DNA of 41,809 nt from an uncultured Woeseiaceae bacterium (GTDB taxonomy: Bacteria; Pseudomonadota; Gammaproteobacteria; Steroidobacterales; Woeseiaceae), in the NCBI GenBank assembly GCA_947259285.1, contig CAMYMR010000012.1, forward strand, positions 1-41,809, given 5' to 3'. This document shows, piece after piece, positions 1 to 41,809 of this stretch (its first letter is position 1; each line of letters opens with the position of its first letter). The translations under genes and the position numbers were made by a program. The notes below the pieces were generated by a model. The model did no database searches. It saw only the letters and a program-made list of their open reading frames with translations, and had not been told where the DNA came from.

Positions 1-848
1 CCCCCGGAGCAGACGGCGCCCTGTGCGCCCAGGGCATCGGTCACCCATTCGAATACGGTCCTGGAATAGTAATCCAGGCCCCGCACCAGTCGTGGATTCA
101 CGGTATAGCCCACGCCGGCCGCATCCAGCAACGTCTTCAGCCCCTCGAAATGCTCGCTTGACGCCTCATCGAGATAGTCGAGCATGACCGGTGCTGCTTC
201 GATAATGGCCTCTAAATCCGGATTCTTGCTATCGAGAATCCTGAGCGGGTTCTGCTCGAGGCGGCGAATACTATCCTCATCCAACGCACTTTTCACGCCA
301 TTGAAGTAGTCGACCAGTGCCTCCCGATAGCGCAGGCGGGACTCGGGAACCCCGAGTGAGTTGATTTGCAGACCGATTCGAGTGATACCGAGCCGTTGCC
401 AGAGCCGCGCATTCATTATGATGAGTTCTGCATCGACATCCGGGCCTTCATAGCCCAGCGCTTCGACGTCAAACTGATGAAACTGGCGGTATCGGCCCTT
501 TTGCGGCTTTTCGTATCGGAACATCGGGCCTGCCGTCCACAGCTTTTGTCGCTGGTTGTACAACAAGCCATTGGTCATTCCCGCCCGGACGACGCTCGCC
601 GTAGCCTCCGGACGCAGGGTCAGGCTCTCGCCGTTGCGGTCCAGAAATGTGTACATCTCCTTCTCGACGATGTCCGTGACCTCGCCGATCGAGCGTTGAA
701 ACAGCTCGGTATATTCGAGAATCGGCAATCGGATTTCCGAGTAGCCATACGATTGCACGATATCCCGCACGACAGATTCGAGGTAACGCCAGGTTCCAGA
801 GACCTCGGGCAGGATGTCGTTCATTCCACGAATGGCTCTTGGTTTCAC
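1..848 (-). CDS. hisS: Histidyl-tRNA synthetase, 3' end outside window
   Basis: This class II aminoacyl-tRNA synthetase charges tRNA-His in the cytoplasm. The visible N-terminal 280 or so residues include the family opening [10 protein letters not shown], the motif 2 region [19 protein letters not shown] and the histidine-specific [13 protein letters not shown] segment; the C-terminal anticodon-binding part lies beyond position 1. I chose the GTG at 848 over the ATG at 824 because HisS proteins normally have several residues before AIRGM, and the ATG would remove that conserved segment. The start overlaps by four bases the rodZ reading frame as it stands (stop at 845); if rodZ ended in its alternative frame (stop at 880) there would be a clean 31-base gap. 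It is the last visible gene of the trmJ-isc-ndk-rlmN-pilF-rodZ operon. In Pseudomonas and E. coli ispG lies directly upstream, and it is missing here. Confidence 0.95.
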
Positions 849-1741
849 GTGTCTATCCAGAATCGTCGATTATGCCGGGTCAGGTGCCTTCGATGGTTAG
901 CCGCGCCGTACGTCCGCGCCGCTCTTCCGCGTTCGGAGCCGTTCACACGAATCAGCACATTATTCGCGTTACCAAACAAGGCATTGAATGGCGCCTCGCC
1001 GCTCAGTTCCACCGTCCGTCCGTCCTGGCCTAAGCCGAAGAACAGGCGTCGGCCCCCAGCATCGCTGATCTCTGTCCAACAGTCGCCGCTGTAAGTCAGG
1101 AGCAGCCGAATCTGACCATCGTCGAGCGCCGGCGTCTCCTGCTGCTCAGCCGCCACCGCTTGGGTCTCCGGCTCCGCGTCGCCCGACTGCAATACGGCTG
1201 AATCATCGCTGCCGACATCGGCAACCGGCTCTTGCGGCGGCGGCTCAGGCTGCTGGGTTTCGGCTCCGGACTCCGGTGTCGGTTCCTCGGCCGTCAATTC
1301 AACCTGCGGCACCGTAGACACAGAAGGCCCGGAGGTGAACCACCAGTAGGCAGTTGCTACCAGAATGACGACGACGATGACGGCAATCCAGGGTCCAGGC
1401 GCCATTTCCCGTCGCGGCCGTCGGCGGGTTGACACCAGCGGCGGCATGCCGGCCGCACGGGTCAGTTGGTAGTAATCCGCCAAGACGTCGGTTTCGTCAA
1501 CGCCGACCAGCTGCGCGTACTTGCGAAGGTGCCCCTTGGCAAAGACAGCCGCCCCGAGCACCTCGAACTCATTGCGCTCGAGGGCGCGGACCTTGGGTTC
1601 ATCGAGGTGAAGTTCTTTCGCGATATCCAGGACGGCGATCTTTTCTTTGCGGCGCGCAGCCGCCAACCGCTCGCCACCGACGGGCCCCTCCGGCTCGCTG
1701 GGCGCTGATTCGTCCTTGGATTTATCCTTCGCGTCGCTCAT
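845..1741 (-). CDS. rodZ: RodZ-like cytoskeletal protein with probable C-terminal frameshift
   Basis: RodZ links the MreB cytoskeleton to the cell-wall elongation machinery. The N-terminal third is an Xre-type helix-turn-helix (about residues 25-95, with [20 protein letters not shown]), followed by a basic patch, one transmembrane segment (about 115-135, [18 protein letters not shown]), a Pro/Glu/Gln-rich periplasmic linker and a C-terminal DUF4115-type beta domain ending near NNVLIRVNG. The start at 1741 is preferred over an upstream in-frame ATG at 1792 because the latter lies inside pilF; pilF stops at 1743. After RVNG the frame reads an arginine/histidine-rich tail unlike the family, while the +1 frame at about 880-940 encodes [13 protein letters not shown] followed by a stop, which is the usual RodZ ending. 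The last 20-30 residues therefore look frameshifted by mutation or sequence error. Confidence 0.88.
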
Positions 1742-1742
1742 G

Positions 1743-2504
1743 TTATCCGGATTCCAGCACCTTTCGTGCTTCCGGTGATGTCGGGAACTCACGCAACAAA
1801 CGATTCACGTAATCTGTCCTCGCGCGATCATCGCCGAGCTTTTCCTCTATCTGCGCGCCGAGATAAAGAACACCGGCCGTCGTCAGATTGCCAACCATGA
1901 AACGCTGCAGGAACGCCCTGGACGCAAGATAGTCTTGCTGCTGATACTTCAGAAGGCAGAGTTGCAGTAATGCGTCAGGAAAATTCTTCTTACGATCAAG
2001 CGCCTCGCGAAAGAAGCGCTCCGCCGCCGCCTGATCGGGTTTTTGCAGCATACAAATGCCGGCGTTCGTCAAGGTAACTTCGGCATTATCGTTTTCCGGG
2101 TGGTTGGCCGAGATGTCGAAGTGCTTTTCCGCTTTGCCAAAATCCCGCTGATTGCAGAGAAATACCGCGTAGCTGTTCTGCACCTCGAAGTTCCGCGGTT
2201 CCACGCGAACTGCTTGTTCATAGGCCTCTCGTGCGAGGCGTTCATTGTCCAACGCTTCGTAGGTGCGCCCGAGCGTCGAGTGCGCGATACCGTTTTTCGG
2301 GTCCAGTTCAATCGACAGCAGCAACCTGTCCCGTGCCAATTCATACTTGCCATTCTGGAAGTAGCGCGCGCCGAGCTGATAATTCAGGTCTGCCGCGTCA
2401 TCGTCGTCAGCTTCATTCGGTATATTTCCCGTAGTGGTCGAAATACAACCGGCCAACAGCAGAAGACTGATCGCTCCCGGAAGCCAAAGTTCGCTTATCT
2501 TCAT
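1743..2504 (-). CDS. pilF: Type IV pilus biogenesis/stability lipoprotein PilF (PilW)
   Basis: PilF (PilW in Neisseria) is an outer-membrane lipoprotein pilotin that helps the PilQ secretin assemble. The 253-residue product starts with a lipoprotein signal, MKISELWLPG then a hydrophobic stretch, ending in the lipobox LLLAGC, followed by an acidic linker and tetratricopeptide repeats over the rest, for example ARYFQNGKYELARDRLLLSI and NGIAHSTLGRTYEALDNE. The start is at 2504 because it gives the signal peptide and forms an ATGA overlap with the rlmN stop (2501-2503); the longer in-frame reading lies inside rlmN. The rlmN-pilF-rodZ order is conserved in gammaproteobacteria. No pilus structural genes are in the window. 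Confidence 0.9.
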   Translation of the reverse strand: MKISELWLPGAISLLLLAGCISTTTGNIPNEADDDDAADLNYQLGARYFQNGKYELARDRLLLSIELDPKNGIAHSTLGRTYEALDNERLAREAYEQAVRVEPRNFEVQNSYAVFLCNQRDFGKAEKHFDISANHPENDNAEVTLTNAGICMLQKPDQAAAERFFREALDRKKNFPDALLQLCLLKYQQQDYLASRAFLQRFMVGNLTTAGVLYLGAQIEEKLGDDRARTDYVNRLLREFPTSPEARKVLESG

Positions 2505-3637
2505 ACCGATGCCACCCTGGTTTTCGCCTTGCCTGACGTCTTGTCTGAAATGCTCTTCTTGCCGAGCGGAATCCTTACACGGTCGCTCACTCTGCCGGCA
2601 AGCTGCCCGCACGCCGCGTCGATATCATCCCCGCGGGTCTTGCGTGTCGTCGCAACGAGACCGCGCTGTCGGAGGCGATCCTGAAAATATCGAATCGTAT
2701 CCGCCGATGACCGCTTGAAGCGCGTACCCGGAAAGGGATTGAATGGAATCAGGTTTACCTTTGCCGGCCTGCCATTCAACAGGTCTACAAGTTGGTCGGC
2801 GTGCGCCAGCGAATCGTTTACGCCGCGCAACATCACGTACTCGAACGTGATGAATCGATTGGCATGTTTCGCTGCATAGTCCCAGCAGGCGTCCAGCAAC
2901 GTCGAGATAGGGTGCAACTTGTTAACAGGGACAAGTTCGTTGCGAAGATCATCGTTGGGGGCATGCAGCGATACCGCGAGCGACACGTTGCACGCGTCGC
3001 CGAGTTTTTCTATCAGCGGTACTATGCCTGAGGTACTCAAGGTGACACGGCGACGCGACAAGCCGTACGCCAGGTCGGAGACAAGCAGCTCCAGAACCGG
3101 AACGACGTTTCGATAATTTGCCAGCGGTTCGCCCATGCCCATAAAGACCACGTTAGTCACGGCACTGTCGCCAGTGTCGCGTCGTGGCAGTTCACGGACC
3201 GCATGCCAGACCTGGCCAACGATCTCGCCGCTACTCAGGTTTCTGTTAAAGCCCTGCGCCCCTGTTGCGCAAAACGCGCAGTCGAGGGCGCATCCTACCT
3301 GCGATGAGATACAGAGCGTGCCCCGGCCAGACTCCGGAATGAACACCGTCTCGATCGCCTGGCCCTGGCCGCTGGCAAACAGCCACTTGACCGTGCCGTC
3401 GCTGGAGTCGTGTCGAGACTGAACGTCGGGCAACGTGATCGCCGCCTCCGCGTTGAGCCATTCGCGGGTCGCTTTGGAGAGGTCCGTCATGTCATCGAAG
3501 CAGGTAATGCCGCGCCGGTAAATCCAATGCAACACCTGCCGCGCGCGAAACGGTTTTTCGCCGCGCGCAACGAAATACTGCTCGAGTTCATCTGGCGATA
3601 ATCCAAGCAGGTTCGTTTTTGTTTCGATCGAGGACAT
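2501..3637 (-). CDS. rlmN: 23S rRNA/tRNA adenine C2-methyltransferase RlmN
   Basis: RlmN is a radical SAM enzyme that methylates C2 of A2503 in 23S rRNA and A37 in a set of tRNAs by a ping-pong mechanism. The 378-residue protein has an N-terminal accessory domain, the radical SAM cluster motif CALDCAFC, the family motif FMGMGEPLANY, and near the C-terminus GDDIDAACGQL, which holds the conserved cysteine of the second catalytic step. Length is normal. It follows ndk by 14 bases and overlaps pilF by four, so the genes are almost certainly one transcript. The basic tail after GQLAGR (KSISDKTSGKAKTRVASV) is slightly longer than usual. Confidence 0.96.
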   Translation of the reverse strand: MSSIETKTNLLGLSPDELEQYFVARGEKPFRARQVLHWIYRRGITCFDDMTDLSKATREWLNAEAAITLPDVQSRHDSSDGTVKWLFASGQGQAIETVFIPESGRGTLCISSQVGCALDCAFCATGAQGFNRNLSSGEIVGQVWHAVRELPRRDTGDSAVTNVVFMGMGEPLANYRNVVPVLELLVSDLAYGLSRRRVTLSTSGIVPLIEKLGDACNVSLAVSLHAPNDDLRNELVPVNKLHPISTLLDACWDYAAKHANRFITFEYVMLRGVNDSLAHADQLVDLLNGRPAKVNLIPFNPFPGTRFKRSSADTIRYFQDRLRQRGLVATTRKTRGDDIDAACGQLAGRVSDRVRIPLGKKSISDKTSGKAKTRVASV

Positions 3638-3651
3638 GACCGTGAAACCGC

Positions 3652-4083
3652 TTAGCGGGTCCTCGGGCAGATGCCGTCGTCACCGAAGAAATACGCGATC
3701 TCGACTGCAGCCGTCTCAGCCGCGTCCGATCCGTGCACAACGTTTTCTTCGATGCTTGCCGCAAAGTCGGCCCGAATCGTGCCGGGGTCCGCGTCGGCCG
3801 GATTGGTCGCCCCCATGATTTCGCGATTCCTGGCGATTGCATTTTCGCCACTGAGCGCCTGCACTATCACGGGACCCGAAGTCATATAGCTCACCAGGTC
3901 GTTGAAAAAAGGGCGCTCCTTGTGGACGGCGTAAAATCCCTCTGCCTGGTCCTTCGTCAAATGCATCATGCGTGCAGCGACGATTTCCAGCCCAGCTTTC
4001 TCGAAGCGGCTGTAGATCTCTCCGATCAGGTTCTTCTGCACGCCATCGGGCTTGATGATGGACAGCGTCTGTTCAACGGCCAT
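3652..4083 (-). CDS. ndk: Nucleoside diphosphate kinase
   Basis: Ndk moves the gamma phosphate between nucleoside di- and triphosphates through a phosphohistidine. The 143-residue product matches the family throughout: N-terminal [10 protein letters not shown], the substrate region [18 protein letters not shown], and the active-site histidine in ENVVHGSDA. Length is typical. In Pseudomonas ndk follows iscX at the end of the full ISC operon; here it follows iscA after 98 bases, so five ISC genes usually lying in between are gone. A short hairpin at 4127-4145 (arms ACCCGA/TCGGGT) lies in that gap, without a U-run. Confidence 0.97.
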
Positions 4084-4181
4084 GTGTTGCTTCCTTTATT
4101 GCTGTTTGGAAAGAGTAGTGGTGAGTACCCGATGATTTCTCGGGTGCTTAGATGCCAACCGTTAATAGTACTACGCCGTTT

Positions 4182-4505
4182 TCAGACGTTGAAGCTTTCG
4201 CCGCAGCCACATTCGCCGGTGATATTTGGATTCCTGAAGCTAAACGCCTCGTTAAGGCCATTCTTGACGAAGTCCACTTCAGTTCCGTCGATCAACCGCA
4301 GCGCCTCAGGGTCCACGACGACTCTTATGCCTTTGTCCTCGAAAACGACGTCAGACTCGTCGATATCGTCGGCATAATTGATGACGTAGGAGTAACCCGA
4401 GCAGCCAGTCTGCGTCACTCCAAGCCGCAAGCCGATTCCCGTGCCACGCTTCTCGAGGTGCGTGCGGACGCGATCTGCGGCCGAATCCGTTAGCGAAATC
4501 GCCAT
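4182..4505 (-). CDS. iscA: A-type iron-sulfur carrier IscA
   Basis: A-type carriers receive or bind Fe-S clusters or iron and hand clusters to apo-enzymes. The 107-residue protein keeps all three ligand cysteines in the usual places: TGCSGYSY and the C-terminal CGCG of GECGCGESF. Length and sequence are ordinary, unlike its upstream neighbour, the altered IscU-like protein, whose stop lies 22 bases before this start. ErpA or SufA are alternatives, but the position next to iscS and the iscU-like gene favours IscA. Its intact ligands suggest it still works, perhaps supplied from another scaffold such as SUF elsewhere in the genome. Confidence 0.93.
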
Positions 4506-4527
4506 GTATTCCCTCTGTTAATAAGGT

Positions 4528-4902
4528 CTAATGCGGTGCGGACTCGTCGCGAATAGCCCGCTCAAGCAACCGCACCACGTCTTCTAGGACAAGTATACGT
4601 CCGGTTTTCTCCACAGGTACAGACAGATTCCTCATTATGTTCGACGCGTGAAGTTCGCCGAGCGCGCCAACCGGTCTGCCTTCGTGTTCCGCGCAGAAGT
4701 ACTCGCAGGCGGCGATGACATGGGGACATCCCCAGGCCCGGAACCTGAGCGCCTGGATAGTGCCGTTGTCTACGGTTGCGGCCAGTCGCAGATGCACGCC
4801 CCGTTCGGCGATTTCCGCGACGACGGCATCCTCCAGGTCGCCGGCGTGGGCCGTATGGGCGAAGTAGTCCCGAACCAGGGCACTGTATGGATCACTGCTC
4901 AA
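4528..4902 (-). CDS. Degenerate IscU/NifU-N-like scaffold protein
   Basis: This 124-residue product sits where iscU should be and aligns with IscU through the middle: RFRAWGCPHVIAAC corresponds to the IscU RFKTYGCGSAIASS block. Only that one of the three cluster-ligand cysteines is kept. The first (IscU Cys37 in PACGD) falls in AEIAERGVHLRLAAT, which has neither the Cys nor the neighbouring Asp, and the last His-Cys pair falls in GRILVLEDVVRLL. Two other cysteines follow the kept one (AACEYFC), so a different metal site is possible. The LPPV motif read by HscA is weakly replaced by LSVPVEK. The start at 4902 overlaps the iscS stop as ATGA. It could be a repurposed scaffold, a regulator of IscS, or a decaying gene; the open frame and tight coupling argue for retained function. 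Confidence 0.75.
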   Translation of the reverse strand: MSSDPYSALVRDYFAHTAHAGDLEDAVVAEIAERGVHLRLAATVDNGTIQALRFRAWGCPHVIAACEYFCAEHEGRPVGALGELHASNIMRNLSVPVEKTGRILVLEDVVRLLERAIRDESAPH

Positions 4903-6062
4903 GTCGTGACCTCCGGTGCCAGACTGCGCAGACGCGCCACCGCTTCACCGTAACGCCGTGCCGCGAATTCAACATCCTCTCGCCGGGTTGGCCGGCCAAA
5001 GCTGAAGCGAATCGCGCTCTGCGCGAGCAAATCACTGCGACCCAGCGCCCGCAATACATAAGACGGCTCCTGGCTCAGCGCGTTGCAGGCCGAGCCGGTC
5101 GCAACGCAGATCGGCTCGAGCTCAAGCAACAGGCTCTCCCCATCGACGTTATCGACCGAGACGCTAAGAATACCCGGGAAGCCCGCATCGAGATCACCGT
5201 TGACGAGCACGCCGTCGACTTCATCAATACCTGCCCATAGCGCGTGGCGCAGGTCCGTCAGGTGGTCCAGGTCGGCGTCGATGCGGGACGACGCAATTTC
5301 TGCGGCGAGACCGAGCCCGGCGATAAGATCCGCCGGCAACGTGCCGGGTCGAATGCGCCGCTGCTGCCCACCTCCGAATAAGATCGGCTCAACGCGACAA
5401 CCTGGCCGATCCGCGATATAAAGCGCGCCGATGCCTTTCGGCCCGTAGAACTTGTGACCCGTCAGGGACAAGAGGTCGACGGGCAATTCCTGGAGATCGA
5501 TCGGGATTTTGCCCACCGCTTGCGCCGCGTCCACGTGGAACAGGATGTCACGCTCGCGGCAAATGGCGCCAATCGCGGGGATATCCTGCATCACGCCGGT
5601 CTCGTTATTGACGTACATGATCGAGACGAGCTGCGTATCCGCTCGCAGTGCCGCAGCAAAGTCGGCGGGGTCCAATAGCCCGTTGTCAGCAGGATTAAGC
5701 CAGGTGACCTCGAAGCCCTGCTTCTCGAGCATATGAAACACGTCGGTGACCGCCTTGTGCTCGGTGGGCATCGTCACCAGATGCTTACCGCGATGCGCGC
5801 GGTATCGTGCGCCCCCTGCGATAGCCAGGTTGTCCGATTCCGTCGCCCCCGAGGTCCAGATCAGCGTCTTCGGGTCAACATTCAACAATGCGGATAGCTG
5901 GCCTGCCGCATGCTCGATGCTCGCCCGGCTTTTCCGTCCCGCAGCGTGGTTGGACGAAGGATTCGCAAACCGCGTGCGATGGCAGTCGAGCAGCAGTTCG
6001 GCCACTCGTGGATCGACCGGCGTCGACGCCGCGTAGTCGAGATAGATCAGATCGTCTTTCAT
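4899..6062 (-). CDS. iscS: Cysteine desulfurase, IscS-like, short C-terminus
   Basis: This PLP enzyme takes sulfur from L-cysteine and carries it as a persulfide for Fe-S clusters and thio-modified tRNA. The 387-residue protein shows the family start YLDYAASTPVD, GATESDNLA, HVDAAQAVGK, the PLP lysine in SLTGHKFYGPKG, and the mobile-loop catalytic cysteine in ATGSACNALSQEPSYVLR. It ends at RLRSLAPEVTT, so the 17-18 residue tail that follows RLRxLSP in E. coli IscS, part of the IscU docking surface, is missing. This fits the altered IscU-like protein encoded next. It overlaps trmJ upstream (ATGA at 6059-6062) and the iscU-like gene downstream. No iscR regulator is present between trmJ and iscS. 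Confidence 0.93.
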   Translation of the reverse strand: MKDDLIYLDYAASTPVDPRVAELLLDCHRTRFANPSSNHAAGRKSRASIEHAAGQLSALLNVDPKTLIWTSGATESDNLAIAGGARYRAHRGKHLVTMPTEHKAVTDVFHMLEKQGFEVTWLNPADNGLLDPADFAAALRADTQLVSIMYVNNETGVMQDIPAIGAICRERDILFHVDAAQAVGKIPIDLQELPVDLLSLTGHKFYGPKGIGALYIADRPGCRVEPILFGGGQQRRIRPGTLPADLIAGLGLAAEIASSRIDADLDHLTDLRHALWAGIDEVDGVLVNGDLDAGFPGILSVSVDNVDGESLLLELEPICVATGSACNALSQEPSYVLRALGRSDLLAQSAIRFSFGRPTRREDVEFAARRYGEAVARLRSLAPEVTT

Positions 6063-6778
6063 TTGCCCGAGTGCCGCGTCTGATCGACGGCCGTGAGTAT
6101 GCCGCGAAGAATGTTGATCTCATTCTTATCGGGGCGAGCCCGAATGAACAATCGACGCAAACGACGCATCAGGTGTCTTGGATTCTGCGGGTCCAGGAAG
6201 CTAATGTCTGCGAGGACCCGCTCCAGGTGCTCGTAAAAGTGCTCCATCTCCTCGGCGGTCGCGGGAGGCGCCTCACTCTCGAACGCCGGGCCGGTATCCA
6301 CAAAACTCGCGACCCGCAGCTCGTAGGTCAGGACCTGGACCGCCATTGCGAGGTTCAGTGAGCTGAACGCCGGGTCCGTCGGGATTGTGAGCAAGGTATG
6401 ACAAAGATCGAGATCGTCATTGTGCAGCCCGGTCTTCTCGGGCCCAAACACCGCCGCTACCGTGCCGTTCTCGCCTTCACGAATCATGCGTTCGGCGCAG
6501 TCGCGCGGCCCCATGCTCGGCCAGCTGATTGTCCGCGAGCGAGCGCTCGCGCCAACGACGTAGACACAGTCCGCCAAAGCATCGGCAAGCGTGTCCACCA
6601 CGGTGGCATTGTCGAGGACATCAGTCGCTCCCGAGGCCCGCGCCGTCGCCTCCTCGTGAGGAAAGAATCGAGGATTGACCAGCGACAGATCGCCCAGACC
6701 CATATTCTTCATGGCCCGTGCAACCGCTCCTATGTTTCCCGGATGCGTGGTTCCGACCAGTACGATTCGTATCGACAT
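6059..6778 (-). CDS. trmJ: tRNA (cytidine/uridine-2'-O-)-methyltransferase TrmJ
   Basis: TrmJ is a SPOUT methyltransferase that methylates the ribose of position 32 in tRNA anticodon loops. The 239-residue product begins MSIRIVLVGTTHPGNIGAVA, where H/G/N of the SPOUT N-terminus are clear, and carries the SAM-binding knot elements AAVFGPEKTGL and IPTDPAFSSLNLAMAVQ. A C-terminal helical extension follows. The start is at 6778; a longer in-frame reading to 7021 would run into suhB and adds no family sequence. It is the first gene of the long minus-strand operon and is divergent from suhB, as in Pseudomonas. In many relatives cysE and iscR come next, but here iscS follows directly. Confidence 0.94.
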   Translation of the reverse strand: MSIRIVLVGTTHPGNIGAVARAMKNMGLGDLSLVNPRFFPHEEATARASGATDVLDNATVVDTLADALADCVYVVGASARSRTISWPSMGPRDCAERMIREGENGTVAAVFGPEKTGLHNDDLDLCHTLLTIPTDPAFSSLNLAMAVQVLTYELRVASFVDTGPAFESEAPPATAEEMEHFYEHLERVLADISFLDPQNPRHLMRRLRRLFIRARPDKNEINILRGILTAVDQTRHSGK

Positions 6779-6794
6779 GGTATCTGTTCGCCCC

Positions 6795-6826
6795 TTGACG
6801 ACAGGTTCCTGAAAGTCGGGTATTCT
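6795..6826 (+). promoter_or_regulatory. Possible sigma-70 promoter for suhB
   Basis: A TTGACG at 6795-6800 and a TATTCT at 6821-6826 lie in the 133-base divergent gap between trmJ and suhB. Both hexamers are close to consensus, but the 20-base spacer is longer than the usual 16-18, so only one of them may be in use. The suhB start lies about 85 bases downstream. Confidence 0.3.
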
Positions 6827-6911
6827 AGCGCCCCGGCGGCCTGCCCTGACAGAAATCGACATGCAGCGGCAACGGATCGGCCCAGTTCTTTGACACTGAC
6901 GGAATCGTTTC

Positions 6912-7721
6912 ATGCACGCACTACTCAACGTAGCGGTAATGGCGGCGCGGCGCGCTGGCGCCGTCTTGATCAGAAATCTCGTGAAGCTCGAGAAGCTCAA
7001 GGTGGAAAAGAAAGGTCGCAACGACTATGTCAGCGAGGCCGATCGCGCGGCCGAACGCGCGGTCATCGATGTCATCCAGAAGCACTATCCCGAGCACGCG
7101 ATCCTGGCCGAAGAGTCCGGCGCGACGGGTGAGGCCGATTCAGACACGGTCTGGATCATCGACCCGCTCGATGGCACAACCAACTATCTGCACGGCTTTC
7201 CGGTCTTCGCGGTCTCTATCGGCGTGCAGGTGAATGGCCGCATGTCGCATGGCGTCGTTTACGATCCATTGCGCCAGGAATTATTCACGGCGACACGCGG
7301 TGCCGGTGCGCAGCTCGACGAACACAAGATTCGCGTGAGCGGTCGGCAAGAGCTCGAGCACGCGCTGATTGGCACGGGTTTTCCCTTTCGTCAGGCCGAC
7401 AGCGCGCTGGAGCCTTACCTCGGCATGTTGGGCAAAGTCGTGAAACACACGGCCGGGGTGCGCCGACCCGGTGCTGCCGCCCTCGACCTCTGCTACGTCG
7501 CGGCAGGTCGGCTGGACGGGTTCTGGGAGACCGGGCTTGCGCCATGGGACCTCGCTGCCGGTTCGCTGATTATTCGCGAAGCTGGCGGTATCGTCAGCGG
7601 GCTGGACGGCTCGGAGGGCTTCATGGATGCGGGGCATATCCTCTGCGGGACACCGAAGATCTACAGTGGACTCGCGAAACTTTGCGCCGGCGAGATCAAA
7701 GCCATCCTGCGAAAACCGTAA
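6912..7721 (+). CDS. suhB: Inositol-1-monophosphatase family protein SuhB
   Basis: SuhB dephosphorylates inositol-1-phosphate and in E. coli also joins the rRNA antitermination complex. The 269-residue product has the metal-binding motifs of the family: LAEESG, WIIDPLDGTTNY and GLAPWDLAAGSLIIREAGG, with normal length. The ATG at 6912 gives the standard N-terminus MHALLNVAVMAARRAG. The queA-tgt-yajC-secD-secF-suhB-trmJ neighbourhood is the Pseudomonas order, but suhB is separated from secF here by a 509-base non-coding gap with repeats and is convergent with it. Confidence 0.96.
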   Translation: MHALLNVAVMAARRAGAVLIRNLVKLEKLKVEKKGRNDYVSEADRAAERAVIDVIQKHYPEHAILAEESGATGEADSDTVWIIDPLDGTTNYLHGFPVFAVSIGVQVNGRMSHGVVYDPLRQELFTATRGAGAQLDEHKIRVSGRQELEHALIGTGFPFRQADSALEPYLGMLGKVVKHTAGVRRPGAAALDLCYVAAGRLDGFWETGLAPWDLAAGSLIIREAGGIVSGLDGSEGFMDAGHILCGTPKIYSGLAKLCAGEIKAILRKP

Positions 7722-7941
7722 TTTGCGCCCACATCGACACCAGGACCGCAGTCGACATGTTTCCCGGCGGACTGCTCGCTACGCTCGCTTTATGTCTCGC
7801 CGTAAAACATCTCGCCCACGGTCCGCTCCCGGACAATCCGCAAGCCGTGATTCCGGACCGATTCCTCTCAGATAGCGCTACCGCCGGTCAAAGATTTTCG
7901 GACCGGAGTAATTGCGTAGCGGCGATGAGCGCCGGGTTGCC

Positions 7942-8044
7942 CTGTAGGAGGTCGCCCCGGCGGCCGACAATCCAAGCGGTCTAACGACCGCCGCTGTCGC
8001 TTCGCACCCCGAGGGCACCTGGCGCGCTGGGCGCGCTCCTACAG
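7942..8044. repeat. Inverted pair of REP-like (GTAG-class) palindromes
   Basis: CTGTAGGAG at 7942-7950 is matched by its exact reverse complement CTCCTACAG at 8036-8044. Each copy is followed inward by a GC-rich hairpin: GTCGCCC/GGCCGAC (7951-7968, imperfect), and GCGCGC-TGG-GCGCGC (8022-8036). A further perfect 6-bp hairpin, GCGGTC-TAAC-GACCGC, lies between them at 7976-7991. A GTAG head plus an adjacent palindrome is the layout of the GTAG-class REP sequences known from Stenotrophomonas and Pseudomonas, which are mobilised by RAYT transposases; two in opposite orientation form a BIME. No RAYT gene is in the window. Confidence 0.7.
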
Positions 8045-8076
8045 ACGCACGACTGGGCAGCGGGGAGGCTACGGTT

Positions 8077-8190
8077 TGGGGAGTTCCTCAAGCGTCGTGT
8101 GGAGCGACGTGACGCAGGACGCCAAAACAAGCGACACCCGATGCGAGCGAGGCAGGAAGCCGAGTGAGCTTAAGCGAGAGGAACTCCCCA
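8077..8190. repeat. Structured dispersed repeat, copy A (114 bp)
   Basis: The ends are a perfect 13-bp inverted repeat, TGGGGAGTTCCTC (8077-8089) and GAGGAACTCCCCA (8178-8190). The reverse complement of the whole element aligns with 21612-21728 over its length at an estimated 80-85 percent identity, including the inner stretch around CCTGCCTCGCTCGCATCGGG. The terminal arms differ from the other copy but remain self-complementary. It lies between the 3' ends of convergent suhB and secF. It may act as a bidirectional terminator or be a non-autonomous mobile repeat; no coding content is evident. Confidence 0.8.
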
Positions 8191-8230
8191 GGCAGTAGCC
8201 CCTGAGACCTGACGGCGAGACGTTGGCGGA

Positions 8231-9172
8231 CTACGGCAGATCGTCGATTAAGGAAGGATCTTTGACCGGCTCGATCAGGTCCTGCGCGGTCACGTTAAGC
8301 TCGAGCGCCGTCGCGCTCGCCGTGTAGATCGATGAGTAGGTACCCACGACGATCCCCACGATCAGCGCGATAGAGAACGGTGCGATCGACTCGCCGCCCA
8401 GCACCAGCAAAGCCACCAGCACCAGCAGTGTCGTGAGACCGGTAATCAAGGTGCGCGCCAGCATCTCGTTGATCGACGTGTTCATCGTCTCCTCCGACGA
8501 CGCGCCCCTCAACGCGAAGAAATTTTCGCGGATCCGGTCAAACGCCACCACGGTGTCATTGAGCGAGTAACCAATCACCGCCAGCACGGCGGCGACAACC
8601 GTCAGGTCGAACGGCAGTCCAAACCAGGAGAAGAAGCCGACCGTGACGAGCGCGTCGTGCGCGAGCGCGGCCACCGCGCCCGCCGAGAACTTCCACTGAA
8701 AGCGGATCATGACGTACATGAAGATCATCATCAGCGCGATTACCATCGCAAGCGCGCCACGTTCAGCGAGTTCGCTACCCACCTGGGCGCTGACGAACTC
8801 TACGCGGCGTAGATCGACCGACTCTCCGCTGGCTTCAAGAACCTGCCTCAGCTCCGTTCGAACTTCGTCGGCATCCGTGCCCGGCTGCGGCGGCAGGCGC
8901 ACAAGGACATCGGTATCCCTGCCAAAACGCTGCACCTGCACGTCCGTGAATCCGGCAGCGCCAAGGTTGCTACGAATGGCGTCGAGGTTTGCGGCTTCCG
9001 GGTACCCGACTTCGAGGAGGATGCCACCCGTGAAATCGATGCCAAAATCCAGTCCACGTGTTGCCAGCGACCCAAGCGATGCGATAACCAGCAACAGCGA
9101 TAGTCCGAGCGCAATTCTGCGGCGCTTCACGCTAAGGAAATCGATCCTGGTCGTCTTGCTGATTATTCTCAT
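8231..9172 (-). CDS. secF: Protein translocase subunit SecF
   Basis: SecF works with SecD in the inner membrane, using the proton gradient to pull proteins out of the SecYEG channel. The 313-residue protein has TM1 near residues 18-38 (ALGLSLLLVIASLGSL), the signature FGIDFTGGILLEV, a periplasmic domain of about 90 residues, and five further TM segments with the conserved GYSLNDTVVAFDRIREN motif. The sequence and length are typical. It follows secD by 11 bases in the yajC-secD-secF operon and is the last gene before the repeat-rich gap. Confidence 0.97.
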   Translation of the reverse strand: MRIISKTTRIDFLSVKRRRIALGLSLLLVIASLGSLATRGLDFGIDFTGGILLEVGYPEAANLDAIRSNLGAAGFTDVQVQRFGRDTDVLVRLPPQPGTDADEVRTELRQVLEASGESVDLRRVEFVSAQVGSELAERGALAMVIALMMIFMYVMIRFQWKFSAGAVAALAHDALVTVGFFSWFGLPFDLTVVAAVLAVIGYSLNDTVVAFDRIRENFFALRGASSEETMNTSINEMLARTLITGLTTLLVLVALLVLGGESIAPFSIALIVGIVVGTYSSIYTASATALELNVTAQDLIEPVKDPSLIDDLP

Positions 9173-9183
9173 AGTTCGACTGC

Positions 9184-10995
9184 CTACACCGGTATCGACT
9201 GGAGCTTACGCCCGCCGAACACGAGATTGACGATTGCGCGCGTTCCCACGATCGCGGTGAACATCGACGTGATAATGCCAAGCATTAAGGTGATCGCAAA
9301 ACCTTTGATGGGCCCGGTACCTACGCCGAACAGGACGATTGCCGCGATCAGCGTCGTGATGTTGGCATCCGTAATTGAAGACAGCGCCTTTTCATAGCCG
9401 GAATTGATCGCGTTCTGCGGCGATGCGCCCGACGATATCTCTTCGCGTATTCGCTCAAATATGAGCACGTTGGCATCAACCGCCATGCCCACCGTCAGGA
9501 CGATGCCTGCGATACCCGGCAAAGTGAGTGAAGCTTGCAGGAACGAGAGCATCGCAACGATAAAGACCAGATTGGAAAACAGCGCAACGTTGGCGATGAG
9601 GCCGAAGGCTTTGTAATAGATGGCCATGAACACGATCACTGCGAGGAAACCAATCTTGATGGCATTGAAGCCCCGATCGATGTTGTCCTGGCCGAGGCTC
9701 GGGCCAATCGTGCGTTCGTCTATCTTGTAGACCGGCGCAGCCAACGCACCGGCGCGCAGCAGCAGTGCGAGGTCGCGAGCCTCCATTGGCGTCAGCCCGG
9801 TGATCTGGAAACTATTCTTGAACACGCCCCGAATCGTGGCCGTGTTGATTATTTCCTCTATTTTCACCGTCCGCTGCTCTTCGACGCCGTTGCGCATCAC
9901 GGTCTCGCGCCGCGTCTCAATGAATACCGTCGACATGGGCTTGTTCAGGTTATTCATCGTCGTTTCCAGCATGCGTTCGCCGCCAGCGGAGTCGAGCGTA
10001 ATGAAGACTGCAGGCTGGCCTTCGCTGAAGCCAGATTCTGCGTCGATAATCTGATCGCCCGACGCAACGACTCTGCGTTTAAGCACCTGGGGCGACTCGC
10101 CGCCGCGACCCGGATATTGACGTGAGCCCGGCTCATCACCCGACAAGTCGACCAGGCGAAATTCCAGCGTTGCCGTCGCCGTCAATATCTTGTTGAGTTG
10201 GTTAGGGTCCTGCACACCGGGCAACTGCACGACGATACGGTCGACTCCCTGTCGCTGCACCAGCGGCTCTGCAACGCCAAGCTGGTTCACACGATTTCGC
10301 AGCGTCGTCAGGTTCTGGTCGATTGCGAAGTCCTGACGCGCCTGGATCTGTGCTTCGGTCATGCGCACGGACAGCGATTTTCCATCCGCCCCTTCCTCGA
10401 CGTACAGATCAGGATCCGCGCGCTGGATTATTTCCCTCGCTGCCTCGACATCGTCGGATCCGGTAAGTCGAATCGTGATCTGTTGGTCGTTGAGGTCGAC
10501 GCGGTGCCGAATTCGAGCCTCACGCAGTCGATCGGCAAAATCCTGTTGATACAAAGCCAGTCGACTCTCGACCGCCGTGACCATGTCCACCTCGAGCAAG
10601 ACGTACACGCCACCGCGCAGGTCGAGACCAAGGCTCATCGGGCTTAATCCCAGGTTGCGAACCCAGTTGGGAAGTTTTGGTGTCAGCGTTGTCGCGATAT
10701 TGGCGTCGCGCGAATACTGCTCGCGCAGCCGCTGGCCGGCCAGCTCCTGGTCTTCCGTCGAGTCAAACCGTATGACGACGCGCCCGTCCTGAAGATACGA
10801 ATCTTCCGGCGTGATGCCGGCACCCTCTACGACTCGCACGAACTCGGCGAGCTTGGCTTCTTCGAACGCGGAGCCATCGTTATCCGCAATCTGCACGGCC
10901 TCGACGCTACCGTAAATATTGGGCAGCGCGAGCAGACAGCCGGCCGCAACAATGACGAGGACCAGCGTGTTCAGCCACCAGGGGTATTTGTTCAT
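9184..10995 (-). CDS. secD: Protein translocase subunit SecD
   Basis: SecD is the larger partner of SecF in the export motor. The 603-residue product has TM1 at about 8-26 (TLVLVIVAAGCLLALPNIYG), a large periplasmic P1 domain with LGLDLRGGVYVLLEVD and LRNRVNQLGVAEPLVQRQG, and a C-terminal five-TM block (about 435-590) carrying the conserved GMAVDANVLIFERIREE motif. Length is within the usual range. The start at 10995 is 20 bases after the yajC stop. Confidence 0.97.
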   Translation of the reverse strand: MNKYPWWLNTLVLVIVAAGCLLALPNIYGSVEAVQIADNDGSAFEEAKLAEFVRVVEGAGITPEDSYLQDGRVVIRFDSTEDQELAGQRLREQYSRDANIATTLTPKLPNWVRNLGLSPMSLGLDLRGGVYVLLEVDMVTAVESRLALYQQDFADRLREARIRHRVDLNDQQITIRLTGSDDVEAAREIIQRADPDLYVEEGADGKSLSVRMTEAQIQARQDFAIDQNLTTLRNRVNQLGVAEPLVQRQGVDRIVVQLPGVQDPNQLNKILTATATLEFRLVDLSGDEPGSRQYPGRGGESPQVLKRRVVASGDQIIDAESGFSEGQPAVFITLDSAGGERMLETTMNNLNKPMSTVFIETRRETVMRNGVEEQRTVKIEEIINTATIRGVFKNSFQITGLTPMEARDLALLLRAGALAAPVYKIDERTIGPSLGQDNIDRGFNAIKIGFLAVIVFMAIYYKAFGLIANVALFSNLVFIVAMLSFLQASLTLPGIAGIVLTVGMAVDANVLIFERIREEISSGASPQNAINSGYEKALSSITDANITTLIAAIVLFGVGTGPIKGFAITLMLGIITSMFTAIVGTRAIVNLVFGGRKLQSIPV

Positions 10996-11015
10996 TGCAG
11001 GTCGCCGTCGCCCGA

Positions 11016-11339
11016 TCAGGCTTCGTCGTAGGTCCCTTTCGGAACAACGACCGAGACGCTGCTCTTCTGAATCTTGATTTCTGTGTTGTCGCTGATTTTT
11101 ACAACAGCATAGTGTTCGCTCACGGCGGTAATCTTGCCGAGGATTCCTCCCGCGGTGAGCACTTCATCGCCGGCCGACAGGTTGGAAACGAGTTCCGTAT
11201 GGGCTTTCTGCTTTTTTTGTTGCGGCCGGATCAACAGGAAATAGAAAGCGCCGAACATCAGCACCATCATGATAATAAAACTGGTGGAGTCGCCTTGCTG
11301 TGCGCCCTGCGCGTAGGCGGTTTGAATAAAGAAGTCCAT
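11016..11339 (-). CDS. yajC: Preprotein translocase accessory subunit YajC
   Basis: YajC is a small inner-membrane protein associated with SecDF and the YidC complex. The 107-residue product has a short N-terminal region, one transmembrane helix (about 20-40, SFIIMMVLMFGAFYFLLIRPQQKK) and a cytosolic domain with GDEVLTAGGILGKI, the best conserved YajC motif. It starts 132 bases after tgt; a CATAAT at about 11413-11418 on the minus strand could be a -10 element, but I see no convincing -35, so an internal promoter is only possible. Confidence 0.96.
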   Translation of the reverse strand: MDFFIQTAYAQGAQQGDSTSFIIMMVLMFGAFYFLLIRPQQKKQKAHTELVSNLSAGDEVLTAGGILGKITAVSEHYAVVKISDNTEIKIQKSSVSVVVPKGTYDEA

Positions 11340-11471
11340 TAGATGTCCAAGAGTCTGTGTGGCGTTTCGTCGACGGTCCGAAGAATGTCCGAAAAATCAG
11401 CGCGGTATTATGGCACAAGCACGGGAACTGGGGGTGACTTGGACAATACCAAGCCCGGATGCCGAGATACG

Positions 11472-13603
<2,132 letters not shown>

Positions 13604-13606
<3 letters not shown>

Positions 13607-13641
13607 GGGCGCGCATGGTAGCAAAGCCATGCGCGCCCATG
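13604..13641 (-). promoter_or_regulatory. Perfect 15-bp hairpin including the queA start codon
   Basis: CATGGGCGCGCATGG (13604-13618) and CCATGCGCGCCCATG (13627-13641) are exact reverse complements separated by eight bases. On the queA mRNA the final three stem bases are the initiator AUG (13606-13604). The hairpin could end transcription from the sigma/anti-sigma/PDZ genes upstream, though there is no U-run, or limit queA-tgt translation. Sequence-level evidence only; effect untested. Confidence 0.75.
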
Positions 13642-13687
13642 GGACTCCAGGGTCAACGGCAGGTCATGAGCAATGAGCAAGCTCGGG

Positions 13688-14710
13688 TCAGGTGCGCGCT
13701 TTTTCGACCGGAGGAACCGGGGCTCTCATTGGAAGCGGCGCCGCCGCGGGCCGTAGCGCTTTTTCCAGGTCGTCAAACAGCGCGCCATGCTGGTCAGTCG
13801 GGATCTCGATCTCCAGCGTACGTTTCTTCTTATCCCGCATGATGCCGAGCTTCAGCTTCTCGCCGCTCTGGTAAGAGCTCAGAATGCGCATCGCGTGTCG
13901 CACATCACGTGGCTCGCGACCATCGATGCTCTGAATGACATCGCCATCCTCAAGCTCGAAGGCGTCGGACTCGGGTGCACTAATGACCAGCAGCCCGCTG
14001 TCGGTTCCAAAATAGCGACCCAGTCCCTCGCTGAGCTCTACCAGTTCGAGATCACCAAGGCCGCTGCCGATCCATGGAAAAGCAAACTCCATTTTGAGCT
14101 TGTCGATCACGTGCGGCGCGTTCGGTATTGCTGGGACTTTGAAATGGTGTCCGCCGTCACCCTTCCAGACATACCTATTGCGCTCAACCACTCGCGGCTC
14201 CACCTCGACTGAACCCACCTTGCCATCACGGAGATATTCGACTTTCAGGACATCGCCTTCTTCGACACCCTCCATGAAATCGAGCAATCGACTGTTCGCC
14301 TCGTCCGCACTGGCGGCGCTTAGCGATTCGTCGTTCACGGCGGTGATGATGTCACCCGTGCGCAAGCCGGCTTCGCTGGCCGCACTGCCGGGCGTCACGC
14401 CCACGATGGTGACGCCCTCGACCGGTCCATTCTGCCCCTCGCCATCAATAGCAACGCCCAGGCGCGGCTTGTCCGAGAAAGCAAACCGCCTCTCGATCTG
14501 CGCCATGCGGGGCAAGCGTTCGCTCGTGATTTCCGCGATCTGGCGGGCCGCCTCAGCCATACGCTCCTCAGCTTCCTTCAGCTTGCGATCCAACTCCGCT
14601 TCTGCTGCCTCGGCTTCGCGCAAGCTTTCTTCTTCATCGCTTTGCGCAAGCGCCTGACCGGCCAACAGCACTGCTGCTGCAAGCGGTATAAGGATCCTCA
14701 GTTTGTTCAT
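13688..14710 (-). CDS. Exported double-PDZ protein of an ECF sigma operon
   Basis: The 340-residue product has a Sec signal peptide (MNKLRILIPLAAAVLLAGQA, cleavage likely after ALA), a charged heptad-like coiled coil at about 24-62 rich in Glu, Ala and Lys, then a PDZ domain at about 75-165 (LGVAIDGEG, PGSAASEAGLRTGDIITAVND) and a second PDZ-like domain at about 225-310 (LLVISAPESDAFELEDGDVIQSIDG). No trypsin-like protease domain is present, so it is not DegP or DegS but a binding module. A longer reading to 14755 would remove the signal peptide from the N-terminus. It lies 16 bases after the anti-sigma gene and probably reports or modulates envelope state for that pair; its ligand is unknown. 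The tail is proline-rich. Confidence 0.8.
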   Translation of the reverse strand: MNKLRILIPLAAAVLLAGQALAQSDEEESLREAEAAEAELDRKLKEAEERMAEAARQIAEITSERLPRMAQIERRFAFSDKPRLGVAIDGEGQNGPVEGVTIVGVTPGSAASEAGLRTGDIITAVNDESLSAASADEANSRLLDFMEGVEEGDVLKVEYLRDGKVGSVEVEPRVVERNRYVWKGDGGHHFKVPAIPNAPHVIDKLKMEFAFPWIGSGLGDLELVELSEGLGRYFGTDSGLLVISAPESDAFELEDGDVIQSIDGREPRDVRHAMRILSSYQSGEKLKLGIMRDKKKRTLEIEIPTDQHGALFDDLEKALRPAAAPLPMRAPVPPVEKART

Positions 14711-14726
14711 CTCTTTTGCTCCTGTC

Positions 14727-15308
14727 TTAGAACGCCGCCCGTTGCGCTTGCGCATAACGCAACTGCAGCAGCGATTTCATTAGCCTGACGCGTTCGCGCC
14801 AGAAAAGTTCTCGATCCTCGCCGGACATCGTTACGTCCGGGCTATTCAACTGGTAATCAATGGCGGCGATGCGGTCTTCCAGATCGGAGATCGTCGCAAC
14901 CGTGCTCGCGCGCATCACGCGCGGCTCGCTCGGCAGCGAACGCAAATCAATCTCCAGCTGCCGCGACTGCACCATCAGCGTTTGCAGCGTAGAGAGCTCC
15001 GTCGTATTGGTCGGCAGATTCTGTGGGACCGTGATTCCCGGGTCTGTTGGCCCTTGTATCAAGCCGGGGAGCATTACGGCGACTGCCAACGCCGCCGCCG
15101 CGATCCCGGCGCCGCCGAACCAGAATCGCTGGTTTTTCGAGCGTGGCGCTCGCAACAGCCCCTCGGCTTCCGCCTGCTCACGAATCCTGAGCCAGACAGC
15201 GCGCGGCGGCATCGTGTCGGCGAGGCCTTTGAGGCCGGACTGTAATGCGCTTTGCTCCTCTGCTGTTAACGTGCAAATCATTTCTTCATCCTTCCGGTCA
15301 CCGCTCAT
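14727..15308 (-). CDS. Putative one-TM anti-sigma factor
   Basis: The 193-residue protein has a cytoplasmic N-terminal region of about 65 residues (ALQSGLKGLADTMPPRAVWLRI), one transmembrane helix at about 68-88 (FGGAGIAAAALAVAVMLPGL) and a periplasmic part of about 105 residues predicted to be helical. This N-in, single-TM topology directly after an ECF sigma gene is the usual anti-sigma arrangement; I see no CHCC zinc motif, so it is not a ZAS-type protein. The start at 15308 follows the sigma stop by one base, and the AGGAG within the last sigma codons is its ribosome-binding site. The family could not be named from sequence alone. Confidence 0.65.
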   Translation of the reverse strand: MSGDRKDEEMICTLTAEEQSALQSGLKGLADTMPPRAVWLRIREQAEAEGLLRAPRSKNQRFWFGGAGIAAAALAVAVMLPGLIQGPTDPGITVPQNLPTNTTELSTLQTLMVQSRQLEIDLRSLPSEPRVMRASTVATISDLEDRIAAIDYQLNSPDVTMSGEDRELFWRERVRLMKSLLQLRYAQAQRAAF

Positions 15309-15309
15309 C

Positions 15310-15909
15310 TCAGTAACTCCTCGCAACGGCGCCCTGCGGCTCCGCCCCGTTATCCTTCACCTCGAGCAGCGGTCGCAGTCGCAGGTACGCTCGCGATAAC
15401 TGCGACTTCGAAAAACTCTCGGTCTTACCCATCAGTCCCGCTATTTCTTTGTGCGTAAACCCCTCGACATCGTGTAACCAGACGACGGCACGGGCGACAT
15501 CCGGCAGACTCGCGAGCGCGGCATCGAGATCCATGGCATCGTCGGGATGTTGGGACACGCCGTGACCCGCAACGGCGCCCTCGGTAACGTCCTGCCAGTC
15601 GTCTGCGAGCGACTGACTGCGCTTGGTCCACGCCGAGCGCAGAAACATCAGGGCCTTGGTCACGGCGATACGTCGTATCCAGCTGCCTAAAGAGGCCTCG
15701 CCACGAAACCGGGCGATCGATCGCATTATCTCGATGAAAGTCTCTTGCACGAGGTCCTCGGCATGCGCGGGGACTTTTGTAAAGCGCAAGCATATCGAGT
15801 ACACCGGCGTCGCAAACGCGCGGTAGATTATTTCGTGCGCTCTCGGATCTCCGCGCGCCGCCCGCTTGATAATGCCCGGATCAATTTGAATGTCCGCGAA
15901 CTTGCTCAT
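15310..15909 (-). CDS. ECF-family RNA polymerase sigma factor
   Basis: The 199-residue product has sigma region 2 at about 30-100 (HAEDLVQETFIEIMRSIARF, the core-binding and -10 recognition part) and region 4 at about 130-190 (LDAALASLPDVARAVVWLHDVEGFTHKEIAGLMG, a helix-turn-helix for the -35). Regions 1 and 3 are absent, as in ECF sigmas. The start at 15909 is preferred; a longer frame to 16002 runs towards the divergent tRNA promoter without conserved residues. It heads a three-gene set, sigma, anti-sigma, PDZ protein, ahead of queA. The target regulon is not visible here. Confidence 0.9.
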   Translation of the reverse strand: MSKFADIQIDPGIIKRAARGDPRAHEIIYRAFATPVYSICLRFTKVPAHAEDLVQETFIEIMRSIARFRGEASLGSWIRRIAVTKALMFLRSAWTKRSQSLADDWQDVTEGAVAGHGVSQHPDDAMDLDAALASLPDVARAVVWLHDVEGFTHKEIAGLMGKTESFSKSQLSRAYLRLRPLLEVKDNGAEPQGAVARSY

Positions 15910-15944
15910 GTCTGTTTTGTTAGATGCATCGCGAGCGCAAAGGG

Positions 15945-15973
15945 TCGCACAGTCGCGCGTCCACGCATATACT
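15945..15973 (+). promoter_or_regulatory. Candidate promoter of tRNA-Leu with flanking inverted repeat
   Basis: TATACT at 15968-15973 has 17 bases to a weak -35, TCGCAC (15945-15950), and a GC-rich discriminator (GTGCGCC) typical of stable RNA promoters under stringent control. CGCACAG (15946-15952) and CTGTGCG (15972-15978) form an exact inverted repeat around it, operator-like. The divergent sigma gene starts at 15909, so the site could affect both directions. Confidence 0.45.
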
Positions 15974-16024
15974 GTGCGCCTTTCAGGCGGGCAAAGCACC
16001 ATTCAGGCTCGCCAGACACTGCAT

Positions 16025-16111
16025 GCCGGGATGGCGGAACTGGTAGACGCGCCGGATTCAAAATCCGGTTTCCGAGAGGAAGTGGGGGTTCGATTCCCCC
16101 TCCCGGCACCA
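16025..16111 (+). tRNA. tRNA-Leu, anticodon CAA
   Basis: The acceptor stem pairs GCCGGGA with TCCCGGC and is followed by an encoded CCA (16109-16111) after the A discriminator. The anticodon stem CCGGA/TCCGG encloses TTCAAAA, giving anticodon CAA at 16059-16061, which reads UUG. A long variable arm typical of class II leucine tRNA follows, then the T arm GGGGGTTCGATTCCCCC. Length is 87 bases including CCA. Confidence 0.97.
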
Positions 16112-16123
16112 CTCTGGATCACA

Positions 16124-16657
16124 ATGAAATACTGCTCAGCCTGTGGCTGTTCTGTCAGCCGCAGAACACCTGAAAATGATACGTACGAACGCTGGGTCTG
16201 CGACGACTGCGGCATAGTGCACTATCAGAACCCGCTGATTGTCGTGGGTTGCGTTGCCGAGCGAAACGGCAAAGTACTGCTCTGCAAACGCGCGATCGAG
16301 CCGCGCTACGGATACTGGACCGTTCCCGCAGGCTTTATGGAACTTGGCGAAACCATTGCCGGCGGCGCCGCTCGTGAAACACTCGAGGAAGCCTGCGCCA
16401 CGGTCGAGCTCGGTCACCTTTTTGCGTCAGTGGATGTCGTCGACGCCGGCCAGGTACACCTGTTTTTCTCCGGGAAGCTGGTGAGTGATTACGGCGTCGG
16501 CGAGGAAAGCCTCGAAGTCGCCTTATTCAGCGAGGATGAGATTCCCTGGGACGAGATCGCGTTTCAAAGCGGCAAGTTCGCACTCAAGAAGTATTTCGAA
16601 GACCGCGGCACCAACAAAGGCGTGCACATACACGAGCTTCGACGATCCAGGTCCTAG
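16124..16657 (+). CDS. Nudix hydrolase with N-terminal zinc ribbon
   Basis: The 177-residue product begins with two CxxC pairs, CSACGC and CDDC, forming a zinc ribbon, and then a Nudix domain. The Nudix box is GFMELGETIAGGAARETLEE, matching GX5EX7REUXEE, but the next residues are ACA rather than xGU, so the final Gly is replaced by Cys. Proteins of this type hydrolyse nucleoside diphosphate derivatives; the substrate cannot be read from sequence. The ATG at 16124 is only 12 bases after the tRNA CCA end, so the gene probably shares the tRNA transcript. No strong ribosome-binding site is seen. It converges on dsbC. Confidence 0.9.
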   Translation: MKYCSACGCSVSRRTPENDTYERWVCDDCGIVHYQNPLIVVGCVAERNGKVLLCKRAIEPRYGYWTVPAGFMELGETIAGGAARETLEEACATVELGHLFASVDVVDAGQVHLFFSGKLVSDYGVGEESLEVALFSEDEIPWDEIAFQSGKFALKKYFEDRGTNKGVHIHELRRSRS

Positions 16658-16666
16658 CTTTTTCCG

Positions 16667-16684
16667 GGGCCTGTTAACAGGCCC
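16667..16684. terminator. Palindrome between convergent nudix and dsbC genes
   Basis: GGGCCTGTTAACAGGCCC is a perfect 18-base palindrome in the 33-base gap between convergent stops. It would give a GC-rich stem in either direction. There is no U-run immediately after it on either strand, so a bidirectional terminator role is likely but not certain. Confidence 0.55.
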
Positions 16685-16690
16685 TACCTG

Positions 16691-17431
16691 CTAGTTGGGC
16701 GTCACCGGCTGCAGACGCATGCTTAGCTGTGCCGGCGGCACGTATCCGCTTATCAGTGTCCCGTCTTCGAGCACGATGGCGGGGGTACCGCTCAATCCAA
16801 CGTCACGCCCCAGAACATAATGGTTGCCGACGATCGACGCGTCACACTTGGACGTATCGAATCCGCGGTCCTGTTTCGCGGCCGTAAGGGCCTGGTTGCG
16901 GTCCTTTGCGCACCAGACGTCTTCCGACGTACTCCAGGACTTGGATGCCGGGCCGTTACGCGGGTAGAGCAGGTAGCGCACCTGGATACCCTGATCCAGG
17001 TACTCATCAATCTGGTTGTGCAGCTTGCGGCAGTAGCCGCAGTCGATATCGGTAAATACGGTAACCGTGTGCTTGACCTCGGCCGGCGAAAAAACGATTG
17101 CCTCATCATCGCCTAATGTCCCGAGCAGTTCGCGGCGCGCCCCGTTGCGGCTTTGCTCGGTCAGGTTAAGCTGTGTATCCAGGTCGATGAGGTCGCCCTG
17201 CATCAGGTAGCGTCCGTTTGCCGACACGTAGGCAACGATCGAACCCTGCTGGATCGTATACCAGCCGTCAATCGGGCTCGCCTTGATATTATCCGGCTCG
17301 ATTGACTCGAACATCGCGGTCATCTTGGCACGCACCTCTTCGAGTGCCGCGTCGTCGGCCCAGGCGCTGACAGCGGACAACAGCGTCACGACCAGCGTCA
17401 GACTCAAACCAACTCTCTTATTACGACTCAT
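16691..17431 (-). CDS. dsbC: Periplasmic disulfide isomerase DsbC
   Basis: DsbC is a homodimeric periplasmic thioredoxin-fold protein that reshuffles wrong disulfides and is kept reduced by DsbD. The 246-residue product has a signal peptide (SLTLVVTLLSAVSAWA, cleavage before DDAA), an N-terminal dimerisation region, VFTDIDCGYCRKLH with the CGYC active site at about residues 122-125, a second cysteine pair (WCAKD and SKCDAS) and the cis-proline loop GLSGTPAIVLEDG. The start at 17431 gives the signal peptide; an upstream in-frame start at 17494 would bury it. In Pseudomonas dsbC is also next to xerD. Confidence 0.95.
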   Translation of the reverse strand: MSRNKRVGLSLTLVVTLLSAVSAWADDAALEEVRAKMTAMFESIEPDNIKASPIDGWYTIQQGSIVAYVSANGRYLMQGDLIDLDTQLNLTEQSRNGARRELLGTLGDDEAIVFSPAEVKHTVTVFTDIDCGYCRKLHNQIDEYLDQGIQVRYLLYPRNGPASKSWSTSEDVWCAKDRNQALTAAKQDRGFDTSKCDASIVGNHYVLGRDVGLSGTPAIVLEDGTLISGYVPPAQLSMRLQPVTPN

Positions 17432-17583
17432 TACACATATTCCTGAAGGGGCGCTGGCGCGATGGCACCGATGGCCGTTTAAGGGGGCTACCAATAGTGG
17501 ACTACGCTACTCGCCCGCGGTTCCGCATTGCAGCAGCAGTTTAGCAAACACGGGGGCTGCCAGCGCGTTTTAGCGAGTCGGGA

Positions 17584-18519
17584 TCAACCGCGGGGATGAT
17601 GCTCGCCGTGCAGGTCTTTCAGCCGCTCGCGGGCGACATGCGTATATATCTGCGTTGTCGACAGATCGCTGTGGCCGAGCAGCAGCTGCACAACCCGCAG
17701 ATCCGCGCCTCGATTCAGGAGGTGGGTGGCGAACGCATGTCGCAGGCTATGGGGCGACATCTTCTGGCGGATACCGGCTTTCTCGGCATAGCGCTTGATG
17801 ATGTGCCAGAACGCCTGACGGGTCATACGATCGCCGCGCCGCGTCGGGAACAGGTAGTCAGTCTGGCGCTCCAGCAGGATTTCCATGCGTGGACCGTCCA
17901 GGAACTCCTGAAGCCATCGCTGCGCCTCGTCGCCCAGCGGTATAAGACGCTCACGATCGCCCTTGCCGACGATTCGCAGCACGCCCTGGTTGAAGTTGAT
18001 TTGCGACTGGCGGAGATTGATCAGTTCCGACACGCGCAGGCCGGTGGCATAGAGAAGCTCGAGCATGGCCCTGTCGCGATGGCCCAGCGGTTCGTCGGTA
18101 TTCGGCGCGTTGAGGAGCGCATCGACCTCGTCCTCCGACAGCGTTTTCGGCAACGAGCGACCAATACGAGGCATCTCGATATCGGCGGTGGGGTCCGAGG
18201 CACGCATTCCCTCGCGCATGATGTAGCGGAAAAAGCGGCGAAAGCTGGACAATTGACGCGCCGTAGAACGCGGTTTCGCGCCGCTTTCCACACGCTTGGC
18301 AATAAAATCGAGCAAGTCCGACTTGTCGGCCATTTCGATCGACTTGTCGATTTCCGACAGGCCGCGACCCAGCGTCATCAGGTCGGCCCTGTAGGCGCCC
18401 AAGGTATTCTTGGATAGACCACGCTCCATCCAGATAGCGTCAAGGAAACGGTCAACGAGCTCTTCCGAGCGTTGCACCACTTCCGTTCCCGTCGTGCTTG
18501 TCTTGTTGCTACTGCCCAT
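17584..18519 (-). CDS. xerD: Tyrosine recombinase XerD
   Basis: XerD with XerC resolves chromosome dimers at dif under FtsK control. The roughly 311-residue product has the SAM-like N-terminal core-binding domain (FLDAIWMERGLSKNTLGAYRADL) and the catalytic domain with ATGLRVSEL, VGKGDRERLIPLG, SPHSLRHAFATHLLNRGADL and LLGHSDLSTTQIYTH, giving the Arg-Lys-His-Arg-His-Tyr set. In-frame ATGs also lie at 18525 and 18576; 18519 has GGAT at a suitable distance, but the extreme N-terminus is not fixed by sequence. It is XerD rather than XerC by its dsbC neighbour and the similarity. Confidence 0.94.
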   Translation of the reverse strand: MGSSNKTSTTGTEVVQRSEELVDRFLDAIWMERGLSKNTLGAYRADLMTLGRGLSEIDKSIEMADKSDLLDFIAKRVESGAKPRSTARQLSSFRRFFRYIMREGMRASDPTADIEMPRIGRSLPKTLSEDEVDALLNAPNTDEPLGHRDRAMLELLYATGLRVSELINLRQSQINFNQGVLRIVGKGDRERLIPLGDEAQRWLQEFLDGPRMEILLERQTDYLFPTRRGDRMTRQAFWHIIKRYAEKAGIRQKMSPHSLRHAFATHLLNRGADLRVVQLLLGHSDLSTTQIYTHVARERLKDLHGEHHPRG

Positions 18520-18756
18520 AAACATCCAACTTGTTTGTCGCGCAATCCTTTGCTGCGAATCTATTGCTTGTCCCAACGGCGCCGGCAGACTGTTAGCATA
18601 CGCGGTTCCAGGTATCGGATCGTTGTATCAGTCGCGCCGAGCAGACCAAACGTAAGGTTCGCCAAGCGACGGATTTTTCAAGGATTCTGAGTATGCTGGC
18701 GTTAGGCCAAACTCGGCGTGATCGCTGTCACAGATTAATGAAGGCGTTAACATAAA

Positions 18757-19518
18757 GTGAACTGGGTCACAATTGGCCTGCAAATAATCTGGGGGCTCTT
18801 TGCCTGGCTATCGTTTGTCGTGGCCGTAATTTGTGCCTTGCTAATCGCAATTCTGGTCCCTGGCAAGGAACGACGACAACGACTGGCCGCGCTGGCCTGC
18901 AGAGTAGTATTCGTCTTGCCGCGCATCGAGGTTAGCGCCGTCGGTCTTGAGCGGTTGCCCGCGGAGAGCTGCGTCGTTGTCGCGAACCACGCCAGTTACA
19001 TTGATGGTGTACTGCTCAAAGGATACCTGCCTTCTCGCTTCAATTTTGTGATCAAAGGCGAAATGCGGAACATTCCCATTGCCCATTTTCTGCTGCGCCG
19101 CGCCGGCGCCAGGTTCGTCGCGCGAGATCAGCATGCCGCCAGCGCGCGTGACGCTCGACAAATCGTCAAGGCGGCGCAGGTAGGAGAGTCGCTCGCACTA
19201 TTCCCCGAAGGAACGTTTCGCGCGGAACCGGGCGTTGGCCGATTTCGACCCGGTGCGTTTGTCGCTGCCGTACGCGGCAATATGCCGGTCGTACCGGTTG
19301 CTATCAGCGGCACGCGTTACATGCTACCGGCGGGTCGTCTGCTACCACGGCGCATCGCGCTTCGATTCGAGGTTTTGCCGGCGATCAGGCCGAACGACCC
19401 GCACTTCAGTGACAGCCGGGCGCTCGCCGAAACGGCTAGACGGCGCATTCTGGAGGTACTTGATGAGCCGGCTCTTTCAGCCGGACCGGAGGACTCGGCA
19501 GGCGCGGCATCTAACTAA
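18757..19518 (+). CDS. 1-acyl-sn-glycerol-3-phosphate acyltransferase-like protein (PlsC family)
   Basis: PlsC-family enzymes add the second acyl chain during phospholipid synthesis at the inner membrane. The 253-residue product has an N-terminal hydrophobic segment (about 3-32, IGLQIIWGLFAWLSFVVAVI), the catalytic HX4D motif in NHASYIDG, FVIKGEMRNIP, the FPEGTFR motif, and PVVPVAISGTRYMLP. It starts at a GTG (18757) because no ATG precedes the N-terminal hydrophobic segment. It is divergent from xerD. The substrate could be another acyl acceptor, such as an ornithine lipid precursor. Confidence 0.88.
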   Translation: MNWVTIGLQIIWGLFAWLSFVVAVICALLIAILVPGKERRQRLAALACRVVFVLPRIEVSAVGLERLPAESCVVVANHASYIDGVLLKGYLPSRFNFVIKGEMRNIPIAHFLLRRAGARFVARDQHAASARDARQIVKAAQVGESLALFPEGTFRAEPGVGRFRPGAFVAAVRGNMPVVPVAISGTRYMLPAGRLLPRRIALRFEVLPAIRPNDPHFSDSRALAETARRRILEVLDEPALSAGPEDSAGAASN

Positions 19519-19602
19519 TCCATAGTATTGCGCGACAACAGATAATGCAGGAAAGTACTGTGCCGGATCGCGTTGCGGCGCCGGGTAGTTTGGAGAAGAG
19601 CC

Positions 19603-20784
19603 ATGAGCACTGACCCCGTTGTTATTGTTGCGGCCAAACGCACGCCTATCGGCGCGTTCCAGGGGGCGCTCGCCGGCGCGACGGCGCCTCAACTCGGTGC
19701 GGCAGCAATCCGCGCGGTAATCGACGATGCCGGAATCGAAGCACGGGATATCGACCAGGTACTGATGGGCTGTGTTCTGCCTGCCGGGCAGGGGCAGGCG
19801 CCCGCTCGGCAAGCGTCACTCGGCGCCGGAATTCCCGACGGAGTCCCCTGCACCACCGTCAACAAGATGTGCGGCTCCGGCATGGAAACGATTATCCTCG
19901 GCCACGACAGGATCGGGGCAGGCAGCGCCGCGATAGTGGTGGCCGGTGGCTTTGAATCAATGAGCAACGCGCCCTACCTGTTGCCGAAGGCTCGTGAGGG
20001 CTACCGAATGGGCCACCAGCAAACACTGGACCACATGTTCTACGACGGCCTGCAGGATCCGTATGAGAATCAGATGATGGGCCATTTTGCGCAGGTAACA
20101 GCGGATAAATACGAGTTTACGCGCGAGCAAATGGACGCGTTTGCAATCGAATCGGTCAATCGCGCGCAGCGCGCCGTCGCTGACGGCACGTTCACCGAAC
20201 AAATCGCGCCGGTAACGATCAGCGGGCGTCGAGGCGACGTCACGGTCGCAAGCGACGAAACGCCCGGCAAAGTCAGCGTCGAAAAGATCCCGACGTTAAG
20301 ACCCGCATTCCGGAAGGACGGTACGGTGACGGCGGCCACGTCGTCATCGATATCCGACGGCGCCGCCGCGATCATTCTTATGCGAGCGTCGGAGGCGAAG
20401 AAACGCGGCTTGGCGCCGCTGGCCAGGATTGTCGCCCACTCCGCATTCGCGCACGAACCGGCCTGGTTTACGACGGCCCCGGTGTTCGCTCTGAAGAACC
20501 TTCAGGATCGCTTGAACTGGACTCCGGACGACGTCGACCTTTACGAAGTTAACGAAGCATTCGCCGTGGTCACGATGGCAGCGATGCAGGATGTCGGCAT
20601 CGAACACACGAAGGTCAATGTGAATGGCGGCGCCTGCGCACTGGGTCACCCGATTGGCGCCACCGGTTGCCGTATCACGGTGACCTTGCTGCATGCCCTC
20701 CGCGACCGCGGGCTGAAACGCGGCATCGCAACACAATGCATCGGCGGTGGCGAGGCAACCGCTATCGCTCTGGAGATCGAATAA
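19603..20784 (+). CDS. Acetyl-CoA C-acetyltransferase (thiolase)
   Basis: Thiolases condense or cleave acyl-CoA in beta-oxidation, ketone-body or PHB metabolism. The 393-residue product shows the nucleophile in NKMCGSGMET, the NEAF motif in YEVNEAFAVV, GGACALGHPIGATGCRI with the catalytic histidine, and the terminal CIGGGEATAIALE with the second cysteine. The ATG at 19603 has a clear GGAG site; the longer reading adds an arginine-rich start without match. An SDR of the 3-hydroxyacyl-CoA dehydrogenase type follows after 10 bases, which suggests a two-gene branched-chain or short-chain acyl-CoA module of the human ACAT1/HSD17B10 kind. Confidence 0.94.
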   Translation: MSTDPVVIVAAKRTPIGAFQGALAGATAPQLGAAAIRAVIDDAGIEARDIDQVLMGCVLPAGQGQAPARQASLGAGIPDGVPCTTVNKMCGSGMETIILGHDRIGAGSAAIVVAGGFESMSNAPYLLPKAREGYRMGHQQTLDHMFYDGLQDPYENQMMGHFAQVTADKYEFTREQMDAFAIESVNRAQRAVADGTFTEQIAPVTISGRRGDVTVASDETPGKVSVEKIPTLRPAFRKDGTVTAATSSSISDGAAAIILMRASEAKKRGLAPLARIVAHSAFAHEPAWFTTAPVFALKNLQDRLNWTPDDVDLYEVNEAFAVVTMAAMQDVGIEHTKVNVNGGACALGHPIGATGCRITVTLLHALRDRGLKRGIATQCIGGGEATAIALEIE

Positions 20785-20794
20785 GGGGAGTTCA

Positions 20795-21562
20795 GTGCAT
20801 CTATCGAACGCCAAAGCCGTCATCACTGGCGGCGCGTCGGGATTGGGTTTTGCGACGGCCGAGCGCGTTATCGCCGCCGGTGGCCACGCCGTAATCCTGG
20901 ACATTAACGATGAGCAGGGTAAAGCGGCGGCCGCAAAGCTGGGCGCAAACGCCCGCTACCTTACAACGGATGTTTCCGACGAAATGTCCGTGAAAGCGGC
21001 GGTCAAGGAAGCTGATGACTTCATGGATGGCATCACGCTTGCGGTAAACTGCGCCGGGATCGCAACCGCCGGCCGCACGCTTGGCCGCGAGGGTCCCTGG
21101 CCCACGGAAAATTTCAATCGCGTAATCCAGGTTAATCTCATCGGGACCTATAACGTAACCAAAGAGAGTGCGGCAGTTATGCAGCTCAACGATCCGAACG
21201 AGAATGGGGAGCGCGGTGTCGTCGTCAGTACCGCATCGATCGCTGCGTTCGAGGGCCAGATCGGCCAGGCCGCCTATTCGGCCTCCAAAGGTGGCGTGGT
21301 CGGCATGATGCTACCCCTGGCCAGGGAATTCGCGCAGTTTGGCATTCGCGTCAACACGATCGCGCCGGGCATATTCATGACACCGATGATGGCCGGTATG
21401 CCCGAGGAAGTTCAGGAGTCGCTCGGCAAGCAGGTGCCGTTTCCGCCGCGCCTTGGCCATCCCGAGGAGTATGCGGACGCGGTGGCATTTATTTACGGCA
21501 ATGCGATGGTCAACGGAGAGACGATCCGCGTCGACGGCGCGATCCGCATGCAGCCGAAATAG
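20795..21562 (+). CDS. SDR, 3-hydroxyacyl-CoA dehydrogenase type 2-like
   Basis: The 255-residue short-chain dehydrogenase has the NAD motif [14 protein letters not shown], the catalytic serine in [11 protein letters not shown], the YSASK active site (AYSASKGG) and PGIFMTPMM. The pattern resembles HSD17B10-type 3-hydroxyacyl-CoA dehydrogenases, which fits the adjacent thiolase. The start is a GTG at 20795 with a strong AAGGGGAG site; the ORF would otherwise run back into the thiolase stop. Beta-keto product would pass to the thiolase. Exact chain-length specificity is not visible. Confidence 0.9.
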
Positions 21563-21887
21563 TCGGCCACCACCCCCTTCCCTTCCACCTTTTCGGAGGC
21601 GGGGGCCCCGGTTTGGGTGTTCCTCTCGCTTAACCTCGCTCGGCGTCCTGCCTCGCTCGCATCGGGCTCCGCTTGCTTTGGCGTCCATGCGTCGCTGCGC
21701 TTCGCACGACGCTCGAGGAACACCCAAACCGGGGCCCTCTCACAGCCGATCCCGCCCACACGGCGTGATTGAATGGCGGCGAGCGTGGGGATGTCTCACA
21801 AAGCGAGTTTGCGAAGCACTGTCCGAGCGACTGAGAGATCGCCACGATCGCCGCTGATGTCTGGGTGGGTGTCGCGGTCGGCAGACG
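21563..21887. other. 325-base gap between convergent genes holding repeat copy B
   Basis: No credible gene is visible. The gap lies between the convergent 3' ends of the SDR and etfQO genes. It holds the 135-bp structured repeat copy B (21603-21737) and, to its right, about 150 bases in which I see nothing further of note. Confidence 0.7.
21603..21737. repeat. Structured dispersed repeat, copy B (135 bp)
   Basis: The ends form a perfect 23-bp inverted repeat (21603-21625 against 21715-21737), beginning GGGCCCCGGTTTGGG and ending CCCAAACCGGGGCCC. Inside it aligns with the reverse complement of copy A (8077-8190). An inner hairpin is possible at 21689-21712 (GCGTCG/CGACGC). The two copies share the inner sequence but differ at the arm positions in a way that keeps both arms paired: GGGGAGTTCC in A, GGGTGTTCC in B. 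Both copies lie between convergent genes. Confidence 0.82.
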
Positions 21888-23537
21888 CTACATATTCGCG
21901 TAGTTGGGTCCGCCGCCGCCTTCCGGCACATCCCAGACGATATTCTGGCTCGGATCCTTGATATCGCAGGTTTTGCAATGCACACAATTCTGCGCGTTGA
22001 TCTGAAAACGCGGCGCGCCGTCCTCTTCCACGATTTCATAAACGCCGGCTGGACAATAGCGCTGCGCGGGTTCGTCGTAATAGGGCAAATTGAAAGCGAC
22101 CGGTAGTGAGTCATCTTTGAGCTTCAGGTGCGACGGCTGGTCTTCTTCATGATTGGTGCTCGAGAGGAACACGGAGGACAGCTTGTCGAACGTAATGACG
22201 CCGTCCGGTTTCGGGTAATCAATCGGCTTCGCGTCAGCGGCCTTGTCCAGGGACTCATGATCCGGATCTTTGTTGCGCCAGGTAAATGGCAACTTGCCAA
22301 AGAAGATGTTCTGGTCGATAAACGCGAATGCTGCCCCCCAGAACATGCCGAGCTTGTGCAGACCCGGACCGAAGTTTCGGCCACGGTGCAGTTCCTTGTA
22401 TACCCAGGAGTTCGTCACGCTGACCTCGAAATCGGCGAGCTCCGATTGGCCGGCATCACCTGCGGCCAGCGCCTTCTGAATACTTTCCGCCGCCAGCATC
22501 CCGGTCTTGATCGCCGTATGTGCTCCCTTGATCTTCACGCCGTTGAGAAATCCCGCACCGCATCCAACCAGCATGCCACCCGGAAATGCGAGTTTTGGCA
22601 ACGACTGCAGCCCGCCCTTGTTGACAGCGCGCGCACCGTAAGCCACGCGTTTGCCACCGTCGAGATACATGCGGATCTTCGGATGCAGCTTCCAGCGCTG
22701 AAATTCATCGAACGTCGAAAGATGCGGGTTGCGGTAGTTAAGCGCGATGATCAGACCCAGATAGACCTTGTTATTGGCGGCGTGGTAGAGGAAACCGCCG
22801 CCCTCGGTACGGTTGTCGAGCGGCCAGCCCGTCGTATGCACGACGAGACCCTCTTGATGTTTGGCGGGATCTATTTCCCACACTTCCTTGATGCCGATGC
22901 CGTAATGCTGCGGATCTGAATTTTCGCGGAGTCCGAATCGCTCGATGACCTGTTCGCTGAGACTGCCGCGCACACCTTCGGCAAAGATCGTGTACTTCCC
23001 GGTCAGCTCGTAGCCGGGCTGGTAGGAACTCTTTTTCTGCCCGTCCTTGCCAATGCCCATATCGCTGGTCGCGACACCTGTTACCCTGCCATCGCCGTCA
23101 TAAAGTATTTCCGAAGCTGCGAAGCCCGGAAATATGTTGGCGCCCATCGCCTCAGCCTGCTCGCCCAACCACTGGCAAAGCTGACCAAGGCTTATAATGT
23201 AATTGCCTTCGTTGTGCATGGGCCTCGGCAAGAACAGGCCCGGTACACGCACCGCGCCGGTGTCGCTCGTGAGGTAGTGCACTAGATCGCCCGACACGGC
23301 CGTTTTGACCGGCGCACCATTTTGCTTCCAGTCGGGCAAGAGTTCGTCGAGCCCCGACGGTTCGAATACGTTACCCGACAAGATATGCGCTCCAATCTCG
23401 GATCCTTTCTCGACGACCACAACGGAAAGGCTGTCGTCGAGCTGCAAGAGGCGGCATGCCGCGGCGAGGCCCGCCGGACCACCACCAACGATTACGACGT
23501 CGAATTCCATCGATTCGCGTTCATTCGGTTCCGACAT
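21888..23537 (-). CDS. Electron-transfer flavoprotein:ubiquinone oxidoreductase
   Basis: ETF-QO is a monotopic inner-membrane protein that passes electrons from acyl-CoA and amino-acid dehydrogenases, via ETF, to ubiquinone. The 549-residue product has an N-terminal FAD motif VIVGGGPAGLAAACRL, the membrane-associated quinone-binding middle (FLNGVKIKGAHTAIKTGMLA), and a C-terminal 4Fe-4S domain with CPAGVYEI and CVHCKTCDIKDPSQNI. The start at 23537 has an AGGAG site. It is divergent from zapE. ETF subunits themselves are not in the window. It links the thiolase, SDR and acyl-CoA synthetase genes of the window to the respiratory chain. Confidence 0.97.
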   Translation of the reverse strand: MSEPNERESMEFDVVIVGGGPAGLAAACRLLQLDDSLSVVVVEKGSEIGAHILSGNVFEPSGLDELLPDWKQNGAPVKTAVSGDLVHYLTSDTGAVRVPGLFLPRPMHNEGNYIISLGQLCQWLGEQAEAMGANIFPGFAASEILYDGDGRVTGVATSDMGIGKDGQKKSSYQPGYELTGKYTIFAEGVRGSLSEQVIERFGLRENSDPQHYGIGIKEVWEIDPAKHQEGLVVHTTGWPLDNRTEGGGFLYHAANNKVYLGLIIALNYRNPHLSTFDEFQRWKLHPKIRMYLDGGKRVAYGARAVNKGGLQSLPKLAFPGGMLVGCGAGFLNGVKIKGAHTAIKTGMLAAESIQKALAAGDAGQSELADFEVSVTNSWVYKELHRGRNFGPGLHKLGMFWGAAFAFIDQNIFFGKLPFTWRNKDPDHESLDKAADAKPIDYPKPDGVITFDKLSSVFLSSTNHEEDQPSHLKLKDDSLPVAFNLPYYDEPAQRYCPAGVYEIVEEDGAPRFQINAQNCVHCKTCDIKDPSQNIVWDVPEGGGGPNYANM

Positions 23538-23657
23538 TGTTCAAAGTGCTCCTGTTCGTGTTGTCGCGTATCTTATCAGTCTCTATGCTGGACTTAATAA
23601 CACCGAGCTGATCTTGCCGAGCCGCGCCGTCGACGCAAATACAGGATTGAAGGTAGT

Positions 23658-24752
23658 TTGAATATACGCGAAGCCTACAATGACAGCCTGCGCCGTCAGG
23701 GCCACGCTGAAGACGCAGCACAGCTGGAAATCATTGGCAAGCTTGAGGATCTGCAGAACCGCCTCGCCGCGCGCCGTCCAGCGTCAGGTGGCCTTGCCGG
23801 CTTATTCAAGAAACGGCTGGAGAAGCAGAAGACGAGCGTCCGCGGCCTGTATCTTTGGGGAGGGGTCGGGCGAGGGAAGACGTTTCTCATGGACCTGTTC
23901 TTCGAGACCCTGCCAATCAAAGCCAAGAAGCGCATCCATTTTCATCGCATGATGCGGGAAGTCCACAACGCCAGAAAAGCACTCGGCAATGTGTCGGACC
24001 CTTTGGATAAAGTAGCCGCCAATATCGCACGAAAAACGCGTGTACTGTGTTTCGATGAGTTTTTTGTCAGCGACATTGGCGATGCAATGATACTCGGACG
24101 CCTGCTCGACGGACTGTTCAGCCGCGGCGTCACACTTGTAGCGACCTCCAACTCGAAGCCGGATGATCTGTACAAGGACGGCCTGCAGCGGCGGCGCTTC
24201 TTGCCGGCTATCGATGCGCTGAATCGACAGACGGAGGTCCTGCAACTGGAGGGTGGCGTCGACTACCGGCTGAGATTGCTTGAGAAAGCAGGAACGTATT
24301 TGTGCCCGGATGATGAAGCCGCAGCGAATAAACTCGCGTTCTTTTTCGACGAGTCCGCGTCCAGCGAGATTCGCCGCGATCCGCGTCTTGACGTCAACGG
24401 CCGTGAGATTCCTGCGCGTAAATGCGCGAAGGGCATCGCCTGGTTCAAATTCGAGCAGATCTGTGACGGTCCCCGGAGCCAGGCGGACTACATCGAGATT
24501 GCTCGCTGGTACCCGACCGTCATTATCTCCGGCGTGCCGGTGCTGGACGCCACGCTCGAGAACCAGGCGCGACGGTTCATTGCGCTGGTCGACGAATTCT
24601 ATGACCGGCGGGTAAAGCTGATTCTCTCGGCCGAGGCCGAAGTTGGCGCACTGTACCGTGGAGATCGGCTGGCCTTCGAATTCGATCGGACCGTCAGTCG
24701 CCTGATCGAAATGCAATCGACCGAGTACCTCGCCCTGCCCCATCTCGCGTGA
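23658..24752 (+). CDS. zapE: Cell division ATPase ZapE (AFG1 family)
   Basis: ZapE is an AAA-type ATPase that acts on the Z ring in E. coli and relates to mitochondrial AFG1. The 364-residue product has Walker A GGVGRGKT, the HFHRMMREVH motif, Walker B VLCFDEFFVSD, the sensor region VATSNSKPDDLYKDGLQRRRFLP, and AEVGALYRG near the end. The start is a TTG at 23658 with an AAGGTAG ribosome-binding site; no ATG lies before the conserved region. A MarR gene follows after 13 bases and is likely co-transcribed. Confidence 0.94.
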   Translation: MNIREAYNDSLRRQGHAEDAAQLEIIGKLEDLQNRLAARRPASGGLAGLFKKRLEKQKTSVRGLYLWGGVGRGKTFLMDLFFETLPIKAKKRIHFHRMMREVHNARKALGNVSDPLDKVAANIARKTRVLCFDEFFVSDIGDAMILGRLLDGLFSRGVTLVATSNSKPDDLYKDGLQRRRFLPAIDALNRQTEVLQLEGGVDYRLRLLEKAGTYLCPDDEAAANKLAFFFDESASSEIRRDPRLDVNGREIPARKCAKGIAWFKFEQICDGPRSQADYIEIARWYPTVIISGVPVLDATLENQARRFIALVDEFYDRRVKLILSAEAEVGALYRGDRLAFEFDRTVSRLIEMQSTEYLALPHLA

Positions 24753-24765
24753 TAAATTGGTGTAA

Positions 24766-25215
24766 ATGAGTGACGAACTGATACTCGAGGAATTCCTGCC
24801 GTACCGGCTTGCCGTGCTTTCGCACACCGTCAGCACGACCATCGCGCAGGTCTACGAGGAGCGCTTCAGCCTGTCGATCCCGGAATGGCGAGTCATTGCG
24901 ATTCTCGGTCGTTACCCGGGGTTGTCGGCTGTGGAAGTCGCTGAACGTACCGTCATGGACAAGGTCGCGGTCAGCCGCGCCGTCTCCAAGCTTCTCAAGA
25001 ACGGACGTATCGACCGTCAGTTTGCAGATGCCGATCGACGGCGCTCAATCCTCAATCTATCTCAAGAGGGGCGCCGGGTGCACAATGAAATTGCGCCGCT
25101 TGCCCTTCAGTTCGAGCGCGAGCTACTTGAGGGGCTTAGCGCCGATGACCTGGCGAAGCTCGATTTCATCATGGAGCACCTTTTGCAACGCGCACGCGTA
25201 CTCGGCAAGGATTGA
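24766..25215 (+). CDS. MarR-family transcriptional regulator
   Basis: The 149-residue protein has the MarR winged helix: SIPEWRVIAILGRYPGLSAVEVAERTVMDKVAVSRAVSKLLKNGRIDR with the recognition helix, and the wing with DADRRRSILNLSQEGRR. These dimeric repressors usually respond to small aromatic ligands. It starts 13 bases after zapE. Its stop abuts the stop of the convergent tryptophan dioxygenase gene (stops at 25213-25215 and 25216-25218), so control of that gene is possible, but no operator was identified. Confidence 0.9.
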   Translation: MSDELILEEFLPYRLAVLSHTVSTTIAQVYEERFSLSIPEWRVIAILGRYPGLSAVEVAERTVMDKVAVSRAVSKLLKNGRIDRQFADADRRRSILNLSQEGRRVHNEIAPLALQFERELLEGLSADDLAKLDFIMEHLLQRARVLGKD

Positions 25216-26070
25216 TCAAGCGTCGCCGTTGTCACCGATTTCGGTGCGAACGCTCAACAATTCCGGAAAGAACTCGGTATCCAGCGCCTTCTTCAGGAAT
25301 GGCACGCCGGACGACCCGCCGGAACCACGCTGATACCCGATAATCCTCTCGACGGTCTTCATGTGACGGAAGCGCCAGAACTGGAAGTTGTTGCCGATAT
25401 CAACGAGCGTTTCACAGGCTTCATAACGATCCCAATGCCTGACACGATCATGGTAGATCGTGCCCAGGGTCGCGATGACCTCTGGATCCTCATCCCTGAC
25501 CTCGCTGAAATCGCGATCGATCACGCCCTTCGGTATCGCCATACCCCGGCGCGCAAGATAGATCAGGAATTCATCGTACAGACTCGGTGACTCCAGCGCA
25601 GTCAGCAATCGCGCCCGCCACTCTGGCTGGTGCTGATGCACGCTCAATGTGGAGCGGTTCTTGTTACCCAGCAGGAATTCAAGAATCCGGTATTGAGCAG
25701 ACTGGAACCCCGACGCCTTGCCGAACACGTGCCGGAACTCGGCATATTCGCTGGGTGTCAGCGTCTCCAATACCGTCCACTGGTCATTCAGCTGATTCTG
25801 GATATGCCGGACTCGAGCGAGATTCTTGACGGCTGGGGCGAGCAGGTCTTGCTGGATGTTTCTGATCGCGCCCCTGATTTCATGGATGGCGAGCTTCATC
25901 CAAAGCTCCGCAACCTGGTGTTGAACGATGAATAGCATTTCGTCGTGGTGCGGCGGCTCGCTCAGTGGGTGCTGGGCGGAGAGCAGCTTATCCAGCTGCA
26001 AGTAGCCCCCATAATCATCGTCGCGCGACAAATCCGTAAAAATCGATTGCTCAACTTCGCGTTTGTTCAT
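25216..26070 (-). CDS. kynA: Tryptophan 2,3-dioxygenase
   Basis: This heme enzyme opens the indole ring of tryptophan to N-formylkynurenine, the first step of the kynurenine route. The 284-residue product has HHDEMLFIVQHQVAELWMKL, SGFQSAQYRILEFLLGNKN, DRVRHWDRYEACE and WRFRHMKTVERIIG, where the histidine of RHM is the proximal heme ligand of the family. The start at 26070 (MNKREVEQ) is preferred over an upstream in-frame ATG at 26103. Other kynurenine pathway genes are absent from the window. It is convergent with a MarR regulator. Confidence 0.95.
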   Translation of the reverse strand: MNKREVEQSIFTDLSRDDDYGGYLQLDKLLSAQHPLSEPPHHDEMLFIVQHQVAELWMKLAIHEIRGAIRNIQQDLLAPAVKNLARVRHIQNQLNDQWTVLETLTPSEYAEFRHVFGKASGFQSAQYRILEFLLGNKNRSTLSVHQHQPEWRARLLTALESPSLYDEFLIYLARRGMAIPKGVIDRDFSEVRDEDPEVIATLGTIYHDRVRHWDRYEACETLVDIGNNFQFWRFRHMKTVERIIGYQRGSGGSSGVPFLKKALDTEFFPELLSVRTEIGDNGDA

Positions 26071-26143
26071 CGGGGTGTTCCTGCGCGTGTCACAGATATG
26101 CATTGTAGGCTATTTGCAGCGCGTTCCGATGCCTTGAAGAAAT

Positions 26144-26170
26144 TTGTTGCTGAAGTAATTACTGTATAAT
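26144..26170 (+). promoter_or_regulatory. Sigma-70 promoter for the NAD-glutamate dehydrogenase gene
   Basis: A perfect TATAAT lies at 26165-26170, with a TTGTTG at 26144-26149 (15-base spacer) as the best -35, which is weak. It is about 100 bases before the GTG start of the dehydrogenase and in the gap to the divergent kynA. A perfect -10 in a GC-rich genome is rare. Confidence 0.55.
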
Positions 26171-26215
26171 GCGACGCGTTTCCCAGAGGCCAAGAAGAAG
26201 TACCTGCGGTACGCA

Positions 26216-26255
26216 GAATTGCCACAAACCTGTCAACCTTTCGGGCCGGCAATTC
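26216..26255 (+). promoter_or_regulatory. Leader hairpin in the glutamate dehydrogenase 5' UTR
   Basis: GAATTGCC (26216-26223) and GGCAATTC (26248-26255) are exact reverse complements 24 bases apart, in the roughly 95-base leader after the TATAAT. A second palindromic stretch, GTACCTGCGGTAC, lies just before it. The leader could be regulatory, but no known riboswitch pattern was recognised. Confidence 0.35.
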
Positions 26256-26271
26256 GGTCGGAGCAAATACA

Positions 26272-29200
26272 GTGACACCAAGTGAAAACCGTCGGGGCGG
26301 AGACATCAGGCAAGTAATTGTCGATGCGATTGTCTCATCGCGCGTAAGGTCACGTTATCTCAAGAGTCCGTCGCAGGTCAGGCTGTATCTCAAGCAATAC
26401 TTTGCAGACGTGCCGGTTGATGATCTGCAGGGCCGTGATGAAAAAGTCATGGCGCGGGTTGCGCTTGACCATCTCGAGTTCGGCGCGAAGCGCCGCAAGA
26501 ATGAAGCTCTGATCCGCATATTCAACCCGACCGAGAAAGAGCACGGCTACACGTCGGACTACACGTTTGTGGAAATGGTCAACGACGACATGCCGTTCCT
26601 GGTGGACTCCGTCGCAGCGGCGATCAATAGCCATAGCATGGTCGTGCACATGACGATCCACCCGATCATCTCGATCGTGCGCGACGGAGCCGGAAAGACT
26701 GCCGCTATTTCTCGACCGGATGATGACGACGCGAGCTCCGAATCGTTTATCCGATTCGCGATCGACCGGGAAACCGATGCGACGGAACTCAAGCGCCTGC
26801 ACCAGGAAATCAAAAAGGTACTCACGGACGTCAGGCGGGCGGTTCGTGACTGGGGCAAAATGCGACAGGCCATGCGCGACACGTCAGAGCTGCTGGTTAA
26901 TGGGCCGGCAGGTGTCGATCCGTTGCTGAGAACCGAAAGCCAGGCCCTGCTCAACTGGATGGCGGATGAACACTTCACGTTCCTTGGCTACCGCGAGTAT
27001 TCGCTGTCGCGACGTGGCAAGCGCGTATTTCTGAACTCGGTAAAAGGCTCCGGGCTCGGAATCCTCAGCCAGGAAGACCGTGGCACGACGAGTATCGAAC
27101 TCACGGCCGAAATGCGCCGCCTGACGCGTTCGCGAGACTGGTTGATACTGACCAAGGCAAATTCCCGCTCGACAGTTCATCGCCCCGCTTTCCTCGATTA
27201 CGTGGGCGTGAAGATCTATGACGAGGACGGCAACGCCGTCGGAGAACGGCGTTTTATCGGGCTGCTGACGTCGGTGGCCTACAGCGAGAGCCCGAGGAAT
27301 ATTCCGCTGCTGCGCCATAAGATCCGACTGATATTCGAACGTGCGGACGTGGATGCATCCGGACATCGGGGCAAGGCCCTGATGCATATCATAGAAACAT
27401 TCCCTCGCGAGGAGCTGTTTCAAAGCTCGGTGCAGGATCTCGCCCGCACGATGGTCGGCATTCTGAACCTGCAGGATCGTCAGCGGGTCAAGTTCTTCCT
27501 CCGCCGAGATGCGTTCCGACGCTTCTTTTCGTGTCTCGTTTTTGTGCCACGAGAAAAGTATACGACCGGGATCAGACGGCGAATCGAGACGCTGCTGACG
27601 CTGGCGTTCGGCGGCAAATCCGTTGACTCCTCCGTCCAGATTTCCGATTCCGCGCTGGCGCGTGTGCACATCATCGTGCGCACACCGGACGGTGAACGCC
27701 CGCGGATCAGTATCCAGCACATCGAAGAGCAAATCGCGGACCTCGTAATCACCTGGGCGGATCGGCTGCAGACGGAGTTGATAAAACGGTTTGGCCCCGA
27801 CGAGGGCGGTCGGCTGTATCACGCCTACCGCCAGGTTTTCCCCGCGGGTTTCCAGGAAGACACAGACCCCCGGGAGGCCTGCGCCGATGTGCAACAGATT
27901 GACGACATGTTGCGCAACAATAAATCGCGCGCGGTAAACCTCTACATTCCGCCGGATTCGGCGCCGGGCCACATGCATTTCATCGTTTATAGCATGGACG
28001 AGCCGCTGGCCTTGTCGGAAGCCCTGCCTGTTCTCGAGCATATGGGCGTTGATGTCTACACAGAGCGCCCGTACGAAGTAAAGCTGACGCCTGGTGAGGT
28101 GTTCTGGATTCAGGACTTTCACCTGCGACACGAAAGCGATGCGGCCGTGGACATCGACGCGGTTTCGGACAGATTCGAAGACTGTTTCATGGCGGTGCTG
28201 CGCGGCGACGCTGAAAACGATGGTCTGAACAGGCTCGTTGTCAGCGCGGGGCTTGACTGGCGGCAGACGGCATTATTGCGTTGTTATGCCAAACACATTT
28301 TGCAGCTCGGCGTACCCTTCAGTCAGACGTACATGGAAGACGTGCTCGTCGCGCATGCCGGACTTGCGGGTTTGCTGGTACGACAGTTCGAACTCCAGTT
28401 CGATCCGGAGCTGTCGAAAACCAAACGCGCCCGCGAATTGAGAAACACGGTCGCAGCCGTCAAGCGCCACATTGCCAAGGCCCAGCATGTAGATGAAGAT
28501 CGCATACTGACAGCGTTTGCGGGTGGTATCGATGCCACGCTTCGCAGCAACTACTTTCAACGAGTCGATGGCACCGATACGCCGAAATCCTACATTTCGA
28601 TAAAGCTGGATCCGGCGCTGCTCCCCGAAATACCATTGCCGCGGCCTCGATTCGAGGTCTTCGTGTACTCGCCCGAGGTCGAAGGTGTGCATTTGCGGGC
28701 AGGGGATATTGCGCGCGGCGGGCTGCGATGGTCGGATCGACGTGAAGACTTCCGCACGGAGATCCTGGGCCTGATGAAGGCCCAGGTCGTCAAGAATACG
28801 GTCATCGTTCCAACGGGCGCCAAAGGCGGCTTTTTCCCGAAGCGCGCTCCGGTCGGCGATCGCGAGGCCATTCTGGAAAACGGCATTCAGTGCTACAAGA
28901 CGTTCATTCGGGGGCTGCTGGACCTGACCGACAATGTGGTTGGAGACGCGGTCGTCACACCGGATCGCATCGTTCGCCGTGACGGCGATGACCCGTACCT
29001 GGTAGTGGCCGCCGACAAAGGCACGGCGACCTTCTCTGACATCGCCAACTCAATTTCCACGGAATACGGGTTCTGGCTCGATGATGCGTTTGCATCCGGC
29101 GGATCAGCGGGTTATGACCATAAGGGTATGGCGATTACGGCGCGCGGCGCCTGGGAAGCGGTTAAACGGCATTTCCATGAACTTGGTGTAAACACGCAGA

Positions 29201-31104
29201 AGGATCCATTCACGGTCGCCGGTATCGGCGATATGAGCGGCGACGTGTTCGGTAACGGTATGCTGCTGTCGAAAAAGATCAAACTGGTCGCAGCGTTTAA
29301 CCACCGTGACATATTTCTTGACCCGAAACCCGATCCGGCGGCGAGCTATCGTGAGCGGGCACGTCTTTTTCGTAAACACGGATCGACGTGGCACGATTAC
29401 AACCCATCGTTGATTTCGAAGGGTGGCGGCGTTTTTTCACGCCAGAACAAGACAATCCGCCTGAGTCCCGAGGTCAGGCGACTGCTCGACGTCGACGATG
29501 CTTCATTGCAGCCCGACGAGCTGATTCGCGCGATTCTCCGGATGCCCGTCGAACTCTTGTGGAACGGCGGCATCGGGACATACGCGAAAGCCAGTACCGA
29601 AGGCCATTCGGACGTCGGCGATCGCAGTAATGATTCGGTACGCGTAGACGCCAATGAATTGCGCTGCCGGGTCGTTGGCGAGGGTGGCAATTTGGGTTTC
29701 ACGCAGCGCGCTCGTGTCGAATACAGCCTGCACGGCGGCCGCATCAACACCGATTTCATCGACAACTCGGCCGGCGTCGACTGCAGCGACAGGGAGGTCA
29801 ATATAAAAATCCTGCTCGGAGACGTCGCCAAGAAGCGAGGCATGACACGCAAGCGGCGTGACGAGCTGCTGGCTTCAATGACGGACGAGGTTGCCGATCT
29901 GGTTCTCAGGAACAACTATCTGCAAACACAGTCGATCAGCATGAGCGAAAGATTGTCTGCCGATCGCATCGATGAGACCGCACGTCTTATTACGTCTCTG
30001 GAGCGCACCGGTCTGCTCGACCGAGACCTCGAATATTTGCCCAGTGATACTGAGATCGAGGATCGTCGCAGCCGCAAGCAGGGGCTGACCCGGCCAGAAC
30101 TCGCTGTCGTGTTGAGCTACGCAAAGATCGACCTTTACGACGGGCTTATCGAATCGGAAGACACGCTCGAGGACTTCCTTAGAATCGATCCGCAGAGGTA
30201 TTTCCCGCCGGTTCTAAGGCGCCGCTACGTCAAACTGATCCCGACCCACCGACTGAGCCGGCAAATCCTTGCAACGCTTATCGCGAATGCGCTCGTGAAC
30301 CGAATGGGTCCCGCGTTCGTCAAGCGTGCGCAGAATGATACCGGCGCGGACATAGTAACGATCGCTCGAGCGTATGAAGTGGCGCGCATCATTTGCCGCG
30401 CAATGCCACTGTTGCGAACGATCGAATCGCTGGATGACAAGATTCCCGCAAGCGCGCAGCTGTCGATGATGTTCGAGGTCAGCAGGACGCTACGCCATGC
30501 CTGCTACTGGTTGATCGAGCATTACGGCGACCATCTCGACATCGTCGAGGCCGTGGAGCGCCTGAAAGACAGAATGGCGCGCATTTACACCCGCTCGGGC
30601 ACCTACCTGTCGAAGGCCAGCCGCCGGCGAAATGCAGAAGCAGAGGCCCAGTGGATCGAGCTGGGCGTGCCGAAAGACCTTGCGCATCGCATGTCCCTGC
30701 TGTTGGTGACACGCGCCGCCCTGGATATTGCCGACGTCTCCGCGGAGCGCGGGCGAGATGTCATTGATACGGCACGCATATACGCAAAACTGAACGACGT
30801 GCTGGGATTGCAGTGGCTGCACAACCGCGCCGAGGACCTCAAGGTCAGCGGCCGATGGCAGGCGATGGCGCGCAGCAATCTTCGCGAGGAGTTCTACCGA
30901 ATCCGCAGAGACATCGCATTGCGACTATTGACTCGCCGAGGCAAACTCGACGGTCGTATCGTCGCGAAGAAATGGCTGGCAAAGCACGAACAGGAAGTCG
31001 GGCGATTCTGCGCCATGACAGACGAGATGAGGCTGCGCGGTCACTATGACTTTGCTACGCTGTCGGTGGCCGCACAGGAGCTGCGCGACCTGACACTGAG
31101 CTGA
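26272..31104 (+). CDS. gdhB: NAD-specific glutamate dehydrogenase, large (GdhB type)
   Basis: The 1610-residue enzyme catalyses NAD-dependent oxidative deamination of glutamate in the cytoplasm. The long N-terminal half holds ACT-like regulatory segments (for example TSDYTFVEMVNDDMPFLVDSV). The catalytic domain starts near residue 800: ARGGLRWSDRREDFRTEILG, QVVKNTVIVPTGAKGGFFPK, ADKGTATFSDIANSIS, and VAGIGDMSGDVFGNGMLLS, followed by DPKPDP and WNGGIGTYAK. A long helical C-terminal region completes it. It starts at GTG 26272, close to the perfect -10. It is the large-size class known from Pseudomonas and Streptomyces. Feeding 2-oxoglutarate to the TCA cycle fits an amino-acid catabolic lifestyle. 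Confidence 0.96.
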   Translation: MTPSENRRGGDIRQVIVDAIVSSRVRSRYLKSPSQVRLYLKQYFADVPVDDLQGRDEKVMARVALDHLEFGAKRRKNEALIRIFNPTEKEHGYTSDYTFVEMVNDDMPFLVDSVAAAINSHSMVVHMTIHPIISIVRDGAGKTAAISRPDDDDASSESFIRFAIDRETDATELKRLHQEIKKVLTDVRRAVRDWGKMRQAMRDTSELLVNGPAGVDPLLRTESQALLNWMADEHFTFLGYREYSLSRRGKRVFLNSVKGSGLGILSQEDRGTTSIELTAEMRRLTRSRDWLILTKANSRSTVHRPAFLDYVGVKIYDEDGNAVGERRFIGLLTSVAYSESPRNIPLLRHKIRLIFERADVDASGHRGKALMHIIETFPREELFQSSVQDLARTMVGILNLQDRQRVKFFLRRDAFRRFFSCLVFVPREKYTTGIRRRIETLLTLAFGGKSVDSSVQISDSALARVHIIVRTPDGERPRISIQHIEEQIADLVITWADRLQTELIKRFGPDEGGRLYHAYRQVFPAGFQEDTDPREACADVQQIDDMLRNNKSRAVNLYIPPDSAPGHMHFIVYSMDEPLALSEALPVLEHMGVDVYTERPYEVKLTPGEVFWIQDFHLRHESDAAVDIDAVSDRFEDCFMAVLRGDAENDGLNRLVVSAGLDWRQTALLRCYAKHILQLGVPFSQTYMEDVLVAHAGLAGLLVRQFELQFDPELSKTKRARELRNTVAAVKRHIAKAQHVDEDRILTAFAGGIDATLRSNYFQRVDGTDTPKSYISIKLDPALLPEIPLPRPRFEVFVYSPEVEGVHLRAGDIARGGLRWSDRREDFRTEILGLMKAQVVKNTVIVPTGAKGGFFPKRAPVGDREAILENGIQCYKTFIRGLLDLTDNVVGDAVVTPDRIVRRDGDDPYLVVAADKGTATFSDIANSISTEYGFWLDDAFASGGSAGYDHKGMAITARGAWEAVKRHFHELGVNTQKDPFTVAGIGDMSGDVFGNGMLLSKKIKLVAAFNHRDIFLDPKPDPAASYRERARLFRKHGSTWHDYNPSLISKGGGVFSRQNKTIRLSPEVRRLLDVDDASLQPDELIRAILRMPVELLWNGGIGTYAKASTEGHSDVGDRSNDSVRVDANELRCRVVGEGGNLGFTQRARVEYSLHGGRINTDFIDNSAGVDCSDREVNIKILLGDVAKKRGMTRKRRDELLASMTDEVADLVLRNNYLQTQSISMSERLSADRIDETARLITSLERTGLLDRDLEYLPSDTEIEDRRSRKQGLTRPELAVVLSYAKIDLYDGLIESEDTLEDFLRIDPQRYFPPVLRRRYVKLIPTHRLSRQILATLIANALVNRMGPAFVKRAQNDTGADIVTIARAYEVARIICRAMPLLRTIESLDDKIPASAQLSMMFEVSRTLRHACYWLIEHYGDHLDIVEAVERLKDRMARIYTRSGTYLSKASRRRNAEAEAQWIELGVPKDLAHRMSLLLVTRAALDIADVSAERGRDVIDTARIYAKLNDVLGLQWLHNRAEDLKVSGRWQAMARSNLREEFYRIRRDIALRLLTRRGKLDGRIVAKKWLAKHEQEVGRFCAMTDEMRLRGHYDFATLSVAAQELRDLTLS

Positions 31105-31144
31105 CAATCATGCGACTTTCGTCGCTAATTAAATCGGAGAAGCA

Positions 31145-31888
31145 ATGGCTGGCAAGCTAATACTATGCCGTCACGGGCAGAGTGACTGGAACCTGAAGAA
31201 TCTCTTCACTGGCTGGACGGACGTCGATCTGACCGAGCAAGGCATACAGGAAGCAATAGACGCCGGGCAGCTCTTATCCCAAATGGGATTCGGGTTTGAC
31301 GTCGCGTACACGTCGGTCCTGAAACGCGCCATTCGCACCTTGTGGTACATGCTCGATGAGATGGACCTCATGTGGATTCCGGTTGTTCGCGACTGGCGCC
31401 TGAATGAGCGTCACTACGGCGCGCTGCAGGGACTCAACAAGGCCGAGACCGCGGCCAAGTATGGCGACGAACAGGTACACATCTGGCGCCGCAGCTACGA
31501 TATTCCGCCGCCGCCGCTGGACGACGACGACGAACGTCATCCTTCTTTCGACCCTCGTTACAAGGGGGTTGCCGATTTACCCGGGACGGAGTCGCTGATG
31601 CTGACGCTGCAGAGAGTGTTGCCGTGTTGGGCGGAGTTGATCGCACCGGATCTCAAAGCCGGAAAGGATGTACTGGTCGCGGCTCACGGCAACAGCCTGC
31701 GCGCCCTGGTCAAGATGCTCGATGAAGTCTCGGACGAGGAGATTACCGGCTTCAACATTCCGACGGGCATTCCGCTCGCCTATGAACTCGATGATGACCT
31801 CAAACCCGTGTCGCGGGAATTTCTGGGCGATCCCGAAGAGGTCGCCAAAGCGGCCGCGGCCGTCGCGGCGCAGGGCAAAGCGAAGTGA
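31145..31888 (+). CDS. gpmA: 2,3-bisphosphoglycerate-dependent phosphoglycerate mutase
   Basis: GpmA interconverts 3- and 2-phosphoglycerate through a phosphohistidine. The 247-residue product begins [16 protein letters not shown], with RHG active site, and keeps [29 protein letters not shown], and [13 protein letters not shown] with the second histidine. It starts at an ATG with GGAG nearby. It ends with a GTGA overlap with the carbonic anhydrase-like gene. The C-terminus is alanine-rich ([12 protein letters not shown]). Confidence 0.95.
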
Positions 31889-32421
31889 TCCTGGCGCTCG
31901 GCGAGCGAGCGCCTGTATTGGAAGGTCGCGAACATTTCGTCGCGCAGAGCGCGATGGTGATCGGCAGCGTGCGCCTCGGACACCAGTCCAGCGTCTGGTT
32001 CAACTGCGTCCTGCGAGGGGACAACGACTGGCTCGAGATCGGCGAGCGCAGCAATATCCAGGACGGCTGTATCCTGCACGCGGATCCCGGCATTCCGTTG
32101 ATCATCGGAGACGGCGTCACCGTTGGGCACAGCGCGATGTTGCACGGCTGTACGATTGGGGATGACTCACTGATTGGTGTTGGCAGCACGCTGTTGAACA
32201 ACGCAACGATAGGGCGCAACTGCATTGTCGGCGCTAATGCGTTGGTCACCGAAAACAAGAAATTCCCGGACGGCTCGCTGATACTCGGGTCCCCCGCCAA
32301 GCGCGTCCGCGAACTTAGCGACGAGGAAATAGCTGATATCGGGCGGTCAGCCGATCTGTATGTCCGGAACGCCCGGCGCTATAACGAGCAGCTGTCTGGC
32401 CCGGACATCGCATCGGTATGA
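31885..32421 (+). CDS. Gamma-type carbonic anhydrase-like hexapeptide protein
   Basis: The 178-residue left-handed beta-helix protein resembles E. coli YrdA and gamma carbonic anhydrases. Hexapeptide repeats run through [41 protein letters not shown] and [16 protein letters not shown]. The three zinc-site histidines are present ([14 protein letters not shown]). The GTG start overlaps the gpmA stop by four bases (GTGA, 31885-31888). Enzyme activity cannot be certain from sequence because many members lack it. The last 20-odd bases of the gene recur as a direct repeat at 32564-32592. Confidence 0.9.
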
Positions 32422-32592
32422 CGCGCTCTCGCTGAGTCTCTGATCGCCTGAAGCATTTTCCTCGCTCGGCAATAGACACCGTTATTCCGCTCACTCGGAA
32501 AATCCGTCAGCCAACCAGATCCTCGACCGATCTTACGCGCCAACCGGCGCAATATCCGGGCCAGCCCGGATATCGCATCGGTATGACGCGCT
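32399..32592. repeat. 29-bp direct repeat spanning the convergent gene ends
   Basis: The 29 bases at 32399-32427 recur at 32564-32592 with one mismatch (GCCCGGAC against GCCCGGAT at the eighth base). The first copy holds the end and stop of the carbonic anhydrase-like gene; the second ends at the first bases of the tesB stop codon. The 165-base offset looks like an old tandem duplication. A 9-bp hairpin (32552-32573) sits at the second copy. Confidence 0.75.
32552..32573. terminator. Candidate bidirectional terminator hairpin before tesB stop
   Basis: ATATCCGGG-CCAG-CCCGGATAT has perfect 9-bp arms and a four-base loop between the convergent carbonic anhydrase-like gene and tesB. There is no U-run, so termination is only probable. 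Confidence 0.5.
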
Positions 32593-33490
32593 AGGATTGC
32601 TGACTCGGGTCGGACCGGAGCTTCTTGCGAGCAGGGTCGATCACCCGGACCAGGCCTTCCTGAGATGTCGATGCAACCAGCTTGCCACCTTCAGTAAACA
32701 GCTGACCGCGGGCAAAACCACGTGCTCCCGATGCGTTCGGGCTGTCCATCGAGTACAGCAGCCACTCATCCATTCGGAAACCGCAATGAAACCAGAGCGC
32801 GTGATCGAGGCTGGCCATAATGACGCTGCCGCGGGTCATTGACAGGCCATGCGGCAACGTCGATGTCGCGAGCAGTTCGAAATCGGAAACGTACGCGAGC
32901 AGATTCTGATGCAGGGTGAAATCATCAGGCAAGCGATCAACGGCGCGTATCCAGACGTGCTTCCGAGGCTCCAATTTTCGCCGCCGATCCAGACTCAGCG
33001 GCTCGACCGGTCGAAATTCGAAGGGGCGCTTGTGGGTCATGAAACGGCGCAACTTCACGGGAACCTTCTCGAGCACATCCGACGCAACTTCGGTCAGGTC
33101 CTTGAGACCATCCGGCGGCGGTACGTCCGGCATTTCAGCCTGGTGCTCCAACCCCTTTTCCGGCGCCTGGAACGATGCTGCAAGGTTCAGTATCGGCCGG
33201 CCATGCTGTATCGCAACCACACGTCGGTTCGAGAAACTCCCGCCGTCGCGTGCGCGGTCGACATCATAGATGATCGGCGCATTCACATCGCCACGGCGCA
33301 GGAAATAGGCGTGCAGCGAATGCGCCACCCTTCCCTCTACCGTGTGCTGTGCGGCCGACAGCGCCTGTCCGACTACCTGACCACCGAACACCTGTGGGCT
33401 GCCGATGTCCCGGCTGTCGCCACGAAATATATTGTCCTCGATCCGCTCGAGCTGCAAAAGCGCAATCAGGTCTGTGAGAACCGGATGCAT
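32591..33490 (-). CDS. tesB: Acyl-CoA thioesterase II TesB
   Basis: TesB hydrolyses acyl-CoA to free fatty acid and CoA. The 299-residue double-hotdog protein has FGGQVVGQALSAAQ, HSLHAYFLRRGDVNAPIIYDVDR, a central DMPDVPPPD-like segment, SLDHALWFH with the catalytic aspartate, MDEWLLYSMDSPNASGARG and STSQEGLVRV with the conserved glutamine. Length is typical. It follows the SDR by 17 bases, in the likely acyl-CoA synthetase-SDR-tesB operon. Confidence 0.95.
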   Translation of the reverse strand: MHPVLTDLIALLQLERIEDNIFRGDSRDIGSPQVFGGQVVGQALSAAQHTVEGRVAHSLHAYFLRRGDVNAPIIYDVDRARDGGSFSNRRVVAIQHGRPILNLAASFQAPEKGLEHQAEMPDVPPPDGLKDLTEVASDVLEKVPVKLRRFMTHKRPFEFRPVEPLSLDRRRKLEPRKHVWIRAVDRLPDDFTLHQNLLAYVSDFELLATSTLPHGLSMTRGSVIMASLDHALWFHCGFRMDEWLLYSMDSPNASGARGFARGQLFTEGGKLVASTSQEGLVRVIDPARKKLRSDPSQQS

Positions 33491-33507
33491 GCTGGCGGCC
33501 TTTACCG

Positions 33508-34260
33508 TCAGCCAGCGTCTGTGAGGCCACCGTCGACGGTGATGCCCGTACCACTGACAAACACCGCGTCATCGCTGGCGAGAAACAGCGCAACCTTGGC
33601 GATATCCACGGGCTCGGCCAGACGCTTCGCGGCGGATCGCCGAATACAGTGGTCCCTGAAGGCTGTATCTTTCTGATAAACACCGCGACTTGCCGGGGTC
33701 ATGACGGCACCGGGCTGAATATAGTTTGCCGTGATCGAGAATTCCCCGGCCTCGGCAGCAAGTGCACGAGTAATGTCTGCAAGGTCCTGCTCGGCATAGG
33801 CACTTGCCGCATCGCCATCCCGGTCGAAACAGCTGCGCAGCAAACCGATGTTGATGATTCGACCTTGTGGGCTTTTTTTCAGAAACGGTAATGCCCCGCG
33901 ACACAGGGCGATGGTGAGCTCCGCCCTGGCCTGCAGGAGGCCTGTCAGTTTTTCGTTAATCTCGCTGACAGGCGCATCGGGCCGTAATGGCAAATCAATG
34001 ATCAGGATATCAATACCGCCCAGCTTATCCGTCGCTTGCTCCAGAATTGTCGGTATCGCTGTGACGTCGTTCATTGAGACCGACAAGCCGGTGATGCCTT
34101 TGACGCGCTCGTAATGCTGCTCGATGCCGCTGTTCTTGGCGCCAACGGCGACCACGGTCGCACCGTGCTTGGTGAGAGTGCGAGCAATCGCCTCGCCGAT
34201 GCCGTCGGCCGCGTTTATGACAAGCGCGTTGAGCCCGTAAAGGCGTAGTGGGTCGCCCAT
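33508..34260 (-). CDS. SDR-fold protein lacking the catalytic lysine
   Basis: The 250-residue product has the SDR fold: the NAD motif is replaced by NAADGIGEA, and the family's end VSGTGITVDGGLTDAG is present. The active site is altered: where other SDRs have YxxxK, this one reads YAEQDL, so the lysine is Asp. A serine is present, but one position off the usual spacing. This could be an inactive SDR relative or an atypical enzyme. It lies between the acyl-CoA synthetase and tesB, so a role in acyl-CoA metabolism is likely. The start at 34260 (MGDPLRLYGL) gives a normal N-terminus. Confidence 0.8.
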   Translation of the reverse strand: MGDPLRLYGLNALVINAADGIGEAIARTLTKHGATVVAVGAKNSGIEQHYERVKGITGLSVSMNDVTAIPTILEQATDKLGGIDILIIDLPLRPDAPVSEINEKLTGLLQARAELTIALCRGALPFLKKSPQGRIINIGLLRSCFDRDGDAASAYAEQDLADITRALAAEAGEFSITANYIQPGAVMTPASRGVYQKDTAFRDHCIRRSAAKRLAEPVDIAKVALFLASDDAVFVSGTGITVDGGLTDAG

Positions 34261-34295
34261 GTTTGGTCCTTGAGTGTTGCTGCTAAAATCTGGTT

Positions 34296-35927
34296 CTAAT
34301 CCGGGAATGCATAGTCGGCGAATTGCTTGCGCAATTCAATCTTCTTGATCTTGCCCGTCGCCGTATGCGGCAATTCTTCGACGAAAGCAACGTCGTTGGG
34401 TATCCACCAGTCGGCGACTTTGCCGCGGAAATAAGCAAGCAGGTCCTCTTTACTGACGTCCTGGCCCTCTGCCCGTACGATAATGAGCAGCGGACGCTCG
34501 GTCCACTTGGGATGTGCAACGCCAATTACCGCGGCTTCCGCAACCGCCGGATGGCCCATGGCCGCATTCTCGAGCTCGATTGAGCTGATCCACTCGCCGC
34601 CCGACTTGATCACGTCCTTGGTCCGATCGGTGATCGCCATGTAGCCCTGCGGGTCAATGGTTGCGACATCACCGGTATCGAACCAGCCGTCATCGGTGTG
34701 CGTGCCGGCACCGCCTTCCAGTTTGAAATAGTCGCTGCATATCCACGGACCACGAACCTGGAGCGCGCCGTAAGCGACGCCGTCCCACGGCAGCTCATGC
34801 CCGTCATCGTCCACGATGCGCAGTTCGCAGCCGAAAATTCCGCGACCAGCCTTGGTCGCGAGATCGAGTCTTTCATCATCCGTCAACGATTCGAGCCCCG
34901 CCTTGATTGAATTACAGGTACCGAGAGGACTCATCTCCGTCATGCCCCAGCCCTGTCGCAGCTCGACACCGTGTTTGTCGCGAAATTCCTCGATCATCGA
35001 GCGCGGCACTGCGGCGCCGCCGACCAGCGTGTACTTGAGCTTGTCGAGGCGCTTCTCTTCGCCGGCGCAATACTGCAGCAGGGCCAGCCAGACGGTCGGC
35101 ACGCCGAGCGCCATCGTTACGTTTTCCGAATCGAGCAGTTCGAACAACGCGGCGCCGTCGCCCATCTTGGGGCCGGGGAAGACGATCTTGGCCCCGACCA
35201 TGAGGCACGAATAGGGCACGCCCCAGGCATTGACATGGAACAAAGGTACGACCGGTAACACGCAGTCGGTGCTTGAAAGATTCATGACATCCGGTGCCGG
35301 AGCCACGTAGGCGTGCAGCACCGTCGAGCGGTGATCGTAAAGCACGCCCTTCGGATCGCCGGTCGTGCCGGACGTGTAGCACAGCGCCGACGCCGACCGC
35401 TCGTCCAGTTCGGGCCACACATAGTCCGAAGACTCGGCGCCAATCAGCGTCTCGTAACAGACCACGTTCGGTAACGAGGTCTCCGGCATGTGGGCCTCAT
35501 CGGTCATGACCACGAAACCCTCGACATTTTCGATCTGCGGGAGCAACTTCTCGAGCAGCGGCACGAACATGACATCCGTGAATATCCAGCGGTCCTCGGC
35601 GTGATTGATGATGAAAATGAGCTGTTCGGGAAAAAGGCGGGGATTGATCGTGTGACAGACATAACCAGCGCCGCTGATACCGTAATATAGTTCCAGATGT
35701 CGGTAGTCGTTCCACGCGATAGTCGCAATCCGATCGCCATGGCTGAGGCCGAGCTTATCCAGCGCGTTCGCCAGCTGCCTGGAGCGGCCGACGGCATCCC
35801 TGATGGTGCAGCGATGACGCGGATTGTCCGCCGTTACAGAAACGATTTCACGATCGCCGTGAAATCTCGCCGCATGCTCTGCGATCGAGGAAATCAGCAA
35901 AGGCCTGTTCATCATCAATCCGTGCAT
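34296..35927 (-). CDS. AMP-binding acyl-CoA synthetase (AlkK-like)
   Basis: The 543-residue ligase activates a carboxylic acid as acyl-adenylate then transfers it to CoA. It has the AMP-binding motif [82 protein letters not shown] and the C-terminal [11 protein letters not shown] with the lysine of adenylation. The pattern resembles medium- and long-chain fatty-acyl-CoA synthetases of the AlkK type more than FadD itself. The start at 35927 has a strong AGGGGA site. The SDR and tesB follow. Confidence 0.94.
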
Positions 35928-35951
35928 AGTTGCTTCCCCTGGTGTCAGTCG

Positions 35952-36116
35952 TTACTCGTTCGGCAGGACGGGCGCCATTCGACAGTCTGGATCCCTGCTA
36001 AGCTTTTCCCGCCGGCCACGCATCGAACGTGTGATGGGCCCGTCCGCGTCGAACATAAAGCTTACCCAATCCTGGCCAGCTTTTGGCCATAATGGAACAT
36101 TACCATCATAAGCCAT
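35952..36116 (-). CDS. Possible small protein upstream of the acyl-CoA synthetase
   Basis: A 54-residue open frame (MAYDGNVPLWPKAGQDWV at its start, MAPVLPNE at its end) ends 24 bases before the acyl-CoA synthetase start, so it could lead that operon. It has no recognised domain, signal peptide or membrane segment. Its start lies 13 bases from that of the divergent nitrilase-like gene, which leaves little room for promoters, and I see no convincing ribosome-binding site. It may be chance. Confidence 0.3.
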   Translation of the reverse strand: MAYDGNVPLWPKAGQDWVSFMFDADGPITRSMRGRREKLSRDPDCRMAPVLPNE

Positions 36117-36129
36117 TTTGGAAATCTCG

Positions 36130-37086
36130 ATGAACAGGGACAGCACAATCAAGGTGGGACTTGCGCAAATCGCGCCGGTCTGGCTCAGCCGAGCGAAAAC
36201 GCTCGAAAAGATCGGTGCCTGGGTCGAATCGGCCGCGGATGAAGGCTGTCAGCTTGTCGTTTTCGGCGAGGCGCTTGTACCAGGTTACCCGTTCTGGGTC
36301 GAGCGGACCGATGGGGCGAGGTTCGAATCAGAACTGCAGAAATCACTCTACTCGCACTACGTGAGCCAGTCCGTTTGCATCGAAGACGGTGACCTGGATG
36401 ACATTTGCCGCGTCGCTCGCGAGAGGTCTGTCGCCGTCTACCTCGGCACCATAGAGCGAGCCTCTGACCGCGGTGGTCACAGCCTGTATTGCTCGATGGT
36501 TTACGTCGATCAGCGCGGAGTCATCGCCTCGGTGCATCGCAAGCTGATGCCTACCCACGAAGAACGGCTGGTCTGGGCGATCGGTGACGGCAATGGCCTG
36601 CGCACCCATGAACTCGGCCCGTTCACGGTCGGCGGGCTCAACTGCTGGGAGAACTGGCTGCCACTCGCGCGCGCATCCCTGTATTCCCAGGGCGAGGATC
36701 TGCACGTCGCGATATGGCCCGGAAACGACCGCAACACCCGGGATGTAACGCGGTTTATTGCGCGCGAAAGCCGCTCATTCGTCGTGTCGGTTTCCGGACT
36801 GATGCGTCGCCAGGACATACCCGCGTCGCTGCCGCATGCCGAATTGCTGATCGACTCTGCCGACGCCGTCATGGCTAACGGCGGCTCCTGCGTAGCGTCG
36901 CCGACGGGCGAATGGCTGCTGGAACCGGTGATAGACAGGGAATTGCTCCAGGTTGTTGAACTCGACCACCGCCATGTGCTCGAGGAACGTCAAAGTCTCG
37001 ACGTTGCAGGTCATTATTCTCGTCCCGACGTCACACGACTCATCGTCAATCGCAAGCGCCAGACCACGGCTGAATTCAAGGACTGA
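36130..37086 (+). CDS. Nitrilase-superfamily carbon-nitrogen hydrolase
   Basis: The 318-residue product has the three catalytic residues of the superfamily: Glu in FGEALVPGYPFW, Lys in HRKLMPTHEERL and Cys in GGLNCWENWLPLARASLY. The sequence around the Cys and the length resemble branch 1 nitrilases, so nitrile hydrolysis to an acid is possible, but a substrate cannot be given. The ATG at 36130 has GGA eight bases before it and is preferred to the in-frame TTG at 36118. It is divergent from the acyl-CoA synthetase. The CysK-glutaredoxin gene follows after 102 bases. Confidence 0.92.
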   Translation: MNRDSTIKVGLAQIAPVWLSRAKTLEKIGAWVESAADEGCQLVVFGEALVPGYPFWVERTDGARFESELQKSLYSHYVSQSVCIEDGDLDDICRVARERSVAVYLGTIERASDRGGHSLYCSMVYVDQRGVIASVHRKLMPTHEERLVWAIGDGNGLRTHELGPFTVGGLNCWENWLPLARASLYSQGEDLHVAIWPGNDRNTRDVTRFIARESRSFVVSVSGLMRRQDIPASLPHAELLIDSADAVMANGGSCVASPTGEWLLEPVIDRELLQVVELDHRHVLEERQSLDVAGHYSRPDVTRLIVNRKRQTTAEFKD

Positions 37087-37188
37087 TTCGGCCCGCAGCC
37101 GCAATGCGGAAACTGACAATCGCTGGCGGCTGCATTGCGCGCGTTTGGCGTCTATAGTGAATGTACGTTTCAGACGAGTACCGGTCCT

Positions 37189-38685
37189 ATGGCCAGACTG
37201 CACGCAAATATCCTCGAAACGATCGGCAATACGCCGATCGTCAAACTGAACGCGGTTGCCCCGCCGCGGGTCAACGTTTACGTCAAGATCGAAGCCTTCA
37301 ATCCCATGGGCTCCGTCAAAGACCGGCTGGCCCTGAGCGTTATTGAGCAGGCGGAGCGCGACGGCACGCTCAAGCCGGGACAGACCGTAATCGAGGCAAC
37401 CAGCGGAAATACCGGCATCGGGCTGGCAATGGTTTGCGCCCAGAAAGGCTATCCGCTGGTCGTGACCATGGCTGAAAATTTCAGCGTCGAGCGACGCAAG
37501 ATGATGCGCTTCCTTGGGGCGAAAGTCGTGCTGACGCCTGCCGCACTGAAGGGTAGCGGCATGCTGGCGAAAGCCGTCGAACTGGCGGAGGCACACGGCT
37601 GGTTCCTGGTCCGTCAGTTCGAGAACGAGGCGAATGCGGACGCCCACTCGCGCACTACTGCGCCAGAGATTCTCGAAGCCTTTGCCGACAGGGGGCTTGA
37701 CTGCTGGGTAACGGGTTTCGGCACCGGCGGCACGCTCAAAGGCGTCTCGCGGGTTCTCAAGGAAAAGAGCCCCGGCACGAGGATCGTCGTTTGTGAGCCG
37801 GACAATAGCCCGGTTCTGTCCAGCGGCATTCCTCAGGATCGCCTTGCGGACGGCACGCCCGCTGACAGCCATCCCTTGTTTCGACCTCACCTGATGCAGG
37901 GATGGAGCCCCGATTTCATTCCGCACCTTACCGAAGATGCCGTCAATGCCAATCTGATCGATGAGATTGTCGGCATCGCCGGCGATGATGCGCTGCGCAT
38001 GTGTCGTGCGCTGGCGCAAAAGGAAGGCATCTTCGTCGGTATTTCCGGCGGCGCGACCCTGGTCGGCGCGTTAGCCGTCGCGGAGAAAGCCGAACCAGGC
38101 GCCAATGTGCTTTGCATGCTGCCGGACACCGGGGAGCGCTATCTCAGTACCCCGCTTTTTGAAGACATTCCCGCCGACATGACGGACGAGGAACAGGACG
38201 TTTCCCGCTCGACGCCGAATTACCGATTTGACGCACCGCCACCGCCGCCACCGACATCAGCCGAGCCTGAAGAAGCGCCGACGTCGGCACCGGCCGAGGC
38301 ACTCGAGTTCCTCGATGCGACGACACATGACCCCGACAATCCTGTCGTGCTGTTCGCGCTCGAGTGGTGTGAATTTTGCTGGTCAGTACGCAAGATGTTC
38401 GCGCATTACGACATACCCTATCGGTCGATCGACCTCGACTCCGTCGCGTACCAGGAAGACAACAAAGGCGGCAACATACGCGCCGCCATACGTGAACGGA
38501 CGGGCCTCAAGACGATCCCTCAGATTTACATCGGGGGTCGGCACATCGGTGGCGCGACCGAGCTGTTCGACGCCGCCAAAGACGGCACCATGGAAAAACT
38601 GCTCAGCGAGAACAACGTGGATTGGAACAAGACGGCCGATCGCGACCCGTATTCATTCCTGCCGCAGTGGCTGCACGCACGCTAG
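37189..38685 (+). CDS. Cysteine synthase fused to a C-terminal glutaredoxin domain
   Basis: The 498-residue protein has two parts. Residues 1-345 are a CysK/CysM-type O-acetylserine sulfhydrylase: IGNTPIVKLN, the PLP lysine in GSVKDRLAL (Lys44), SGNTG near 74, TGFGTGGTLKGVSR, ISGGAT and MLPDTGERYLSTPLF. A proline-rich linker at about 350-375 (APPPPPPTSAEPEE) follows, then a glutaredoxin fold at 384-480 with active-site CEFC (Cys394/Cys397), the cis-proline loop TIPQIYIGG and GGATEL. The start at 37189 gives the usual CysK N-terminus. The frame runs through both parts with no break. A role in joining sulfide assimilation to thiol or glutathione chemistry is inferred. No O-acetylserine synthesis gene is nearby. 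Confidence 0.9.
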   Translation: MARLHANILETIGNTPIVKLNAVAPPRVNVYVKIEAFNPMGSVKDRLALSVIEQAERDGTLKPGQTVIEATSGNTGIGLAMVCAQKGYPLVVTMAENFSVERRKMMRFLGAKVVLTPAALKGSGMLAKAVELAEAHGWFLVRQFENEANADAHSRTTAPEILEAFADRGLDCWVTGFGTGGTLKGVSRVLKEKSPGTRIVVCEPDNSPVLSSGIPQDRLADGTPADSHPLFRPHLMQGWSPDFIPHLTEDAVNANLIDEIVGIAGDDALRMCRALAQKEGIFVGISGGATLVGALAVAEKAEPGANVLCMLPDTGERYLSTPLFEDIPADMTDEEQDVSRSTPNYRFDAPPPPPPTSAEPEEAPTSAPAEALEFLDATTHDPDNPVVLFALEWCEFCWSVRKMFAHYDIPYRSIDLDSVAYQEDNKGGNIRAAIRERTGLKTIPQIYIGGRHIGGATELFDAAKDGTMEKLLSENNVDWNKTADRDPYSFLPQWLHAR

Positions 38686-38698
38686 CAGCCCGCCGGAC

Positions 38699-39160
38699 TT
38701 ACTCGTCAAAAAAATACATCCCGAGGGTTTCGGCGACGCACGCCGGCTTGCGTGCGCCCTCCATCTCCAATCTGACTTCAGACGTAAGCAGCAGCGCGCC
38801 GGCACGCTTGCGCGCCTGCAACACCGTTGCCCGCGCACGCAGGCGGGACCCGACCGGCACGGGCGCATAAAATCGCACCTTGTTGAGGCCGAAGTTGATG
38901 GCACGCGCAAGATTCTCGACCTCGACGAAGTTCCCGGTCAACGCCGGAATCAGTGCCAGTGTCAGGTAGCCGTGCGAGATCGTCTTGCCGTCCGGCATTT
39001 CTCGCGCCGCTCGTTCGGTGTCCACGTGGATCCACTGATAGTCACCGGTCGCTTCGGCGAACTGATCGACGCGGTGCTGGTCGATAACGACCCAGTCGGA
39101 CAGCCCGACCTCTTCACCTTCAAGCTTCTTCGCGTCCTCTATGGACTTTATCAGTCGCAC
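38699..39160 (-). CDS. MaoC-like hotdog-fold dehydratase
   Basis: The 153-residue product matches MaoC-domain proteins: SDWVVIDQHRVDQFAEATGD, the catalytic IHVDTERA with Asp and His context, the SHGYLTLALIPALTG hydratase segment, and NFGLNKVRFYAPVPVGSRLR. These hydrate or dehydrate acyl-CoA or acyl-ACP. The start is likely the GTG at 39160 (VRLIKSIEDAKKLEGEE); the longer frame to 39226 has no family-like sequence. It is convergent with the fusion gene (13-base gap). The substrate is not visible. Confidence 0.88.
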   Translation of the reverse strand: MRLIKSIEDAKKLEGEEVGLSDWVVIDQHRVDQFAEATGDYQWIHVDTERAAREMPDGKTISHGYLTLALIPALTGNFVEVENLARAINFGLNKVRFYAPVPVGSRLRARATVLQARKRAGALLLTSEVRLEMEGARKPACVAETLGMYFFDE

Positions 39161-39241
39161 ACAGTGCCCCACCGCTGACCAGCAGCTAGTGATACCTGAT
39201 ACACCGGCAATCTGCAATGGCAACAAAGAGTAAGGCGTTGC

Positions 39242-39676
39242 TCAGTGGCGACCGTGGTCCGCACAGCGTTCGCAGTTGACCCAACCGGAATCGCCGTCGA
39301 CATAGTGTTCTTTTTTCCAGATCGGCAGTCGCACTTTCAGCTCATCAATGATGTAGCGGCAGGCTTTGAAGGCCTCGTCGCGATGCGCGGAGGCCACCCC
39401 CACCCACACGGCAAGATCGCCGACTTCAAGGAGGCCGGTACGGTGAACGCAACGCGCTTCGAGAAAGGGATATCGCTGCCTGGCTTCGCGAATGACACGC
39501 TGGCCCTCGGAGATCACCAAAGGCTCGTACGCCTCGTATTCGAGGCGTTCAACGCTGCGCCCCTCATTCAGATTCCTGACCCAGCCTTCGAAACAGCAAA
39601 AGCCGCCAGCCCCCTGATTGGCCAGGGTGTTCTTCAGGGTTTCAGCATCGATCGGCGCGGCGGTAAGCTCAATCAT
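39242..39676 (-). CDS. moaE: Molybdopterin synthase catalytic subunit MoaE
   Basis: MoaE with MoaD adds the dithiolene sulfurs to cyclic pyranopterin monophosphate. The 144-residue product begins MIELTAAPIDAETLKNTLAN and has GGFCCFEGWVRNLNEGRSVERLEYEAYEP, CVHRTGLLEVGDLAVWVGVASAHRDEAF and the KVRLPIWKKEHYVDG segment with the family's catalytic lysine. The start at 39676 is preferred over the in-frame ATG at 39724, which would overlap the moaD C-terminal frame. It follows the broken moaD, whose C-terminal frame ends two bases before this start. Confidence 0.95.
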   Translation of the reverse strand: MIELTAAPIDAETLKNTLANQGAGGFCCFEGWVRNLNEGRSVERLEYEAYEPLVISEGQRVIREARQRYPFLEARCVHRTGLLEVGDLAVWVGVASAHRDEAFKACRYIIDELKVRLPIWKKEHYVDGDSGWVNCERCADHGRH

Positions 39677-39677
39677 G

Positions 39678-39861
39678 TCAGCCGCCGGCAACGGGTGGAA
39701 ACAGAAGTACCGTGTCACCGTCACTGACGGGTGAAGACCAGTCCGACATATACGTCCTTGGCCGTGGCGACGTTCAGGCTGAGCGTTTCTTCACTGACGC
39801 CGGCGTGTTCACGAAACATCGCGAAGTAACGCACCGTGATTGTCTTGGCCGAAATCGTCAT
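39678..39861 (-). pseudogene. moaD: moaD with internal deletion and frameshift
   Basis: The ATG at 39861 forms an ATGA overlap with the mobA stop. It opens a MoaD-like N-terminus, TITVRYFAMFREHAGVSEET, and ends in a stop after 46 residues at 39721. In the next frame, ending at 39678, the reading DGDTVLLFPPVAGG restores the canonical MoaD C-terminus with the terminal Gly-Gly. The 184-base span is shorter than the usual 240-250, so about 20-30 central residues are missing in addition to the frame change. The start, end and neighbours are all right for moaD, which shows a real gene that has been damaged. A functional copy may exist elsewhere. Confidence 0.8.
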
Positions 39862-40457
39862 GGCGCGGCAAGCACGCTGCCCTGCAGATCGTCGGGCGTA
39901 TTGACGTTATCCAGCGAGCGGGGATTGGGCTGCGTCAGCAAATGCGAGTCGGACCGAATCAGGATCTTGCGCGGACAATGAATGCCTTCGTCGACAAATG
40001 CCCTGACGATATCCGCACTGTTTGACGCGTAAACAGCGCACAGCGGTTCGGGCAGTCCATCATGAGTACTGCTAAAGGCCGTAAACGGCTTGTCGGCAGA
40101 TCGATGTTCGAGCAGGTAGCAAATGGTCGCTTCATCGATGTTGGGCAGATCACATGCGACGACAAGCCAGTCAACGTCGGGATATTCTGCCATGGCCGAG
40201 AGGATGCCGGCGACCGGTCCCATATCGCTGAAACGATCGACAATTTGTGCGAATCGGCTGCGCTCGCTGTCATCGCTCTGTTCCGACCGCGTGGAGACAA
40301 ATACCCGCTCGAGCTGCGCTTCGAGCAGGTTGACCACGTATGACAGCTGAGAGTCCTCGCCACGCCTCAGTTTTGCCTTGTCCCGACCCATGCGACGACT
40401 CTCGCCGCCGGCAAGTACCAGCCCGTACACCGGCGTTGCCGCGCGACGACTAGACAC
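39858..40457 (-). CDS. mobA: Molybdenum cofactor guanylyltransferase MobA
   Basis: MobA joins GMP to molybdopterin to form the guanine dinucleotide cofactor used by DMSO-reductase-type enzymes. The 199-residue product has the nucleotide-binding motif GLVLAGGESRRMGRDKAKL, GPVAGILSAM, and CDLPNIDE with the metal-site aspartate. The GTG at 40457 starts within the moaC end (8-base overlap), which suggests coupling. Length is typical. Confidence 0.93.
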   Translation of the reverse strand: MSSRRAATPVYGLVLAGGESRRMGRDKAKLRRGEDSQLSYVVNLLEAQLERVFVSTRSEQSDDSERSRFAQIVDRFSDMGPVAGILSAMAEYPDVDWLVVACDLPNIDEATICYLLEHRSADKPFTAFSSTHDGLPEPLCAVYASNSADIVRAFVDEGIHCPRKILIRSDSHLLTQPNPRSLDNVNTPDDLQGSVLAAP

Positions 40458-40923
40458 GCTGATAGTCCTGCTTGCCGCCCGACTTGACCATCAGCCGGGT
40501 CTCGCTAATCACGATATCGTGCGACATGGCCTTGAGCATATCGTAGATGGTCAACGCCGCGACGCTCGCGCCGGTCAGCGCCTCCATCTCGACGCCGGTC
40601 CTGTGGTGCACCTTGCAGCGGCACTCGACAACAGCGTCGTCGCCGCTCATCGAGATAGTGATCTTGCAGTCATCGAGTCCGATGGGATGACAAAAAGGGA
40701 TAAGTTCATGCGTCTTTTTCGCGGCCATCACGCCGGCAATGATCGCCGTCGCAAACACCGGGCCTTTTCGCGTGCCAATCTCCCCGCCGGAAATATGCCG
40801 CACGATTTCCTTCGGCAGCCGCACCGACGCTTGCGCGTGTGCCTCACGCATTGTCGCTTCCTTATGGCTGACATCAACCATCGTCGGTCTGTTGTCGGCA
40901 TCGATATGACTGAGTTTGCTCAC
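40450..40923 (-). CDS. moaC: Cyclic pyranopterin monophosphate synthase MoaC
   Basis: MoaC completes the pyranopterin ring after MoaA. The 157-residue product has TMVDVSHKEATMREA, KGPVFATAIIAGVMAAKKTHELIPFCHPIGL with the conserved histidine, and GVEMEALTGASVAALTIYDMLKA. The start is GTG at 40923, one base after the moaA stop, with GGGGGAT as ribosome-binding site; the longer in-frame start at 40998 runs through moaA. MobA overlaps its end. Confidence 0.95.
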   Translation of the reverse strand: MSKLSHIDADNRPTMVDVSHKEATMREAHAQASVRLPKEIVRHISGGEIGTRKGPVFATAIIAGVMAAKKTHELIPFCHPIGLDDCKITISMSGDDAVVECRCKVHHRTGVEMEALTGASVAALTIYDMLKAMSHDIVISETRLMVKSGGKQDYQRV

Positions 40924-40924
40924 G

Positions 40925-41809
40925 TTATCCCCCGATTCGGTACATTTCGACTTTTCGCTGCCTGTGATGTTCCGCCAGCTCCGGGCTGCGAAGTTCACTG
41001 TAGCGATCCGCCCGCTGCAACCATATCCGCGACAGGATATCGGTCAGCTCCTCTTCGTCCGCCTTGTCGCGCAGCGCCTCACGCAGATCCGTACCCTGCG
41101 TTGCGAAAAGGCAGGTGTAAAGCACACCATCAGCAGACAGTCGAGCGCGACTGCAGTCGCCACAAAACGGTTCGGTGACGGATGAAATGAAGCCGATTTC
41201 TCCTTGACCGTCGACATAGCTGTAGCGGCGTGCGACTTCCCCCGGATAGTTCTTGTCGATGCGACGCAGCGGCCAACGCTTCGTAACCTGTTCCAGAAGC
41301 TGCCGCGACGGAACAACCTGGTCCACGCGCCAACCGTTGCGATTGCCGACATCCATGAACTCGATCAGGCGGACGATATGACCGCTGCCGCGAAAATGCG
41401 CCAGCAGATCCAGCACGGTGTGATCGTTCACACCTCGTTGTACAACAACATTAATCTTGATCGGCGCAAGGCCGGCATCGGCTGCCGCATCAATACCCGC
41501 GAGCACCGTTTTCAGCTCACCCCGGCCGCCGCTCATCCGCCTGAACACATCTTCATCGAGGCTGTCCAGGCTGATGGTGACGCGTTGCAGCCCGGACTCC
41601 GCGAGCTTCCGCGCGATCGGCGCCAACAGCATGCCGTTGGTCGTCAGCGCGAGGTCATCGATGCCGGGAATCTCCGCCAGACCGCCGATGAGGTCGGTGA
41701 TGTTCTTGTCCAGTAATGGCTCGCCACCCGTCAGCCGGATCTTGCTGATGCCGAGCCGGGCGGCGACCCGGGCTACGCGCATTATTTCCTCGTAGGTCAG
41801 CCGCTGCTG
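40925..41809 (-). CDS. moaA: GTP 3',8-cyclase MoaA, 5' part outside window
   Basis: MoaA is a radical SAM enzyme that makes the first pyranopterin intermediate from GTP. The visible part runs in from the window end, QQRLTYEEIMRVA, to VEMYRIGG, and has LGISKIRLTGGEPLL, the ISLDSLDEDVFRRMSG segment and NVVVQRGVNDHTVLDLL. The second 4Fe-4S ligand set is partly visible in FCGDCSRARLSADGVLYTCLF. The N-terminal CxxxCxxC cluster lies beyond position 41809. It heads the moaA-moaC-mobA-moaD-moaE cluster. Confidence 0.95.
   Translation of the reverse strand, partial: QQRLTYEEIMRVARVAARLGISKIRLTGGEPLLDKNITDLIGGLAEIPGIDDLALTTNGMLLAPIARKLAESGLQRVTISLDSLDEDVFRRMSGGRGELKTVLAGIDAAADAGLAPIKINVVVQRGVNDHTVLDLLAHFRGSGHIVRLIEFMDVGNRNGWRVDQVVPSRQLLEQVTKRWPLRRIDKNYPGEVARRYSYVDGQGEIGFISSVTEPFCGDCSRARLSADGVLYTCLFATQGTDLREALRDKADEEELTDILSRIWLQRADRYSELRSPELAEHHRQRKVEMYRIGG

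Follow-up and report, generated by a model that had tools for sequence, protein, structure and literature searches.

Sulfur enters cell material chiefly through cysteine, and one route to cysteine runs through S-sulfocysteine. In Escherichia coli, Grx1-3, NrdH, Trx1 and Trx2 reduce S-sulfocysteine in vitro, while in cells the gain obtained from Grx1 or NrdH requires CysM, so that the two activities are known to work in series as separate proteins; E. coli lacking glutathione still makes cysteine via this route (PMC3528435, as given in the part of that report available to us). In the available part of the same study, the conversion of S-sulfocysteine into cysteine is ascribed to general-purpose glutaredoxins and thioredoxins (PMC3528435). 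A natural glutaredoxin fusion, NrdB-Grx of Facklamia, has a partner other than a cysteine synthase (PMC6187632, available part), and the nearest paper by wording deals with an oomycete PAPS reductase carrying a glutaredoxin motif (PMC2705460, available part). No account of a CysK-glutaredoxin fusion was found in open-access titles and abstract beginnings, among the matches listed (subscription journals lie mostly outside this scope), in agreement with a first-pass annotation which knew of no characterised enzyme of this layout; a Novosphingobium plasmid record labels the protein only as a "pyridoxal-phosphate dependent enzyme".

Here we describe such a fusion in a stretch of 41,809 nucleotides (the window) from an uncultured Woeseiaceae bacterium. 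Translation together with Pfam and NCBIfam located all the motifs where the first-pass annotation had placed them, namely K44 in NPMGSVKDR, SGNTG from residue 72, ISGGAT from 285, CEFC from 394 and TIPQIYIGG from 442. Pfam detected PALP over residues 9-313 (E 1.4e-71, above the cut-off) and Glutaredoxin (PF00462) over residues 386-453 (E 1.7e-13, 51 bits against a gathering score of 22.9). AlphaFold2, supplied with an alignment of 55 family members, predicted that both domains fold and that the linker between them is weakly defined (mean pLDDT 85.9, pTM 0.80; linker residues 356-362 below pLDDT 50). The earlier description of a CysK-type fold joined through a proline-rich linker to a complete glutaredoxin was thus confirmed by Pfam, NCBIfam and AlphaFold2. 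Comparison of the window with six near relatives gave dN values of 0.08-0.16 for the glutaredoxin, 0.10-0.15 for the CysK domain and 0.24-0.36 for the linker, the glutaredoxin being about as constrained as the CysK domain and the linker looser; dN alone was compared, since several pairs gave a saturated or undefined dS. Conservation also extends past the glutaredoxin match into the C-terminal tail (Table 1).

Table 1. Positions of the fusion gene, its parts and the associated features in the window and elsewhere in its genome
Feature	Position	Strand	Remarks
Nitrilase-superfamily gene	36130..37083	+	about 100 bases upstream of the fusion; solved relatives are nitrilases, NIT4 and cyanide dihydratases
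CysK-glutaredoxin fusion gene	37189..38685	+	498 residues, one open frame; ATG at 37189, stop at 38685
CysK-type PLP domain	37213..38160	+	residues 9-324, TIGR01139 match; K44, TSGNTG, GTGGT, ISGGAT, PDTGERYLST
CysK-domain stretch with insert of about 16 residues	37813..37887	+	residues 209-233; from alignment with the genome's ordinary CysK
Proline-rich linker	38230..38301	+	residues about 348-371
Glutaredoxin domain	38344..38604	+	residues 386-472; C394, C397 (Cys/Ser), P444, G454-G455
Conserved C-terminal tail	38644..38682	+	residues 486-498, DPYSFLPQWLHAR; family consensus DPYSxLPxWLHPR
MaoC-like gene (presumed)	38699..39226	-	convergent with the fusion
Winged-helix/TPR regulator and type I PLP decarboxylase	L170, G000:C54:7000-19000, 2414-4303 and 5570-6940		window's genome
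Dsr-type sulfur cluster	L171, G000:C109:4000-14000		window's genome

A search of genome contigs revealed at least 581 stretches encoding a relative of the fusion protein, the best 80 of which were analysed. Both domains lay in one uninterrupted frame in 79 of these 80 (identity 64-82%), so that homologues keeping the two domains together, which the first-pass annotation had named beforehand as a check, do exist and the stop or frameshift at the linker that it had also raised was absent from the same 79; an assembly artefact or linker frameshift is ruled out on this ground. The remaining copy (locus L044, 4989-6485) is split over two frames, either by decay or by an assembly error. Among the best 80, fused relatives occurred in Woeseiaceae, Marinobacterium, Marinobacter, Halomonadaceae, Lysobacter, Bauldia and Rhizobiaceae; others were found in metagenome-assembled genomes labelled Burkholderiales, Rhodocyclaceae, Rhodospirillales, Acidobacteriota, Myxococcota and Omnitrophota, though wrong binning may account for some of the last of these. 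The full fusion was present in 30 of 61 Woeseiaceae genomes (a hand count of profile matches, in which a genome with a partial match, G059, was scored as lacking the fusion, its omission changing little), in 7 of 274 genomes of an even class sample and in 5 of 398 of an even phylum sample, the window's genome being included in both. The CysK-glutaredoxin fusion is therefore patchy but widespread.

Unfused relatives of about 350 residues have the insert and the stretch following the PLP domain, without the glutaredoxin, and two genomes (G270 and G324) carry both kinds. A quick tree was built from 112 PLP domains, 87 of them fused, 23 unfused and two others, and on it a single change separates fused from unfused forms. 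Like all trees used here for the fusion, it carries SH-aLRT support only. Locus L110, first scored as unfused, was removed from the tree and the neighbour counts as its match reaches the contig end; L111, L125, L133 and L134 were removed as copies or near-copies, and E. coli CysM was left out for its long branch. An earlier quick tree, made before these removals and with the CysK rows included, needed four changes for the fused label; there the fused rows took in the genome's own CysK, a long row, and the branch with the unfused rows also held the fused L075 (support 81). A single change is thus the simplest count and not proof of a single event.

The first domain passed the NCBIfam cysK model (TIGR01139, 374.7 bits against a cut-off of 350.95), and K44, T71 to G76, G176, G178, T179, G181 and T182, aligned with E. 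coli CysK, were invariant in all 55 family members. The curated scores for CysM were not reached (TIGR01138, 240.2 against 394.2 bits; NF008735, 245.7 against 413), nor were those for cystathionine beta-synthase (240.2 against 510.25), SbnA (214 against 349.95) and cysteate synthase (191.2 against 600). The best 50 of 1851 Foldseek matches were all of the cysteine-synthase type and all fitted the first domain. The loop arginines of CysM have a role in thiosulfate use; those of the E. coli enzyme (IRRWPTEYLP) were unmatched in the aligned stretch of the fusion (MQGWSPDFIP). By these scores and motifs, the PLP domain is CysK-like and not CysM-like. The insert, some 16 residues that the genome's ordinary CysK lacks, lies before this QGW loop, and R232 within it, which was found in all 90 fused proteins (in an alignment that includes near-copies), might stand in for the CysM arginines. 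Up to residue 350 and under the cut-offs applied, the fused and unfused CysK domains differ consistently at only six positions (D205, R232, L235, M236, R346 and D348); three of them fall at the insert by the QGW loop and two immediately ahead of the linker, and a docked glutaredoxin could sit there.

In the second domain the nucleophilic cysteine C394 was conserved in 90 of 90 fused proteins, and C394, the TxP proline P444 and the GG motif (G454, G455) were each present in 80 of 80. The second cysteine is dispensable: C397 was Cys in 81 of the 90 and Ser in nine, with five changes on the non-redundant tree, so a C394-C397 disulfide is not essential, and the Ser forms point to monothiol chemistry. 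Glutaredoxins usually have a lysine or arginine three residues before the cysteine, for glutathione. At this position (391) the fusion has leucine in 86 of 90 proteins, with Thr, Phe, His and Tyr once each, and C394 is flanked by two glutamates (E392 in 88 of 90, E395 in 90 of 90); the use of glutathione is thus not assured.

Besides the fusion, the window's genome encodes a separate CysK of 317 residues, 58.6% identical to the first domain of the fusion and above the cysK cut-off (419 bits), which adjoins a LysR-type gene that by its sequence resembles CysB. A housekeeping role for the fusion was rejected because of this separate CysK beside a CysB-like gene, and to judge from the gene content the fusion is an accessory cysteine synthase. 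In several Woeseiaceae genomes matches to CysI and ordinary CysK lie close together on one contig (for example G010 C16 and G030 C40). A further protein of the window's genome has cystathionine beta-synthase as its best family (396 bits against a cut-off of 510), and four further glutaredoxin-type matches were found elsewhere in it. At 84.8% completeness, this genome gave no match for the assimilatory CysI and none above cut-off for CysE, and its best match for the ATPase of a sulfate/thiosulfate importer was below cut-off. Its two sulfite-reductase-type matches are, by context, DsrA and DsrB, accompanied by DsrEFH-, DsrC-, DsrM- and DsrK-like genes and a CysG-like gene, labels which we presume from sequence. 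With a Dsr-type cluster present and a CysI match absent, reduced or half-oxidised sulfur may be the source in this organism. The fusion did not correlate with CysI over the 61 family genomes (13 with both, 17 with the fusion only, eight with CysI only and 23 with neither; p 0.18), and the idea that it substitutes for a missing sulfite reductase was rejected on these counts.

No gene was found beside the fusion throughout the family, and no conserved operon, with genes at the loci called by codon score and not by a gene finder. In the window's lineage, 13 loci, that of the window among them, have a same-strand nitrilase gene upstream of the fusion, within 200 bases in eight. Over the 61 genomes, 15 had both nitrilase and fusion, 15 the fusion only, seven the nitrilase only and 24 neither (p 0.034; within genus p 0.41), so that a cyanide pathway through the nitrilase, with a weak co-occurrence that is not significant within genus, was demoted to a part of the amine and nitrogen explanation considered below. 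Downstream in the window's lineage, 23 loci (that of the window included) have a gene which, from sequence, we take to be MaoC-like, and 22 have a MoaE-like gene. In two Halomonas-type loci (L078 and L136) the next downstream gene, presumably of the carboxymuconolactone decarboxylase/AhpD type, is close to or overlaps the fusion. Elsewhere in the window, a presumably Nudix-like frame (15890-16657, plus strand) reads in its first part through a tRNA-Leu gene (16025-16111), and its true start is probably downstream.

Pfam was run on 98 neighbour frames of loci L022-L080, leaving out frames of more than 1900 bases, and the 25 commonest of 88 families were considered. Pyridoxal_deC was the commonest (nine frames), followed by Beta_elim_lyase (six, probably the same PLP proteins), adenosine deaminase (five) and an NAD-binding dehydrogenase (five); neither a thiosulfate gene nor a rhodanese or other persulfide gene was among these 25 families, and no thiosulfate gene was recognised beside a fusion. 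Counted by position, a same-strand group II PLP decarboxylase was found adjacent, on either side, in 12 of 75 fused and seven of 22 unfused loci with both flanks, 11 fused and one unfused loci with a flank below 1200 bases having been set aside. The adjacent decarboxylases belong to three subfamilies about 25-36% identical to one another, and adjacency changed state 11 times on the tree. With a profile built from these same decarboxylases, 13 fused loci gave a strong match (the near-copy L134 omitted), 12 of them adjacent and one, L033, 2.4 kb away. Two overlapping frames upstream of the fusion in Marinobacter changyiensis (L048, 4361-4919; near-copy L133, 858-1416), each holding part of a decarboxylase, look like a decaying gene. 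Several of the decarboxylase neighbours or their relatives have nearby a cyclase-domain protein or a TPR-repeat regulator of the winged-helix or BTAD type. The window has no decarboxylase adjacent to its fusion; elsewhere in its genome a type I decarboxylase (58.7% identical to that of locus L030) lies near a winged-helix/TPR regulator. A close decarboxylase orthologue was present in 14 of the 30 family genomes with the fusion against four of the 31 without (p 0.005), and within genus in 13 of 19 against three of eight (p 0.21). As this is not significant within genus, the co-occurrence perhaps reflects shared ancestry; the nitrilase followed the same pattern more weakly. The QCGR motif has an acid-binding role. 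It was lacking in all 21 decarboxylases, for which reason a route from cysteate to taurine is unlikely. No description of a pairing of fusion-type synthases with decarboxylases was found in the open-access literature.

Taken together, the fusion is conserved and widespread and probably produces a sulfur amino acid which it then releases. The simplest reason for joining the two domains would be that the product of the first has a sulfur-sulfur bond which the second opens, and we infer that the glutaredoxin acts on the product of the PLP domain. Our preferred explanation, held tentatively, is that the CysK domain makes a disulfide-type derivative of cysteine, most likely S-sulfocysteine from thiosulfate, and that the glutaredoxin reduces it to cysteine. 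The PLP domain would take an activated serine and exchange its acetyl (or phosphate) group for a sulfur nucleophile, most likely thiosulfate, giving a product with a sulfur-sulfur bond; C394 would then attack this bond, releasing cysteine (and sulfite), and glutathione or a similar thiol would restore the glutaredoxin through a monothiol cycle. In some members of the family the amino acid so released may pass to a PLP decarboxylase. Thiosulfate as donor and glutathione as reductant are our guesses. This explanation is supported by the CysK catalytic motifs and the score above the cysK equivalog cut-off, and by an invariant C394 with a replaceable C397, as in one-cysteine glutaredoxins (the aligned motif of 3fz9 is CSYS). 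The E. coli series outlined above gives a direct precedent for thiosulfate with S-sulfocysteine, and the Dsr-type cluster without a CysI match in the window's genome also speaks for it. That the fused and unfused CysK domains differ at so few positions would follow if the unfused enzyme had the same product and drew on the cell's pool of glutaredoxins. Against thiosulfate count the CysK-like score and the missing CysM arginines, together with the fact that fusion and CysI are not mutually exclusive, the sub-threshold importer match and the lack of a neighbouring thiosulfate gene; nor does thiosulfate assimilation alone account for the decarboxylase neighbours. A bolder version, which we consider decidedly unlikely, would place the whole of thiosulfate assimilation in one polypeptide, perhaps with tethered transfer, and in part of the Proteobacteria make it the entry to an undescribed amine pathway via one of the three distant subfamilies of PLP decarboxylase near winged-helix/TPR regulators.

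The first-pass annotation had suggested a persulfide donor or a redox switch. In the former case, which we regard as doubtful yet a real possibility, the glutaredoxin would take sulfane sulfur from a glutathione or protein persulfide and free sulfide by the CysK site, yielding ordinary cysteine. An intact CysK site and a monothiol glutaredoxin fit this scheme, as do the Dsr-type genes of the window's genome and a gamma-glutamyltranspeptidase, an enzyme that splits glutathione, which adjoins the fusion in L040 (a Pfam match, placed by sequence) and has like genes near the fusion in three more Marinobacterium loci. The divergent neighbour in Marinobacterium rhizophilum (L068, 3703-4569) is a persulfide-dioxygenase-like protein of the metallo-beta-lactamase type, with 402 bits to the dioxygenase half of Blh (profile positions 141-423; the whole-protein cut-off of 625 was not reached) and a more distant resemblance to ETHE1 and BpPRF; it is followed by a gene which we take to encode a SulP-like transporter. 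This neighbour was seen at one locus only, and the common families of the neighbour frames hold no persulfide gene, so that of the two suggestions the persulfide donor stands as possible, on that one locus, whereas a C394-C397 disulfide switch is unlikely given the Ser forms of C397. A switch of the glutathionylation type is possible, and a glutaredoxin acting on the sulfur chemistry of the enzyme fits what is conserved. More broadly, the glutaredoxin might protect the CysK domain or client proteins by removing glutathione or other adducts, the synthase being an ordinary O-acetylserine sulfhydrylase. Monothiol glutaredoxins suit deglutathionylation and all 90 fused proteins have a cysteine at C83 of the CysK domain, but so do all 24 unfused relatives and the ordinary CysK of the genome, and the C397S forms do not suit a disulfide switch; we consider this role improbable.

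The decarboxylase neighbourhood bears on an unlikely further alternative, in which the CysK domain makes a beta-substituted alanine, such as beta-cyanoalanine, or cysteine, for conversion to an amine by the neighbouring PLP decarboxylase or for hydrolysis by the nitrilase, with the glutaredoxin maintaining a thiol co-product or the enzyme in reduced form. It draws on the recurrent adjacency in fused and unfused loci alike, across three subfamilies and 11 changes on the tree, on the rank of Pyridoxal_deC in the Pfam count, which is independent of the decarboxylase profile, on the module-type decarboxylase and regulator of the window's genome, located elsewhere, and on the upstream nitrilases; it is opposed by the 63 of 75 fused loci, and the window likewise, without an adjacent decarboxylase, by the loose nitrilase link and by the missing QCGR, which makes cysteate to taurine unlikely. 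That the domains work independently, their joining being of little function, we judge very improbable: the linker is long, loose and variable, but a single branch divides 87 non-redundant fused proteins from 23 unfused ones, the glutaredoxin is constrained like the synthase, and there are the six fusion-specific residues. Under the preferred explanation of product reduction, the conserved fusion would name a dedicated reductase for the S-sulfocysteine step, allow this step to be tested with a single purified protein and offer a way into sulfur use by marine sediment bacteria. The recurrent decarboxylase neighbours hint at an additional pathway.

Compared with known systems, the first domain is like CysK (TIGR01139; Staphylococcus aureus CysK 8srt, 46% identity by Foldseek) in fold and catalytic motifs, and the fusion differs from ordinary CysK in the insert before the QGW loop, the C-terminal glutaredoxin and its accessory status. 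By sequence and fold the best solved match of the PLP domain is O-ureido-L-serine synthase (3x43 and 3x44, which we take to be DcsD), which in the alignment has no counterpart of the insert and stops short of the glutaredoxin; inspection by eye revealed no cycloserine-type gene beside the window's fusion gene. The nearest solved relatives of the glutaredoxin domain, presumably for the most part plant or other eukaryotic proteins, include 3fz9, 5kqa and GrxC5 (3rhb), 5kqa and 3fz9 being presumably of plant origin. Here the fusion has WCEFC or WCEFS against the aligned WCSYS of 3fz9 and YCGYC of 5kqa, and leucine three residues before the cysteine against lysine in both. Plant APS reductase with its glutaredoxin-like domain is a further precedent for such joining, and HI0572 (1nm3, presumably a peroxiredoxin-Grx hybrid) and thioredoxin glutathione reductase, both matches of the domain, likewise join a glutaredoxin to another enzyme, their partners not being cysteine synthases. 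The closest counterpart in function is CysM of E. coli with the separate Grx1 or NrdH, which in the available part of that report carry out the same reaction series as proposed here (PMC3528435), and from which the fusion differs in that its PLP domain is CysK-like and without the CysM loop arginines.
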